64,000 bases of DNA, taken from Psychrobacter piscatorii (GTDB taxonomy: Bacteria > Pseudomonadota > Gammaproteobacteria > Pseudomonadales > Moraxellaceae). A program made the translations under genes and the position numbers. The notes beneath the pieces were generated by a model, which saw only the letters and a list, made by a program, of their open reading frames with translations, did not search any database and was not told the origin of the DNA. The stretch is from positions 62,001 to 126,000 of the forward strand of contig NZ_CAJHAR010000005.1 of assembly GCF_904846415.1 (NCBI RefSeq). Reading direction: 5' to 3'. Below are positions 1 through 64,000 of this stretch, piece after piece (position 1 is the stretch's first letter; every line of letters begins with the position of its first letter).

Positions 1-840
1 AACTACCTTTAATTCCTTTTAACTTTTTAACATGGCTTTAACCTGATAATTATCGCTGTAAGTCATGCGCTTACGATACTTGTCGCAAAACTACCTTTAA
101 CCTCTTTTTGAAACGGTTTTTATTTTGTGCGTGTGGATAGGGGCGGTGTCCTATGGTTTGCCTGTTTAATCTCGATTTATAGCCCCCCTTGATACCTGTA
201 CAGAAAGTCCTTTTTTATGGACTCAAGAAAGTCCCCCAGTCTTTTTATAGTAGTCCGAAAAACTGCTCTTTTTATGGACTCGAAGTATTATTTTGATTGC
301 CCTCTAAGATGTCCGAAAACTAGCCAGCATTGGTATAAACTGCACCCGTGCGCGTACTGTTCCCATAACTCTAACGTGTGTAATAACCTGCCTCGTACTT
401 GTTAAGAAACTACCCCTTTTTATGGACTCGCAAAAGTCCCTTTTATGGACTCCGAAAACTAGGTAACGGCAAGATTACGGCAAGGATTAAGCCAGCATTG
501 CGCGGTGTATTATTCGGTTTTGAATGTGAAGTTTTGTGAGGTTCTACTATGTGAGGATTCAGGTTTTCTCAGGTTCTTAATGACAGGTTTTGACAGGTTT
601 TAGCCTTGTGGTGATCTTGGGGTAGTCAGTGCTGCCAACGTTAACAAATGTTAACAGGCAAGGCGGTGCTATTCACTTTTCGATGTTAGGTTTTGTCAGG
701 TTTTTAATTCCGCATTTGAGGTGCGGAACGTTGGGTTTTATTGGGTTCTGCGATGTCCAAAAACCTAGGGGAAACCTTAGGGTTTCTTTACACTATAAAA
801 AGGGCTTGGCAGTGATCGCCTAACGTGTCCGAAAACTATG
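1..840. repeat. Non-coding repeat-rich end of the island (possible replication origin)
   Basis: No convincing gene is present. A 12-13 base unit ending TTTTATGGACTC occurs at about 212-224, 269-281, 417-429 and 440-452. Two copies are preceded by AGTCC, so that AGTCC and GGACT can pair as a short hairpin. A second unit, CCGAAAACTA or a close variant, occurs near 254, 313, 452 and 829. AACTACCTTTAA occurs at 1-12 and 89-100, and AGCCAGCATTG near 322 and 490. Perfect tandem copies of TGACAGGTTT lie at 581-590 and 591-600, with a variant at 694-703. Such clustered short repeats are typical of iteron or origin regions of satellite elements. That role is inferred from position and repeat structure only. 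Confidence 0.5.
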
Positions 841-1460
841 CTTCTCTATAATTTAATACGGCTATGGAATAGGGTTTTATCTGTGCGCCTTGTACTGTCT
901 GCTCATGCGTCAATTATCTAATGCTGCTAAATGCTCACCTCGTATCATGTGGTATTAAAAGATAGGCTCAAATCTGGGCGTATCTATTTAGGTTTACAGC
1001 CCCTTGCTAATTTGGCGTTAAAATTACCTCTTAGACCATACCTAATAAGCGTTTGCGCTTCATTCGTGTTTTAGTGATCCGTAAACACTGGTAAACCTAA
1101 ATCATGCTTAATACCCCCACCTTTGGGGTTATCTATAATCCGATACAGCCCTACTATAATTTAACCCTAAAATCACCTTATAGCCCGTGATTGGTAAGAG
1201 TTTGCGCTCCATTCACTTTTTGGCAGTTCGTAACTAAATAGTTAACTTAAACCACGCTCAATACGCGCAAAACTGCACCTATCTAATTTTTGACGGCTTT
1301 ATCCTGTTTTGGTGGCATCTATAAGCTGTAGGCTAATGATTGTAATGCTTTGGGCTAACGCTTATCCCATTGGGGGCTGGTGATCGGTAAAACGTGGTAA
1401 AAGTAATTGCACTGTTTGGCTGTGTGGTGATCTGCTCCATAAAGGTTTTAAACCTTAACA
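840..1460. repeat. Diverged tandem repeats of about 165 bp, non-coding
   Basis: Two diverged copies of a roughly 165-base block can be aligned by eye, about 965-1125 and 1130-1290. They share the order TACAGCCC, a TTAA-rich stretch, ATTACC/ATCACC, GTTTGCGCTYCATTC, a GTAA-containing stretch, and a CATGCTTAATAC/CACGCTCAATAC-like block. A partial third copy follows at about 1310-1425, with GTGATCGGTAAAACGTGGTAAA resembling GTGATCCGTAAACACTGGTAAA of the first copy. No long open frame runs through any copy. The repeats may be decayed duplicated DNA, a cis-acting replication or packaging region, or templates for a structured RNA. I do not recognise the family. Confidence 0.45.
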
Positions 1461-1514
1461 TTTATTAACATGCTGCCAGTGCTCAAACTGATCTCACAAT
1501 AAGCATCAGGCACG

Positions 1515-1541
1515 AAAAAAGGCAGACGTTAAACGGCTGCC
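1515..1541 (-). terminator. Rho-independent terminator after the antitoxin gene
   Basis: Read leftwards, GGCAGCCG and CGTCTGCC form a stem with a short loop, followed by a run of T. It lies about 40 bases past the antitoxin stop. Nearly the same hairpin recurs at 2310-2340. Confidence 0.7.
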
Positions 1542-1579
1542 CCCTTGTTTTAATTGCGCCTTTGCCGTTTTATTGCCGT

Positions 1580-1891
1580 TTACGCTTCTGCCAGTGGCTC
1601 ATGGCTGGCTTTAGGGGTCAAGGTCACTTGCAAGCCCATACCATCAATAATCTTTAGCATAGTGTCAAAACGTGGCTTCTCTGATCGCAATGTCTTATAA
1701 AGGCTTTCGCGTCTTATGCCTGTCTTTGCTGCCAGCTCGTTCATGCCCTTTGCTTTTGCTACATCATTTAATGCTTCGATAAACTCACTAGGTGCGCCAT
1801 CAGTCAATATTTCGTTCAGGTAAGCATTGATAAGGGTTTCATCTGTTAGATATTCCGCTACATCAAATCGGCTAGTTTTAATGTTAGTCAT
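1580..1891 (-). CDS. Type II antitoxin, HTH, HigA-like addiction module antidote
   Basis: A 103-residue protein with a helix-turn-helix of the addiction-module antidote family (TIGR02684-like) in its C-terminal half, with motif ELAAKTGIRRESLYKTL at about residues 54-70. It should bind and neutralise the toxin encoded just upstream and repress the shared promoter. The start chosen is the ATG at 1891, because AAGGAAC stands at good spacing before it and the start overlaps the toxin stop by 8 bases. A longer reading that begins inside the toxin gene is unlikely. Toxin-first gene order matches HigBA-type systems. It probably stabilises the island. Family assignment is firm; activity is inferred. 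Confidence 0.85.
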   Translation of the reverse strand: MTNIKTSRFDVAEYLTDETLINAYLNEILTDGAPSEFIEALNDVAKAKGMNELAAKTGIRRESLYKTLRSEKPRFDTMLKIIDGMGLQVTLTPKASHEPLAEA

Positions 1892-2210
1892 TGGGGTGTT
1901 CCTTTTCTTGATCCTTAACTTGCTGCCACAAGGTGCAAGCCTTAGAAATATCGTTTGTTTGGCTGTCTTTACTGCCACCTATCAACAATAGATAGAGGGT
2001 ATCGCCTTGCTTGGCATAATAGACACGGTAACCATTGCCTTTAAATATTCGCATCTCATAGATACCGTTTGTATTGGCTAATGGTTTATGGTCACCAAAG
2101 TTACCGCCTTGCGCTCGCTTGATACGTGCCAATATGCCAACTTTGCCTAACGGGTCTTTGAGCTTATGCAACCAACGTTCAAACTGTTCTGTTTGGTCAA
2201 TATTAATCAT
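1884..2210 (-). CDS. Type II toxin, RelE/ParE superfamily (HigB-like)
   Basis: A 108-residue protein of the RelE/ParE superfamily, in the addiction-module killer group (TIGR02683-like). It shows the basic core GKVGILARIKRAQGGNFGD, then YEMRIFKGNGYRVYYA, then LLLIGGSKDSQTNDISKA, the usual order for these ribosome-dependent mRNA interferase folds. It overlaps the antitoxin gene by 8 bases, so the two are translationally coupled. The ribosome binding site before the ATG is poor, which would favour antitoxin over toxin. Two direct GTAAACTT repeats lie in the promoter. Which RNA or partner it attacks cannot be read from the sequence. Confidence 0.85.
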   Translation of the reverse strand: MINIDQTEQFERWLHKLKDPLGKVGILARIKRAQGGNFGDHKPLANTNGIYEMRIFKGNGYRVYYAKQGDTLYLLLIGGSKDSQTNDISKACTLWQQVKDQEKEHPND

Positions 2211-2225
2211 AGGGGTAGATTATTA

Positions 2226-2251
2226 GTAAACTTATAATTTATTGTAAACTT
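2226..2251 (-). promoter_or_regulatory. Toxin-antitoxin promoter with direct repeats, likely operator
   Basis: GTAAACTT occurs at 2226-2233 and again at 2244-2251, 18 bases apart, flanking an AT-rich core that could hold the -10 of the leftward promoter. The position 16-41 bases before the toxin start fits an autoregulatory site for the toxin-antitoxin complex. This is inference from spacing and position. Confidence 0.4.
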
Positions 2252-2309
2252 TTGGATAATATATAACAAGCTATGACTGTGCTTGCTGTGTTGTTTATTG
2301 TTGATCCAT

Positions 2310-2340
2310 AAAAAAAGGCAGACGATAAACGGCTGCCTTT
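2310..2340 (-). terminator. Rho-independent terminator of the DUF927 operon
   Basis: Read leftwards, GGCAGCCG pairs with CGTCTGCC and is followed by a run of seven or more T. It separates the DUF927 gene cluster from the toxin-antitoxin pair. Confidence 0.75.
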
Positions 2341-2369
2341 GATTATTTTTGTCTGCATCTACTTTTGTG

Positions 2370-2575
2370 CATGGGACAGACGGGACAGACGGGACAGCCC
2401 TTACGTGGTATGGCTTACAGCCGTCCCGTTTATGTTTTTAGCAATGGGACAGACGGGACAGAAAAGTTAAAATGTAAAATCCTGTCCCGTTCGTCCCGTT
2501 TTGGTTTTTAGCAATGGGACAGCGCAATCCCTTGCTGCATATAGCCTGTCCCGTTCGTCCCGTTTGTCCCGTCCT
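2370..2575. repeat. Array of GTCCCGTY / GGGACAGAC repeats across the 3' end of the DUF927 gene
   Basis: GGGACAG-type units occur three times in tandem at about 2373-2397, again at 2446-2461 and at 2516-2522. Inverted copies (GTCCCGT) occur at 2423-2429, twice at 2484-2499 and three times at 2548-2573. The phrase TTTTTAGCAATGGGACAG is repeated at about 2435 and 2505. The array starts inside the coding sequence, where it encodes a DGTNGTNGTG tail, and runs about 135 bases past the stop. A set of short direct and inverted repeats beside a replication-type gene suggests binding sites for an initiator. That function is not demonstrated. Confidence 0.55.
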
Positions 2576-5006
2576 TTTTCATAGGTTCACAACAAAGTAT
2601 GTTAGCAGTAACCGCGTAAACAGACGGGCGGTGCTTGCCATTAAATAAAGTATCAGGCGTTTTGTAGATTTTACGGTCACCTTGATTGAGTAGTAACAAG
2701 TCGGCTTCCTCTAATACTTGTAAGACTTTGCTTTTGCTAAAAGGCGCACATACGCTGTTAAAAGTTTCTTTAGAAAAATAATAATCCCCCGTATCAGTAT
2801 TGCGATAGCCTACACGGTTGGGGGTTCTCTCCTCAAAGTCTAAGCGCGTGTTCCTATAACAAGGCTGAAAACGACTTGATCCGTGCTGTTCAATAAACGC
2901 CTTGATATGCTCTATGATTTGGCGCTGCTCATGCTCACCATCACGCCCATAGTTATCAAGCCAATTATCTAAGCAAGTCATCACGGCTGTAGTCGCTTGT
3001 CCTGCTTGCCAGCCTGTTATACCTGCCTGTGTTGCCAGCTCTCCAGCTGCGCTTACGATAGCGAACCGTTTAGCCACTCTATGCGCTTGTGCTGTCAGGT
3101 CGCTGTACTGGCTCATAAAGCTACTTACAAGCTGCCCAGCGTTGGCGGTGGTCGCTGCCTTGTCACTGGTGATATGTTCTAGCCATGCAATGCCAGCTGA
3201 TCCATAGTAAGCGTGTGACAGCTCTTTGATCCTGTCGGCTTGTGCTTCGCTTGTGTCTGCCAGTACCAAACTATCAAACGTTTTTAACCCTTTGCCAGCA
3301 TCAGCATCTATATGCGCCACTCGAACCTCAATACCTGCATTGGTTTTTTGTCCTGCTTGTGCCATGAAGTTTTGTAGCGACTCCTCACCATTAGACAGAA
3401 AGATAATGCGCCATGTTTTGGCTATGCGATTGTGTCCCGTGGTGGTGCTTCGTCCTTTACCTTGACCATTAGCCAGCATATAAACGGTTTTACCTACTAT
3501 TTTGGGATCACATTCGCTGATCTCATCAAGTGGCAGAAAACTGTCATTGTGCTCGCTTGCTGTGCCTTCTAGGGCATTGTCAGTGCTACGCCATGTCTTA
3601 ACGTACCTGTCAGGATTGCCCCATACACTAGCAGCCAATTTAAGCGATAATGACTTGCCCATGCTCGATGAGCCTAAGAGGTGAAAACCGCCCCCGTCAT
3701 ACTCTAATAATTCCAGTAATTGACCAGCGAACGCGCAAGCAATAGAGAAAACAAAACGGCTTTGATCGGCTAGGGGTTTGCACAGCTTATCGCGCCATTG
3801 ATCTAATGTGCCTTGCTGGATTAGGGTGCTGTTAATACTATTTGCAGACTGATAGACAATAAGCTGCTTACCATCGCTGCCTATGGCTCTGTCAGGTAAT
3901 ATATATTGCTTATCGTGCCAGCCCAGCTTATCCACGCATAACGCCCGTTTGTGGATAGGGTAGTTTTGAATATAGGTGTCTAAGTAATTGCGCTGTTTGG
4001 GGTTGGTGGTAATGTTCAATCCTTGACTAGCAAGCTCTTTGCGGTATTCCCTTGCATCGCCTTGCAGTAGTGATAACGGCATTGACCACGTATGTAGCAC
4101 GCTATCATCATCACGCCACTGTAATAACCGCCCCCATGTACCGCTGCTTGTGTCCCGTGTCTTAGCGATAACCTCTATCGGTGAACAAACAAACGCCTTA
4201 AACTTGAAAGTAATGTTTGCTGGGTCATCATCGTTATATTTCACAAAAAACAGCCCATCGTGGTAGAGCTCAAAACGCCCATCACTGTAGATCATTGGTT
4301 CATTCAGCTGTGGATCATCGCGCCATTCAGGATAGTAGGCAGTATCTTGTAAATTGATTAGCTGGGTGTCATCAGCTGCCAGTATCGCTTCATAGCTGTC
4401 ATGCTGCAGCATGGTGACGATATGAGCCACCGTAACCAATGCCTGAGCCTTTACACCTGCCAATAGGTTGATTAAACCCTTATCATCAAGCGTTATAGGT
4501 ACAGTTACTTGTGATCCGCTGCTCCAGTGCTGCACCATCTTTTTAAGGCATTGCTTGGTTTTGTGAGGGCTAATGATGATTGTTTTATCGCTGCCCATTA
4601 GGTAGCTGTAAACATCAATACCATCATCTATATTATCGAACGCTATCACCTCACTGGCTTTATTTGGCTCACCAATGACGATAGCGCCATACCCTGTAGG
4701 ATCAATGACAATGGGCTTTGCTTTACTGTTTGGTGTATAGAATACCGCGCCTACTATATCGCCTTGTTTGTCGTGCAAACGTAGGGCTATCGTGCCAGCT
4801 GTCGGTACTATTTGCGCGTCATCTGTAGTAAGATTGTCGGTAATACTTAGCAAGCTGTCAGGCGGTAGTAGCGCGATTAGCTTTGTCAAAGTAGGATCAT
4901 CTGCCAGCCCTTGCCGTGTGGCTGCATCAAAACTATTCATTACCACTGTAAAGCCTGTGCTAAATGCACGGGCTTTTTCATGGCTGTCTGTTGGTGTAGT
5001 GGTCAT
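2508..5006 (-). CDS. DUF927 domain ATPase, probable replication helicase/primase of the element
   Basis: An 832-residue protein. The central and C-terminal part fits DUF927, a P-loop ATPase family found in phages, satellites and integrative elements. Walker A is GSSSMGKS at about residues 445-452 and Walker B is SFLPLDE at about 489-495. The first 230 residues resemble the degenerate front part of primase-type proteins, but I see no clear TOPRIM acidic triad. The tail contains DGTNGTNGTG, encoded by the repeat array. The ATG at 5006 overlaps the stop of the preceding small gene (ATGA) and has AAGGGGG before it. It probably unwinds or initiates replication of the element. The family is well supported; the exact role is inferred. 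Confidence 0.8.
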   Translation of the reverse strand: MTTTPTDSHEKARAFSTGFTVVMNSFDAATRQGLADDPTLTKLIALLPPDSLLSITDNLTTDDAQIVPTAGTIALRLHDKQGDIVGAVFYTPNSKAKPIVIDPTGYGAIVIGEPNKASEVIAFDNIDDGIDVYSYLMGSDKTIIISPHKTKQCLKKMVQHWSSGSQVTVPITLDDKGLINLLAGVKAQALVTVAHIVTMLQHDSYEAILAADDTQLINLQDTAYYPEWRDDPQLNEPMIYSDGRFELYHDGLFFVKYNDDDPANITFKFKAFVCSPIEVIAKTRDTSSGTWGRLLQWRDDDSVLHTWSMPLSLLQGDAREYRKELASQGLNITTNPKQRNYLDTYIQNYPIHKRALCVDKLGWHDKQYILPDRAIGSDGKQLIVYQSANSINSTLIQQGTLDQWRDKLCKPLADQSRFVFSIACAFAGQLLELLEYDGGGFHLLGSSSMGKSLSLKLAASVWGNPDRYVKTWRSTDNALEGTASEHNDSFLPLDEISECDPKIVGKTVYMLANGQGKGRSTTTGHNRIAKTWRIIFLSNGEESLQNFMAQAGQKTNAGIEVRVAHIDADAGKGLKTFDSLVLADTSEAQADRIKELSHAYYGSAGIAWLEHITSDKAATTANAGQLVSSFMSQYSDLTAQAHRVAKRFAIVSAAGELATQAGITGWQAGQATTAVMTCLDNWLDNYGRDGEHEQRQIIEHIKAFIEQHGSSRFQPCYRNTRLDFEERTPNRVGYRNTDTGDYYFSKETFNSVCAPFSKSKVLQVLEEADLLLLNQGDRKIYKTPDTLFNGKHRPSVYAVTANILCCEPMKKDGTNGTNGTGYMQQGIALSHC

Positions 5007-5116
5007 CTAGTCCCCCTTGCTTGTGACTGGTTCGGCTTGCGCTGCTCTCTATATTTTTTATAGTAGCTTTTGCGCTTGGCGTGCTTACGGCTTTGCTTTG
5101 GTGGGTAGGTTTTCAT
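5003..5116 (-). CDS. Small highly basic protein, 37 residues, unknown
   Basis: Starting at the ATG at 5116 this frame encodes 37 residues rich in Lys, Arg and Gln (MKTYPPKQSRKHAKRK then SYYKKYREQRKPNQSQ), with no acidic patch, so it may bind nucleic acid. Its start overlaps the stop of the upstream gene and its stop overlaps the start of the DUF927 gene, both as ATGA. Such double coupling argues that it is really translated. A longer in-frame start at 5197 inside the upstream gene is less likely. No family is recognised. Confidence 0.5.
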   Translation of the reverse strand: MKTYPPKQSRKHAKRKSYYKKYREQRKPNQSQARGTR

Positions 5117-5697
5117 TGTTCGCCCCCCTTGCCGTAACGGGTCATTGCTAGGGTTTCTTTGATTGAACTTAACTGGCTTTGTAATAAGTCGTGCCACGTG
5201 TCAGTGGTGTCATGCGTTAAGCGTGCCATTGATATAGCAACATGAGTTTCTATTTTTTCATAGTGAATAAGTGCTAATAGTTTGCCAATGTCACTTATAA
5301 CAACGGCTGCGCTTTCAAGATCACAAGCAATATCTGATAACTCATGTGACGACATAATGATAACTTCGGTGTCATCTGCTTCGGTTATGTCTATTACTAT
5401 GCGTTGGCTGGCTTGGCTGCCCCTGTATAGCGTGGCTATCGCTTGGCGGTTGGCTGGCGTGTCGTGAAATAGTGAGGGTAAGACGTAGCAGTCATCATGA
5501 TAAGCCCTACCATCAGCGCGATATAGGCACTCAACATTGCCAATATTGATGGTTAGGCAGTCTTTTGACTTTTGGACTAGCTTATATGTGCCATTGCCCA
5601 CAGACGGACACAGAACGCTATCACCTGCCTTGAATGTGGCTGGTGCGCTGTTGGTAGTGGTTTGAGTGTTTGAGGTCGTACGGATTGAATTAGGCAT
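5113..5697 (-). CDS. Hypothetical protein, 194 residues
   Basis: Not recognised. After a Thr/Asn-rich start, residues 22-70 (FKAGDSVLCPSVGNGTYKLV and on) look like a small beta-rich domain with several Cys. The middle is acidic (DITEADDTEVIIM) and the C-terminal 80 residues are predicted mostly helical. AGGAGG stands five bases before the ATG, the best ribosome binding site in this cluster. The start overlaps the end of the gene before it, and the stop overlaps the 37-residue gene. It is co-transcribed with the DUF927 ATPase, so a replication or copy-control accessory role is possible but unproven. Confidence 0.7.
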   Translation of the reverse strand: MPNSIRTTSNTQTTTNSAPATFKAGDSVLCPSVGNGTYKLVQKSKDCLTINIGNVECLYRADGRAYHDDCYVLPSLFHDTPANRQAIATLYRGSQASQRIVIDITEADDTEVIIMSSHELSDIACDLESAAVVISDIGKLLALIHYEKIETHVAISMARLTHDTTDTWHDLLQSQLSSIKETLAMTRYGKGGEQ

Positions 5698-6220
5698 GAT
5701 AGCCTCCTGTTAATTTTTGAGTATGTGCCACGCTATACGGTAAAAGTATAGGGTGACGGGTCTTACTCTCGGTCTTAACAGTGACCGCCCCGCATATTCG
5801 CCCAAAGGCTATTTTATTTTGCAGCGTCAACCCGTCATAGTCGGTTAGCAAATGGTTTGCTATAGATATGATGGTTTGCCCCCTTGATGCGCTTAGGTGC
5901 GCTTGTGGGGCTATGCTTGAATGGATAGGGACAGCTTGAGAGGCTGCGCTATTATCAGGCACAAAAAAAGCCAAAGGTTTACGACTTGGCAAGTCGCTGT
6001 TAAGTTTTGAGAGGTCTATATAGTAACCGCTGCTATCATCGGTTGCAATCTGTTTTGGTTGTACTTGCTGGCACGCTACCAATGACAGTAGCAAGCCAAT
6101 ACCTGCCACCCATGCCATAAAGATAGTAAATCTTAGCAGTAAGCCACGTTTACCCGTCTGTTTGCGACTGTGCGCCCCGTGGTGGGCTGTTAGATTAGGT
6201 TTGGTATGGTTATCACTCAT
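5690..6220 (-). CDS. Hypothetical membrane-anchored or lipoprotein-like protein, 176 residues
   Basis: Not recognised. The first 28 residues are basic and polar. A hydrophobic stretch follows at about 28-48, ending LLSLVACQQ. LVAC fits a lipobox, so this may be a lipoprotein, although the charged leader is long and a plain membrane anchor is as likely. The rest appears soluble. GGAGG lies nine bases before the ATG at 6220. The gene overlaps the preceding gene by 8 bases and the following one by 8 bases. A surface or membrane protein in a replication cluster is unusual and may act in exclusion or host interaction, which is speculation. Confidence 0.6.
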   Translation of the reverse strand: MSDNHTKPNLTAHHGAHSRKQTGKRGLLLRFTIFMAWVAGIGLLLSLVACQQVQPKQIATDDSSGYYIDLSKLNSDLPSRKPLAFFVPDNSAASQAVPIHSSIAPQAHLSASRGQTIISIANHLLTDYDGLTLQNKIAFGRICGAVTVKTESKTRHPILLPYSVAHTQKLTGGYHA

Positions 6221-6488
6221 GACCTGTTACCTCCAACTCAGGCAGTAAGATAAGCCCGTCCATCTGTTCGCTTAAAATGGTTGCCAGCTCACTATTAGCG
6301 AGTAGGGCAGACCTTACAGCGACTATTACGCCCCTACTGGTGTCATCATCGGTATGGATAGCACTAAGCGCCATTGCTAGGCTCTCAGCATCGTGTGATA
6401 GGTCTTGTATGCGGTCATTAATGACAGACAGATAATAGCTATCTACTGCCACTAGGCGCGGTTCTAATATGTCGTTTGATTGGCTCAT
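6213..6488 (-). CDS. Hypothetical protein, 91 residues, helical and acidic
   Basis: Not recognised. The sequence is acidic and probably all helical (for example VINDRIQDLSHDAESLAMAL), with no Cys and no membrane segment. GAGGTG lies six bases before the ATG, which directly abuts the stop of the previous gene. It is part of the overlapping leftward run from alpA to the DUF927 gene. Small acidic helical proteins in such elements are often DNA-mimic or regulatory proteins, but nothing here proves that. Confidence 0.6.
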   Translation of the reverse strand: MSQSNDILEPRLVAVDSYYLSVINDRIQDLSHDAESLAMALSAIHTDDDTSRGVIVAVRSALLANSELATILSEQMDGLILLPELEVTGHE

Positions 6489-6776
6489 TTAGTTCACCTC
6501 ACTGTTAGATAGTTCGCTTTCAAGTAATGTCTGCTCATCAAGCCAATAGACCGAAAACCGCTTGTCATTGTGCGTGACTATCTCGCTTTGAATGGTTAGC
6601 CCTGCGGTTCTCAGGTCATGTATGCGCTGTGCTAAGCATGTGATCTGATAAAGGCGGTAAGCGTCCCATGTGGTAATGGTTGCGCCTGTCATCAGGTGTG
6701 CTCTAACAGTGTCAATCTGTGTCTTAGGTGCTGGCTCATTGGTCACTGGGGCGGTGGTGGTTGCTGTGGTCATCAT
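6489..6776 (-). CDS. Hypothetical protein, about 95 residues, winged-helix-like
   Basis: Not firmly recognised. The order of segments, IDTVRAHLMTGATITTWDAYR, a helix with LAQRIHDLRTAGLTI, and ITSE-like strands ending KRFSVYWL, matches the helix-turn-helix proteins of phages that begin with a gain-of-function helix and end in a beta wing. The ATG at 6776 is preferred over an upstream in-frame start at 6836. It follows the alpA stop by 4 bases and has GAGG at the right distance. A regulatory role is inferred. Confidence 0.55.
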   Translation of the reverse strand: MMTTATTTAPVTNEPAPKTQIDTVRAHLMTGATITTWDAYRLYQITCLAQRIHDLRTAGLTIQSEIVTHNDKRFSVYWLDEQTLLESELSNSEVN

Positions 6777-6780
6777 GGCT

Positions 6781-7071
6781 CTATACCTCGCTTGTGGTTG
6801 AGGTGTGAGAATTAAGCCATTCGTGAACGTCTGCATAGCTCCACGCTGTCATGGTAGGGCTTAGCTTTCTGCCAGCTGGGAAACGCCCGTCCTTGCTCCA
6901 TTCAAACAAGGTGGTTTTGCTAAAAGGTAAGAACGGCAAAATGTCCTTTGCTCTGCCCATACCAGTAGTAGGCAGTTGCATAGCTGGACTGTTTGCGTTG
7001 GTTGGTTCGGTATCGTGCAAGGTGTTATCAGTAAAAGGAATTACTGGGGTGTTTTGGGTTGGGTGTGTCAT
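6781..7071 (-). CDS. alpA: AlpA family transcriptional regulator
   Basis: A protein of about 96 residues whose C-terminal half carries the AlpA/excisionase-type winged helix: ILPFLPFSKTTLFEWSKDG, then RFPAGRKLS, then WSYADVHEWL. AlpA proteins of P4-like elements activate or control excision and the early operon. The start is set at the ATG at 7071, because GGAG stands nine bases before it. A GTG at 7086 would place that site inside the gene. It heads the leftward cluster that ends with the DUF927 ATPase. Four GGGGT repeats lie in the upstream 140 bases. Confidence 0.8.
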   Translation of the reverse strand: MTHPTQNTPVIPFTDNTLHDTEPTNANSPAMQLPTTGMGRAKDILPFLPFSKTTLFEWSKDGRFPAGRKLSPTMTAWSYADVHEWLNSHTSTTSEV

Positions 7072-7129
7072 TGTGTGTAGCTCCACTAAATGACGCTACG
7101 GCATGTAACGTCCAGTGGTTCTACTTTAG

Positions 7130-7205
7130 GGGGTGGGGTTATTTGCAGCACCCTAGCTGGGGTGAAGTCACGCCCTAAATGGGGTATGAGTTTATTTTGG
7201 GGTGG
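7130..7205. promoter_or_regulatory. GGGGT repeats in the alpA upstream region
   Basis: GGGGT occurs at 7135-7139, 7159-7163, 7181-7185 and 7199-7203, spaced about two helical turns apart, between the coiled-coil gene and alpA. CACCC and GGGGTG near 7150-7164 also form an inverted repeat. These may be regulator binding sites for the alpA promoter. This is inference. Confidence 0.3.
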
Positions 7206-7223
7206 TGTCTAATCATGGTTATA

Positions 7224-8249
7224 TTATTTCTTTTTTGCATCACTCAAAATAGAATTAGCATCACTAAAGCGAGTTTCTAAAGTGCTTTTACCTTGTCCGT
7301 ATATTCCTTTATCTGTAATTTCACTAATAATGACTGCTTGGCTTGAAAATGGTTGTTTATGGTCAATTCCTTTAGGCGTGACCATCAATTCTAATAATAA
7401 GCCTATGGTAGTCTGATAGCTTTTTTCGGTACGTTCACTCAATTGTTGATAGTCACCAGCTGGCTTGTCTGCCAGTGCTGCATTAGCTTGTGCTAATTGG
7501 TTCTCAAGGTCTGATATTCTTTTTTCTGCTACCTGTTGAGTTAAAGCTGTCTTTTTCTTTGTGCTTTCAAAGTTGCGTTTGCAGTAGTCGTAATCTGACT
7601 CAAGATTTTTATAATCTACTGATAACTTATCTAACTCATTTTTGCATTTGTCTAGCTGCTCTCTACTACTTTTATATAGCTTCTCTCGGATTTCGTAAAG
7701 AGCTTCAGGTGATCCTTTCTTGTTGAATAGTTCTTGATATTGAGCTTTGAGCTTCTCGTTATCAGCTCTCAATATATCGTATTCTTTAGGCAAGCCTTGA
7801 TAGAATGCTAACTCGTCACCCTCGCTTGTGTAGTCTGCATCTGTTATATCGGGTGACTCAGTATTAAATATTATTTGTTCAGGTATCTGCATACCTAAAT
7901 TAACTAGCTGTTCTACAAATCTCTTTTTGCCAAAACCTAGCTTATAAATTGGACTGCCTGTTCCAATACCTTTATGGTCGATACACTCTTTTAACTCATG
8001 AGTAATAGACTCAAAAGTAATATAGGGTTCGCAAGTTGATTGCTCGTAACTACTGCATACATACACGGCTTTGACTGAGTGTGGGGTAATCAGTAGTAAA
8101 TAAGTCTGCTTTCTTAGAAATGAGCTTGTTACAAGTTCAAAGGCTTCTTGTAGAGTGCCTTTGCCATGTTCTGATACAAAAGAAACGCTATCAAAAATTG
8201 ATATGAACTGTTTATCTTTACGCTGTTTTTGTTGTTCAAAAAAACTCAT
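7224..8249 (-). CDS. Coiled-coil protein of unknown function (island cargo)
   Basis: A protein of about 341 residues. The first 130 residues form a globular part with hydrophobic strands (TYLLLITPHSVKAVYV). The middle, from about 160 to 270, is a long charged coiled coil (EYDILRADNEKLKAQYQEL and on to RISDLENQLAQANAALA). The C-terminal 70 residues are again compact. The ATG at 8249 has AAGGTG seven bases before it; a GTG at 8267 is less likely. Base composition looks more AT-rich than the neighbouring genes. Its place between int and alpA is a common site for variable cargo, including defence genes, in satellites. Function is unknown. Confidence 0.65.
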   Translation of the reverse strand: MSFFEQQKQRKDKQFISIFDSVSFVSEHGKGTLQEAFELVTSSFLRKQTYLLLITPHSVKAVYVCSSYEQSTCEPYITFESITHELKECIDHKGIGTGSPIYKLGFGKKRFVEQLVNLGMQIPEQIIFNTESPDITDADYTSEGDELAFYQGLPKEYDILRADNEKLKAQYQELFNKKGSPEALYEIREKLYKSSREQLDKCKNELDKLSVDYKNLESDYDYCKRNFESTKKKTALTQQVAEKRISDLENQLAQANAALADKPAGDYQQLSERTEKSYQTTIGLLLELMVTPKGIDHKQPFSSQAVIISEITDKGIYGQGKSTLETRFSDANSILSDAKKK

Positions 8250-8370
8250 GTTCACACCTTTACACACCCTTAATTCAAAATAGGTGCAAGGCAGTGCCAG
8301 CCTAAAGGTGTGTGAACGGCTGGCTTTCGGGTAATTAGTCCTAGCCTTGCATAGTTGTTACAGCATGGTA

Positions 8371-9612
8371 TTAGCCATGCTTTTGTGTTTGTTGTTTGAA
8401 GTCTGCACGGATCACATTATCCATCTTGCCAGCATAAGCATTATCAATGAAGTTCGCCCATTCATTCATCATCTTGGTTCTATAGGGTAAATGCTGCGCT
8501 CCGTTGTATGCCTTGCTGATCTTGTTTTCTTTCTCATGTGCTAGCTGTAGCTCTATCGCTTCGTGCATATATTCCTGTTCATGTAGGGTAGTGCTGGCAA
8601 GTCCACGGAAACCGTGCCCTGTCATACGCCCTTTATAACCCATGCGCCATAGGGCAGTGATAAAAGCATTGGTACTGTATGGCTTACGGGTCGAGGGATT
8701 AAAGAAAACGTATTGATCCGAAAAACCTAGCGCCTTGATCTGCTCCAGTATCGCCATTGTTTGCGGTGCAAGTGGTACTAGGTGCGGTCTATCCATTTTC
8801 ATTTTATCAGATGGTATGCGCCACAGCTTATCTTTGTAGTCTATTTCTGACCATTCCATGAACCTAAGTTCCTGAGTACGCACAAACGTATAGCATAAAA
8901 ACCATAAGCCCAGCTTCACCAGTAGATCACCATCATAGGCGTTAATGTCTTGAAGTAGTTTAGGTAGTTGCTGGCTGGTCACACGGCTATGGTGCTTCAC
9001 CTTATGCGGTTTTAGTGCTTCGGTTAGGTCGGTGGCTGGGTTGAGGTTGGTTAAGCCTTCACGTATGGCTTGTTTGAATATCTGCCCCGTTTGACGCATT
9101 GCACGCCTTGCCATATCACTAGCGCCCCTCGCTTCGATAGCTTTACCGATAGCCAAAACATCAGGCGCGGTTATGTCCTCTATATTCATGTGACCAATGA
9201 CGGGCTTAATATCGCGCTGGTACTGTGAATAGTCACGGCTATAGGTGGTAGGGGCTATGTGTGCTTTGCGGTCATCGTGCCAACGCTGGGCTATAGTATC
9301 GAACGCCCTTGATCCGTCATTGTCTGCTTGTGTCTTTTTCTTATCGTCTTTTGGGTTGATACCATCAGCTATTAGTCTTTTGATCTCAATATTGCGCTGT
9401 CGTGCATTCTGTAGGCTCATTACTGGGTAAGTGCCAATAGTGAGGGTTTGCTGCTTACCTTGCCAGCGGTAGGCGCTGATCCATGACTTAACGCCCGTAT
9501 AACGCACCCATAATTGAAGCCCGTTACCATCACTATGTTTATCAGGTCGCTTTGTATCAATCGAGGTGGGGCTAGGGGCTAGCTTGTTGATACTGGTATG
9601 GGTTAGGGGCAT
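8371..9612 (-). CDS. Tyrosine recombinase, P4-type integrase
   Basis: A 413-residue integrase of the P4/CP4-57 type. An arm-binding domain of the DUF4102 type covers about 1-90 (LTIGTYPVMSLQNAR), a core-binding SAM-like domain about 105-185, and the catalytic domain about 210-385. Catalytic residues are visible: Arg245 (VRTQELRFMEW), His333 and Arg336 (GHGFRG), His359 (LAHEKE) and Tyr369 (KAYNG). The gene starts 165 bases from the 3' end of tRNA-Pro and points away from it, the usual layout for tRNA-targeting integrases. It should catalyse integration and excision of the island. All active-site residues are present, so it may be functional. Confidence 0.95.
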   Translation of the reverse strand: MPLTHTSINKLAPSPTSIDTKRPDKHSDGNGLQLWVRYTGVKSWISAYRWQGKQQTLTIGTYPVMSLQNARQRNIEIKRLIADGINPKDDKKKTQADNDGSRAFDTIAQRWHDDRKAHIAPTTYSRDYSQYQRDIKPVIGHMNIEDITAPDVLAIGKAIEARGASDMARRAMRQTGQIFKQAIREGLTNLNPATDLTEALKPHKVKHHSRVTSQQLPKLLQDINAYDGDLLVKLGLWFLCYTFVRTQELRFMEWSEIDYKDKLWRIPSDKMKMDRPHLVPLAPQTMAILEQIKALGFSDQYVFFNPSTRKPYSTNAFITALWRMGYKGRMTGHGFRGLASTTLHEQEYMHEAIELQLAHEKENKISKAYNGAQHLPYRTKMMNEWANFIDNAYAGKMDNVIRADFKQQTQKHG

Positions 9613-9626
9613 GGGGTCTATCCTTT

Positions 9627-9675
9627 GTTGGTATTGTCCATGTTGGTATTGCTCGATACCAACAATAATACCAAC
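9627..9675. repeat. Four GTTGGTAT / ATACCAAC repeats between int and the tRNA
   Basis: The 8-base unit GTTGGTAT is found at 9627-9634 and 9642-9649, and its inverse ATACCAAC at 9656-9663 and 9668-9675. Two forward and two inverted copies form a symmetrical cluster just upstream of int. Arm-type integrase sites or an autoregulatory operator are the likely roles, inferred from position. Confidence 0.55.
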
Positions 9676-9736
9676 ATTCTATATGGAACGCCATACACCT
9701 ACAAAGTGGTGAAAACCTGAAAAACGCCCAAAATAA

Positions 9737-9765
9737 AGGGCAGACGGTCTATGACGGTCTGCCCT
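9737..9765 (-). terminator. Terminator of tRNA-Pro, leftward
   Basis: AGGGCAGAC and GTCTGCCCT form a 9-base perfect stem, followed leftwards by TTTATTTT. It lies a dozen bases past the tRNA 3' end, inside the inserted element, so the element probably supplies this terminator. Confidence 0.7.
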
Positions 9766-9776
9766 AAATCTATGTT

Positions 9777-9853
9777 TGGTCGGAACGGCAGGATTTGAAC
9801 CTGCGACCACTACACCCCCAGTGTAGTGCGCTACCAGACTGCGCTACGCCCCG
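9777..9853 (-). tRNA. tRNA-Pro (anticodon GGG), island attachment site
   Basis: The leftward strand gives a complete 77-base cloverleaf. The acceptor arm CGGGGCG pairs with CGTTCCG (two G-T pairs), followed by ACCA with encoded CCA. The anticodon stem CTACA/TGTAG holds the loop CTGGGGG, which gives anticodon GGG (Pro). The T arm contains GGTTCAAATCC. The integrase gene begins just past the 3' end, which marks this tRNA as the insertion site. The 3' part of the gene is expected to be repeated at the other end of the element, but no such copy was found in the window. Confidence 0.95.
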
Positions 9854-9967
9854 AGTGACTGACTATTTTACGCAAAATTATGTATATTGCAAGGGCTATT
9901 TATATCAGCCAAAATCTACCACATTATTCTACGCATTACAGTCAGCTTCTCTACTGCATAGGGAGTG

Positions 9968-11494
9968 TTAACCCAACAGCTCTTTTAGAATTTGGTTCAC
10001 TTGCTGCGGGTTAGCACTACCGCGGCTGGCTTTCATGACTTGACCGACCAGACCGTTAAAGGCTTTTTCTTTACCACCGCGATATTCTTCAACCATCGCT
10101 TCATTTTTTGCGATGACTTCTTCGACCATTGCTTTGATAGCGCCAGTATCGGTCTCTTGCTTGAGGCCTTTTTCTTTGATGATCTTATCTGCGGCATCAT
10201 CATCGTTGCCGCCTTCACGCTCATATAGCGCACTAAAGACTTTCTTGGCCAGTTTGCCAGATAGCGTGTCATCTTTGATACGCTTAAGCATACCAGCCAA
10301 TTGCTTGGCGCTGATAGGAGAGTCGACAATATCTTTATCATCTTTGTTGAGAGCACCAAGTAGATCGCCCATCACCCAGTTGCCAGCCATTTTGGCATCT
10401 GCTTGCCCAACTTCTGCGACCACAGCTTCAAAATAATCAGCAATTTGACGACTACCAGTCAAGATACGAGCGTCATATTCTGACAGACCAAGCGCTTCTT
10501 CAAAGCGTGCGCGGCGAGCGACTGGCAGCTCTGGCATTGCTGCTTTGATCTCATCAACGGTATGTTGCTCGATACGGACAGGTAGCAGATCAGGATCAGG
10601 GAAGTAGCGATAGTCGTTGGCGTCTTCTTTGGTACGCATGGTACGCGTTTCGTCACGCTCTGGATCATATAGCATGGTTGCTTGTACGACTTTGCCACCA
10701 TCTTCTAGGATATCGATTTGACGTTCGATTTCACGATTGATAGCACGCTCGATAAAGCGGAACGAGTTTAGGTTTTTCAGCTCAGTACGTGTACCAAGAT
10801 CAGCGCCTGGCTTGCGCACAGAGACGTTACAGTCACAGCGGAATGAGCCTTCGGCCATCACGGCGTCTGAGATACCTAGCCACGTGACCAGCTGATGAAT
10901 GGCTTTGATGTAGGCAAGTGCTTCGTGAGCTGAGCGCATGTCTGGCTCAGAGACGATTTCGATTAGTGGCGTGCCAGCACGGTTGAGATCGACACCCGTC
11001 ATACCATCGACGGCATCATGTACCGATTTACCGGCATCTTCTTCTAGATGCGCGCGAGTGATACCCATACGTTTAGGGTATTCGTTCTTTTCACCTTCAT
11101 TAACCACGACATCGATATAGCCAACGCCTACGATAGGATTGGCCATCTGGGTGATTTGATAGCCTTTAGGCAGGTCAGGGTAAAAGTAGTTTTTGCGGTC
11201 AAAGGTATTGAACAAACCTAGCTCAGCATTGACGCCGATACCGAATTTTAGCGCGCGATCGACCACACCAGCATTTAGTACGGGTAATACGCCAGGCAGA
11301 CCCAAATCAACGATACTGGCTTGGCTGTTTGGTTCATGACCAAAGTCAGTCGGCGCACTTGAGAATATTTTACTTTCTGTATTTAGCTGGCAGTGAATCT
11401 CGATACCGATGACCACTTCATAGCCATCGACAAATAGCTCTTTACGCACAGCGTGTTCACGGACGGCATTGTTATCAGTAGTAGCTGTACTCAT
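9968..11494 (-). CDS. gatB: Asp-tRNA(Asn)/Glu-tRNA(Gln) amidotransferase subunit B
   Basis: A 508-residue GatB, slightly longer than usual. The N-terminal cradle begins with [23 protein letters not shown], followed by [20 protein letters not shown] and later the [12 protein letters not shown] motif. A C-terminal YqeY-like domain ends the protein. GatB binds and activates misacylated Glu-tRNA(Gln) or Asp-tRNA(Asn) for transamidation by GatA. It is the last gene of gatCAB; its ATG overlaps the gatA stop by one base (TAATG), indicating coupling. The product acts in the cytoplasm. Confidence 0.97.
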
Positions 11495-12990
11495 TATACC
11501 GTCTCCTTTGCGATGGTAGAGTGTTGTAGGTGATGATCAGTATGCTGCTGGAATAGATGCGCAGTCGTGAGCAATTGACTCTCTTGCCAATGCTTACCGA
11601 TTAATTGCAAGCCAATAGGTAGGCCTTCTGTCGTCAAACCAACTGGCTGACTGAGGGCGGGTAGACCCGCTAGGTTGACCGCGATGGTATAAACGTCACC
11701 TAAATACATCGTTGCAGGATCTAGGTCTTCACTGAGCTTATAAGCCGCAGTCGGTGCAGTTGGGCTAGCAATCACATCACAGCTAGCAAATGCTTCATCG
11801 AAATCTTTAACGATTAAGCGGCGAATCTTCTGTGCTTTAGTATAGTAAGCATCGAAGTAACCAGCAGATAGCGCATAAGTCCCGGTCAAGATACGGCGCT
11901 GTACTTCAGGGCCAAAGCCTTCAGAACGTGAGCGCGTGTATAGATCGATAAGGTCCGTTGGGTTTTCACAGCGATAGCCAAAGCGTACGCCATCGAAGCG
12001 TGACAAGTTCGAAGACGCTTCGGCAGGTGCTAGCATATAATAGGTGGCAAGCGTGATCTCAGGATCAGTGATGTTTACTTCTACAATCGTTGCGCCTAAT
12101 TCTTCGTATTTCTTTAAAGCGGCACGTGCTGCTTGTTCGACTTCGCTATCAAGCCCTGTACCAAAGTATTCTTTAGCCACACCAATACGCAAACCGTCAA
12201 ATGGCTTATCACCAGCCGCAGCCTCTGCATCATTGATGTCTTGTACATAGTTAGGCATATCGTATTTGATCGAAGTGGCATCGCGTGGATCGTGACCAAT
12301 CATTGGCTGTAGCAAATAAGCACAATCTTTTGCACTGCGTCCCATGCTACCAGCTTGATCTAGACTTGAGGCATAGGCAATCATACCAAAGCGTGACACA
12401 CGGCCATAAGTAGGCTTGATACCTGTTAAGCCACAGAATGAGGCAGGCTGACGAATAGAGCCACCTGTATCACTACCGGTAGCAACAGGGACAAAACCTG
12501 CGGCAACGGCGGCGGCACTACCACCTGACGAGCCACCAGGGACGCGCTCTAGGTTCCAAGGGTTCTGTACCGTGCCATAGTATGAGCTGCTGTTATCTGA
12601 GCCCATCGCAAACTCATCCATATTGAGCTTACCTAAGCTAATCATGCCCGCTTTGTCGATGTTAGAGACGATAGTCGCGTCATATGGTGAGACAAAGTTA
12701 TGCAGCATCTTAGAGCCACAAGTCGTCAGTACGCCTTGGGTACAAAAGATGTCTTTGTGCGCCATCGGTACGCCAAGTAGTGGACGCTGATCGCCTTGTG
12801 CACGCATCTCGTCAGCGGCTTTTGCTTGTGCGCGTGCTGTCTCAGAGGTATGCGTGATAAAGCTATTGATCTTGCTATCTAGCGCATCGATACGCTTAAT
12901 GTAATGCTCAGTTAATTCTGCGCTGCTAAATTGTTTGTTTTGCAAGCCAGCAATCAGCTGCTCGGTACTTAATAAATGAAGTTCAGACAT
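11494..12990 (-). CDS. gatA: Asp-tRNA(Asn)/Glu-tRNA(Gln) amidotransferase subunit A
   Basis: GatA, about 498 residues, of the amidase signature family. It releases ammonia from glutamine and passes it to GatB for conversion of Glu-tRNA(Gln) to Gln-tRNA(Gln). The Ser-cis-Ser-Lys triad is visible in [12 protein letters not shown] (Lys) and in [16 protein letters not shown] and [13 protein letters not shown] (Ser). I chose the ATG at 12990 ([12 protein letters not shown]), which matches the usual family start. An upstream in-frame start at 13044 would add 18 atypical residues. It sits 81 bases after gatC and overlaps gatB. Confidence 0.97.
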
Positions 12991-13071
12991 AAGGTGTCGT
13001 CCGTCAAAATGTGAATAGCATAAAATAAAATAGGATAATGGCAAATGCGTGGTTGTGTTATTCAGCCAATA

Positions 13072-13386
13072 TTATTCAATCACCTGAGGTACAAGGTATA
13101 AGCCCTCTTCGACAGCAGGGGCGACTGACTGATTGCGCTCGCGATTGATATCGTGTTTGGCTACATCAGCACGTAACTCTTGGCAAGCTTCATGGATATT
13201 GGCTAGTGGTTTGATGTCTGTGGTATCAACGTTAGATAAGGTATGCATCAATTTTAATACTTTACTGATATCATCGGCATAGCTATCGGCAGTGCTTTCA
13301 TCGACACCCAAGCGCGCAAGGTTGGCAACTTCTAGGATTTCTTCGCGGCTGACAGTGTTGTCAGACGTTGCTGGTTGCTGAGACAT
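13072..13386 (-). CDS. gatC: Asp-tRNA(Asn)/Glu-tRNA(Gln) amidotransferase subunit C
   Basis: A 104-residue GatC, the small belt subunit that wraps around GatA and GatB. It shows the usual order: VSREEILEVANLARLGVDES, then the helix DDISKVLKLMHTLSNVDT, then TDIKPLANIHEACQELRAD. The first gene of gatCAB, transcribed away from mreB. A TTTCTCCAG-type purine run (CTGGAGAAAC) stands before the ATG. A leftward -10 (TATAAT) is seen about 100 bases upstream. Confidence 0.95.
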   Translation of the reverse strand: MSQQPATSDNTVSREEILEVANLARLGVDESTADSYADDISKVLKLMHTLSNVDTTDIKPLANIHEACQELRADVAKHDINRERNQSVAPAVEEGLYLVPQVIE

Positions 13387-14025
13387 AGTTTCTCCAGTTA
13401 AGGACAGTTTTGTTAGAGTTAGAATGGTTGACTACGATAGTCAGGATACGTAAGCACTAAAATACAATTGGCGATAAAGTTGGCTTATTATAAAGCATCT
13501 GACCCAAGTTTACAGAGCATGAGGCTTGATTGGTGCACAATATCCATCAACACACCGTATCAATCAGGGCAGAGTGCCGACATAGCAATATACAAATACT
13601 TGCAAAACTGACCGAATAATTCATGATTGATTTTCAATTGCTTCCCAATTAGGTTCTAAAATACGTTACAGTATGCACCTACTACTAAGCAAAACAATTA
13701 TCTGCCTGTAGAGCCTTGTTAGTTATCACATTAAAAGCGGTTTCATTGAGTTGAATGATAGTCACTACTATTTCAAACTTTGTAACAACTTTTAGCGTCT
13801 CAGACAAAATTCCTTGCTTACTGATGCAAATACCTATGTTTTTTTTGAGCTAAATCGGTATAATTTAGCTCAGTTTTTCATATCATCATTATTGCTTAGG
13901 TTTGACTGGTTGCGATGATTCACTTTCGCTCCCGTTAATGTCTAACGACGACCTGCTCAACACTGACGAGTAACACCTCAGTCAATCTCATTCGCCTCAT
14001 TCGTAAGACGCTGGATATATTAGTC
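13387..14025. other. Divergent intergenic region between gatC and mreB
   Basis: About 640 bases without a credible gene. It contains a leftward TATAAT at 13487-13492 that could serve gatC, without a good -35, and a 10-base inverted repeat around TATAAT at 13846-13872 that could belong to mreB. The middle part (13530-13830) is AT-rich with nothing else recognisable. The mreB start has only a weak ribosome binding site (TGGA). Confidence 0.5.
13846..13872. promoter_or_regulatory. 10-base inverted repeat with TATAAT in its loop, upstream of mreB
   Basis: TGAGCTAAAT (13846-13855) and ATTTAGCTCA (13863-13872) are perfect inverse copies. TATAAT at 13859-13864 sits across the loop. It is flanked by T runs on both sides. 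It may be an operator over the -10 of an mreB promoter or a terminator-like hairpin. No good -35 hexamer is seen, so the call is open. Confidence 0.4.
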
Positions 14026-15054
14026 ATGAACCTGTTTGGATTTTTATCAAATAATATCGCTATCGACCTCGGTACTGCGAACACCCTTATTTTTATTCCT
14101 AATAAAGGCGTCGTACTTGACGAGCCTACGGTGGTCGCATTACGAAGCAATCGTACTCAAAACCCGACCGTCGCTGCTGTGGGTATCGATGCCAAGCAAA
14201 TGCTGGGTCGTACGCCTGCCAATATCACAGCGATTCGCCCGCTAAAAGACGGTGTGATTGCTGATTTTGAAGTGACGCAAAAAATGCTAAAACACTTCAT
14301 CACTAAGGTAAAAGCCAAGCGTTTTATGGCACAGCCTAACGTGGTGGTATGTGTGCCATGTAAGTCTACCTTGGTTGAGCGTAAGGCGATTCGTGAGGCA
14401 GTATCATCAGCAGGCGCGAGCAAAGTGTTATTGCTAGAAGAGCCAATGGCTGCGGCTATCGGTGCTGGCATGCCTGTTCATGAAGCCAGTGGTTCTATGG
14501 TTGTTGATATCGGTGGTGGTACAACTGAGATTGCCGTTATCGCGCTATCTGGTTGCGTCTATGCTGAGTCTATCCGTATCGGTGGCGACATGTTTGATGA
14601 GGCGATTATTACACATGTGCGCCGTACGCATGGTTGTGTGATTGGTGAGACGACCGCTGAGCGCATCAAAAAAGAAGTTGGCTCTGCATTGAATGAAAAT
14701 AGCCAGCTAGAAGTAGAGGTTCGTGGTCGTAGCATGGCAGAAGGCGTACCAAAGACCTTTATCGTCAATTCAGAAGAAGTACAAAAAGCATTGACTGACC
14801 CATTAAGCGGTATTATCAGCGCAGTCAAAGTCGCCCTTGAGCAGACGCCGCCAGAGTTGTCATCAGACATCGCAGAGCGTGGTATCGTATTGACGGGTGG
14901 TGGCGCATTGCTACGCGATCTTGACAAGCTTATCTCACAAGAGACTGGCTTACCAGTGACGGTAGCAGAAGACCCATTAACCTGTGTTAGCCGTGGTGGT
15001 GGTATCGCCCTTGATTTCATCAATAACAAAAGCCTGAACATGATTTTTGTGTAA
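14026..15054 (+). CDS. mreB: Rod shape-determining actin homologue MreB
   Basis: A 342-residue MreB of the actin/Hsp70 fold. Phosphate loop 1 is [13 protein letters not shown] near the N-terminus, phosphate loop 2 is [14 protein letters not shown], and the adenosine motif is [17 protein letters not shown]. The starting [10 protein letters not shown] is the amphipathic membrane-binding helix. MreB filaments direct lateral cell-wall synthesis at the inner membrane. It is the first gene of mreBCD-maf-rng, a conserved order in gammaproteobacteria. Length is normal. Confidence 0.97.
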
Positions 15055-15155
15055 ACAGCTTTTGCTCATGAGTGTTATGCCCACATACCTTTGCTATCGC
15101 TATTATCCCGCTTCAGGATGGCTGACATAACCCATGAGATGACAAGTAAATAACA

Positions 15156-15184
15156 TTAAAGGTAGCCAATTGCGCTGCCTTTAA
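15156..15184 (+). other. Hairpin between mreB and mreC
   Basis: TTAAAGGTAGC and GCTGCCTTTAA pair over 11 positions with one G-T pair and a 7-base loop. No T run follows, so it is not a standard terminator. It may affect mRNA processing or readthrough between mreB and mreC, whose genes are 227 bases apart. Confidence 0.4.
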
Positions 15185-15281
15185 TTGCATTAATCCATGC
15201 TAGAACCCGATATCACCGATAAACATTCATGCTCTAAATAAGTGCTATTGCTCATTTTAGAATTCTTAAATTAGACGACTT

Positions 15282-16139
15282 ATGACTCCAAGTATCTTTG
15301 CGCGCCAAGCGTTATCACTTCGTAAGACTGCCATTGTATTGATAGCAGCCTTGATACTGATGTGGTTTGATAGCAAAAACTCGGAATGGTTCAATCCAGT
15401 ACGTAGTACCAGTCATGCTGCCATGCAGCCTATTTATGAGATGTCTCTATTACCGAGCTATGCCAAGCATTGGGCGAGTGGTAGTTTGCAGTCAAAAGAA
15501 GCGCTGCGCCGCGAAAACATGCAACTAAAATCACAACTCATCCATGCACATGCCAAACTGCAGCAACAAGATTATATCTTGGCGCAAAACGCACGCTTGC
15601 AGGGGATTTTATCAACCACTAAGCCTGAGCAGTTTGATCTAAACTTAGCTCAAGTCATTGGTACAGATACCAACTTGCTCAGACAGATTGTTGTGCTCAA
15701 TAAAGGCAAGCAAGATGGTGTACAAGTGGGACAAACGGTCATCGATGAAGATGGTATTTTAGGACAGATCATTAACGTCTATCCTAATACAAGCCGTTTG
15801 TTGTTGATTACAGATGAGCAGCAGTCAGTGGCTGTCACTGTCAAACGTACTGGTCAGCGTGCTATCGTAACAGGCCAAGGTATCCCATCTGCACTGAGCC
15901 TAAACTATGTCTTTAAGACTTCAGATGTGCGTGTGGGTGATGAGTTGGTATCATCTGGTTTGGGTGGGCGAATTCCAGCGGGCTATCGTGTTGGCCGCAT
16001 TGCACACATCAAAGATGAGCAAGCGGATAATTTTAGAAGTATCGAGGTTACGCCCTCTGCAAACTTCATTGATAATGCGTACGTATTGATACTCCAAGAC
16101 AAGCTACTCAATAAAAACGACACTGCTATTGGTCAGTAG
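15282..16139 (+). CDS. mreC: Rod shape-determining protein MreC
   Basis: A 285-residue MreC. A single membrane segment at about 16-32 (KTAIVLIAALILMWF) is followed by a coiled coil near 75-105 (ALRRENMQLKSQLIHAHAKL) and a C-terminal periplasmic beta domain with LVSSGLGGRIPAGYRVGRI, the signature region of the family. MreC links MreB to the cell-wall synthases PBP2 and RodA. It lies between mreB and mreD. Confidence 0.95.
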   Translation: MTPSIFARQALSLRKTAIVLIAALILMWFDSKNSEWFNPVRSTSHAAMQPIYEMSLLPSYAKHWASGSLQSKEALRRENMQLKSQLIHAHAKLQQQDYILAQNARLQGILSTTKPEQFDLNLAQVIGTDTNLLRQIVVLNKGKQDGVQVGQTVIDEDGILGQIINVYPNTSRLLLITDEQQSVAVTVKRTGQRAIVTGQGIPSALSLNYVFKTSDVRVGDELVSSGLGGRIPAGYRVGRIAHIKDEQADNFRSIEVTPSANFIDNAYVLILQDKLLNKNDTAIGQ

Positions 16140-16266
16140 CAAAGATACATTAACACTTTATGCAAAACTACCAAATGGCTCATCAAATTTTTTGTCCATA
16201 GTATCCTATCAATATTCAATCAACCATCTCACAGTAGCCACTATACAATCGCTAAGGTAAGTACTC

Positions 16267-16752
16267 ATGTCGTATCCTGATTCTGAGAATTCAACGGCAC
16301 TGTTGATTGTGGTCATTGTTCTAAGCTTTATCATTGCTTCATCGCTCAATGTCTATCCATTAAGTCCAAGTATGGCAACACTGCGGCCCATGATTATGAT
16401 TATGGTGCTGATATATTGGCTACTGTTCCAGCCGCGCTATGTGGGTATCTTTACTGCATTTACCATCGGGCTTATTGCAGATTTGCTGATGGACACCCAT
16501 CTAGGTCAGCAAGCCTTTGCCGCTGTCGTGGTGGCACTAGTGATCAAAATTACTAGTATCTATGTTAGACAACTAAATACCATCAGCGCATGGTTGATAG
16601 CCAGTTTAGGGTTAGTTGTTTTTCAGCTAAATTTATGGATGCTGCAGATGTTTATCCAAAATACTTTTATCGCAAAATCTGCTTTGTCGCTTATGATGAG
16701 TATTATCAGCTGGCCACTTGTCTTATTGGCTTTACGCAAATTTGCGCGTTGA
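16267..16752 (+). CDS. mreD: Rod shape-determining protein MreD
   Basis: A 161-residue integral membrane protein with about five membrane helices and short loops. It carries the family pattern LRPMIMIMVLIYWLLFQPRY followed by a TIGLIADLLMDTHLGQQA motif. MreD is part of the elongasome with MreB and MreC. Length and position fit. The ATG is preceded by TAAGGTAAGTACTC, a suitable ribosome binding site. Confidence 0.93.
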   Translation: MSYPDSENSTALLIVVIVLSFIIASSLNVYPLSPSMATLRPMIMIMVLIYWLLFQPRYVGIFTAFTIGLIADLLMDTHLGQQAFAAVVVALVIKITSIYVRQLNTISAWLIASLGLVVFQLNLWMLQMFIQNTFIAKSALSLMMSIISWPLVLLALRKFAR

Positions 16753-16826
16753 TGATATTTATTAACTTACCTATAGAATATCTAAAAAATACATACCTCA
16801 TAAATCTGTAAATGAAGAGAAGAGCG

Positions 16827-17513
16827 ATGGATATCATTTTAGCGTCTGGTTCGCCGCGCCGTCGAGAGCTACTAGCAAGAGCACAGTTAGATTTTAGAGT
16901 GTTGAGCGTAGATATTGATGAAACGCCGCAAGATAATGAGTTACCCAAAGACTATATTGAACGTATGGTCGCTACCAAAGCCATAGCTGCCATAGAGCAA
17001 CTAAACGAAACGTTAGAAATCGATGAGAACGGTGTCAGCGAATCAATTATCATTTTGACTTCTGATACCATCGGTGTGTTACCAGATGGCAAGACAGTAC
17101 TGGTCAAACCGACCGATCGTGAGCACGCTTATAGCATGTGGCAGCAGATGTCAGATAATATCCATGAAGTATGGACTGCCGTACAAGCCACCAAAATACA
17201 GCGGCTACCTAAAGTAATAGAATACAATGCATCAGAGCGCACTCAAGCGTTTCAGATTATCGACCAGCAGCAAATTACTGAGCGTACAGAAGTGACCTTC
17301 ATACCGTTGACTATAGAGATGATGAGCAATTATTGGGACAGTGGGGAGCCTGCTGATAAAGCGGGTGGCTATGGTATTCAGGGTTTGGGTGCTGCTTGGG
17401 TGAGTCGTATCAACGGCAGTTATACCAATGTCGTTGGGTTGCCACTGGCGCAAACGCTGGCCTTAATCAAAGACATGATAGAAGGCAGTGAGGATATTGT
17501 TGAACCGTTATAA
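16827..17513 (+). CDS. maf: Maf family nucleotide pyrophosphatase
   Basis: A Maf/HAM1-like nucleoside triphosphate pyrophosphatase of about 228 residues. It opens with the signature MDIILASGSPRRRELLARA and has SDTIGVL and AGGYGIQGLGA, with the catalytic Asp in the SDT motif. It hydrolyses dTTP, UTP or modified nucleotides to the monophosphate. The ATG at 16827 is preferred to the one at 16812, because AAGAGAAGAG stands at ribosome binding distance only for the later start and the family normally begins there. An insertion around residues 60-75 makes it longer than E. coli YhdE. It lies between mreD and rng, as in many relatives. Confidence 0.92.
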   Translation: MDIILASGSPRRRELLARAQLDFRVLSVDIDETPQDNELPKDYIERMVATKAIAAIEQLNETLEIDENGVSESIIILTSDTIGVLPDGKTVLVKPTDREHAYSMWQQMSDNIHEVWTAVQATKIQRLPKVIEYNASERTQAFQIIDQQQITERTEVTFIPLTIEMMSNYWDSGEPADKAGGYGIQGLGAAWVSRINGSYTNVVGLPLAQTLALIKDMIEGSEDIVEPL

Positions 17514-17633
17514 TTACATATGCACATAATGACACGGTAGGGCAATGGGCAAGAGCAAGGCGCATTTGTTACACTGTCAATCTAATAGACGATGACCGTC
17601 TGATAAGAAAGCTGAGAGATAAGAGAAAAAACT

Positions 17634-19238
17634 ATGTCCGAAGAGCTGCTGATTAATATTAGTCCAATGGAATCCCGTGTTGCGGTTTTAGATAATGGCA
17701 TCTTGGGTGAGATTTATATTGAGCGACATCACAAACTGGGTTTGGTCGGTAATATTTATCTGGGTACAGTCGTACGTGTCCTTCCAGGCATGCAGGCAGC
17801 CTTCGTTGATATTGGTCAATCGCGGACAGCATTTTTACATGTTAATGATATGCAGCGTGAGCCTCGCCCTGTTGCAGAAGACAAAAGCAAAGCCGCTACG
17901 AATGACAAAAAAGATAATAGTGACAATAGCGCCACCACAGAAACATCCACGGATAGCTTAGCAGTCACACCACCTGTTGTCAGTACTCAAAGTACAGAGG
18001 TCGTGCCTGTTTCTAAGACCTTGATTCAGCATCGATTACACGAAAGCCAGCGTATCTTGGTACAAGTCACCAAAGACCAGTTGGGTAGCAAAGGCGCTCG
18101 CTTAACCACCAACATATCATTACCATCCCGCTATCTGGTCTATTTGCCATCAAGCGATCATATCGGTATATCACAGCGTATTGATGGTGAAGAAGAGCGC
18201 ACGCGTCTAAAAACTGAGCTTAGTAGCTTAATGCAAACGGTCAATCTAAAAGGTGGACTCATCGCTCGTACTGCGACTGAGCGTGTCCCTGTCGATAAGC
18301 TAGAAGAAGATATCTACTATCTGTTGCAGCTATGGCGTACTATCTGTGCTCGCCGCCAAGAGATCAATCATCACCAAAGCTCAGAACTTATTTATCAAGA
18401 ACTATCGCTACCACTGCGCTCTATTCGTGACTTGGTACATGCTGATACCGAAAAAGTCATCATTGATAATACGCAAATCTATGAACAAGTCAGATACTTT
18501 GCCAAAGAGTTTGTACCGTTTATTTACGATAAAATCGTGCATTATACGGCAGAGCAATCACTGTTTGACGTGCATCGGGTTGAAGATGATTTACGTGACG
18601 CATTAAAACGTCGTGTCGACCTAAAGTCTGGTGGCTATTTGATTATTGACCAAACAGAAGCAATGACGACAATTGATGTCAATACAGGCTCTTTTGTAGG
18701 CGGTCGCTCATTAGAGGACACTGTCTACAAGACCAACCTAGAAGCCACACATGCTATTGCACGTCAGCTGCGCCTGCGTAACCTAGGCGGCATTATCATT
18801 CTTGACTTCATTGATATGCTAGAGCAGCAGCATAAGGATGATGTATTAGAGAGCTTGCAGGCGCAGCTGACTCAAGACTATGCCAAAACCAAGATTACGC
18901 AGGTTAGTGAGCTTGGATTGGTAGAGATGACACGTAAGCGCACGCGTGAGTCACTAGGGCAGCAGCTCTGTGAGCCTTGCTCAACCTGCCAAGGTCGCGG
19001 GTTTGTCAAAACCGCAGAGACAGTTTGCTTTGAGATATTCCGCGAAATCATGCGCTGTGCTCGCACTTATAACTCTCCCAAAAAGTTCACCGTTGTCGCT
19101 CATGCTGCTGTAATTGACTTACTACTAACGTCAGAGTCAGACACAGTAGCGGATTTAGAGTACCTACTGGGTAGAGTGATTACTTTTGATGTAGAGAATT
19201 TATATACCCAAGAGCAGTATGATATTGTTTTAGATTGA
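17634..19238 (+). CDS. rng: Ribonuclease G
   Basis: A 534-residue RNase G (CafA), an endonuclease that matures the 5' end of 16S rRNA and degrades mRNA. An S1 domain covers about 35-160. The RNase H-like catalytic core holds TTIDVNTGSFVGGR and GGIIILDFIDML with the metal-binding Asp residues. The zinc-link CEPCSTCQGRG is near residue 445. A low-complexity Lys/Asp/Ser/Thr-rich insertion at about 75-127 interrupts the S1 domain and explains the extra length over the 489-residue E. coli enzyme. It follows mreBCD-maf. Confidence 0.95.
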   Translation: MSEELLINISPMESRVAVLDNGILGEIYIERHHKLGLVGNIYLGTVVRVLPGMQAAFVDIGQSRTAFLHVNDMQREPRPVAEDKSKAATNDKKDNSDNSATTETSTDSLAVTPPVVSTQSTEVVPVSKTLIQHRLHESQRILVQVTKDQLGSKGARLTTNISLPSRYLVYLPSSDHIGISQRIDGEEERTRLKTELSSLMQTVNLKGGLIARTATERVPVDKLEEDIYYLLQLWRTICARRQEINHHQSSELIYQELSLPLRSIRDLVHADTEKVIIDNTQIYEQVRYFAKEFVPFIYDKIVHYTAEQSLFDVHRVEDDLRDALKRRVDLKSGGYLIIDQTEAMTTIDVNTGSFVGGRSLEDTVYKTNLEATHAIARQLRLRNLGGIIILDFIDMLEQQHKDDVLESLQAQLTQDYAKTKITQVSELGLVEMTRKRTRESLGQQLCEPCSTCQGRGFVKTAETVCFEIFREIMRCARTYNSPKKFTVVAHAAVIDLLLTSESDTVADLEYLLGRVITFDVENLYTQEQYDIVLD

Positions 19239-19646
19239 TATTGTTGGGTACAGTTAGTAAGTTTTGGTGATGAGGCTGTGCATGATTAAAGCGATCTGTA
19301 GGAGTCAGCATCTTTAACCCTTTGGTAGATTGCTCTTGCAATACCCAAAATACTGTGTATAATATACACCACTGAATTATATATGCGCAGCTGACTAAAA
19401 AAGCTGGCGCTATTACAGCTGGAGCATCGTTTCTAGCACTATTTCATTATGCCTTTGCTGACATCCGTTATAGGAGAGTTGGCGGGGCTTTAAACTATTT
19501 TGCTTTTGGCACGCTATAAGTTCGGATAAAGAACTCATTCTGGTTAAGAACAGAAGGCCGCTTTAAGTGAATATTTAACCAAACTGCTTTTGATCATGAT
19601 CTTGCGACGCAAGAATGACGAAAGCACATATTAGGAGCTTGCTGGC
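19239..19646 (+). promoter_or_regulatory. S10 operon promoter and long untranslated leader
   Basis: TTGCAA at 19336-19341 and TATAAT at 19358-19363 are 16 bases apart and form a strong promoter. Transcription starting near 19370 would give an untranslated leader of about 275 bases before rpsJ. In E. coli the S10 leader is controlled by ribosomal protein L4. A similar role is possible here, but I cannot confirm the fold. No gene is seen in this stretch. Confidence 0.65.
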
Positions 19647-19958
19647 ATGGCTAACCAGAGAATCCGTATCCGTCTTAAGTCTTTTGATCATCGTCTGATC
19701 GATCAATCTGCACAAGAGATTGTTGATACTGCAAAGCGCACCGGTGCGCAAGTTTGTGGTCCTGTACCGTTGCCGACTCGCATTGAGCGCTTCAACGTTC
19801 TAACCTCACCACACGTTAACAAAGACGCGCGTGACCAGTACGAAATTCGTACTCACAAGCGTATGGTTGATATCGTTCAGCCTACTGACAAAACTGTGGA
19901 TGCGCTAATGAAATTAGATTTAGCGGCGGGTGTTGACGTCCAAATTGCTTTGGGTTAA
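19647..19958 (+). CDS. rpsJ: 30S ribosomal protein S10
   Basis: A 103-residue S10 of normal length, opening [19 protein letters not shown] and carrying [18 protein letters not shown] in the middle. It belongs to the head of the 30S subunit and also acts as NusE in transcription antitermination. First gene of the S10 cluster; TTAGGAG stands before the ATG. A promoter lies about 300 bases upstream. Confidence 0.98.
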
Positions 19959-20007
19959 TGCACATTACACACCCAACCCATTAATATAAGATATAAAGAG
20001 GTCTAAA

Positions 20008-20646
20008 ATGGCGATCGGTTTAGTCGGTAAAAAATGCGGCATGACCCGTGTCTTCACTGAAACAGGCGCATCTATCCCTGTAACAGTGGTTGAGGTCGAT
20101 GCAAACCGCATTACTCAAGTAAAAAATACTGATGTAGATGGTTACCAAGCCATCCAAATCACCACAGGTACTCGTCGTGACAGCCGCGTAACAGCCGCAC
20201 AAAAAGGTCACTTCGCGAAAGCTGGCGTTAAAGCTGGCCGTGGTGTTTGGGAGTTTCGTGTCAACGATAGCGATCTTGAAGGTCGTGAGATTGGCGGTGA
20301 GATTCTAGCTGACTTGTTCGAACAAGGTCAGATGGTTGATGTGACAGGACAGAGCAAAGGTAAAGGCTTCCAGGGTCCTATCAAACGTCACAACTTTAGT
20401 ATGCAAGATGCTACTCATGGTAACTCAGTGTCTCATCGTGCACATGGTTCAACTGGTCAAAACCAGTCACCAGGTAAAGTATTCAAGGGCAAAAAGATGG
20501 CGGGCCAGATGGGTAACAAGCGTGTTACTGTTCAAGGCCTAGAAGTGATTTCGGTTGACGCCGAAAAAGGGTTACTTGTCATCAAGGGTGCTATCCCAGG
20601 TGCCACCGGTGGCGATGTTATCGTACGTCCGTCAGTCAAAGCCTAA
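20008..20646 (+). CDS. rplC: 50S ribosomal protein L3
   Basis: A 212-residue L3 of normal length. It begins [16 protein letters not shown] and includes the [13 protein letters not shown] and [17 protein letters not shown] segments that reach the peptidyl transferase centre. It is an early assembly protein of the 50S subunit. The glutamine in the GQNQSPGK segment is the usual methylation site. AAAGAGG lies before the start. Confidence 0.98.
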
Positions 20647-20660
20647 GCAAGGGGATTAAC

Positions 20661-21263
20661 GTGGATTTAAAAACAGTTACAGGTGCGGCGGTTGAGCTTT
20701 CTGATACGGCATTTGGTCGTGAATTCAACGAAGCACTAGTGCATCAAGTCGTCACCGCTTATTTAGCTGGTGCTCGCCAAGGTACACGCGCACAAAAAAC
20801 CCGTGCCGAAGTTTCTGGCGGTGGTATTAAGCCATGGCGCCAAAAAGGTACTGGTCGCGCTCGTGCGGGCTCTATTCGTAGCCCAATCTGGCGTTCAGGT
20901 GGTCGTGCATTCGCTGCAAAACCACAAGATTGGTCACAGAAAGTAAACCGTAAAATGTATCGCGGTGCGATGCAGTGCATCCTAGCAGAATTGATTCGTC
21001 AAGAGCGTCTGATTTTGGTAGAAGAGTTGAGCGTTTCTGGGCCGAAAACTAAAGAACTGATTGCAAAGCTAAATGAGCTTGGTGCACCTCGTGCATTGAT
21101 CGTCACTAAAGAAGTTGACGAGAACTTATACTTAGCTGCTCGCAACATTCCACACGTCAATGTACTTGGTACAAACGAAGTGGATCCAGTGAGCTTGATC
21201 GCATTTGATAAAGTGATCATGTCAGTTGAAGCTGCGAAACAATTTGAGGAAGCACTAGCATGA
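20661..21263 (+). CDS. rplD: 50S ribosomal protein L4
   Basis: A 200-residue L4 starting at GTG (AAGGGGATTAAC before it). The extended loop with [20 protein letters not shown] lines the nascent peptide tunnel. In E. coli L4 also represses the S10 operon through its leader; whether this holds here is unknown. Its stop overlaps the start of rplW by 4 bases (ATGA). Confidence 0.97.
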
Positions 21264-21610
21264 ACAACGCAAGACTTTATCAGGTCTTAAGAGGACCTGT
21301 ATTCTCAGAAAAATCTCAAATGCTTGGCGACTCACTTGGTGTGCAGGTATTTAAAATTGATTCTAATGCTACTAAGCTTGAAGTCAAGAAAGCAGTTGAG
21401 TTGATGTTTGAAGGTGTTGAAGTTACTAAAGTAAACACTTTGAATGTTAAAGGTAAGACAAAGCGTTTTGGTAAAAGCATCGGCCGTCGTAATGACTACA
21501 AAAAAGCCTATGTTACCTTAAAAGCTGGTCAAGATGTACAAATGGCTGATGCTGGTGAAGACGTAGTGAACACTACTACTTCTACTAGTGAAACAGCGAA
21601 TAACGAATAA
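21260..21610 (+). CDS. rplW: 50S ribosomal protein L23 with extended acidic tail
   Basis: A 116-residue L23, against about 100 in E. coli. The core has [13 protein letters not shown], then [12 protein letters not shown] and [19 protein letters not shown]. From about residue 97 a Thr/Ser/Asp/Glu tail ([18 protein letters not shown]) is added. L23 sits at the tunnel exit and docks trigger factor and SRP. The tail is probably disordered and its effect is unknown. It overlaps rplD. Confidence 0.96.
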
Positions 21611-21621
21611 GGATTACACTC

Positions 21622-22449
21622 ATGCCTATCGTAAGAGCAAAGCCAACATCACCAGGCCGTCGTTTTGTTGAAAAAGTTGTGCATCCACACCTTTATAAAG
21701 GTCGTCCTTATGCAGCGCTTCTAGAATCAAAAAGTAAGTCAGGTGGTCGTAACAATAATGGTCGTATTACTACTCGTCACATTGGCGGTGGTCATAAGCA
21801 ACATTATCGCATTATCGACTTCAAACGTACTAAAGACAATATCCCAGCTGTGGTAGAGCGTATTGAATACGATCCTAACCGTACTGCACATATTGCATTA
21901 CTTAAGTATGCTGATGGCGAACGTCGTTACATCATCGCTGCTAAAAAACAAGCAGTTGGCGATACAGTAATGTCAGGCGAGACGTCTCCAATTCGTCCAG
22001 GTAACTGCTTACCGCTAAAAAACATCCCATTGGGTACTGTGATTCACAATATCGAGCTTAAAATCGGTAAAGGTGCACAGATGGCTCGTTCTGCGGGTGC
22101 TAGCGTTCAGTTATTAGGCCGTGACGGTATCTATGCTATTCTACGTCTACGTTCAGGCGAAACACGTCGTGTACACGTAAACTGCCGTGCTGTTATTGGT
22201 GAAGTTTCTAACACTGAAAACAACTTGAAATCACTTGGTAAAGCTGGTGCTTCACGTTGGCGTGGTGTTCGTCCTTCAGTTCGTGGTGTCGCTATGAACC
22301 CGGTTGATCACCCACATGGTGGTGGTGAAGGTCGTAACAAAGGTCGCCATCCAACTAGCCCTTGGGGTCAGAAGTCTAAAGGACTTAAAACGCGTCATAA
22401 CAAGCGTACTGACAACATGATCATCCGCCGTCGCGCCAAGAAGAAATAA
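21622..22449 (+). CDS. rplB: 50S ribosomal protein L2
   Basis: A 275-residue L2 of normal length. It has the signature [17 protein letters not shown] with the conserved His next to the peptidyl transferase centre, and the RNA-binding core with [13 protein letters not shown]-like strands. It joins the subunits and is needed for peptide bond formation. It lies 11 bases after rplW with AAGGATTACACTC before the ATG. Confidence 0.98.
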
Positions 22450-22461
22450 AGGAAGAATTTC

Positions 22462-22737
22462 ATGCCTCGTTCATTGAAAAAAGGTCCATTCATAGACGCG
22501 CACTTATTTGCTAAAGTTGAGAATGCATTAGACACCAACTCACGCAAGCCAATTAAAACTTGGTCGCGCCGCTCGATGATCCTACCACAAATGGTTGGCC
22601 TAACTTTATCTGTCCACAACGGCCGTACTCACGTACCGGTTATCGTAAGTGAGCAGATGGTTGGTCATAAACTAGGTGAATTTGCCCCGACTCGTACGTA
22701 TCGTGGTCATGGCATTGACAAAAAAGCTAAGAGATAA
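22462..22737 (+). CDS. rpsS: 30S ribosomal protein S19
   Basis: A 91-residue S19 of normal length: [19 protein letters not shown] at the start and [17 protein letters not shown] near the end. It binds 16S rRNA in the head with S13 and contacts the A-site tRNA region. AAAGGAAGAA precedes the ATG. It lies between rplB and rplV in canonical order. Confidence 0.98.
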
Positions 22738-22747
22738 GGTGCTTACC

Positions 22748-23077
22748 ATGGAAGTAACTGCAAAATTACGCGGTGCCGCCATATCGGCACAAAAAGTTAG
22801 ACTCGTTGCTGATGAAGTTCGTGGCAAATCTATTGAGCGTGCTTTGGATATCCTAACGTATAGCAATAAAAAAGGCGCTGTGTTTGTTAAGAAATGTCTT
22901 AACTCAGCCATCGCCAATGCCGAACATAATCACGGCCTAGATATCGACGACCTTAAAGTCGCTACTATCTATGTTGATGAAGGCATTACGCTAAAACGTA
23001 TCCTACCACGTGCCAAAGGTCGCGCTGATCGTATCAGCAAGCGTACTTGTCACATCACTATAAAGGTAGGAGAATAA
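22748..23077 (+). CDS. rplV: 50S ribosomal protein L22
   Basis: A 109-residue L22. The proper start is the ATG at 22748 ([19 protein letters not shown]), with AAGGTG before it. An upstream start inside rpsS would add 24 atypical residues. The C-terminal hairpin with [20 protein letters not shown] lines the exit tunnel and is where macrolide resistance changes arise in other bacteria. The sequence looks intact there. Confidence 0.97.
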
Positions 23078-23080
23078 GTT

Positions 23081-23809
23081 ATGGGTCAAAAAGTACATCC
23101 AATCGGAATTCGTCTTGGTGTTGTAAAAAAGCATAATGCAAACTGGTATGCTAACCCTAAACAATACTCAGAATACCTAATCAACGACATTCAAGTCCGT
23201 GAATATTTACGCAAAAAGCTAGATAACGCAATGATCAGCAACATCATGATCGAGCGTCCTACTGGCGCTGCTAAGATTACCATCGCCACTGCGCGCCCTG
23301 GTATCGTTATCGGTAAGAAAGGCGAAGATATCGAAAGACTTCAAAAAGAATTGACCAAAATTATGGGCGTGCCTGCTCAGGTCAACATTGAAGAAATCAC
23401 GTCACCTGACCTTGATGCACGTTTGGTAGCAGAAGGTATCAGTAGCCAGCTTGAGCGTCGTGTTATGTTCCGTCGTGCGATGAAGCGCGCCGTACAAAAC
23501 AGCATGCGTTCTGGTGCTAAAGGTATTAAAGTTGAGCTGTCTGGTCGTCTTGGCGGTGCTGAGATTGCTCGTAGCGAATGGTATCGTGAAGGCCGTGTGC
23601 CATTGCATACACTTCGTGCTGATATTGACTATGCGTCAATTCGTGCAGAGACAACTTACGGCACCATCGGTGTTAAAGTTTGGATTTTCCGCGGAGAGAT
23701 CCTTGACGGTATGAACAGTGTTTATAATCCCGTCAAAGAAGAGCAGACTCGTGCGCCAAAACGCCGTGGTCGCGGAAACGGAAACCGTCGAAACTCAGAC
23801 AGAGGTTAA
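23081..23809 (+). CDS. rpsC: 30S ribosomal protein S3
   Basis: A 242-residue S3. An N-terminal KH domain includes [17 protein letters not shown], the GxxG loop for RNA binding. The C-terminal domain has [24 protein letters not shown] and ends in a basic Arg/Asn-rich tail. It helps form the mRNA entry channel and its helicase. The gene starts 3 bases after rplV and ends 3 bases before rplP. Confidence 0.98.
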
Positions 23810-23812
23810 ACT

Positions 23813-24226
23813 ATGTTACAGCCAAAACGTACCAAGTTTCGTAAAATGCACAAAGGTCGTAACACTGGGCTAGCTCATCGTGGAAGCACCGTTGCATTCG
23901 GACAAATTGGTCTAAAATCATTGACGCGCGGTCGTATGACAGCCCGTCAAATCGAAGCAGCACGTCGTACCATCACTCGTAAAATTAAGCGTGGCGGTAA
24001 GATTTGGATTCGTGTATTCCCAGACAAGCCTATTACTAACAAGCCATTAGAAGTACGTATGGGTAAAGGTAAAGGTCCAGTCGAGTATTGGGTATGCGAA
24101 ATCAAGCCTGGTAAAGTGCTATATGAAATTGAAGGGGTGCCAGAAGAGCTTGCACGTGAAGCTTTCACGCTTGCTGCAGCAAAACTGCCCTTTAAAACTA
24201 CCATTGTTAAGCGGACGATAATGTAA
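23813..24226 (+). CDS. rplP: 50S ribosomal protein L16
   Basis: A 137-residue L16 of normal length, opening [19 protein letters not shown]. The [16 protein letters not shown] segment includes Arg at the site known for 3-hydroxylation by RoxA. It positions the aminoacyl tRNA and completes the 50S subunit late in assembly. Its stop shares bases with the rpmC start (TAATG), indicating translational coupling. Confidence 0.98.
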
Positions 24227-24423
24227 TGAAGATCAGTGAATTACGTGATAAATCATTAGAAGAACTGACCCAGTTACTTGATGAAAAGCAACTTGATGCT
24301 TTCCGTATTCGTATGGCTAAAGCAACTGGTCAGTTGGGTAATACCCATGAAGTCAGAGGCAATCGTCGCACGATTGCTCAGCTTCAGACTTTGATCAACG
24401 AGAAACAACGAGGCGACTCATGA
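24226..24423 (+). CDS. rpmC: 50S ribosomal protein L29
   Basis: A 65-residue L29 with the two-helix hairpin: [22 protein letters not shown] then [19 protein letters not shown] and [15 protein letters not shown]. It lies at the tunnel exit beside L23 and contributes to trigger factor binding. It overlaps rplP by 1 base and rpsQ by 4 bases. Confidence 0.97.
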
Positions 24424-24695
24424 GCGATAACAATCAAACAGCTACCAATGCTAGCGTATTGACAGGACGAGTTGTCAGCGACAAGATGGACAAGTCCATC
24501 ACAGTTTTGATTGAGCGTCTGGTTCGTCATCCTTTGTATGGCAAACAGCTTCGTCGTTCTACTAAAATCAAAGCACATGATGAGAACAACGTTTGCCAGC
24601 AAGGCGACCTTGTCCGTATCAAAGAAACGCGTCCAATCTCAAAAACTAAGTCTTGGACTTTAGTCGATGTGGTTGAAAAAGTAGAAAAAATCTAA
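24420..24695 (+). CDS. rpsQ: 30S ribosomal protein S17
   Basis: A 91-residue S17, with an OB fold beginning at [19 protein letters not shown] and ending [17 protein letters not shown]. It binds 16S rRNA helices 7 and 11 early in 30S assembly. The ATG overlaps the rpmC stop. It is the last gene of the S10 group; the next gene follows after a 183-base spacer that contains a promoter. Confidence 0.97.
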
Positions 24696-24878
24696 GTAAA
24701 TTGCATTAAAAGCCAGAAGCTGTTAAAATAGCCGCCTTTTTAAGGATGCTGATTGCGCCGAGCGTATATCACTCACATTAAGAGTAAGTCGCGGTTATTT
24801 ATATTAAAATGCCGTCCTACTCATTCTGTGCTAGCGGCAGCAACTGGTTTTTATTGCTCATACGTGTGGAGTAACGCT
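24696..24878 (+). promoter_or_regulatory. Promoter region of the spc cluster, between rpsQ and rplN
   Basis: TTGCAT at 24701-24706 and TAAAAT at 24724-24729 are 17 bases apart and resemble a sigma70 promoter. A second AT-rich -10-like TTAAAAT lies near 24804. The 183-base gap contrasts with gaps of a few bases between the genes before it, which suggests that rplN starts a new transcription unit. Confidence 0.55.
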
Positions 24879-25247
24879 ATGATTCAGGTTGAGTCAATGC
24901 TGGAAGTTGCAGACAATAGCGGTGCAAGGCGAGTTCAGTGCATTAAAGTACTGGGTGGTTCTCATCGTCGTTATGCATCAGTTGGCGACATTATTAAAGT
25001 AACGGTTAAAGAAGCCATTCCTCGTGGTCGTGTTAAAAAAGGCGACGTGATGAATGCAGTAGTTGTACGCACCAAAAAAGGCGTTCGTCGTCCAGATGGT
25101 TCTGTGTTACGTTTTGATGACAATGCTGCGGTATTGTTGAACCAAAACAAAGCGCCGATTGCAACTCGTATTTTTGGACCGGTAACTCGTGAACTACGTG
25201 GTGATCAGTTTATGAAAATTGTATCACTAGCACCAGAAGTATTGTGA
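24879..25247 (+). CDS. rplN: 50S ribosomal protein L14
   Basis: A 122-residue L14 of normal length that starts at the ATG at 24879 ([21 protein letters not shown]). A longer in-frame reading from 24753 adds 42 residues of no family resemblance. GTGGAG precedes the start. L14 forms part of the intersubunit bridge and is the target of the RsfS silencing factor. It heads the spc group. Confidence 0.97.
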
Positions 25248-25255
25248 GGTAATCC

Positions 25256-25573
25256 ATGTCAAAATTACGTAAAGGCGATACAGTTATCGTGATTGCTGGG
25301 AAAGACAAAGGCAAGCAAGGTACTGTACAAGCTGTAAAAAACGATCGTATTAAAGTTGAAGGCATTAATATTGTCACTAAACATCAGAAGCCAAATCAGG
25401 CGACTGGCGTTGAAGGTGGCATTCTTAAGCAAGAAGCTTTTTTGCATATCTCAAATGTCGCAATCTTAAATGCGCAAACCCAAAAAGCAGACCGTATTAC
25501 TTATCAGTTTGGCGAAGACGGCAAGAAACAACGCGTCTATCGTTCAAACGGTGAAGTAGTGGCGACTGCGTAA
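25256..25573 (+). CDS. rplX: 50S ribosomal protein L24
   Basis: A 105-residue L24 with the KOW motif near the N-terminus: LRKGDTVIVIAGKDKGKQGTVQAV. It is an assembly initiator of the 50S subunit that binds the 5' end of 23S rRNA. TGAGGTAATCC precedes the ATG. It lies 8 bases after rplN and 21 before rplE. Confidence 0.97.
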   Translation: MSKLRKGDTVIVIAGKDKGKQGTVQAVKNDRIKVEGINIVTKHQKPNQATGVEGGILKQEAFLHISNVAILNAQTQKADRITYQFGEDGKKQRVYRSNGEVVATA

Positions 25574-25594
25574 GACACTAAGGGTGTAATGGTA

Positions 25595-26131
25595 ATGGCA
25601 AGATTAAAATCTTTATATAACGATAAATTAAAGCAGCAAATCAAAGAAGATCTTGGTTTGGACAATGTGATGCAAGTGCCTAAAATCACTAAAATCACAC
25701 TTAACATGGGTGTAGGCGGCGCGTCTCAAGACAAGAAATTGCTTGAAGGGGCTGTAGCTGACATGACCGCGATTGCTGGTCAAAAACCTGTTGTCACCAA
25801 AGCGCGTAAATCAGTTGCTGGCTTTAAGATTCGTGAAGAATGGCCAATTGGCTGTAAAGTAACGCTACGCGGTGAGCAAATGTACGAATTTTTAGATCGT
25901 CTCGTTGCCATTGCAATTCCTCGTATTCGTGATTTCCGCGGTTTTTCACCTAAAGCCTTTGACGGACGTGGTAACTACTCATTGGGTATCAAAGAACAGA
26001 TCGTATTCCCAGAAGTAGATTTTGACAAGATTGATCGTATCCGTGGTATGGATGTGACAATCACCACGTCAGCTCAATCTGATGAAGAAGGTCGTGCGTT
26101 GCTTAAAGCATTCGGCTTCCCATTTAAATAA
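25595..26131 (+). CDS. rplE: 50S ribosomal protein L5
   Basis: A 178-residue L5 that begins [19 protein letters not shown] and contains [23 protein letters not shown] and the [18 protein letters not shown] segment. It binds 5S rRNA and contacts the P-site tRNA. An ATG two codons earlier (25589) is possible; the AAGGG run lies between suitable distances for both, and the family start favours 25595. It follows rplX. Confidence 0.95.
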
Positions 26132-26143
26132 GGTAAAGACGTT

Positions 26144-26449
26144 ATGGCAAAGAAGAGCATGATTAACCGCGAATTAAAGCGCGAAAAAATGGTTGCTAAA
26201 TATGCTGAAAAGCGTATCAAGCTAAAAGAAACTATCAGTGATATGACTGCAAGTGACGAAGCTCGTATGGAAGCGATGTTAGAGCTACAAGCTCTTCCAC
26301 GCAACTCATCACCAGTACGTCTGCGTAATCGTTGTGCTATCACCGGTCGTCCTCACGGTTACTTCCGCAAGTTTGGCTTATCACGCAATATGCTGCGTGA
26401 GCGTGTCATGCAAGGCGATGTGCCTGGTGTTCGTAAAGCAAGCTGGTAA
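26144..26449 (+). CDS. rpsN: 30S ribosomal protein S14 (zinc-free form)
   Basis: A 101-residue S14 of the long, zinc-independent type: [20 protein letters not shown] at the start and [19 protein letters not shown] near the end, with a single Cys in place of the four-Cys zinc site of the short form. It binds 16S rRNA in the 30S head near S3 and S10. It sits 12 bases after rplE. Confidence 0.97.
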
Positions 26450-26460
26450 GGAGTAACTAT

Positions 26461-26859
26461 ATGAGTATGCAAGATACCGTTGGGGATATGCTAACCCGTA
26501 TCCGTAACGCACAAATGGCTAACAAAGTATCGGTAGCAATGCCGAGCTCTAAATTACGTAAATCAATTGCTGATTTGCTAGTTAGCGAAGGTTATGTGGC
26601 GAGCGCTGTTGTTACTGAGCAAGAAAACAACAAAGCAACCCTTACTATTGAATTGAAATACTTCGAAGGCCGTGCGGTTATCGAAACTATTCAACGTTAT
26701 AGCCGTCCTGGTCTTCGCCAGTTCCGCGGTAAAGACGAAATCCCTACTGTTAAGCAAGGTATGGGTGTTGCTATCGTATCTACTAGCCAAGGTATCATGA
26801 GCGATCGTGCTGCACGCGCTGCTGGTATCGGTGGTGAAATCGTTGCATTTGTAGCGTAA
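26461..26859 (+). CDS. rpsH: 30S ribosomal protein S8
   Basis: A 132-residue S8 starting at the ATG at 26461, with AAGGAG seven bases before. It shows [18 protein letters not shown] and, near the end, [17 protein letters not shown], the rRNA-binding signature. It binds 16S helix 21. In E. coli S8 represses the spc operon by binding near rplE; no matching site was sought here. It is followed by a 176-base spacer with hairpins. Confidence 0.97.
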
Positions 26860-26872
26860 GCTATACGACGAT

Positions 26873-26900
26873 GAAGTCTATTTGATATTTGTTAGACTTC
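26873..26900 (+). other. Hairpin in the rpsH-rplF spacer
   Basis: GAAGTCTA (26873-26880) and TAGACTTC (26893-26900) form a perfect 8-base stem with a 12-base loop, starting 14 bases after the rpsH stop. No T run follows. It could be an mRNA processing or protein-binding site. Confidence 0.4.
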
Positions 26901-26963
26901 TATCGATTGAGTAATGTTAAATTATTTCAAATTGATAGGTGTCTAACACAGTCAACTATGCTA

Positions 26964-26995
26964 AACTAACACGCTTTTTAGCCTGTTAGTTTTTT
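26964..26995 (+). terminator. Terminator-like hairpin inside the spc cluster, before rplF
   Basis: AACTAACA (26964-26971) and TGTTAGTT (26984-26991) pair perfectly and are followed by a T run to 26995. This is the form of a weak intrinsic terminator, placed 41 bases before rplF. It could reduce or attenuate expression of the second half of the spc cluster. Confidence 0.55.
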
Positions 26996-27035
26996 CGCTA
27001 ATATAAAGAAGTTAAATTTTTTAAGGAATATTCCT

Positions 27036-27569
27036 ATGTCTCGTGTGGCTAAAGCCCCAGTGACGCTGCCAAATGGCGTAAGCGTTACTTTGAACGATCG
27101 GCAGGTCGAAGTTAAAGGCAAGAACGGTACTATGTCTTTACACCTGCATGAATTGGTCGAGCTGAAACAGGAAGATGATGCTATCATTTTCTCACCTACA
27201 GTCGATTCAAAAGAAGCTATGATGCACACTGGCACCATGCGCGCTCTTATTAACAACTATGTTAAAGGCGTGAACGAAGGCTTTGAAAGACGTCTTCAAT
27301 TGATTGGTGTTGGTTATCGCGCACAAGTCGCTGGTAACAAAGTAACCTTGAACGTTGGTTACTCTCATCCAGTAGAGTACACGTTACCTGAAGGTGTGTC
27401 AGCTGAAACCCCAACGCAAACTGAAATTGTTTTGAAATCAAACAATAAACAGCAGCTTGGTCAAGCAGCGGCTAATATCCGTGGTTTCCGCCCACCTGAG
27501 CCTTATAAAGGTAAAGGTATTCGTTATAGTGACGAGCATGTGATTCGCAAAGAAGCTAAGAAAAAATAA
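27036..27569 (+). CDS. rplF: 50S ribosomal protein L6
   Basis: A 177-residue L6 of normal length: [20 protein letters not shown] at the start, [20 protein letters not shown] in the middle and [16 protein letters not shown] near the end. It binds near the factor-binding centre and the sarcin-ricin loop. TTAAGGAATATTCCT stands before the ATG. It follows an unusual 176-base spacer with a terminator-like hairpin. Confidence 0.97.
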
Positions 27570-27580
27570 GGTGAGTTGAA

Positions 27581-27931
27581 ATGTTTGATAAAAAAGCAGC
27601 TCGTCTGCGTCGAGCTAAGAAAACACGCGCACATATCCGTTTCTTAGGCGTTCATCGCTTAACGGTTAACCGCACGTCAAAACATATTTATGCCCAGATT
27701 ATCTCTCCAAATGGTGGTGAAGTGATTGCTCAGGCATCTACCTTAGACAGCAGCTTGCGTTCAGGCGCGACTGGTAATGCTGATTCAGCAACGTCTGTAG
27801 GCCAAATGATCGCAAAACGCGCAAAAGCAGCTGGCATTACTAAAGTTGCCTTTGACCGTAGTGGTTTCAAATATCATGGTCGAGTTAAAGCTTTAGCAGA
27901 AGCTGCTCGCGAAAACGGATTGGAGTTTTAA
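27581..27931 (+). CDS. rplR: 50S ribosomal protein L18
   Basis: A 116-residue L18. It begins with a basic stretch ([19 protein letters not shown]) and contains [20 protein letters not shown] and [20 protein letters not shown]. It binds 5S rRNA with L5. It ends 2 bases before rpsE and starts 11 bases after rplF. Confidence 0.97.
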
Positions 27932-27933
27932 TC

Positions 27934-28449
27934 ATGGCTAGAAATGATAAAAATGATAAAAATGAACAGACTGACGGTCTAGTAGAACGCTTAGTTACCG
28001 TTGATCGCGTTGCAAAAGTTGTTAAAGGTGGTCGTATTTTCTCTTTCACTGCGTTGACCGTAGTGGGTGATGGTAATGGTCGTGTTGGTTTTGGTCGTGG
28101 TAAAGCGCGTGAAGTGCCTGCTGCTATCCAAAAAGCACTAGAAGCTGCCAAACGTAATATGATTACTGTTGAGCTAAATGATGCAACTTTGTATCATCCG
28201 ATCAAAGCACGTCATGGTGCTAGTAAAGTCTACATGCAGCCTGCATCTGAAGGTACTGGCGTAATCGCTGGTGGCGCAATGCGTGCTGTATTAGAAGTTG
28301 CTGGTGTCAAAGATGTTTTGACTAAATGTTATGGTTCTACCAATACTGCTAACGTTGTTCGCGCGACGTTTAACGGTTTACGTGATATGTCAACTCCAGA
28401 GAAGATGGCAGCTAAACGTGGTAAATCTGTAGACGAAATCTTGGGTTAA
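27934..28449 (+). CDS. rpsE: 30S ribosomal protein S5
   Basis: A 171-residue S5. The double-stranded RNA-binding domain has [19 protein letters not shown] and [20 protein letters not shown], followed by the S5 C-terminal domain with [21 protein letters not shown]. It affects decoding accuracy. TTGGAG precedes the ATG, inside the rplR end. It starts 2 bases after rplR. Confidence 0.97.
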
Positions 28450-28469
28450 CTTAGACTAGGTGAGTTACG

Positions 28470-28649
28470 ATGAAAAAAATGAAAGTCACTCAATTTAAAT
28501 CGGGTGCCCATCGCCTAAAGAGCCACAAAGCGAGCTTGAAAGGATTGGGTTTACGCCGCATTAATCACACTGTTGTAGTAGAAGATACTCCTTCGACACG
28601 TGGCATGGTTAATCGCGTTAACTACATGGTAAAAGTGGAGGAAGCGTAA
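28470..28649 (+). CDS. rpmD: 50S ribosomal protein L30
   Basis: A short gene of 59 residues: [20 protein letters not shown], then [20 protein letters not shown], then [15 protein letters not shown]. These are the standard L30 features (the LGLR..N.TV pattern). TAGGTGAGTTACG precedes the ATG. Its stop overlaps the rplO start (TAATG). Its position between rpsE and rplO is canonical. Confidence 0.96.
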
Positions 28650-29089
28650 TGGGTCTTAGATTAAATGAATTATCACCAGGTGTTGGCGCAAAGAAAACTG
28701 CCCAACGTCGTGGTCGTGGTATCGGTTCAGGTCTTGGTAAGACTGGTGGTCGTGGTGTAAAAGGTCAGAAATCTCGTTCAGGTTCTAGCATTCGCTCAGG
28801 ATTTGAAGGTGGTCAGATGCCTTTATATCGTCGTCTACCAAAATTTGGTTTTACCAGTAAACTGGCTATGAAGACTGCTGAAGTACGTCTTTCTGAACTG
28901 AATAAAATTGAAGGCGATGTAGTTAGCCTTGAAACACTTAAAGCTGCTAACCTTATCCGTCACGATATGAAACGTGCTCGTGTAATGCTATCAGGCGAAG
29001 TCACTAAGGCTTATACCTTTAAAGGTATCAAAGTGACTAAAGGTGCTAAGCAAGCAATCGAAGCTGCTGGTGGTAGCATCGAGGAGTAG
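28649..29089 (+). CDS. rplO: 50S ribosomal protein L15
   Basis: A 146-residue L15: [20 protein letters not shown], then the Gly/Arg-rich [20 protein letters not shown] that runs into the 23S rRNA core, then a compact C-terminal domain ending [13 protein letters not shown]. It is a late assembly protein. It overlaps rpmD by one base and is followed by secY after 4 bases. Confidence 0.97.
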
Positions 29090-29093
29090 TAAC

Positions 29094-30440
29094 GTGTCAA
29101 AACAATCAATGTCATCGGCTGGTATACCGCTTAATCCATTCGCATTTATACGCAAGTATGATGAGCTATGGTCGCGTTTATTATTCTTAATCGGCGCATT
29201 GATTGTTTATCGTTTAGGGTCGCACATTCCAGTCCCGGGTATCAATCCGGTTAATCTGGCTGATCTGTTTTCGCGCAACGAAAATACCATTTTGAGCATG
29301 TTTAACATGTTCTCAGGTGGTGCGCTAGAGCGTATGTCTATTATGGCGCTTGGCATCATGCCATATATCTCAGCATCGATTATCGTACAGATGATGTCTG
29401 CGGTATTGCCATCGCTTGAAGCTCTCAAAAAAGAGGGTGAAGCGGGACGACGCAAGCTGAACAAGTATACCCGTCAAGGAACGCTTGCTTTAGCACTAGT
29501 ACAGTCATTAGGAATGTGTGCTGGCTTAATCAGCCAAAATCTTACCTTATCATCTGGTTTGACTTTTTATATTCCAGCCGTTACTTCATTGGTAGCGGGC
29601 GCAATGTTCTTAATGTGGCTTGGTGAGCAGATTACAGAACGTGGCGTTGGTAATGGTATATCAATGCTCATTTTTGCGAGTATTGTTGCTGGTACGCCAG
29701 GTATGATTTCACAATCTATCGAACAGGTCAATCAAGGTCAAATGAACTTGATTGTACTATTTATTTTTGTATTGTTAGGCATCGCGGTCACTGCAGGCAT
29801 CGTTTATATCGAACGTGCTCAGCGCCGTGTTCCTGTCAACTATGCACAGAAGCAACAGCAAGGTCGCAAAATCTATGCTCAGCAGCAGTCACATCTGCCG
29901 TTGAAGCTCAACATGGCAGGGGTTATCCCAGCTATTTTTGCCAGTTCTTTGTTGCTGTTTCCAGCGAGTTTAGGGCAGTGGGTCGGTCAATCAACTGATC
30001 CTACCTTCGTACAAAAAATACTACAAAATATGGCATTGGTACTGTCTCCTGGACAACCGCTATATTTAGTACTGTTTGGTGCAATGATTATTTTCTTCTG
30101 TTATTTTTATACGGCGCTAGTATTTAGTCCACGTGAAGTAGCAGAGAACCTTAAACGTAGTGGTGCGTATATCCCAGGTATTCGCCCCGGACAACAAACT
30201 CAGCGTTACCTCGATCATGTATTAAACCGACTGACCTTTATTGGCGCGATGTATATGACGGTTATTTGTTTAATGCCAATGGTCGTCCAGTCATCGTTTG
30301 GTGTACCGTTTCAACTTGGTGGTACGTCGCTACTGATTATGGTGGTTGTGGTAATGGATTTCATCTCGCAGATTCAAGCGCATTTGATGACCCATCAATA
30401 TCATGATCAGACGTTAATTCAATCGCCCACTCAACCTTAA
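29094..30440 (+). CDS. secY: Preprotein translocase subunit SecY
   Basis: A 448-residue SecY with ten membrane helices, the central channel of the Sec translocon in the inner membrane. It has helices such as [20 protein letters not shown] and the conserved [20 protein letters not shown] loop near the C-terminus. I chose the GTG at 29094, because GAGGAG stands at the right distance; an upstream ATG inside rplO is wrong and the first inner ATG (29109) would shorten the protein. It follows rplO, as in E. coli. Confidence 0.97.
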
Positions 30441-30470
30441 TGAGCGGTACGATATTTCAAGGAGCATGCT

Positions 30471-30587
30471 ATGAAAGTTCAAGCATCAGTTAAAAAGATT
30501 TGTGGTAGCTGTAAAGTTGTGCGCCGTAAAGGCCGTGTACATATTATCTGTACAGCAGAACCGCGCCACAAGCAACGTCAAGGTTAA
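30471..30587 (+). CDS. rpmJ: 50S ribosomal protein L36 (zinc form)
   Basis: A 38-residue L36: [19 protein letters not shown] followed by [18 protein letters not shown]. Cys11, Cys14, Cys27 and His33 form the zinc ribbon of the C+ type. CAAGGAGCATGCT stands before the ATG. It lies 30 bases after secY and closes the spc group. Confidence 0.96.
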
Positions 30588-30648
30588 TATTTGATAGCAT
30601 GAGTTTTTTAACTTTTGTTACCAAATAAATTAATACTTGAAAAATAAC

Positions 30649-30670
30649 GGCGGATGCGATATCATCCGCC
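30649..30670. other. Perfect 8-base hairpin after rpmJ
   Basis: GGCGGATG and CATCCGCC form a perfect stem with a 6-base loop, 60 bases after rpmJ. The T run (GTTATTTTTC) is on the leftward side, so as a rightward terminator it is incomplete. It probably ends or attenuates the spc transcript, perhaps with Rho. Confidence 0.5.
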
Positions 30671-30839
30671 ACTTGCCGTGTTTATGCAGAATGTTTTATA
30701 ATGTTTTCGATCGATAGGCTTTCAACTAAGTCAAAAGAACGACTATCGTTATAAAAAATCTAGTATTAACAGCAACAAATCTGAAGAATAATGCCTTATT
30801 GATAAATAACGCTTATTTTTCTTTAATGGAGAGAAATCA

Positions 30840-31196
30840 ATGGCTCGTATTGCCGGCGTAAACATTCCGGATAATAAGCATGCTGTTATTTCACTAACTT
30901 ACATCTTTGGTGTAGGTCGTACCACTGCTCAGAAAATCTTAGAAGCAGTTGGCATTGCCCCTACTACTAAAGTTAGTCAGTTAGATGATACACAGTTAGA
31001 TGCTATCCGTGCACAAGTTGCAAATTACATGACTGAAGGTGACCTTCGTCGTGAAGTTTCAATGAATATTAAGCGTTTAGTTGATCTTGGTTGTTACCGT
31101 GGCATCCGCCATCGTCGTAACCTACCAGTTAGAGGTCAGAACACCAAGAACAACGCTCGTACTCGCAAGGGTCCGACACGTCCTCTCAAAAGATAA
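30840..31196 (+). CDS. rpsM: 30S ribosomal protein S13
   Basis: A 118-residue S13: [20 protein letters not shown], the middle [26 protein letters not shown], and a basic tail [11 protein letters not shown] that reaches the decoding region. It bridges the 30S head and 50S. It opens the alpha group, with AATGGAGAGAAATCA before the ATG. The 250-base upstream spacer probably holds its promoter. Confidence 0.97.
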
Positions 31197-31216
31197 TTAA
31201 CTTAGGAAGCTAAAAG

Positions 31217-31606
31217 ATGGCAAAAGACACTCGTAGTCGCAAAAAGGTGACTCGTCGTTCAGTATCGGAGGGCATCGCCCATATCCATGCGTCTTTTAAT
31301 AACACCATTGTTACGATTACCGATCGTCAAGGTAATGCATTGGCTTGGGCCACTTCAGGTGGACAAGGCTTCCGTGGTTCACGTAAATCTACACCATTTG
31401 CAGCTCAGGTTGCAGCTGAAGTCGCTGGTAAAGCGGCTCAAGAATATGGTGTTAAGAATATCGACGTTTTGGTCAAAGGACCAGGACCGGGTCGTGAGTC
31501 TGCGGTAAGAGCACTAGGTGCATTGGGTTATAAAGTTAACAGCATCTCTGATGTAACCCCAATCCCACACAATGGTTGCCGTGCGCCGAAAAAGCGCCGC
31601 GTCTAA
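31217..31606 (+). CDS. rpsK: 30S ribosomal protein S11
   Basis: A 129-residue S11. It carries [20 protein letters not shown], then [18 protein letters not shown], then [18 protein letters not shown] with the terminal basic tail. It binds 16S rRNA near the platform, with S6 and S18. TAGGAAGCTAAAAG precedes the ATG. It is 20 bases after rpsM. Confidence 0.97.
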
Positions 31607-31654
31607 TATTAAAGACGAAGCTTTTTATCCCAAAAGCTTATAGGAGACATAACA

Positions 31655-32296
31655 ATGGCCCGTTATATTGGACCAAAACTTAAATTATCACGTCGTGAAG
31701 GCACTGACTTAGGTCTTAAGTCTGGCGTTAAACCATACGACGTAAAAACGAAAAAAGCTGGTCGTCCACCAGGTCAACACGGTGTAAGCCGTAACAAGAC
31801 CTCAGAATATGCTCTACAGTTGCGTGAAAAGCAAAAAGTTAAGCGTATCTACGGTGTATTAGAGCGTCAGTTCGCTAATTACTATAAAGAAGCTGCTCGT
31901 AAGCGCGGTGCTACTGGTGAGAACTTGTTAGCTATGCTTGAGAGCCGTCTAGACAACGTGGTATATCGCATGGGCTTTGGCTCAACTCGCGCTGAAGCAC
32001 GTCAGCTAGTCAGTCATCGTACTGTTATGGTAAAAAAAGCTGGTCGTGATGAGTTTGTTCGTGTGAACATTCCATCAATTCAGCTTCAAGATGGTGATGT
32101 CATCGCTATCCAAGAGAAGTCTCGCGAACAGCTACGTATCAAAAACGCTATCGAACTAGCGACACAACGTGGTATTCCAGAATGGCTTGATGTTGATCAC
32201 AGCAAACTACAAGGCACGTTCAAAAAAGCGCCTGATCGTATTGATCTACCTGCTGAAATCAACGAAAGCTTGATCGTTGAGCTATACTCTAAGTAA
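31655..32296 (+). CDS. rpsD: 30S ribosomal protein S4
   Basis: A 213-residue S4. The N-terminal domain has [20 protein letters not shown] and [21 protein letters not shown]. The S4 RNA-binding domain has [21 protein letters not shown] and lies around residues 98-160. No Cys is present, so it is the zinc-free type. It starts 30S assembly and in E. coli represses the alpha operon. TAGGAGACATAAC precedes the ATG. Confidence 0.97.
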
Positions 32297-32376
32297 TAAC
32301 GTCATGCTCAATGTTATGAAAATGGCATTGAGCAATTAACGTTAATTAAACCAGTTTAATAAATCGAGGTGACATC

Positions 32377-33384
32377 ATGATGCTAAATGCAACTGAGTTT
32401 CTAACGCCGAACGCCATTAATGTGGACACGGTTAACGAAACGATTGCGAAAGTCACGCTCGAACCGTTAGAACGCGGCTTTGGGCATACCCTAGGTAATG
32501 CTCTGCGTCGCATCTTGTTATCTTCATTACCTGGTGCTGCAGTCATTGAAGCGGAGATTGATGGTGTTGACCATGAATACTCAACGCTTGAAGGACTACA
32601 AGAAGACGTACTTGACCTGCTTTTGAACCTAAAAGGCTTGGCGATTACCCTTCATGACCAAAATGAAGTATTTTTGACCTTGGATAAACAAGGTCCAGGC
32701 ACTATTACTGCTGCAGACATCGCGTTACCGCACAATGTTGACATCATCAATCCAGAATTGGTCTTGGGTACATTGAGCGACCGTGGTCATCTTAAGATGC
32801 GTTTGCGTGTAGTGATGGGTCGTGGATATGAGCCAGCAAACCAGCGCCGTGAAGATGGTGATACCAGAGCAATTGGACGCTTAAAGCTTGATGCAAGTTT
32901 TAGTCCTGTGCTTCGTGTTGCTTATCAGGTTGAGAACGCTCGCGTTGAGCAGCGTACTGATCTTGATCGTCTTATCGTTGAGCTTGAAACTAATGGCACT
33001 ATAGATCCAGAAGAAGCAATTCGTAAAGCAGCAACTATTTTACAGCAACAGATCTCTATCTTTGTTGACCTAGAAGCTGAAGAAGCGCCTGAGCCTGTGA
33101 AAGAAAAAGAAGAGGTTGATCCGGTGCTATTACGCCCTGTGGACGATCTTGAACTAACGGTTCGCTCAGCCAACTGCTTGAAAGCTGAAAACATTTACTA
33201 TATCGGTGATTTGGTACAGCGTTCAGAGACTGAACTTCTAAAAACCCCAAATCTTGGTAAGAAATCATTAACAGAAATCAAGGACGTATTAGCGTCTAAA
33301 GATTTAGAGCTCGGTATGCGCCTAGATAACTGGCCACCAGCTGATTTACGTGTTGATGATCGCTTTTCTTATCGTAGCCGTTAA
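32377..33384 (+). CDS. rpoA: RNA polymerase alpha subunit
   Basis: A 335-residue alpha subunit. The N-terminal assembly domain shows [20 protein letters not shown], and the C-terminal domain, after a Glu-rich linker near 235-250, shows [20 protein letters not shown] and [16 protein letters not shown], which contacts UP elements and activators. CGAGGTGACATC stands before the first ATG, and a second ATG directly follows. It lies in the alpha group between rpsD and rplQ. Confidence 0.97.
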
Positions 33385-33403
33385 ACTTTAAGGATTTTTG
33401 ACT

Positions 33404-33763
33404 ATGCGCCATCGTAAGAGTGGAGTCAAGCTGGGTCGTACCGGCAGTCATCGTAAGGCAATGTTTCAGAACATGACCAACTCATTATTTGAGCATGAAC
33501 TGATCAAAACAACTTTACCAAAAGCTAAAGAACTACGTCGCGTTGCCGAGCCATTGATCACTATGGCTAAAGAAGACAGCGTTGCTAACCGTCGTTTAGC
33601 ATTCAGCCGTATGCGTAGCAAAGCTATGGTAGGCAAATTATTTGGCACGTTAGGTCCTCGTTACCAGACGCGTCCAGGTGGTTATTTGCGTATCGTAAAA
33701 TGTGGTTACCGTGATGGTGACAACGCGCCAATGGCTTATGTAGAATTAGTTGATCGCGACTAG
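33404..33763 (+). CDS. rplQ: 50S ribosomal protein L17
   Basis: A 119-residue L17: [20 protein letters not shown], then [21 protein letters not shown], ending YVELVDRD. It lies near the tunnel exit. The ATG at 33404 is chosen, with AAGGATTTTTGACT before it; a TTG two codons earlier is unlikely. It ends the alpha group and is followed by a strong terminator. Confidence 0.97.
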
Positions 33764-33789
33764 TTTTGCATTAAAGACATATTTTATAA

Positions 33790-33822
33790 AAAAGCTCCAA
33801 TTCAATTGGAGCTTTTTTTTTG
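33790..33822. terminator. Strong terminator after rplQ, works both ways
   Basis: AGCTCCAATT and AATTGGAGCT form a stem that is followed by nine T on the right and preceded by A on the left. It ends the ribosomal cluster and also the convergent YciO-type gene. Confidence 0.85.
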
Positions 33823-33855
33823 TGCTTAAAACTAGTTAATCATATTGCTATCTGA

Positions 33856-34476
33856 TCACAGTAGTAATGAATCGACATTAGCAGCACCTTGTCTAATGAC
33901 TTCAGGGCGGCTACTAGTCATATCTACAATGGTGGTCAGTTTAGTCGTTTTTATACCTGCGTTGATGAGTGCGTCTATTTGATTACCTAATAAGTCTTCA
34001 ATCTCAAATGGATCATCCAATATATCATCTCGATTGGGAAGAATTAACGAGCTGGTCAGAATAGGTTCATCCATCGCTTCTAATAATGCCTGAGCAATTG
34101 GATTACTAGGCACACGAATACCAATGGTTTTTTTCTTCGCATGCGCCAGTTTTTTGGGTACATCTTTTGTTGCATTGAGGATGAAAGTGATAGGGGCAGG
34201 GGTGTGGGCTTTAAGTTGCTTAAATTGTACGTTATCCACGGTTGCATAGTTGGCAATTTCGCTTAGGTCACGGCATAACAGTGTAAATTGATGCTTATCG
34301 TCAAGCTCACGAATTTGCTTGAGCTTAGTCAAAGCGTCTTTTGCACCTAATCGACAACCGAAAGCATAACTGGTATCGGTTGGGTAAATGATTAATTGGT
34401 CTTTGCGTAGTAGGTCAGCGGCTTGCTCAATGAGACGTGGCTGCGGATTGTCTGGATGAATGTAGAAGACTTCCAT
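33856..34476 (-). CDS. YciO/YrdC/Sua5 family protein
   Basis: A 206-residue protein of the Sua5/YciO/YrdC family, dsRNA-binding fold. It shows the family signature IIYPTDTSYAFGC at about 29-41, ELDDKHQFTLLCRDLSEIANYA, ITFILNAT, and IGIRVPSNPIAQALLEAMDEP followed by TSSL. Length and motif form suit the YciO branch better than TsaC (TsaC has KR..S..N motifs). It may bind RNA or act as a threonylcarbamoyl-AMP synthase-like enzyme; the YciO substrate is not settled here. It is convergent with rplQ. Confidence 0.85.
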   Translation of the reverse strand: MEVFYIHPDNPQPRLIEQAADLLRKDQLIIYPTDTSYAFGCRLGAKDALTKLKQIRELDDKHQFTLLCRDLSEIANYATVDNVQFKQLKAHTPAPITFILNATKDVPKKLAHAKKKTIGIRVPSNPIAQALLEAMDEPILTSSLILPNRDDILDDPFEIEDLLGNQIDALINAGIKTTKLTTIVDMTSSRPEVIRQGAANVDSLLL

Positions 34477-34708
34477 AATGGTTCCTTATTTTATAATTAT
34501 TGGTTTTTAATTGAGACAAATTTTTCATTAATTCGATGTAGTTCAATCATTGGACATATTAAAAAAGTTATTTTAAAAATTAAGCAAATCTGTATTTTTA
34601 AAATACTACTTTAGTTATCAGTATAGCTTAAAGCAAATATAAGTTTAGTGGCAAGGCGTTACCAACCGTAGAAAATCGTTAATAAGTAGGAACACTTAGT
34701 AATTTGAA

Positions 34709-35452
34709 TTAATCGTTGATTTCAGATAAAGAAGTACAAACGCTAAGCAAAGCAGTCAGTAAAGTCTTAGCGTCACGCGGCAGAGTATAAGGTTTGGCTA
34801 TATAGCTTTCTACTTGCTGATAGACATCACTAGCAAAGGTGCTATTGCTCGTATCAAAGTCGGCAAACAAATTGTCCTGTGAGACTTGGAAGTTTCGCCC
34901 ACACGCCAGAGTAAATAGACACTCCAATGCTTGAGGTTTGATTTCTACACGCTCAAATGCTTGCTGCTGAGCCTCTGTCCGACCATCTGGGGCATACCAG
35001 TAACCAAAGTCAGGTAATTGTCTACGAGCGTCACCAGCCATGCACCAATGACTTAATTCGTGCAGGGCACTGGCAAAAAATCCATGAGCGAATTCAATTC
35101 TGGCAGGCTCATTGTCTTGAGCAGGGAAATACTCTGGCTCACCTCCACTACGAACCAATATCACTTGCTGGTTAGTAAATAAAGTATTAAATAGCTGTAT
35201 GAGCCAATCGGTAGCTAATCGTTCGCTATCAACTATCCATTCTGTTGAGTGAGTATTGCCAGGCTGAGTAGGAGACAACCTTTGCCACTGATTTCTCCAT
35301 TTGTTTAAATACGCATCTTCATCGAGGCACAGTCTATTGCTAGGAGCATTTTCAGTATGACGCCCTAGTTGAGTAAGATATTGCAGCAACGAACTTGCTG
35401 TAGCAGGAGAAAGCAAATCAGAAAAATTAATTTTATTATCAGGTAGATTCAT
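34709..35452 (-). CDS. epmC: Elongation factor P hydroxylase
   Basis: A 247-residue protein with the EpmC (YfcM) signature in its second half: RIEFAHGFFASALHELSHWC, then DFGYWYAPDGRTEAQQQAFE, then VEIKPQALECLFTLACG. EpmC hydroxylates the beta-lysyl-lysine of EF-P. The N-terminal 60 or so residues are not in the 182-residue E. coli protein. The EF-P genes themselves are not nearby. The gene runs leftwards and shares the intergenic region with yceD. Confidence 0.88.
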   Translation of the reverse strand: MNLPDNKINFSDLLSPATASSLLQYLTQLGRHTENAPSNRLCLDEDAYLNKWRNQWQRLSPTQPGNTHSTEWIVDSERLATDWLIQLFNTLFTNQQVILVRSGGEPEYFPAQDNEPARIEFAHGFFASALHELSHWCMAGDARRQLPDFGYWYAPDGRTEAQQQAFERVEIKPQALECLFTLACGRNFQVSQDNLFADFDTSNSTFASDVYQQVESYIAKPYTLPRDAKTLLTALLSVCTSLSEIND

Positions 35453-35634
35453 AGAGAAGACATTGACTTAATAAATATTAAAGGCAAAAAATTTTAGGTA
35501 AAAAAGTAAGTAGTAAAAAAGCTTGAACATATTTGCTATCAAAAAATCTTAACATACTAGCGCTAGCAGAATATGGCACTTTCCGTTAGTATGGCAGGCA
35601 ATATTATACACCGTTTTTATGAATGAGGCCGCGC

Positions 35635-36228
35635 ATGTCAAGCACTCCAGAAACTAAACCGTCAGCACCTTGCGCTGACAATAAAAAAGCGCCTGTATCT
35701 ACTAGCATGCCTGAGCACATTTCTTTGGACAAGTGGGCAGACACGGGTTTTGAGTGGTCAGGCGAAGTCGATCCAAACTCTTTCGAGCGTCTTGCCACGA
35801 CATTGAGTACCGAGCATGATCAGTCAAACACTCAGCTAAATGCTGAACTCTATCGTCGTAATAATGTTTTGCATTTGGCATTTACGTTGACAGGTGATGT
35901 TTGGCTAACGTGCCAACGCTGTTTACAACCAATTGCGATAGACTTATCTGATGATTACGACATCGCACTACTTGAAAATGACAGCCAAGTGCGTCTGGTT
36001 AATGACGAGCAAGATTATTTGTTACTTGATGAAATCGTCACCGAGCAGTCTCCCGAGCGTCTATTACCATTTAAAAAACTGGTAGAAGATGAGATCTTGC
36101 TAAAAACACCAATGGCGCCAAAGCATGATGATTGTGAGATGTCAGTTGAGCAGTTTGGCGAGATACCAGAAGAAGAAGAGAATGAAAATCCATTCGCTGC
36201 TTTAGCCTCCTTAAAAGGTAAGCTATAA
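35635..36228 (+). CDS. yceD: YceD family protein (DUF177)
   Basis: A protein of about 197 residues of the DUF177 family. The conserved pair of Cys is in LTGDVWLTCQRCLQPIAI, and the acidic segment DYLLLDEIVTEQSPERLLPF follows. YceD is linked to 23S rRNA or L32 homeostasis and nearly always lies before rpmF. I prefer the ATG at 35635 (GAGG six bases before) over 35623. The first 25 residues are low in complexity (Pro/Lys/Ala), and the tail is acidic (EEEENENPFAAL). Confidence 0.88.
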   Translation: MSSTPETKPSAPCADNKKAPVSTSMPEHISLDKWADTGFEWSGEVDPNSFERLATTLSTEHDQSNTQLNAELYRRNNVLHLAFTLTGDVWLTCQRCLQPIAIDLSDDYDIALLENDSQVRLVNDEQDYLLLDEIVTEQSPERLLPFKKLVEDEILLKTPMAPKHDDCEMSVEQFGEIPEEEENENPFAALASLKGKL

Positions 36229-36546
36229 GAGCCAAACTTATTTATTCAATGTATTTGAGAAGCCTTTTATCTGCTTTGTACAGAAGAGTGCAAGGCAGGG
36301 CTTTATTAATCTAATAAACATGCGTATAATGTCCGGTTTATTGCATTCGAGCAACCTGTTGCGTGCTGATAGAAGCTGACTAGGTAAATTTTTTATAAAT
36401 TTCAGACATAGTTAGCGCTTTATGTAAGTAACAATCTATTTAACTAATGATGCTTCAGACTTAGGTTGTTGTGATTATATAGCCTCTGTCAGTATCGACT
36501 AAAGCTGAATTTCAAGCTTATCCCTTTTAAGTATAGGAGCTATATC
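36229..36546 (+). promoter_or_regulatory. yceD-rpmF spacer with a possible rpmF promoter
   Basis: This 318-base spacer is not coding. TATAAT at 36325-36330 with TTTATT 17 bases upstream may be an rpmF promoter; the -35 is poor. Normally yceD and rpmF are close, so a separate promoter is likely. AGTATAGGAGCTATATC provides the rpmF ribosome binding site. Confidence 0.4.
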
Positions 36547-36729
36547 ATGGCTGTTCAAAAAAGTCGTAAAAGCCGTTCTCGTCGTGACATGCGCCGTTCA
36601 CATCACCGTATGGAAATTGCTGAACTAAGCGTAGATGCTACTACTGGTGAAAAACATCGTCGTCATCACATGACTAAAGATGGTTTCTACCGTGGTCGTC
36701 AGCTATTCAAAGTTAGTCAAGATGCCTAA
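36547..36729 (+). CDS. rpmF: 50S ribosomal protein L32
   Basis: A 60-residue L32 without the Cys zinc site: [22 protein letters not shown], then the short [21 protein letters not shown] and RGRQLFKV. It contacts the tunnel region of 23S rRNA. Its place between yceD and the fab genes is conserved. AGGAGC stands before the ATG. A terminator follows at 36831-36883. Confidence 0.96.
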
Positions 36730-36741
36730 GACATTGGTCCT

Positions 36742-36804
36742 ATGATAGCTAGGTAAAGTAGTAACAGTACTGGTGACTGTTGTTATATTTGCCCAGCTAT
36801 CATT
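36742..36804 (+). other. Inverted repeats after rpmF
   Basis: ATGATAGCT (36742-36750) and AGCTATCAT (36796-36804) are perfect inverse copies, with an inner AACAGT/ACTGTT pair. No T run follows. It may be a nested hairpin in the 3' untranslated region of rpmF. Confidence 0.35.
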
Positions 36805-36830
36805 AGTCAATAAGCTTTGAGCTAAAAAAA

Positions 36831-36883
36831 GCCAAGTTATTTCGCTATCATATATTATGTGGCTGGATAACTTGGCTTTTTGT
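36831..36883 (+). terminator. Terminator after rpmF
   Basis: AGCCAAGTTAT and ATAACTTGGCT pair over 11 bases with a long loop (about 28 bases), followed by TTTTT. A preceding run of A makes it look usable on both strands. Confidence 0.7.
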
Positions 36884-36987
36884 TATTTATGACTAAACTC
36901 ATTGCTTAGATGACTTTTTATTTTTAGCAGATAGAAAAGCGTACTCATATCGTTAGTGCTTTTGATTGGTATCGTGTTTTCCTATCG

Positions 36988-37043
36988 TTGTTTGGTCTGC
37001 ATCCGCTATGATAATAGTATGTGTCAGTGTATAGTTTACTGAC
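36988..37043 (+). promoter_or_regulatory. fabD promoter with a downstream inverted repeat
   Basis: TTGTTT at 36988-36993 and GATAAT at 37010-37015 are 16 bases apart. Just downstream, GTCAGT (37023-37028) and ACTGAC (37038-37043) form an inverted repeat separated by 9 bases, a possible repressor site over the transcription start. The region between the rpmF terminator and fabD (about 270 bases) has no gene. Confidence 0.4.
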
Positions 37044-37153
37044 AATCCGTTTTCTTATACAAATAATTGAACTAACGGCTTTGTATCACATCTAATAATA
37101 TAATACACCCCATTGTTTTAGGGATATTTCTAATCAGATAAGGAATATTGGTT

Positions 37154-38122
37154 ATGGCTTCTGTACCCGATATGGTAAAAAAGCAACCCGCTCGTATCGC
37201 GGTCATTTTTCCTGGACAAGGATCTCAAGCAGTCGCAATGACGAGTGAGCTTGCTGAAATCTATCCAGAGATACGCGATACATTTACCGAAGCGAGTGAG
37301 GCACTTGGTGAGGATTTGTGGGCAATCTGTCAGGATGAAGAAAAACTCAATCAAACTCAATATACTCAGCCAGCGCTACTGACAGCTAGCATTGCCATGT
37401 GGCGTGTCTTACAACAAAAAATAGAAGAGACTCCTTGCTATTTAGCTGGTCACTCTCTAGGCGAGTACAGCGCCCTGTGTGCTGCCAATGTGATATCGCT
37501 TGGTGATGCCGTCACCTTAGTGCATAAGCGCGGTCAGTTGATGCAAGAGGCTGTTGTAGGTGTAGATACCGCTATGGCTGCCGTGTTGGGATTAGAGGAC
37601 AACCGAGTCGAAAATCTGTGTGAGCAAGCAACAGAGCATGTCGAGGGTGCCATTGTGGGCGCGGCTAACTTTAACAGCCCAGGACAGGTAGTGATCTCGG
37701 GTAACGCTGCTGGCGTTAACGCTGTAATCGACAAAGTAAAAAACACGGGCAAAAAATCTGTGCCCCTAAAAGTGAGTGTGCCATCTCATTGTGCACTAAT
37801 GGAGCCTGCAAGTAATGCCTTAGCTGAGATATTAGCAGGTATTCAATTTGATCAAGCGACCATTCCTGTGATTCAAAATCGCTATGCGCGCGTTGAAACT
37901 AGTGCAGTCGGCATCAAGCAAGCATTGACTGAACAGTTGAGTGAGCCTGTATTATGGTCAAAAACCATGCAAGAGCTGGCCGATAAGCAAATTAACATAT
38001 TAATCGAATGTGGCAGCGGTAATGTGCTCAGTAACTTGGCTAAGCGTCAAGCACAGCCAATTACGAGCTATCCTACCGACAAGCCTGCCCGTCTAGAAAA
38101 ATTATTAGAGGTGTTATCATGA
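37154..38122 (+). CDS. fabD: Malonyl-CoA:ACP transacylase
   Basis: A protein of about 322 residues. The family GQGSQ motif is at about 21-25 and the catalytic Ser is in LAGHSLGEYSAL, about Ser101. PSHCALMEPAS holds the catalytic His. It transfers the malonyl group from CoA to acyl carrier protein for fatty acid synthesis. The ATG at 37154 is chosen, with AAGGA nine bases before; a TTG two codons earlier is less likely. It overlaps fabG by 4 bases. Confidence 0.96.
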   Translation: MASVPDMVKKQPARIAVIFPGQGSQAVAMTSELAEIYPEIRDTFTEASEALGEDLWAICQDEEKLNQTQYTQPALLTASIAMWRVLQQKIEETPCYLAGHSLGEYSALCAANVISLGDAVTLVHKRGQLMQEAVVGVDTAMAAVLGLEDNRVENLCEQATEHVEGAIVGAANFNSPGQVVISGNAAGVNAVIDKVKNTGKKSVPLKVSVPSHCALMEPASNALAEILAGIQFDQATIPVIQNRYARVETSAVGIKQALTEQLSEPVLWSKTMQELADKQINILIECGSGNVLSNLAKRQAQPITSYPTDKPARLEKLLEVLS

Positions 38123-38847
38123 GTCGTACGATTACATTAGTGACTGGCGCTAGCCGTGGTATTGGAAAGGCCGTTGCTAAACGCTTTGCTAAAGAAGGAC
38201 ATTTCGTCATTGGCACAGCCACTACAGAGAAAGGTGCTGAGCTGATTGATGATTATCTTCACGATACTGGCGGTATCGGTCGTGTGTTAGATGTACGTGA
38301 TACTGCTCAAATTGATAAACTGTTTGAAGAGATCGAAAGCGTTTACGGTGCGGTACAGGTACTCGTCAACAATGCAGGTATCACTCAAGATGGTCTATTG
38401 ATGCGTATGAAAGATGAAGACTGGGAAAACGTCATCGATACCAATTTGACATCAGTATACCGTATGAGTAAGCGTGCAGTACGTGGCATGATGAAAGCAC
38501 GTCGTGGTCGCATTATCAATATAACCTCCGTCGTCGCTCAAATGGGTAACGCAGGTCAATCTAACTATGCTGCGACCAAAGCCGGTGTAGAAGGGTTCAG
38601 CCGTACGCTTGCACGTGAAATCGGTTCACGCCAAGTGACTATCAATTGTGTGGCACCAGGTTTGATCGAAACGGATATGACAGATGAGCTTGATGAGCGC
38701 CTATTGAACTCTATGCTAGATGCTGTTCCTATCAGCCGTCTTGGCCAGCCAGAAGACATTGCAGCAGCCGTACATTTCTTAGCCAGTGATGAAGCCAGCT
38801 ATATCACCGGCGCGGTTATTCCGGTCAATGGTGGCATGTATATGTAG
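38119..38847 (+). CDS. fabG: 3-oxoacyl-ACP reductase
   Basis: A 242-residue short-chain dehydrogenase. The NADPH-binding TGASRGIGKAVAKRFA is near the N-terminus, NNAGITQDGLL follows, and the catalytic Ser-Tyr-Lys is in ITSVVAQMG and SNYAATKAGVEGFSR. The end SYITGAVIPVNGGMYM is typical. It reduces 3-oxoacyl-ACP in fatty acid elongation. Its start overlaps the fabD stop (ATGA). Confidence 0.96.
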   Translation: MSRTITLVTGASRGIGKAVAKRFAKEGHFVIGTATTEKGAELIDDYLHDTGGIGRVLDVRDTAQIDKLFEEIESVYGAVQVLVNNAGITQDGLLMRMKDEDWENVIDTNLTSVYRMSKRAVRGMMKARRGRIINITSVVAQMGNAGQSNYAATKAGVEGFSRTLAREIGSRQVTINCVAPGLIETDMTDELDERLLNSMLDAVPISRLGQPEDIAAAVHFLASDEASYITGAVIPVNGGMYM

Positions 38848-39100
38848 GCGTTACATAGTTATAATAAAAAACTGTGTGAACGAGTGTAAACTATAATAAA
38901 GGGTGTTATAATAACGAATACTTTTGATTCAAAGCCCTGTATTATAGCAGGGCTTTATTAGACAGACTGTGTAACAAGTCATAGAGTACTCAGACAGCAT
39001 TGCTAGTCTGGCAAACACATTTTATATACCATGCTACAGAGCTTAAATGAGGCGCTATAGCAGTTTATTAAAAATAATAGATGATAACGGAGTGATCTAT

Positions 39101-39337
39101 ATGAGTAATGATATCGAGCTAAGAGTAAAATCAGCAGTAGCAGAGCAACTAGGCATGAACATTGAAGACATCAACAACGATGCTTCATTCATGGAAGATC
39201 TAGGCGCAGATTCACTTGACCTAGTCGAATTGGTTATGTCTTTTGAGAGTGATTTTGGTATCACTATTCCTGACGAAGACTCTGCAGAACTGACTACTGT
39301 TCAAAAAGCAATTGACTACGTACAAGCCCAGCTATAA
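39101..39337 (+). CDS. acpP: Acyl carrier protein
   Basis: A 78-residue ACP, acidic and helical. The phosphopantetheine attachment Ser38 is in [14 protein letters not shown]. Upstream ACGGAG gives a good ribosome binding site for the ATG at 39101, and the product matches the usual length. A longer reading from 39047 is not needed. It carries the growing acyl chain for FabD and FabG and other enzymes. It lies 253 bases after fabG. Confidence 0.96.
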
Positions 39338-39366
39338 TTTGCTATTCGTTTAGCAATTTTTATAAT

Positions 39367-39398
39367 GCCGCTTATCTTAATAGATAGGCGGTTTTTTT
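39367..39398 (+). terminator. Terminator after acpP
   Basis: CCGCTTATC and GATAGGCGG pair with one G-T and a 6-base loop, followed by seven T. Confidence 0.8.
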
Positions 39399-39600
39399 AT
39401 GAATGTGATTTAATTTATCGGTTGCATTAACATAAGCTACGTCAATTAACATTACTCAACATACTCTTACTATTCACATTTGATTCGTTTGTCTATACTC
39501 ATCATGGTAAACAGTACAAAGCACGGTGATGTGATGTTAAATAACACACTACCGAAAATAAATATGAATAATAAATAATAATATTTCAAGGAGCAGTTAT

Positions 39601-40110
39601 ATGGGTATGTTCAGTTTTGCAAAAGATATCGGTGATAAAATCTTTAATCGTGATGATGAAAAGCACGACGCTAAGACAGAAACCAAGGCAGACGCCAATA
39701 CACCAGTGAAGAGCAGTGAGCCTTCAGCTCAATCAGTTGCTAACATTTTGCTACGTCGTATTCAGCAACAGAACCTAAATATCAGTAATTTAAAAATCAA
39801 GTATAATGGTTCTACAGATACGGCAGAAATTAGCGGTAATGCCAAGACTCAAGCCGATCGTGAAAAAGCGATTATTGCTATTGGTAACGTACAAAATGTT
39901 GCTAAGGTTATCGACAATATCGATATCGAAGAAGATGCACCTGAGTCAACGATGTATACGGTAAAATCTGGCGATAGCTTATCTAAGATTGCTAAAGATG
40001 TTTACGGTGAGTCTGGCGATTATATGAAAATTTTTGAAGCCAACAAGCCAATGCTATCTGACCCAGATAAAATATATCCAGGTCAAGTGTTACGTATTCC
40101 TAAGCCGTAA
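39601..40110 (+). CDS. kbp: Potassium-binding protein Kbp-like (BON and LysM domains)
   Basis: A 169-residue cytoplasmic-looking protein. It starts MGMFSFAKDIGDKIF, as Kbp (YgaU) does, has a charged linker at about 20-40, a BON domain at about 42-115 and a LysM domain at about 119-167 (YTVKSGDSLSKIAKDVYG and DPDKIYPGQVLRIP). In E. coli this protein binds potassium and responds to osmotic stress. There is no signal peptide. A terminator follows directly. Confidence 0.88.
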   Translation: MGMFSFAKDIGDKIFNRDDEKHDAKTETKADANTPVKSSEPSAQSVANILLRRIQQQNLNISNLKIKYNGSTDTAEISGNAKTQADREKAIIAIGNVQNVAKVIDNIDIEEDAPESTMYTVKSGDSLSKIAKDVYGESGDYMKIFEANKPMLSDPDKIYPGQVLRIPKP

Positions 40111-40159
40111 TAAATTGATGATATAAGCAATAAATAATCGATACAAAAAATCGATGATA

Positions 40160-40189
40160 AAAAAGCCTCTTTTATAAGAGGCTTTTTTA
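40160..40189. terminator. Terminator after the Kbp gene
   Basis: AAAAGCCTCTT and AAGAGGCTTTT pair with a short loop and run into T. It lies between the Kbp gene and the convergent queG, and looks usable on both strands. Confidence 0.8.
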
Positions 40190-40249
40190 TTATTTAAAAC
40201 GATATAGCAATAGACACGAATTTCCAATAGTGGCGAATACTTGAACTAT

Positions 40250-41413
40250 CTAAAAATGGATGCTGTCCTTCAGCTTTTTTTGTTGCTCATCCAATGCCCA
40301 CTCGATATGCTCGTCTAGCATAGCACTATGTATGGTGAGCTTAGATTTTAACTGCTCAACCACTTCCAAACTGGCATTGGCATTGCCAAGACCAATCGCG
40401 ATATTACGTAAGAAATTTATATAGCCTGTGCGCCTGAGCGGGCTTCCTTGTGTATTTTTCAAAAAATCCGCTTCTTGCCATTGCCATAATTCAAGCAAAC
40501 TGCTGTTATCAAGCCCATGCCTTGGTACGAAGTCCTCAACGGTAGTCAGGTTGGCATAGCGATTCCACGGACAGATTAGCTGACAGTCATCACAGCCAAA
40601 CACTCGATTGCCAATCGCGCGTCGATACTTGGTATCAATAACGCCATCGTGCTCAATCGTTAAATAAGAAATGCAGGCAGAGGCATTGAGCTCATAAGGC
40701 GCTACAATTGCTTGGGTAGGGCATACATCAATACAAGCGCTACAACTGCCACAATGCTCTTTAACAGGCTGGTCATCGGGCAGCTCTAAGCTTAAAAAAA
40801 GTTCACCCAGCACAAAAAACGAGCCAGCTTGTTTATTTATTAATAACGTGTGCTTACCTGTCCAGCCCAGACCAGCAGCATCTGCAATAGGGCGCTCAAA
40901 GATAGGCGCAGAATCACTAAAGGGTCTAAAAACAAACTCTTTATCTGAACCAATATCGAGATGTTGCCATTCAGGAAGCATAGCTTCGATATTCAGCGCC
41001 AATTGCTTTAAACGGCTACGCATTGTCTTATGGTAATCGCGACCTCTTGCATAACGCGCAATGATGCCTTGATTGGGATGGTCATTATCTGTGACAGCAC
41101 GTGGCGTCGGGGCTTGGGTGAGGTAATCCATACGTACACTAATAATGGTCTTTGCGCCATCTACCAATTGCTCAGGATGAGCGCGCAGATGATGGTTGTT
41201 GTGCATGAACTGCAATTGACCCTCATAGCCTTTATCCAGCCACTTCTGTAGTTGTTCGATTTGCTTAGCAAACAGTGGATGATGAACAGATAAAAACCCA
41301 CAATCAGCAAATCCTAATGTTTGCGCTTGCGTTTTGATCCATTGTTTAACATCTGCTGTTGTTGCAAAGACTGTTGAGTTACTAACGGCAATCTTGTTTT
41401 TATCGGTAGGCAT
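40250..41413 (-). CDS. queG: Epoxyqueuosine reductase
   Basis: A 387-residue QueG. It reduces epoxyqueuosine to queuosine in tRNA, using cobalamin and two [4Fe-4S] clusters. The catalytic Asp167 is in FRPFSDSAPIFERPIAD, followed by GLGWTGKHTLLI. Cluster ligands are seen at Cys221, 224, 227 and 231 (CGSCSACIDVCP) and Cys274, 277 and 281 (CDDCQLICPWN). It lies next to nnr and divergent from it, as queG and the epimerase gene are often neighbours. It looks complete. Confidence 0.95.
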   Translation of the reverse strand: MPTDKNKIAVSNSTVFATTADVKQWIKTQAQTLGFADCGFLSVHHPLFAKQIEQLQKWLDKGYEGQLQFMHNNHHLRAHPEQLVDGAKTIISVRMDYLTQAPTPRAVTDNDHPNQGIIARYARGRDYHKTMRSRLKQLALNIEAMLPEWQHLDIGSDKEFVFRPFSDSAPIFERPIADAAGLGWTGKHTLLINKQAGSFFVLGELFLSLELPDDQPVKEHCGSCSACIDVCPTQAIVAPYELNASACISYLTIEHDGVIDTKYRRAIGNRVFGCDDCQLICPWNRYANLTTVEDFVPRHGLDNSSLLELWQWQEADFLKNTQGSPLRRTGYINFLRNIAIGLGNANASLEVVEQLKSKLTIHSAMLDEHIEWALDEQQKKLKDSIHF

Positions 41414-41661
41414 ATAGATAGAGGCTTATTGGCTGTCTGCTTGTTTGGGTTGATCAGATTATTCATATCTTACAATCAGTGATCATATAAATACCGTTTA
41501 TGATAAGCCAGTGAGCGATAAGCGCAAGTAGAAAAGAAAATAAACTCACATTCATATTGATACATAAGTAGACATGAGCTTTTGCTAAGCTGATACCGAA
41601 GGTTAGCAACTAGATTTTCAACACCATAAAAATATCAGAAAAATATAGCCGAGGATAATAA

Positions 41662-43473
41662 ATGAAAAACTGGACCAATTTATCAACGATAAAAAATACA
41701 AAACCCGTTGCGCTTTATAGTAGTGAGCAACTCTATGCCATGGAGCAAGCGTGGTTTGCTCGAGGATATGATAGTTTTGGCTTAATGCAGCAAGCAGCTT
41801 GGCAAATGGCACAGCAGATAGAGCTGCTTCATGAACAAAAATGTCTCAATGCTAATCATTCTGCTAATACCAACGTTTATCATCGTACGGAGCGTTTGCG
41901 CCGAGTAAGTGTCTGGGTAGGTAAGGGTAATAATGGCGGGGACGGTTGGCTCATTGCTCACTATCTGCAACAAGCTGGCTGGCAAGTAGAAGTAATTGCC
42001 GTTGGTTTTGATGAAAACGATTTTGTTATTGATGATAAATCAGTCACTTCTAACAGCAAAGACAGCGACAGTAGCAATATGACTGACGCAACAAAGGCTC
42101 TTCAAATAGCGCTATCTGCCAACTGTCATTATCAACGTTTTGAAGAGATTTATAGCAGTCATAATGATTCAGAAAAAATGGCTTTATCAGCTGATATTTA
42201 TATTGATGCACTGTTTGGTATTGGGCTAGATCGTGCTCCAGAAGGTATCTATAAAGAGGCTATTAGTACTTTTAATCGTACTACTCAGCAGCATAAGGCA
42301 CTAGCAGTCGCCGTCGATATTCCAAGTGGATTGGTGGCTTCTACTGGTGAGGTGTTCGATCGTATAGCAGTACAAGCTGATGTCACCTTATGCCTGATTG
42401 CACGCAAATTCGGTTTGCATACCAAAGATGGTACGGATTATAGCGGAGACATAATCGATATACCGTTAATACCTTATCAAACAGCTAGACCTCACAAAAT
42501 ATCTGATAAAAATGCTATTGAAGCATTTGAACCTGTTGCCACGCTACTGACGGCTGCACATAGTGTGCAGGCGCGCCGCCAAAATAGTTACAAAGGTAGC
42601 TACGGTCATGCGCTAATCATCGGTGGAAATCGCGTTGGTGGCTCTCAAGGGATGGGCGGTGCTGCGATACTGTCTGCCTCAAGCACCATGGCAACTGGCG
42701 CTGGTAAAATAACCGTTGCCTGTCATGAGGCTTTTCATGGTGCATTACTAACGTCACTGCCAGATGCGATGACAATTAATTTGTATGATGCAGATGGGGT
42801 AAAGGCACTCATCAAGCAAGCCAGTGTTGTCGCTATTGGTATGGGATTGGGCCGTGACGAAAAAGCAAAGGCGCTATTTATTGACTACATACAGACTGCG
42901 ATAGCTCATGAAAAATCAATAGTGATCGATGCAGACGGTCTTTATCATTTGGCCTCGCTGCAAATGGACAATCATGAACTGGTAACAGAGCTTCGCGAAC
43001 ATAGCATCAATCATCGAGTTTGCTTGACACCGCACAGTGGTGAGACGGCTAGATTGCTCGATCAAAAAATAAGCGAGGTAGAAAGTGATAGATTGCAAGC
43101 CATAAAAAAATGCGCTGCTGTTTATGGTGGTAACTGGGTATTAAAAGGAGCAGGGTCGCTAGTTTTGGAGCAAAAATCAGGACGAGCACAAGTATATGTT
43201 TGTGATGCGGGCAATGCTGGTATGGCAACCGCTGGCATGGGTGATGTTCTATCTGGAGTAACTGCTGGATTATTAGCACAACAAGACTTAGCAGCAGAGT
43301 CGCGCAGTTTATCTCAGGCAGTGCTTATTCATGGGTTTGCAGGGGACACACTGGTTAATCAAGGTGATGAATGTCGTAGTGACAATAAGCTATTGATTGG
43401 ACAACGAGGGCTACAAGCTCAAGATATGCCAGCAGCCATTCGTCATGTTATGCAACTAATGATGGTTGAGTAA
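41662..43473 (+). CDS. nnr: Bifunctional NAD(P)H-hydrate epimerase and ADP-dependent dehydratase
   Basis: A 603-residue fusion repairing NAD(P)HX. The N-terminal epimerase (YjeF_N, about 15-265) has VWVGKGNNGGDGWLIAH and AVDIPSGLVASTG. The C-terminal dehydratase (carbohydrate kinase-like, about 300-600) has GHALIIGGNRVGGSQGMGGA and NAGMATAGMGDVLSGVTAG with the catalytic Asp. It is longer than E. coli Nnr (515), partly by a Ser/Asp-rich insertion at about 125-145. It is divergent from queG. An 11-base inverted repeat overlaps its stop codon. Confidence 0.95.
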   Translation: MKNWTNLSTIKNTKPVALYSSEQLYAMEQAWFARGYDSFGLMQQAAWQMAQQIELLHEQKCLNANHSANTNVYHRTERLRRVSVWVGKGNNGGDGWLIAHYLQQAGWQVEVIAVGFDENDFVIDDKSVTSNSKDSDSSNMTDATKALQIALSANCHYQRFEEIYSSHNDSEKMALSADIYIDALFGIGLDRAPEGIYKEAISTFNRTTQQHKALAVAVDIPSGLVASTGEVFDRIAVQADVTLCLIARKFGLHTKDGTDYSGDIIDIPLIPYQTARPHKISDKNAIEAFEPVATLLTAAHSVQARRQNSYKGSYGHALIIGGNRVGGSQGMGGAAILSASSTMATGAGKITVACHEAFHGALLTSLPDAMTINLYDADGVKALIKQASVVAIGMGLGRDEKAKALFIDYIQTAIAHEKSIVIDADGLYHLASLQMDNHELVTELREHSINHRVCLTPHSGETARLLDQKISEVESDRLQAIKKCAAVYGGNWVLKGAGSLVLEQKSGRAQVYVCDAGNAGMATAGMGDVLSGVTAGLLAQQDLAAESRSLSQAVLIHGFAGDTLVNQGDECRSDNKLLIGQRGLQAQDMPAAIRHVMQLMMVE

Positions 43474-43482
43474 CCATCATTA
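43457..43482. terminator. 11-base inverted repeat over the nnr stop codon
   Basis: TAATGATGGTT and AACCATCATTA are perfect inverse copies with a 4-base loop; the nnr stop codon lies inside. Only 18 bases separate the ends of the two convergent genes. It may act as a shared two-way terminator, but there is no T run. Confidence 0.4.
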
Positions 43483-43491
43483 GTATAAAGA

Positions 43492-43989
43492 TTAGGTCGT
43501 AGCGCTGCCACAATATTGGTCGATTGCCTGCTGTACACGTTCACGTTTTAGCTCAATCTCACGGCCATCTAAGTACTGACGCTTGCCATTTGCATCCATC
43601 TCATAGATACGGCCGCCAACATTTAAGTTGGTTAGGTTGTTACGCAATGATTGACAGCGCTGGGCATTGGCTTGCGCTTCTTGTTCTTTGATACGTGCTT
43701 CGAGCGCTGCTACACGCTGCTCTTCTGCCGTTTGAGTATTATTGCTTTGGCTGGCATCGGTTTTGCCTGCCATTTCTCCGGCGTTGTTTTGTCTACCGTC
43801 ACTACGAAACTCAATCAATTCAATATTTTTACCATTTTGCGGTGCGTGCTGGCTATATTTAACTTCGCCATGTGCGCCAATGGATTTGTAAACTTGAATA
43901 GCCTGACTGGCATTCATGGACAGCATTAGCATACACGCAGTACTTGTTAGCAGTTTGGTAGCGGTAGCTATTTTAGACGCATATGCCAT
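43492..43989 (-). CDS. DUF4124 domain protein, exported
   Basis: A 165-residue protein with a signal peptide (about 1-31, ending ASQA) and a DUF4124 domain (IQVYKSIGAHGEVKYSQHAP) directly after it. The middle is a low-complexity, charged coiled coil (EEQRVAALEARIKEQEAQA). It is likely periplasmic and of unknown function. It is convergent with nnr. It starts at MAYASKIATATKLL, whose basic residues before the hydrophobic stretch suit export. Confidence 0.8.
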   Translation of the reverse strand: MAYASKIATATKLLTSTACMLMLSMNASQAIQVYKSIGAHGEVKYSQHAPQNGKNIELIEFRSDGRQNNAGEMAGKTDASQSNNTQTAEEQRVAALEARIKEQEAQANAQRCQSLRNNLTNLNVGGRIYEMDANGKRQYLDGREIELKRERVQQAIDQYCGSATT

Positions 43990-44788
43990 AGCAGCAATCC
44001 TCTTGTTTTATAAAAGCAAATTTGTATAAGGGTAAATATAGCATTTGAGCACTTTATTAGCAGCACTAATGTATCGACTTCCGATTTTAGCAAATAATAA
44101 TTATCAATGTATATTATTTAATAACTAATAGTTTGGGATAGGCTTTAGAAGTTTTTCTTGACAATAACAGACAAACAATCGAATATAATAGATGTTGATT
44201 GGTCAGTGAGCGGCTTTTATGATATTGCCGTGGCACTTGAGAATGAGAACTACGGGTTACTTATCGGTAGCTTACGCAGTTTTATTTCCTTTGTGATAAT
44301 GATATAGCAGATGTAGTAGCAGAACGATTACTATTGATAGCTGATCATCGTCTCCGGACTTATCTGTCTACAATGACTAAGATAAACTTATTATTTGACA
44401 TGTGCTAAATGTGATTCTAGCAGTTGTATGAAACACGATATAATATTAGGTATGAGATTTCCTTAAAGCCTTGTCATCAGTTCTACTGAGCTTGTGACAC
44501 CGTATTTGGCTATAAAAGTCATTTCATCTATATCGATGCATCTGTATCAATGAATTTATTATCCGTACTTGCTTGCATGAATATTCAATAATAAGCTTCT
44601 TTATAGGTGCGCCCGCATCTTGTCACTGTATATCGATAAACATCCATCACAAAGCTGACCTTAAATACATTGCTGTGTTTGAGTAATTTGCTGTCTTAAA
44701 AAACAACGTTGCTCAAATATAATAGGCAAATATTCTTGATATGGACAAGGATTAGCGATCATTTTATGAGTTTGGAAGTAATACCTAT
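43990..44788. other. Long intergenic region before ilvI, with a possible gene remnant
   Basis: About 800 bases, AT-rich. The only coding-like stretch is the two-frame remnant at 44158-44408, described separately. TTGACA at 44158 and TATAAT at 44184 are 20 bases apart, too far for a good promoter. I see no leader peptide rich in Ile, Val or Leu before ilvI, and no clear attenuator, although an untested fold is possible. Confidence 0.4.
44158..44408 (+). pseudogene. Possible frameshifted remnant of a small gene
   Basis: Two overlapping frames give plausible protein: one reads DVDWSVSGFYDIAVALENEN then GLLIGSLRSFISF and stops at 44305; the other takes over near 44295 with DNDIADVVAERLLLIADHRL then RTYLSTMTKINLLFDMC to 44408. 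The two join smoothly if about one base is gained or lost around 44290-44300. There is no ATG at the front; a TTG at 44158 is the nearest candidate. I do not recognise the family. It may be a decayed gene or two chance frames. Confidence 0.35.
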
Positions 44789-46675
44789 ATGGGATTATCT
44801 CTTGTCATAGAATACCGCAAATCCTCGCCGCAAAAAAAGGTGATGACAGTGACGCAAACCACGCAAAGTCCGAATATGACGGGACATACCCAAACGGGTA
44901 ATGCCGCCAAAAATTTTGAAGAAAAGCAACAACGTCTTGCAGAAGGCAGCTCACAGCCTGTGATGCTATCGGGCGCTGAAATGCTGGTACAAGCGCTGAC
45001 AGACGAAGGTGTCAAATATATCTTTGGTTATCCAGGCGGTGCCGTTCTGCACATCTATGATGCGCTATTTCAGCAAGAAGCCATTGAACACATCTTAGTG
45101 CGCCATGAGCAGGCTGCTGGTCACATGGCGGATGCTTATTCACGAGTTACTGGTGAGACGGGGGTCGTACTGGCAACCTCAGGACCTGGTGCAACCAATA
45201 CGGTTACCGCGATTGCGACAGCTTTTATGGATTCAGTACCGATGGTCGTGATTTCAGGTCAGGTGCCAAGTAGTCTAATCGGGGAAGACGCTTTCCAAGA
45301 AACGGATATGGTCGGTGTATCACGTCCGATCGTTAAGCATAGTTTCCAAGTACGCCATGCTAGCGAAATTCCGATGATTGTCAAAAAAGCCTTTTATATT
45401 GCACAGTCTGGACGCCCAGGCCCTGTTGTCATTGACGTGCCAAAAGACATGACTGCTCCTAGTGAAAAGTTTGCCTATGAGTATCCAGAAGAGGTATTTA
45501 TACGCTCTTACCAGCCTTCACTCAAAGGTCATAGTGGTCAAATCAAAAAAGCGGTTGAGACACTACTATCTGCCCAGCGTCCTGTCGTATATGCAGGCGG
45601 TGGTGTGATTTGGAGTAATGCCCACGAAGAGCTAACCGACCTTGCTCATCGTCTGAACTTGCCAGTGACCAATACATTGATGGGTCTTGGTACGTTCCCA
45701 GGCTCTGATCGTCAGTTCCTAGGTATGCTTGGCATGCATGGTACTTATGAAGCCAACATGAGCATGCATCACGCTGATGTTATCTTGGCAGTTGGTGCGC
45801 GTTTCGATGACCGTGTGACCAATAACGTCAAGAAATTCTGTCCGAATGCGACGATTATTCATATCGACATCGATCCTGCTTCGATCTCAAAAACCATTCT
45901 TGCGCATATTCCTATCGTTGGCGATGTAAAATCTGTCTTAACCGATATGCTAGAGATTGTTGGAGAAGATAAGCAGTTAGAGCAACATGCATTGCTCGAT
46001 TGGTGGTCACAGATCAACGAATGGCGTAAGCGTCATGGTCTGCGTTATGACACCAGTACAGATAATGGTATTAAGCCACAAAGCGCTGTACAAGCCCTGT
46101 GCAAGGTCACGGATGGCAATGCGATTATTACCAGTGACGTCGGTCAGCATCAGATGTTCGCAGCCCTTTACTACACTTATAATGAGCCTCGCCAATGGCT
46201 GAACTCAGGTGGCCTAGGTACGATGGGCGTTGGCTTGCCGTATGCCATGGCAGCAAAGCTTGCCAATCCTGAGCGTGATGTGGTGTGTGTCACAGGTGAA
46301 GGCTCTATTCAGATGAATATCCAAGAGCTATCAACTTGCTTACAATACAACTTACCAGTCAAGATCCTGAACTTGAATAACGCACAGCTAGGTATGGTCA
46401 AGCAGTGGCAGGATATGCTGTATGAAGGTCGCCATGCTCAGTCTTATATGAACTCCTTACCAGACTTTGTCAAATTGGCTGAAAGTTATGGTCATGTCGG
46501 TATCAAGATTACTGACCCGGCGACCATGGAAGCACAGTTGGCTGAAGCCATGGCAATGAAAGACAAACTGGTATTTATCGACGTTTATGTCGATCGTAAT
46601 GAGCATGTATATCCGATGCAAATCGCTGGACAGGCAATGCGTGATATGTGGTTAACAAAAGGGGAGCGTACCTAA
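44789..46675 (+). CDS. ilvI: Acetolactate synthase large subunit
   Basis: A 628-residue thiamine diphosphate enzyme that makes acetolactate or acetohydroxybutyrate, the first step of valine, leucine and isoleucine synthesis. It has [17 protein letters not shown] with the catalytic Glu region in [30 protein letters not shown], and [16 protein letters not shown], where the cofactor motif reads GEG, not GDG. The first 50-60 residues are an extension without family resemblance. The start at 44789 (GGAAG about 11 bases before) is preferred; an ATG at 44843 is possible. It overlaps ilvH by one base. Confidence 0.95.
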
Positions 46676-47172
46676 TGCAACAACAACATCTGATTTCGGT
46701 ATTGATGGAAAACGAAGCGGGTTCGTTGTCGCGTCTAGTCGGCTTGTTCTCACAGCGTGGCTACAATATCGAAACGCTAAACGTCGCACCTACTGATGAC
46801 CCAAGTATTTCACGTCTGACGTTGACAACCATTACTTCACCAGAAAGAATTGAACAAATCACCAAACAATTGCATAAATTGATTGAAGTGGTTAAAGTGC
46901 ATAATCTGACGGAGAATGTACACGTTGAGCGTGAGTTGATGCTCATTAAAGTACGAGCGACTGGCAGCGTACGTGAAGAGGTGAAACGCAGCGCAGATAT
47001 TTTCCGTGCACAGATTGTCGATGTGAATGCCAACTTATATACGATTCAAATCGTTGGTGATAAAGCCAAACTTGATGGTTTTATTGACGTACTTGGACGT
47101 GAGCGTATTATGGAAGTGGTTCGCTCGGGTGTGATTGGTATTGCTCGCGGCGAAAAAACACTTAGCACCTAG
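46675..47172 (+). CDS. ilvH: Acetolactate synthase small (regulatory) subunit
   Basis: A 165-residue regulatory subunit with an N-terminal ACT domain: LISVLMENEAGSLSRLVGLF, followed by GYNIETLNVAPTDDPSISRL. The C-terminal domain has LMLIKVRATGSVREEVKRSA. It binds valine for feedback control of IlvI. I use the ATG at 46675 that overlaps the ilvI stop (TAATG). Length matches E. coli IlvH (163). Confidence 0.95.
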   Translation: MQQQHLISVLMENEAGSLSRLVGLFSQRGYNIETLNVAPTDDPSISRLTLTTITSPERIEQITKQLHKLIEVVKVHNLTENVHVERELMLIKVRATGSVREEVKRSADIFRAQIVDVNANLYTIQIVGDKAKLDGFIDVLGRERIMEVVRSGVIGIARGEKTLST

Positions 47173-47301
47173 TATTTATTACGACCTATTTTAATCAAGC
47201 TATATTTTAATCAAAAAATATTTATCTAAATCAACAAAGCGCTTATCTTAGTCACTATCTTGATTACAGTATAAGCGCCTACTATCCATGGTACGCCATG
47301 A

Positions 47302-48339
<1,038 letters not shown>

Positions 48340-48380
48340 TTCGATACTACTTAAATAGAGTATTTGATAATTTATTAAAT

Positions 48381-48414
48381 AACCCGTGTTATCACCTGAT
48401 AGCGCGGGTTTTTT
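48381..48414 (+). terminator. Terminator after ilvC
   Basis: AACCCG and CGGGTT with inner partial pairs form a stem around a loop containing ATCACCTGAT, followed by six T. Confidence 0.7.
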
Positions 48415-48597
48415 ATGTCCTACTTTTAGCATATGGTTACAACGCTATATGTGTTGGTTGAAAACCAGTAAAAACTGCCCAATATAGGCAGGCATCTTCA
48501 CATTAGCCAGTGGGCTTTTACTGTGCTTATTTATCTTTGATTGATCAAAGTAGATGAGCCCTCATTCATATTTTCTATAGATTACAGGTTGTATGTT

Positions 48598-49023
48598 GTG
48601 CAAATATCTTATCCAGACTGGCTAACGCCGCAATTCGTGTATATTACTCTTAGCGCTGTAGTAGCAGTTTTAATTTGGATAGAAGGGGAAATGCTTAAGA
48701 AAACCGATGGTAAACTGCCTGAATCTAAGTTTTTCCAAATCAGTTCAATCTTAGATACCATCTGGTTCTTTATCTCTGTAGTTGTCCTATACGTGATTGA
48801 TTTGGCACCGCTCGCGATTGCTGTACCTGCCGCTTATGGCATTTACACGACCTTTGGTTGGGTCTACGGTACGCGACTATTAAAGCGCAAAGGTATCCCT
48901 GATTCTCCTAAAGACTTGGTCATACCGGCCAAATATATTGCTTATAGTCAGTCATTTTCGTTGATATTTTTTGGGCTATGTTTGCTTGTATTAAGTTCAC
49001 CATGGTTACCGATATTGCAATAG
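48598..49023 (+). CDS. Small membrane protein, unknown
   Basis: A protein of about 141 residues with three or four membrane helices (VYITLSAVVAVLIWI, TIWFFISVVVLYVIDLAPLAI, FSLIFFGLCLLVLSSPWLPI) and a charged cytoplasmic loop. The start is uncertain: no good ATG exists at the front, so a GTG at 48598 (AGG about nine bases before) is chosen over a TTG at 48541. It is not recognised. It lies alone between ilvC and the cold-shock gene. Confidence 0.55.
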   Translation: MQISYPDWLTPQFVYITLSAVVAVLIWIEGEMLKKTDGKLPESKFFQISSILDTIWFFISVVVLYVIDLAPLAIAVPAAYGIYTTFGWVYGTRLLKRKGIPDSPKDLVIPAKYIAYSQSFSLIFFGLCLLVLSSPWLPILQ

Positions 49024-49392
49024 GCAATGACTGAGTTTTTGGCTTATAACGGTCTTTCTTTTTGTATTTAACGATGCTTCCATAATTACAGCCTAATATT
49101 TAGATATTAAAAATTTATTTAATATCAATGTGATAACGGCAAAAGTGCTAGCTATTTTAATAGGTTCTGATACCTAGAATTTATTTACAAAAATCATCAA
49201 TTTAGACTGTTACCTGTATAGAAAACTGTTATAATCAGATTGTACTCAAAGTATTTGAGGTAAAAAATTCAGGTTTTCTCTTAGATTATTTGAAATTTTG
49301 AACCGTAGCGTTCAGCAAAAGATGCATGGGTATATATCAATTAATCGGTGATGACACAAGTCTCGCCAACAGTTAAAGAGTCAGGAAAATTT
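49024..49392 (+). promoter_or_regulatory. Intergenic region with the long leader of the cold-shock gene
   Basis: TATAAT at 49230-49235 is a likely -10 for the cold-shock gene, with no strong -35 in front (extended or weak). A transcript from there gives a leader of about 150 bases, as in cspA-type mRNAs that switch fold with temperature. The rest (49024-49200) is AT-rich with nothing recognised. Confidence 0.4.
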
Positions 49393-49605
49393 ATGTCAGA
49401 TAAAGTTGAAGGCACTGTAAAGTGGTTTAATGAAGCTAAAGGTTTTGGTTTTATCGCTCAAGACAATGGTGGACAAGACGTATTCGCTCACTACAGCGCT
49501 ATCCAAGGTAACGGTTTCAAAACGCTAGCCGAAGGCCAAAAAGTGTCTTTCATCTTAGGTGATGGCAAAAAAGGCCCACAAGCTGAGCAAATCGAAGCTA
49601 TCTAA
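49393..49605 (+). CDS. Cold-shock protein, CspA family
   Basis: A 70-residue single-domain cold-shock protein. RNP1 is KGFGFI at residues 16-21 and RNP2 is VFAHY at 30-34. It is an RNA chaperone that melts mRNA structure. The ATG at 49393 has AGGAAA before it; a longer reading from 49348 is unlikely. The gene has a long leader and a strong terminator. Which csp paralogue it is cannot be fixed from the sequence. Confidence 0.94.
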
Positions 49606-49720
49606 TCTCATTTACTATTAAGTTAACTGATTTTCAGTAAGCTTAATAATAATAAGATTACCAATATGCATTGATTACTTTGTTTGTTAAAACAATAAAA
49701 ATACTGTATCGACTTTAAAA

Positions 49721-49753
49721 AAAAGCAACCTCTCATCAGGTTGCTTTTTTTAT
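49721..49753 (+). terminator. Terminator after the cold-shock gene
   Basis: AAAAAGCAACCT and AGGTTGCTTTTT form a 12-base stem with a 6-base loop, followed by more T. Confidence 0.85.
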
Positions 49754-49843
49754 ATCATTTTGTCTGAAGTAGCGTTTGATTGATTTTCTTAATAATCATC
49801 AGTTCATAATAGGTACTGACTCAATAATAAATAAGGTTCTATT

Positions 49844-50407
49844 ATGAAATGGGAAACTTGGTTTTCAATTGACTGGCAACAAGCACTAGGTATTTCTTTA
49901 TCTGCGGTGGGCTTCTATATTGGTTTGATGCTCTGTACCCGATTGATGGGTCTACGTAGTTTCTCCAAGCTATCAAGCCATGATTTTGCAATGACGGTCG
50001 GCATTGGCAGTATATTGGCGTCGACTGTACTGGCTGACAAGCCGTCTCTGTTGCAAGGGTTGTGTGCAGTTGCCATGTTGTTTTTGATTCAAGGCGTCAT
50101 TTCAGTCATCAGACGCAAGGTGAAGCCACTAAAAGCGCTGATAGATAATCGGGCTATTATACTCATGGCGCATGGCGAATACTTTGCAGATAATTTGAAA
50201 GAGGCAAACTTAAGTACTAGTGACGTTCAGGAAGTGCTGCGCAAAAACGGTATCAAAGCCAAGACGGAGATATTTGCCGTCATTATGGAAACAACAGGCA
50301 ATATGAGTGTCATCAAAAATAATGGCGTGACCCCTGACTGGGCGTTGTTCGATGACATACGTGATAGTGAGTTGTTAATTGGCTTTAGCAAAAATAGCAA
50401 CATATAG
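49844..50407 (+). CDS. DUF421 (YetF-like) membrane protein
   Basis: A 187-residue protein of the DUF421/YetF family. Three membrane helices lie in the first 90 residues (ALGISLSAVGFYIGLMLCTR, MTVGIGSILASTVLA, LCAVAMLFLIQGVISVI). The soluble part follows, with LIDNRAIILMAHGEYFADNLKEA and LRKNGIKAKTEIFAVIMETTG as in relatives, which bind small molecules of unknown nature. TAAGGTTCTATT precedes the ATG. Function is unknown. Confidence 0.8.
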   Translation: MKWETWFSIDWQQALGISLSAVGFYIGLMLCTRLMGLRSFSKLSSHDFAMTVGIGSILASTVLADKPSLLQGLCAVAMLFLIQGVISVIRRKVKPLKALIDNRAIILMAHGEYFADNLKEANLSTSDVQEVLRKNGIKAKTEIFAVIMETTGNMSVIKNNGVTPDWALFDDIRDSELLIGFSKNSNI

Positions 50408-50863
50408 ATGCTGGGTTCTTCACGACTGCTATTAGTTGAACCCTAGGAAATAAATAATAACAAAATATTAAATAAACATACCATTGAGAGTGCTATAAAG
50501 GGGAGGACTCTTAAGGCTATTGTCAAAGAAAAATCACCAGATCACGTGCTTATAAACTATTTATTATAGAATAGTGACAAATTTATGACGCATTATTCAC
50601 GGCGTTGTCTTGACCTTATCTGCAGGCTGACGCAAGATACATAGGTCTGATAATAACGGTTGGCTTAGCTTTAGCAGATTTTATCCGTAAGAAGTGCAAT
50701 GCTAATATAATTTCGAATATTGGCGTATTTTTCTTAATTAGTTATACATCTGTTGATATAGTAATAACCTTGAGTAGTATTTTGAACGACGATTTGAACC
50801 ACAACGAAAATTTGGTTCTTAACTGATATTTTTTAATTCATAACATTAATAAACGAGGAACGT
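50408..50863. other. Intergenic region before etfB
   Basis: About 456 AT-rich bases without a credible gene. A possible promoter is TTGATA (50753-50758) with AGTATT (50776-50781), 17 bases apart, which is weak. GAGGAACGT gives a good ribosome binding site for etfB. No further structure is seen. Confidence 0.35.
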
Positions 50864-51613
50864 ATGAAAGCATTAGTAGCGGTCAAGCGTGTCATTGATT
50901 ATAACGTAAAAGTTCGTGTAAAAGCCGATAACTCTGGCGTTGATCTATCAAACACCAAAATGTCGATTAACCCTTTTGATGAGATTGCAGTAGAAGAAGC
51001 CGTTCGTCTAAAAGAAGCTGGCGTCATTGATGAAATCATCGTCGCGTCTATCGGTCCAAAAGAGTCGCAAGAGCAAATTCGTGCAGCCCTAGCACTGGGT
51101 GCTGATCGTGGCGTTTTAGTCGTGAGTGACGAAAAACCGTATCCATTACAAGTTGCCAAGATTCTAAAAAGTATCGCTGAAACAGAAAGCACTGATATTA
51201 TCTTGCTAGGTAAGCAAGCGATTGATGACGACAATAACCAAACGGGTCAGATGCTAGCGGCATTGATGGGCATCGGTCAGGGTACGTTTGCCTCAGAAGT
51301 GAAGGTTGAAGGCGACAAAGTCAACGTAACGCGTGAAATCGATGGCGGTCTACAAACGGTTGCCCTTGATTTGCCAGCAGTTATCACAACTGATCTACGT
51401 TTGAATGAGCCACGTTATGCGAAACTGCCTAACATCATGAAAGCGAAGAAAAAGCCGCTTGATGAAAAAACGCCAGCGGATTTCGGTGTTGATATGACAT
51501 CTAAGCAAGAAATCATTAAAGTCGTGCCACCTGCTGAACGCAAAGCTGGTATTACAGTAGGATCAGTTGATGAGTTGGTCGATAAGCTAAGAAACGAAGC
51601 AAAAGTCATTTAA
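50864..51613 (+). CDS. etfB: Electron transfer flavoprotein subunit beta
   Basis: A 249-residue Etf[21 protein letters not shown] at the start, [18 protein letters not shown] and the AMP-binding region [20 protein letters not shown], with [20 protein letters not shown]. With EtfA it passes electrons from acyl-CoA dehydrogenases to the ETF-quinone oxidoreductase. It is followed by etfA after 144 bases. Confidence 0.96.
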
Positions 51614-51757
51614 TGATTTGACGCTTCGTTACGGCATATCCTGTACAAAGCTATCCATTTGACTGATTTGTTTCATATTGAATAATAGTCGCTCAAATAG
51701 CTTTGTATACAAACAACCGCATGAATAGATAATACGAATAAATAAAGGATTAAAACC

Positions 51758-52690
51758 ATGGCAATTTTGGTATATGCAGAACACGACAATGCCAGTCTAA
51801 AAAAGGCAACTTTGAACACCATCGCTGCTGCTAAGCAAATCGGCGATGACATCCATGTATTAGTGGCAGGTAGTGGTGCTCAAGCAGTCGCTGATGAAGC
51901 AGCAAAAGCAGAAGGCGTGACGAAAGTACTATTAGCTGACAATGCAGCCTATGAGCATCAATTGGCAGGCAATGTGGCGCTATTGGTTGCTGATGTCGCT
52001 GGTGATTACAGCCATATCCTAGCAGCTGCGACTACGACTGGTAAAAACTTTATGCCACGCGTTGCAGCGTTACTTGACGTCAGCATGCTGTCTGAAATCT
52101 CAGGTGTGGTAGATGCGCAAACGTTTGAGCGTCCTATCTATGCAGGTAATGCAACGGCAACCGTAAAAACGACAGAAGACAAAGTCGTACTAACCGTACG
52201 TACGACTGCGTTTGACCCAGTAGCAAGCGAAGGTGGTTCAGCGACTGTTGAAACTATCGACAATGTGCAAGAAACTGGCAAAGCTAGTTTTGTGAACGAA
52301 GAAATGGCTAAGTCTGATCGTCCAGAATTGACCTCAGCTGGTATCGTGGTTTCTGGTGGTCGTGCATTGGCAAATGGTGAAAACTTCACCAAATATATTG
52401 AGCCATTGGCTGACAAGCTAGGCGCAGCTGTTGGTGCATCACGTGCTGCTGTTGACGCAGGATATGTGCCAAACGATATGCAGGTCGGTCAAACGGGTAA
52501 AATCGTTGCACCGCAGCTATATATCGCCGCTGGTATCTCAGGCGCGATTCAGCATTTGGCTGGTATGAAAGATTCTAAAGTCATCGTTGCTATCAACAAT
52601 GACCCAGAAGCACCTATCGCTAGCGTTGCTGATTATTTCTTAGAAGCTGATTTGTTTGAAGCACTACCCGAGCTTACTAGCAAGGTTTAA
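51758..52690 (+). CDS. etfA: Electron transfer flavoprotein subunit alpha
   Basis: A 310-residue EtfA. The N-terminal domain begins MAILVYAEHDNASLKKATLN. The FAD-binding C-terminal part has LGAAVGASRAAVDAGYVPND, VGQTGKIVAPQLYIAAGISG and VAINNDPEAPIASVADYF. It is the FAD-binding partner of EtfB and acts in the cytoplasm in fatty and amino acid oxidation. A clear terminator follows. Confidence 0.96.
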   Translation: MAILVYAEHDNASLKKATLNTIAAAKQIGDDIHVLVAGSGAQAVADEAAKAEGVTKVLLADNAAYEHQLAGNVALLVADVAGDYSHILAAATTTGKNFMPRVAALLDVSMLSEISGVVDAQTFERPIYAGNATATVKTTEDKVVLTVRTTAFDPVASEGGSATVETIDNVQETGKASFVNEEMAKSDRPELTSAGIVVSGGRALANGENFTKYIEPLADKLGAAVGASRAAVDAGYVPNDMQVGQTGKIVAPQLYIAAGISGAIQHLAGMKDSKVIVAINNDPEAPIASVADYFLEADLFEALPELTSKV

Positions 52691-52820
52691 TATATAGTCA
52701 CAGAACTACTAAACGGCTACGGCGTTACCCTCCTTAGATGTACTACTTGTACAATCTGCAGTCGGCTGCCTTGTATCTGTTTTAGACTTCTTTGACTACA
52801 TCAGTAGTAGACAGATAATA

Positions 52821-52855
52821 AAAAACCCACTATCAATTGGTAGTGGGTTTTTTTA
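52821..52855. terminator. Terminator after etfA
   Basis: AAACCCACTA and TAGTGGGTTT form a 10-base stem around a short loop, followed by T and preceded by A. It lies between etfA and the convergent RNA methyltransferase gene. Confidence 0.8.
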
Positions 52856-52896
52856 TGCTTGATAGATAGGGTTTTAATAGCAGTTATAAATGGACG

Positions 52897-53691
52897 CTAA
52901 GAATATTGTCTTTGGCGTAAGGTTTCATACAGACATAAAGACCCTGCAATCGCTACATTTAAGCTCTCTTGACCATTTGGCTGCGGTAGGGCTATCGGCG
53001 TGGCACATTGCATTAGCTCGTCACAAACGCCTTGACCTTCATGACCCATAATCCAAGCGACAGGCGCAGATAAGTCGTGATCGTAAATGATAGTATCTGT
53101 ATGTGAGCTGGTCGCGAGGAGCGGCACTTGTATGTGATCTAAAATATCTTGCGTACTCAAGCCCTCAAAAATAGTCAGCGCAAACTGTGCACCCATACCT
53201 GCTCGTAGCGTCTTCGGAGACCACGCTTGAGCGGTGGCACTGGTACATAAGATATTACGAATACCAACCGCAGCTGCTGTGCGCAGTAGCGTACCGACAT
53301 TTCCGCTATCTTGTACATCATTCAAGATTAAGCAGTCTTCATCGATCATTGATAGGCTAGGCATTGGTACTTTGATAATCGCCATGATATCGATGCCTGT
53401 ACCCAAGCTACGAATACTCTCATAAAGTGAGTCTGACAAAGTAAGAATAGGCGTATAAGTGGGCAGGCGAGTTAATACCTGCTGAACTTCAGGGTGGCTA
53501 CGCGCTGACTCAGACAGGAGTATCTGTGCAAAAGGATAGTCACTACGCAGTGCAGCATCTATCAAATGGACGCCTTCTATGACTGTCTGACCGTTCTTTT
53601 TACGCTGGCGTGCTTGGGACAACAGCGCTTTTACAAGCTTCACGGTTGTGTTCTTATCTGAGGTAATCAGCTCGGTGGGATTTAATACCAT
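52897..53691 (-). CDS. TrmH/SpoU family RNA 2'-O-methyltransferase
   Basis: A 264-residue SpoU-type methyltransferase with the trefoil-knot motifs: motif 1 LNDVQDSGNVGTLLRTAAAVG, motif 2 WIMGHEGQGV and motif 3 ALPQPNGQESLNVAIAGSLC. An N-terminal substrate-binding domain of the L30e type covers about 1-100. It transfers methyl from S-adenosylmethionine to a ribose 2'-OH of rRNA or tRNA; the target cannot be told (RlmB and TrmH relatives have different N-terminal parts). It is convergent with etfA. Confidence 0.9.
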   Translation of the reverse strand: MVLNPTELITSDKNTTVKLVKALLSQARQRKKNGQTVIEGVHLIDAALRSDYPFAQILLSESARSHPEVQQVLTRLPTYTPILTLSDSLYESIRSLGTGIDIMAIIKVPMPSLSMIDEDCLILNDVQDSGNVGTLLRTAAAVGIRNILCTSATAQAWSPKTLRAGMGAQFALTIFEGLSTQDILDHIQVPLLATSSHTDTIIYDHDLSAPVAWIMGHEGQGVCDELMQCATPIALPQPNGQESLNVAIAGSLCLYETLRQRQYS

Positions 53692-53796
53692 AGTGGATCG
53701 CTTAGAGAAGAGTAAAGGGGTTATTTAAACGACCAGCAAAATATCTATGATTAATTTAGCATTCTGCTGGCTGTTCTTAACAGGCGTGCAAATCAA

Positions 53797-54780
53797 TTAT
53801 TTTTCAGAATAATTGACGTGTAAGTCTTTCACATAATTGACTTCATTTTTGCTACCAAGCACCACAGGCACACGCTGATGAATGTCAGTGGGTTCGATAT
53901 CTAAGATGCGATTGACGGCATCTGTTGCGCCGCCACCCGCGCGTTCAATCAATAGGCTCATTGGGTTGGCTTCATACATCAAGCGTAGTTTACCCGCTTT
54001 ATGAGCATATTTGGTGTCAAACGGATAAGTGAACAGACCGCCACGGCATAAGATACGATGGACGTCACCAACCATAGCGGCGACCCAGCGGGTATTGAAA
54101 TCGCGTCCACGTACGCCTGTCTCGCCAGCGATTAACTCATCGATGTACTGTTGCATCGGTGCGCGCCAGTAGCGATAATTTGAGCTATTGATCGCATATT
54201 CGCTCGTATCGGCAGCGATTTGTACGTTGTCTTCTATGAGCACATAGTCTTCAGTTTCTGGATCTAGGCTAAACATCACGACTTTATCTGCGATGGTTAA
54301 TGCCAGTACCGTAGAGGTGCCATATAACAAGTACCCTGCTGCTAACTGTTTGTTACCTGCCTGTAGATAGTCGCTGTTTTCACTGGTTTGACCTTGACGC
54401 TCATACGGCAAAACAGAAAAAATTGTACCTACTGCCATATTGATATCAATATTTGATGAGCCATCTAATGGGTCAAATAACACCAGTAGGCTACCATCAT
54501 CATTAGCAGGAGTCGCGTCATCGAGCTCTTCTGACGCGACACCAGCGCAATGGGTGTTTTTTGCTAAGGCATCTAGCAGTAAGTCGTTCGCTAATACATC
54601 CAATTTTTTTTGATCTTCGCCTTGGACGTTTTGATTACCAGCTTCGCCTAAAATATCTGCCAGAGCACCTTTTCTAAGTAGTTGTGAGATGGTTTTACCA
54701 ACATTAGTAACCGTGGTAATTACGTCGTTGAGTGCAGGACTAGAGGCATGTTGGTTTAGATAATCTGCTAAGGTCGTCAT
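53797..54780 (-). CDS. fbp: Fructose-1,6-bisphosphatase class 1
   Basis: A 327-residue class I enzyme for gluconeogenesis. The metal-binding site is in [20 protein letters not shown], the substrate site in [20 protein letters not shown] and [20 protein letters not shown]. The ATG at 54780 ([11 protein letters not shown]) is chosen, with AGGAAG just before; a longer reading from 54855 adds a hydrophobic stretch not found in the family. Length is usual. Confidence 0.95.
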
Positions 54781-55165
54781 AAAGCTTCCTAATAAAGGGT
54801 ATGGAAAGTAAAAAATGGATGGTCTCAGAGTAAGGCCATAAGCGGCATTTGGCACACCTTAAATGGGTAAATTCTTAAATAGCTTATACGGTATCTTTGT
54901 CCCGACCACAAAATCGGCTACACTATATCTATTGTTATTCATTTATAGATTTGTCAGAATTATTCTCTATGAGAATATAGCATGTTTATTTACGCTTTCT
55001 GATTGTCTGCTGAGGCGATTTTTGGTCGAATTTGATTACGGTAAATTGTAGCAAATAAGCGTCAAAATGTCCTTGTCTCTGTGCCTATCAGTGCTAAATG
55101 ATCGAACAAAGATGAATAAGCGATTACGACAGACTCATATAAACCCACAATAAAGACTCGCCATT
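54781..55165. other. Divergent intergenic region between fbp and pyrB
   Basis: About 385 AT-rich bases. TATTCTC (54961-54967) and GAGAATA (54971-54977) form a 7-base inverted repeat with a 3-base centre, a possible operator. No gene and no PyrL-like leader peptide is seen before pyrB. Confidence 0.35.
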
Positions 55166-56239
55166 ATGTCAAATTCTCTTGATAGTAGCGCTACACAACC
55201 AGTCTCACCGACTGATTATGCAAAATTTGATCCCAATACAATTCATCAAAGACTCAACACCTCACTGAGTCGTCCGCAGCTCAATACCGATGGCAGTATC
55301 AGGCATTTCTTGGGTGTTGAAGGTCTTAATAAAGCACAGCTCAAAGCTATTATCGCAAAAGCAGAGACTTTCTTTGATGAAAATGGACAGCTCATCAACC
55401 GTCCTGAATTAGACGGCTATACGGTCATGAATTTGTTCTTTGAACCATCGACCCGTACCCGGACGACATTTGAGGTTGCAGAAAAACGCTTGGGTGCCAA
55501 TGTACTCAACATTGATATCGAACGCTCTAGTACCAAAAAAGGTGAGAGTCTACGCGATACGTTGTGGAATCTACAGGCGATGACCGCAGATATTTTTGTG
55601 GTACGACATTCAGCATCAGGTGCCGCGCATTTTATGGCGACAGAAGTGACCCCTGATATTGCTATCATTAACGGCGGCGACGGCTGGCATGCGCATCCTA
55701 CTCAGGGAATGCTCGACATGTTGACCATTCATCGTGAGGCGCCGCGCCCATTTGAAGAGCTGTCTATCGCAATCGTTGGTGATATTAAGCACTCACGCGT
55801 GGCACGCTCTGACATCAGTGCTTTGCAAACGCTAGGTGTGACAGATATCCGTGTTTGTGCGCCGCGTACTCTACTGCCAAAAGGTATTGAGCGTTTTGGC
55901 GTAAAAGTATATGAAAATATGGATGAGTGCGTCACGGACTGTGATGTCATCATGGGATTAAGAATACAAAATGAGCGTATCGGTTCGCCGCTATTGGCAT
56001 CCTCAAGTGAATACTATAAGCATTATGGAATCACGCCAGAGCGAGTAGCGCTTGCTAAGCCTGATGCGCTAGTTATGCACCCAGGGCCGATGAACCGCGG
56101 TGTTGAGATTGCCTCTAGTGTGGCTGATGGCGCGCAATCCGTTATCTTAAAGCAGGTAAATAACGGTATTGCCATTCGTATGGCGGTCTTGTCGCTTGCG
56201 ATGGAAGGTCAGCGTGCTCATCAAGCGGCTGGCAAGTAA
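55166..56239 (+). CDS. pyrB: Aspartate carbamoyltransferase catalytic subunit
   Basis: A 357-residue ATCase, the second step of pyrimidine synthesis. Carbamoyl phosphate is bound by [20 protein letters not shown], and aspartate by the later [13 protein letters not shown] loop and [11 protein letters not shown]. The first 45 residues are an extension of the kind seen in the Pseudomonas type, where it holds effector sites. It stands 58 bases before a dihydroorotase homologue, and no pyrI gene is present, so the two probably form one complex. Confidence 0.95.
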
Positions 56240-56297
56240 CAGCTTGCTGCGCGACTTATTCTCATTTAATTCATTTTATTGATACGGTAATAACGTT

Positions 56298-57509
56298 ATG
56301 TCTACCATGCTTAATACGGATGCACCCATTTTTGACCATTTACCAAAAGCGTTTAAAGATGCATTGCCGCAAACTGCAACAGAAAAACTGTCTACACTCG
56401 ATTCTGACCGTGAGATGTGGCTGCTACCACCATTGGTAGATCTATGCGCGCGCTTGCGTGAGCCGGGCCAACAACAACACGGTACGCTAGAGTCAGAGGG
56501 TAGGGCAGCTCGTGGCAATGGGTTCTTGCATGTAGTCACGCCACCTGATACCAATCCTATTTTAGAAAATGGCTCACTTTTAAAGGGCTTGCGTGAGCGT
56601 GCCTTGAGTGATGGCGGGATTTACTTACATATTTTGGGTGCATTGACCACAGGGTTAGAGGGCGAACGACCCTCTAATATCGCAGGGCTTAAGAAGGGCG
56701 GCTGTATCGCAGTGTCTAATGCGCGTAGACCTTTTCGCAATGACTTAGTATTGTTAAGAACATTAGAATACGCGGCGACCTTTGGTATGAAAGTGTTCTT
56801 TTATCCTGACGAGCCAAGTCTGTCTGGAGATGGCGTGGCACATGAGGGCTATATTGCTTCTTATCATGGTTTGCAAGGGATTCCTTGGATTGCGGAAACG
56901 GTTGCACTGTCTACGCAGCTATTGATGGTTGAAGAGACGGGGATAGCCGCTCATTTTAGTCAGCTATCCTGTAAGTCTTCCATTGAGCTCATGCGCTGGG
57001 CAAAAGATAAAGGCTTGCCGGTGACTTGCGACGTTGCGATGCATCAGCTGTATTTGACTGATGACAATCTTGAAGGCTTTAATGCTCAGGCTTACGTATT
57101 GCCTCCACTACGTAGTAATACTGACCAGCAAGCCATCCGCCGTGGCTTAAAAGATGGCACTATCGATGCTATCTGTAGTCATCACGAACCATTAAACAGT
57201 ACGGCGAAAAAAGCGCCATTTGCTGAGAGTACGCCAGGTATCTCGAATTTTGATACTTTTATGGCGCTGGCATGTCAGCTGGTTCATGATGAAGTGTTAA
57301 CACTCCCAGAGTTGGTTGATAAAATCTGTCTCAATCCTGCAAAGATTGCGGGTATTCATGAGCAGTATGAAGCGATCGGCGGCGCGGTATTGGTTGACCC
57401 CAATCTGGAGTGGCAAGTGACTGCGCAATCTATGCTATCGAATGGTAAAAACACACCATTTTTTAATCAGCAGCTGCAAGGACGTGTTGTGGAGACGTTC
57501 TTTGGCTAA
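56298..57509 (+). CDS. pyrC': Dihydroorotase-like protein, non-catalytic (PyrC' / PyrX type)
   Basis: A 403-residue dihydroorotase homologue. In active enzymes the zinc motif is HxH before LREPG; here the sequence is LVDLCARLREPGQ, so both His are lost. The Asp in the late TDHAPH motif is also altered (CSHHEPLN). The fold motifs AHFSQLSCKSSIELM and VTCDVAMHQLYLTDDNL remain. In Pseudomonas such a pseudo-DHOase is needed to assemble ATCase with PyrB. A separate active PyrC should be encoded elsewhere. The symbol is used in that sense. Confidence 0.9.
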   Translation: MSTMLNTDAPIFDHLPKAFKDALPQTATEKLSTLDSDREMWLLPPLVDLCARLREPGQQQHGTLESEGRAARGNGFLHVVTPPDTNPILENGSLLKGLRERALSDGGIYLHILGALTTGLEGERPSNIAGLKKGGCIAVSNARRPFRNDLVLLRTLEYAATFGMKVFFYPDEPSLSGDGVAHEGYIASYHGLQGIPWIAETVALSTQLLMVEETGIAAHFSQLSCKSSIELMRWAKDKGLPVTCDVAMHQLYLTDDNLEGFNAQAYVLPPLRSNTDQQAIRRGLKDGTIDAICSHHEPLNSTAKKAPFAESTPGISNFDTFMALACQLVHDEVLTLPELVDKICLNPAKIAGIHEQYEAIGGAVLVDPNLEWQVTAQSMLSNGKNTPFFNQQLQGRVVETFFG

Positions 57510-57564
57510 TTTGCCCCGACAGGATGATAGTCTGCCGCTATCCTCGAAGGATAAAGGGGGTGAA

Positions 57565-58050
57565 ATGACTGACCATCTAGAAAAGCCACGCAGTACGGCC
57601 AGTGAGTCTATCAAAGCGGTAGCTATTTATGAAGTCGTCAAAGGTGTGGGGGCATTATTAGGTGCAGGTGCATTGTGGTCGTGGCATACCGATCTTGAGC
57701 ATTGGCTGACGACCGCGACTGGCTCTTGGCGCCACACCTTTGGCCACCTGCTTGCGCCGCAAATAGACAGTGCGGTAAGTATTGCCCAACAGGCAAGCAA
57801 AAACTGGCCAGTGTTTCTATTGTTGATATTTGCTTATGCCAGTTTGCGATTCCTAGAAGCTTATGGCTTATGGCGCGACAAAACATGGGCATATTGGTTT
57901 GGTGTGCTGGGCTATGGCGTCTTTATTCCTATAGAAGTTTATTATCTGATAACCAGTCCATTTGATTGGTTTAAACTGGGAATATTAATCTTTAATATTA
58001 TTATTATTATCGTAGTTTATCGTAATATGAAAAGAAAGGGTTTGATATAG
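57565..58050 (+). CDS. DUF2127 membrane protein
   Basis: A protein of about 161 residues with about four membrane helices: AVAIYEVVKGVGALLGAGAL, LLLIFAYASLRFLEAYGLW, WAYWFGVLGYGVFIPIEVYY and FKLGILIFNIIIIIVVY, which matches the DUF2127 family pattern. I use the ATG at 57565, with GGGGGTG before it. A longer reading that begins inside the preceding gene is unlikely. Function is unknown. Confidence 0.75.
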   Translation: MTDHLEKPRSTASESIKAVAIYEVVKGVGALLGAGALWSWHTDLEHWLTTATGSWRHTFGHLLAPQIDSAVSIAQQASKNWPVFLLLIFAYASLRFLEAYGLWRDKTWAYWFGVLGYGVFIPIEVYYLITSPFDWFKLGILIFNIIIIIVVYRNMKRKGLI

Positions 58051-58064
58051 TTATTAAAACGCTC

Positions 58065-58107
58065 AAAAAAGCCAGCATAAGCATCATGTCTTAGGCTGGC
58101 TTTTTTA
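58065..58107. terminator. Two-way terminator between the DUF2127 gene and the antiporter
   Basis: AAAAAAGCCAGC and GCTGGCTTTTTT pair, with an inner ATAAG/CTTAG pairing. It ends both convergent genes. Confidence 0.8.
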
Positions 58108-58126
58108 TACATGCTGTATTTTTGGC

Positions 58127-59401
58127 TTATGCCTCTGCTATTTCTTTATCCTTACGAATGCTCTTGGCGACTCTGCCAACACTTAGACCTTGTACCAAGA
58201 TAGAAAATATTACTACCGCATAAGTGAGTGCCAATAAAATATCGCGCTCGGTACCGATGGGTAGCTGTAATACTAAAGCAACTGAGATACCGCCGCGCAA
58301 TCCACCCCACGTTAGTACTTTCCATGCACCAGTGGGCAAATCAAGCTGGCGATGAAACGTTTTGGTCGTCATCCCGACAACGATAAAACGAGCTACTAGA
58401 GCAATAACAATGGTTAGACCACCTGCAATAAATAAGTTTGCTGAATAAGCAATCATTACTACTTCTAGACCAATAAGGACGAATAAAATAGCATTTAAGA
58501 TTTCATCAATCAGTTCCCAAAACAGATCAATGTAATGACGCGTCTGATCACTCATCGCAAGCGCACGCCCGCGGTTACCAACCATCAACCCCATCATGAC
58601 CATAGCGAGCGGCCCTGACAAATGCCAATGGCTCGCAAGCGCATAGCCTCCGATGACACCTGCTAATGTCAAAAGTACTTCTTCTTGATAACTATCGATG
58701 CTCTTTAGCAAATAGTACAAAATTGCCCCGAGTACCAATCCAAAGATGACACCGCCGCCAGCTTCGACCGCCAAGGTATGCGCCACATAGTTAATGGTTG
58801 GAATATCGCCACTAGATAAAATCCCCAGTAATAGAACAAAAATCACGACACCGATACCGTCATTAAATAATGACTCGCCAGCGATGACGGTTTCGATGCT
58901 TTTTGGCGCGCCTGCTGATGCAAGAATCCCCATGACGGCAATGGGATCGGTAGGGGAGATGAGGGCGCCAAAAAGTAGGCACCAAAGAAACGGTAGACCA
59001 AAACCGAATAGGGGCAGCATAAAATAAATCGCGGTGGCAATGAGCATGGCTGATAGGATAGTACCAAGTCCGGCTAGAATACCGATAGGCAATTTATAGC
59101 GCCTCAAATCACCAATATTGACATGCAGCGCCCCTGCAAATAGCAACATCGAGAGCATGCCATCTAATAGCACCTCAGTAAAATCAAGCTGCTCTAATAG
59201 ACTGACTTCATAATCAATCAGCTGATCAAACCCTAAAAACCCTAAAAATATCGCACCGATAGACAATAATATAGAAATAACCATCACGCCAATCGTGGTT
59301 GGTAACCCGATAAAGCGATGATTGACATAGGTCAGTGAGGCAGTAATCGATAAAAATATGGCGCTGATTTCAAGTATGGTGAGGCTGGTTGCAGATGCCA
59401 T
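58127..59401 (-). CDS. CPA1 family Na+(K+)/H+ antiporter
   Basis: A protein of about 424 residues with about 12 membrane helices, of the monovalent cation:proton antiporter-1 type (NhaP-like). It shows the ion-binding signature SPTDPIAVMGILASAGAPKS and GESLFNDGIGVVIFVLLLG, and GGLRGGISVALVLQLP. It exchanges sodium or potassium for protons at the inner membrane. The ATG at 59401 is chosen (GAG nine bases before); an upstream start at 59443 lacks a ribosome binding site. Confidence 0.9.
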   Translation of the reverse strand: MASATSLTILEISAIFLSITASLTYVNHRFIGLPTTIGVMVISILLSIGAIFLGFLGFDQLIDYEVSLLEQLDFTEVLLDGMLSMLLFAGALHVNIGDLRRYKLPIGILAGLGTILSAMLIATAIYFMLPLFGFGLPFLWCLLFGALISPTDPIAVMGILASAGAPKSIETVIAGESLFNDGIGVVIFVLLLGILSSGDIPTINYVAHTLAVEAGGGVIFGLVLGAILYYLLKSIDSYQEEVLLTLAGVIGGYALASHWHLSGPLAMVMMGLMVGNRGRALAMSDQTRHYIDLFWELIDEILNAILFVLIGLEVVMIAYSANLFIAGGLTIVIALVARFIVVGMTTKTFHRQLDLPTGAWKVLTWGGLRGGISVALVLQLPIGTERDILLALTYAVVIFSILVQGLSVGRVAKSIRKDKEIAEA

Positions 59402-59538
59402 AAAGCAGATCTCGTATGAATATAAAATTAACCCTAAGCCCATGACTTATGAGAGTTACGTAAAGATTTTTAGCTATAAATATTGAAATGATAAGGACCG
59501 TGTTTACCAATACGCTATGCGATCCAATTGTCATATTA

Positions 59539-61194
59539 CTAACTCGACTGTGACTGTAGTGCTTCACGGATATTGACAGCAAATTCACTGACATAATTAA
59601 AATGTTGATGCTGTGCGTCTTCATCAAGAATAAATTGCTTGGCTTGCTCACACATAGCGACAAGGTCATCTATCAATTCTTGGTAGTTTAAGTTTTCTTC
59701 TCCAGCTCGCTTGATCAGATGTAGCTCATGCAGTAGCGTTTGTTGCTGTGCACTATTCACCCTTGCATAGTTTAGATTGACCATTGCTTCGCACAATGCT
59801 TTTAGCACCATCAAATCAGCGGCTGCATAGCGGCGTATTTCACCAAGTGATACGTTGATAAAATCTGATATTTTTGGGGTGTGAGTGACCAAGGCTAGTA
59901 TGGCCAATCGTTTTTGCTTTACCTCATCTTCAGAGCTATCATCTGATTTTGGTATATAAAAATGATAGGGACTTGGAGGCTGGCGTCGCATCATAATACT
60001 TAAGCAACTTGTCAAGGACTGTACGCAGTTGACGGCTGTTTTTGGGTCATTGATACCAGGAGATAATGCTCGTACTGCGATTTCAGTCATTTGCCCCAAG
60101 CTATAGGCAATGTCATCAGAATGTGCTAGGCGTTGTTCTATCCGCACGCAGCCAGTAAAGCGTTGCCAAAAAATCCCATCAGGTGACCGCGGTATCATAG
60201 CTAGATGCGGTGTTGCTGTTTTTTGTTGATTGTTTGGATGATCTGCTGGACGTTGGTAAAAATATCCAATGACATTTTTGTCAGTAATGTATTGACCAAG
60301 ATTGACATGCATCTGTACCACACCGCCGTAGTCTTGTGACAGCGCAATCAATGACTCAAAGTAGATTTGTTGTAGATAGCCTGAGCTTGGTGAGTAGATA
60401 GGCATGGCAGGCCAGTTATGAAACTGCTCGACATCATGATGTTCGGCATCACGTTGATGCTGGATGTCGCATCGATCGCTGTACCAATAATAAATATTAT
60501 TAATCGCATCGTTGCTGGCATTTTGGATGACGTGAGACGCTTGAATGGCATGTACCATATGTTGTACAAAATACACCAGCAACAGCGCACAGATAATAGC
60601 CATGATAATGGCAAAGGTTACGGCTAATTGTGGCACACCATAAGACACGTCATACTTGTGAATGGATTTTAAGACAAGCAGGCTGTAACTAAAGGTACCG
60701 ATAAAGGCGCCGAGTACAAACTGGTTCGGAGTGTCTGTCAAAAAATTACGTAACAATCTCGGACCAAATTGTGATGATGCCATTGACAGCACGGCGATCG
60801 TAATCGAAAACGTCGTGCCAGCCACGCCCAACACCGCACCAGCAATAGCGGTCATGATAGCGCGTGCAGCATCATCATCGCCTGTAAACGCAAAAGAAAT
60901 TTCTCGGACCGTTTCACGATCGAAATGCTGATCGACAGTCACCAATAAAGGCGCCAGCAAAATCCCTGCAATCACACAAGCCGTTGGGATAAACCAGTAA
61001 GACCCAATAAGCTGTTGCCACAAAGCTCTTAGGCGATCAGGCAAGTCAGTCAACGTTTGCAGTGACCACAACTGAGTAAACTGTTTGAGCTTGCTCTGAC
61101 CTGTACTAATAGTACGAATCCACAAGCTCGTTTCATCATCTTTATACACTGCCATATACTCAAAGTATCCAAAAATAGTCGTAAAGTGGCTCAT
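59539..61194 (-). CDS. DUF2254 domain membrane protein
   Basis: A 551-residue DUF2254 protein. Four membrane helices lie in about 60-215 (YWFIPTACVIAGILLAPLLV, IMTAIAGAVLGVAGTTFSITI, FVLGAFIGTFSYSLLVL, LAVTFAIIMAIICALLLVYF). The soluble C-terminal half has GYLQQIYFESLIALSQDYGG and ALSPGINDPKTAVNCVQSL, as the family does. A fairly weak ribosome binding site precedes the ATG. An ATG at residue 14 (MAVYKDD) is an alternative start. Function is unknown. Confidence 0.85.
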   Translation of the reverse strand: MSHFTTIFGYFEYMAVYKDDETSLWIRTISTGQSKLKQFTQLWSLQTLTDLPDRLRALWQQLIGSYWFIPTACVIAGILLAPLLVTVDQHFDRETVREISFAFTGDDDAARAIMTAIAGAVLGVAGTTFSITIAVLSMASSQFGPRLLRNFLTDTPNQFVLGAFIGTFSYSLLVLKSIHKYDVSYGVPQLAVTFAIIMAIICALLLVYFVQHMVHAIQASHVIQNASNDAINNIYYWYSDRCDIQHQRDAEHHDVEQFHNWPAMPIYSPSSGYLQQIYFESLIALSQDYGGVVQMHVNLGQYITDKNVIGYFYQRPADHPNNQQKTATPHLAMIPRSPDGIFWQRFTGCVRIEQRLAHSDDIAYSLGQMTEIAVRALSPGINDPKTAVNCVQSLTSCLSIMMRRQPPSPYHFYIPKSDDSSEDEVKQKRLAILALVTHTPKISDFINVSLGEIRRYAAADLMVLKALCEAMVNLNYARVNSAQQQTLLHELHLIKRAGEENLNYQELIDDLVAMCEQAKQFILDEDAQHQHFNYVSEFAVNIREALQSQSS

Positions 61195-61270
61195 CGCTAT
61201 CGTTTGATAATCTTGATCAGAGCATCAAACGATGAATTTTTTAGGGTAATGGGTTTTGGCTAACTTGTCA

Positions 61271-62836
61271 TTAACCAGCTTTAGGATTATCAGCTTCAGT
61301 AATAATGGCACTTTTATAGTCGCGTCTGTCAGCCTCTGTCTCAGCCGATGGCTCACCAGAACCTATAGGAATGATCGCCTCATTATGGTGATAGTCGCAA
61401 TCAATGTTGCTGTCTTTATCATAGGCGATAGGGTCGAAGTGGGGTGATGGTTCGATATCCACATTGTCTCTATAAGCGCCACTGCTATTTAAGCTATCAC
61501 TTGTCAATGAATGGCTTGCCGCCGTCGTTTTTCTAAACAACTTGCCACCATTGTTATTTTTACCAGAAGCTGATTTTTTGCGCGGCTCACTATTGGCGAA
61601 TATAGCACTCAATGGCAGATGTAGCTGCTGCTTAGCATAGGCTTCTGTGTGCTCAAAACGATCTACCAGTAAGCTGAGCCAAGGTTTTTGGTCTTCTAGC
61701 TTCATCTCATCAAGCTCATCCTTAATAGGCAATGGATAAGGCAAGGTGCGATAAAAATCCCATAATGTCATTTTACTCAAATCTTTTTTGAGTACATAGT
61801 CATCGTCTTCTGTCATGGTGATGAGGTTGCTGTCTTGTAGATAATTGATATAGGTATACCATTTGGGTAGCTCTTTTCGTCCCAGCACATTACGCAGCGC
61901 TTGTTCGCTGACGGCCTCACCTTTTAGATGATGGGTATATACCAAATTCAGCATGTCCAGCAAGCTAAGTAGGGGATGGCGAGGATAGACCTCTTCGGTT
62001 TCAAAAATCGTTAAGGTGTAGCTGATCTCAACGCCCAGCAAGATAAGGTTCCATGACAAGAAAATCCACAGAAGAAATATAGGAAGCGCGGCAAAAGCCC
62101 CGTAGATCGCCTCATAGCTGGTAAAGTTGGCCATGACGGTACCAAACAGATGCTTCATCAGCTCAAAGACTATCGCGACAAACACACCAGCAATCGCTGC
62201 ATTTTTTAGCGGTACACGCGCCTTAGGAATGAACCAATACATGCCAATAAAACCTGCGACAGTGATACCAATCGATACGGCTTGTACCCAAAACCCCCAA
62301 TCGATCCCGTAACCTGCGATTTGTCGATTCAAAAAACTCAAACTCTGAACCGTACTTGAGGCAATAAAAGCCGTACCTAAGACCAATGGTCCCAAGGTCA
62401 CAATCGTCCAATAGCGCATCATGCTTTTGAGGCCACCTGAACGATTCTCTACCCGCCAGATTTGGTTGAAGGCGCGCTCAATGGTTGTCAGTGTCATGAT
62501 GGTCGTCAAAAATAAAATGATGGCACCGATAATGGTCAGGTTGGAGGATTTTTCGGCGAAGTCATTGATATACTCACTTACTTGTAGACTCGACTGGGGT
62601 AACAAGTTGCTATAAATTACCTCGTATATCTGTGCTCTGACAGAGGCGAGTGCTGGCACTGAAGATAAAATCATCAATAATACCGTTAGCACAGGCACAA
62701 TCGACAGCATAGTCGTGTAGGTTAGCGATGCTGCTTTTTGCTGACAGTTGTCTTCAAAAAAATGTCGAACCAAAAATCGCAAGAATTGAAACCAGCGTTG
62801 TTGTAGAAATGGGAGTTTTTGTGAGAATTTTTCCAT
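61271..62836 (-). CDS. YihY/BrkB family inner membrane protein with a long C-terminal extension
   Basis: A 521-residue protein. Six membrane helices in about 30-275 match the YihY/BrkB family (DNCQQKAASLTYTTMLSIVPVL, ALPIFLLWIFLSWNLILLGV), once mislabelled RNase BN. From about 280 to 400 a winged helix-like cytoplasmic part follows (VYTHHLKGEAVSEQALRNVL), then a disordered, charged tail of about 120 residues. E. coli YihY has only 290. It is divergent from wrbA. Function is not established. Confidence 0.88.
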   Translation of the reverse strand: MEKFSQKLPFLQQRWFQFLRFLVRHFFEDNCQQKAASLTYTTMLSIVPVLTVLLMILSSVPALASVRAQIYEVIYSNLLPQSSLQVSEYINDFAEKSSNLTIIGAIILFLTTIMTLTTIERAFNQIWRVENRSGGLKSMMRYWTIVTLGPLVLGTAFIASSTVQSLSFLNRQIAGYGIDWGFWVQAVSIGITVAGFIGMYWFIPKARVPLKNAAIAGVFVAIVFELMKHLFGTVMANFTSYEAIYGAFAALPIFLLWIFLSWNLILLGVEISYTLTIFETEEVYPRHPLLSLLDMLNLVYTHHLKGEAVSEQALRNVLGRKELPKWYTYINYLQDSNLITMTEDDDYVLKKDLSKMTLWDFYRTLPYPLPIKDELDEMKLEDQKPWLSLLVDRFEHTEAYAKQQLHLPLSAIFANSEPRKKSASGKNNNGGKLFRKTTAASHSLTSDSLNSSGAYRDNVDIEPSPHFDPIAYDKDSNIDCDYHHNEAIIPIGSGEPSAETEADRRDYKSAIITEADNPKAG

Positions 62837-63100
62837 GTCGACCAGTTAGCAAAAGTAAGAGTGACAATAGTGTAACAAACATGCGCTGCTCACATCTGCG
62901 GTTTAATTGTGTCAATATGCACAGCGTACAGCAGTGTAGAGTGAAACTCGATATAATATAAGCCATGTTATATACCACGGTTATTTGCATGTCAGTGAAT
63001 GACTCGGGCATAATGTGCACATATTTTACAATGCAGTTATAGGTTATATTTCGGCAGTATGAGACTAGACTATAGCGTCTGCCACAAAAGATAACATTAA

Positions 63101-63742
<642 letters not shown>

Positions 63743-63869
63743 TCGAGTCTCATGTAACCGGTGTCATAGCTCAAACTTGATACTTAAACACTTTTTGCAC
63801 TCAAATACTGATAATTAATCGCTAATAGCTAGACACCCATGCTATTCATTTAGGAAGTAAAAATCTCTA

Positions 63870-64000
63870 ATGGCCACAAACCACTCTAACAGTAAGTCTC
63901 CTAAAGTTACCAAGCCTATCGCACCTATTGCGCAGCGCTTGATGGTCACTTGGTTGATTTGGCTAGTTTATAGATTAATGGGACTGCCTATTTTTATCAG
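63870..64000 (+). CDS. Partial membrane protein, probably DUF2069, cut by the window end
   Basis: The frame runs from the ATG at 63870 to the end of the window: MATNHSNSKSPKVTKPIAPI, then AQRLMVTWLIWLVYRLMGLP. It opens polar and basic, then turns hydrophobic. AGGAAG stands about 13 bases upstream. Genes following wrbA in related bacteria often encode DUF2069 proteins, which is the reason for the guess; too little sequence remains to confirm it. Confidence 0.5.
   Translation, partial: MATNHSNSKSPKVTKPIAPIAQRLMVTWLIWLVYRLMGLPIFI

Follow-up and report, generated by a model that had tools for sequence, protein, structure and literature searches.

We wanted to investigate why a cluster of short repeats starts inside the coding end of a DUF927 gene of Psychrobacter piscatorii and continues beyond its stop codon, and what function such a cluster may serve. 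The whole analysed stretch, called the window below, comprises 64,000 nucleotides. An earlier note on this DNA had counted about a dozen copies of GTCCCGT/GGGACAG in both orientations, and our count agrees with it: GGGAC/GTCCC is present 39 times in the 64-kb window, and exactly 12 of these sites, six on each strand, are located at 2373-2570. Together they form a 12-site iteron array (2371..2572) of the 9-mer ACGGGACAG. We observed that the sites follow the order >>><>><<><<< with the spacing 9-9-32-23-9-29-9-23-32-9-9, and that the six mirror pairs have a common centre at 2471.5, exact to the base. Both the order and the common centre had been overlooked in the earlier note.

One half of the array consists of an outer triple on the plus strand (2373..2395, GGGAC at 2373, 2382 and 2391), an inverted single site on the minus strand (2423..2427) and an inner pair on the plus strand (2446..2459, GGGAC at 2446 and 2455). 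The other half is composed of an inner pair on the minus strand (2484..2497, sites at 2484 and 2493), an inverted single site on the plus strand (2516..2520) and an outer triple on the minus strand (2548..2570, sites at 2548, 2557 and 2566). The last two elements lie within the DUF927 ORF, and the triple encodes GTNGTNGT. The six sites on either side flank an AT-rich centre of 20 bp with 15% GC (2462..2481), a candidate unwinding element. The array spans -64 to +137 relative to the DUF927 stop, with four of the 12 sites inside the ORF and eight past it, and the coding part is translated as DGTNGTNGTG in the tail of the protein; that the array runs past the stop and that its coding part reads so had been observed before and was confirmed.

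When up to two mismatches were allowed, GGGACAGACGGGACAG had six matches in the 3.5-Mb genome, five of them in the array. Same-strand pairs of sites 9 bp apart were found four times in the array region and at most once in 60 shuffles. The phrase around TTTTTAGCAATGGGACAG, already reported as duplicated about 70 bases apart, is a 31-nt direct repeat (94%) with copies 70 bp apart. The growth by duplication that had been suggested explains little, since the 70-bp repeat fits the mirror plan as sites 4-5 and 8-9 of the symmetric array. Beyond the array a terminator-like hairpin with a T run was recognised by eye on the minus strand (2310..2337), and it has counterparts in Psychrobacter relatives. 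The promoter/terminator scan reported no terminator, this hairpin included; it gave four promoter-like sites, compared with 1.1 expected.

The gene that the array overlaps (2508..5006, minus strand) encodes 832 amino acids, with the DUF927 domain at residues 245-528 (E = 2e-89). A profile built from 23 relatives matched, up to E = 1, two solved proteins: 8tch, which is SaPIbov1 Rep (8e-32), and 5dgk, which is SCCmec Cch (1e-21). The AlphaFold2 model had a mean pLDDT of 75 and its N-terminal third was poor; in a comparison with known structures it was aligned over residues 225-807 with 5dgk (Z = 29.7) and 8tch (Z = 26.7), the next fold matches being MCM proteins (Z = 13.8). The putative initiator is thus, by homology of sequence and predicted fold, similar to self-loading helicases of the SaPI Rep/Cch type. 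A winged-helix-like domain at its C-terminus (approximately residues 713-805; 2592..2870, minus strand) is the candidate reader of the sites. It is followed by tail codons that overlap the array (residues 810-832; 2511..2579, minus strand), and this tail is predicted to be disordered (pLDDT < 50). Among the relatives, the DUF3987 proteins of loci L038-L055 have a helicase domain of another Pfam family and share the first ~236 residues with the protein of the window, which looks like the result of an exchange of the N-terminal part.

The gene and the array belong to an island of approximately 10.2 kb, placed at tRNA-Pro (ggg) between 24-bp direct repeats. One repeat is located at the 3' end of the tRNA gene (9770..9793), and the second copy lies outside the window, 473-450 bp to the left of its first base. 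The island contains a tyrosine integrase with an arm-binding domain (8371..9612), an AlpA-type regulator/excisionase (6781..7086), an HTH_39 winged-helix protein (6489..6836), small unknown proteins, the DUF927 gene, the array and a Gp49/HI1420-type toxin-antitoxin-like pair, all genes being on the minus strand. This is the layout of a PICI: int, alpA/xis and a gene of the pri-rep type between att sites, with a single direction of transcription. Families of phage interference, TerS, capsid or terminase were not found in ten island proteins scanned against Pfam or in eight scanned against PHROGs, four small proteins being barely or not annotated. TerS is optional in PICIs. Since no capsid or terminase family was recognised among the scanned proteins, PICI-like describes the layout and not a proven use of a helper phage. 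The toxin-antitoxin-like pair (Gp49/DUF891 with a HI1420-type antidote) occupies 1580-2210, between the array and the left end. In L017, the stretch behind the array is the same as the one upstream of this pair in the window. At the left end of the island, positions 1-1580 and further past the window start, we recognised no gene and observed repeated ATGGACTC and GTCCGAAAACTA phrases.

An array immediately 3' of its initiator gene is the arrangement of the rep-ori module of PICI/SaPI-type islands. We consider it highly probable, on the comparisons described here, that the array serves such an island as its origin of replication. A role in replication or binding had been raised in the earlier note, and this is now the best-supported reading. 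The array differs from a classical iteron plasmid origin of the RepA/RepB type. Such origins have direct iterons of approximately 17-22 bp; the sites found here are of approximately 7-9 bp with six on each strand, and the gene beside the array is DUF927, with no Rep_3 match in the ten island proteins scanned. The proposed check by GC skew did not single out the array: the skew does not turn there, its minimum being at 4694 and its maximum at 9651, although this measure is uninformative for a 10-kb integrated island.

Further, we analysed how widely the arrangement is kept. We found a relative at E = 1e-20 in 65 of the 249 family genomes. We gathered 230 loci and dropped two, L030 and L151, with no stop in the locus, which left 228 loci in 148 clusters. 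Whole loci were scanned blindly for a 5-mer present in both orientations around one mirror centre. The mirror score exceeded 15 in 85 of the 148 clusters, in 82 of them at most 420 bp from the helicase stop and in three elsewhere, compared with 4 of 456 shuffled loci; when the score was required to exceed that of all shuffles, 46 of the 228 loci were left. A strict template of the six-site half, >>><>> with fixed spacing ranges, was matched in 63 of the 148 clusters and nowhere in 5.37 Mb of shuffled DNA. An array was found by either method in 103 clusters, and by neither the mirror scan nor the half template in the other 45.

The exact order >>><>><<><<< was present in 25 of the 88 clusters with a score of at least 15 near the stop, with nine 7-mer cores (CGGGACA, TGGGACA, GGGGACA, GGGAACA, TGTGACA, GTGGACA, GGTTACA, GGTAACA and GGCAACA). 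As a universal rule the mirror order did not hold: ten of the 88 clusters, including most of the E. coli/Klebsiella-type DUF927 set, have >><<<<<>><<<, which is not an exact mirror, and the rest have other or incomplete orders. The analysis of order kept at most 12 sites per array; when this limit was removed and one mismatch was allowed in 14 arrays, ten of them had 12 sites, three had 13 and one had 11. DUF3987 relatives have arrays with other cores in 14 of 17 clusters, and in one of them, L048, five mirror pairs are exact, the inverted single included. Mean GC over the 25 arrays was 0.29 in the centre and 0.41 in the other gaps. In Acinetobacter relatives of the L148 type no array was observed at the end of the gene; groups resembling half-arrays of GTTAC lie approximately 1 kb further on, in L148 as two tandem copies ~180 bp apart (~6950-7200).

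Among the 25 exact arrays, four lie fully inside the ORF, 14 span its end and seven are placed wholly past the stop; the order is shared by all and the spacing is similar. Since the geometry is the same in all three positions and the tail is predicted to be disordered, it seems to be the DNA layout that is conserved and not the peptide. The simplest explanation of the GTNGTNGT tail is that it is a by-product of an origin that reaches into the ORF. As for the idea that the same DNA has a coding and perhaps a binding role, the double use of the DNA is real and looks one-sided. Related genes with a different tail and no repeats, yet with functional replication, had been named as the case that would speak against this idea; in many relatives, genes lacking the tail have the repeats behind the stop instead.

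It is also conceivable that the array acts as a hairpin, a DNA cruciform or a long stem in the 3'-terminal part of the RNA, which would be read as a structure and not site by site. The array strand folds at -99.8 kcal/mol (mean of shuffles -58.9, z = -9.3), eleven other arrays fold far better than their shuffles, and in L036, L102 and L120 the symmetric spacers are complementary at 0.37-0.46, compared with 0.25-0.28 by chance. However, the mirror order of one motif alone generates such folds, and the majority of spacers lack pairing across the mirror. Outside the sites and their edges, complementarity in 12 arrays was 0.314 versus 0.261 by chance, the seven CGGGACA arrays were at chance, and only one of 27 non-core pairs had changed on both sides. 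Moreover, related DUF927 elements have a non-mirror order, and an Rfam scan of positions 1-10000 detected no family besides tRNA. We consider a hairpin function unlikely.

Sites of an operator or partition type, bound by the helicase or by a regulator of the island and serving control of transcription or segregation while replication starts elsewhere, would agree with the location of the array at the end of a transcribed operon, before the hairpin recognised by eye, and with the lone halves of five Legionella loci described below, 670-710 bp upstream of the gene, a position suited to control. Against this, the tested EcCICFT073 replicon is a match for twelve evenly placed sites around an AT-rich centre behind a self-loading helicase, and none of the ten island proteins that were scanned was identified as ParA/ParB-like. 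We regard this function as very unlikely. Neutral or selfish expansion of repeats in a disordered tail by slippage and duplication, to which the 9-bp units that preserve the frame and encode GTN repeats and the similar spacers of the 70-bp repeat would point, is hardly credible, as the geometry persists in the seven arrays wholly past the stop, all six pairs share one centre and the sites are conserved above the spacers (97% versus 84% identical columns in the seven CGGGACA arrays).

Site cores and C-terminal domains were compared in 42 proteins, one per cluster, with 11 cores, the core labels being assigned by hand. For pairs with helicase identity of at least 85%, mean C-terminal identity was 0.80-0.92 with the same core and 0.53-0.54 with different cores; in the range of 85-93% it was 0.80 (n = 56) and 0.53 (n = 74), respectively. 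The covariation statistic was reached by none of 2000 shuffles of labels. Below 75% helicase identity we did not observe any link between core and C-terminal domain in these 42 proteins. There were also exceptions, namely 17 same-core pairs with C-terminal identity below 0.65 and eight different-core pairs above 0.7. An example is provided by Psychrobacter, in which L007 and L011 have helicases 94-96% identical, C-terminal domains only 57% identical and the cores CGGGACA and TGGGACA, whereas L007 and L008 have a common core and C-terminal domains 90% identical. Since the array and the C-terminal domain are adjacent in the DNA, transfer as a block, or linkage, would yield part of this covariation.

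A narrower comparison was possible in Acinetobacter, with ten proteins, five with GGTAAC and five with GGCAAC cores. L159 and L251, almost the same as L034, were left out, as were the more distant L035, L075 and L255 of the GTAAC type, whose C-terminal domains differed too much for an alignment of the wing. The ten helicases are not grouped by core; L240 (GGTAAC) is 93% identical to L160 (GGCAAC). This answers part of the objection of linkage. Among 473 variable columns, five split the two cores fully, and four of these (residues 784, 793, 794 and 797 in L066 numbering) lie in a 14-residue wing; equally good splits of five to five were obtained in two of 126 divisions, the true one included. 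Three of the ten proteins were added by a later search and fit the pattern of the first seven. We state the rule of the wing for that clade, as L255 has R and not K at the last of the four positions. L240 and L160 differ as GGTAAC versus GGCAAC at nine aligned sites, with spacers 71% identical, and between L155 and L034 the core is switched at ten sites, with spacers 53% identical; the core is thus switched throughout an array whose remainder can still be recognised. In the L240 array, which lies after the DUF927 stop, one outer copy reads GGGCAAC, possibly a leftover of an earlier core. From these comparisons of sequence, the C-terminal winged helix probably reads the sites.

We also observed arrays whose halves are separated. 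In L185 a half >>><>> (9-9-55-23-9) is located at 239-351 and its exact mirror at 5740-5850, 5.5 kb apart. The halves are located at 1240 and 5711 in L111 and at 77 and 6495 in L113, and in both of these loci they are near-identical inverted repeats of approximately 90 bp. In all three loci the inverted six-site halves, 4.5-6.4 kb apart, flank the replication genes. L113 encodes a protein resembling the terminase small subunit, and in L185 a phage portal gene is adjacent. In Legionella L105, L106, L112, L116 and L132 a lone >>><>> half precedes the DUF927 gene by ~670-710 bp, and all of these except L132 have a site group of different order and spacing right after the stop. Judging from the split and lone halves, the half-array looks like the unit.

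In summary, these results suggest the following course of initiation at the putative origin. The C-terminal winged helix of the helicase would bind each site, and both >>><>> and its mirror image would collect six subunits. A pair of helicase rings facing each other would then form, the AT-rich centre would melt, and replication of the excised island would begin there. That two hexamers assemble, one on the six sites of each half, is an assumption we lean towards by a little. As a broader proposal, which we put forward tentatively and find slightly more doubtful than convincing, the origins of DUF927, DUF3987 and D5/DUF5906 islands may follow one blueprint, in which two mirror halves of six sites, fixed to a few bp, each land one ring. 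The core and a short C-terminal wing would co-evolve as a specificity code and switch through nearly all sites, and some half-pads may lie kilobases apart, flanking replication genes, each half being a working unit.

If true, this would provide a blueprint, at the level of base pairs, for placing self-loading helicases of phage satellites on DNA, and one open to tests with short synthetic DNA. Six sites per half make the idea of two hexamers directly testable, and the near-minimal switch pair from Acinetobacter, with helicases 93% identical and different cores, may help to understand how the specificity of an origin-binding domain shifts together with a dozen sites. It is also relevant to whether islands can share each other's origins or exclude them. 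Origins of PICI/SaPI islands are already known as a kind. The exact mirror geometry, the overlap with coding sequence and the covariation of core and wing seem to be new, and in the open-licence literature we found no account of the geometry, the overlap or the core-wing link.

Comparison with known systems places the locus as follows. The protein resembles SaPIbov1 Rep and SCCmec Cch as a DUF927-type self-loading helicase, a likeness between proteins; unlike in SaPIbov1, the island here is that of a Gram-negative bacterium and the putative origin overlaps the ORF. The alpha protein of P4 is a primase-helicase with a C-terminal origin-binding domain that uses short iterons; its cis sites ori and crr are separate and it is not of the DUF927 type. 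By description, the two-site layout of ori and crr resembles the split halves of some relatives. Pairing of iterons with an initiator is a known case in geminiviruses, where short iterons are reported to differ among close relatives and to be read by the cognate Rep (PMC12548392); these, however, are ssDNA viruses with rolling-circle replication and unrelated proteins. The C-terminal domain of SCCmec Cch2 binds direct repeats beside the helicase gene, at a putative origin, and the account describes three AAGTG iterons rather than a mirror of twelve sites, and a protein of the Primase_Cterm type (PMC7581432).

The closest system is EcCICFT073. As reported for this element, iterons in two sets flank an AT-rich region, and a plasmid with the rep-ori segment is maintained in DH5-alpha; delta-rep and delta-ori served as controls, and delta-ori differed (PMC6092414). 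We matched the tested segment by gene order to a 289-bp gap 3' of the PICI pri-rep gene of E. coli CFT073. This gap contains 11 GGTAGA sites with the spacing 9-46-22-11-9-31-11-22-46-9, mirrored and with an inverted single per half; a twelfth site, detected only when one mismatch was allowed, is off the mirror. The initiator is D5_N/DUF5906 and not DUF927, the core is GGTAGA, the halves are >>< >>> versus >>>< >> in the window, and the array lies wholly past the stop. Nevertheless, the iterons of both islands are located directly 3' of the initiator gene and follow a near-identical mirror plan.
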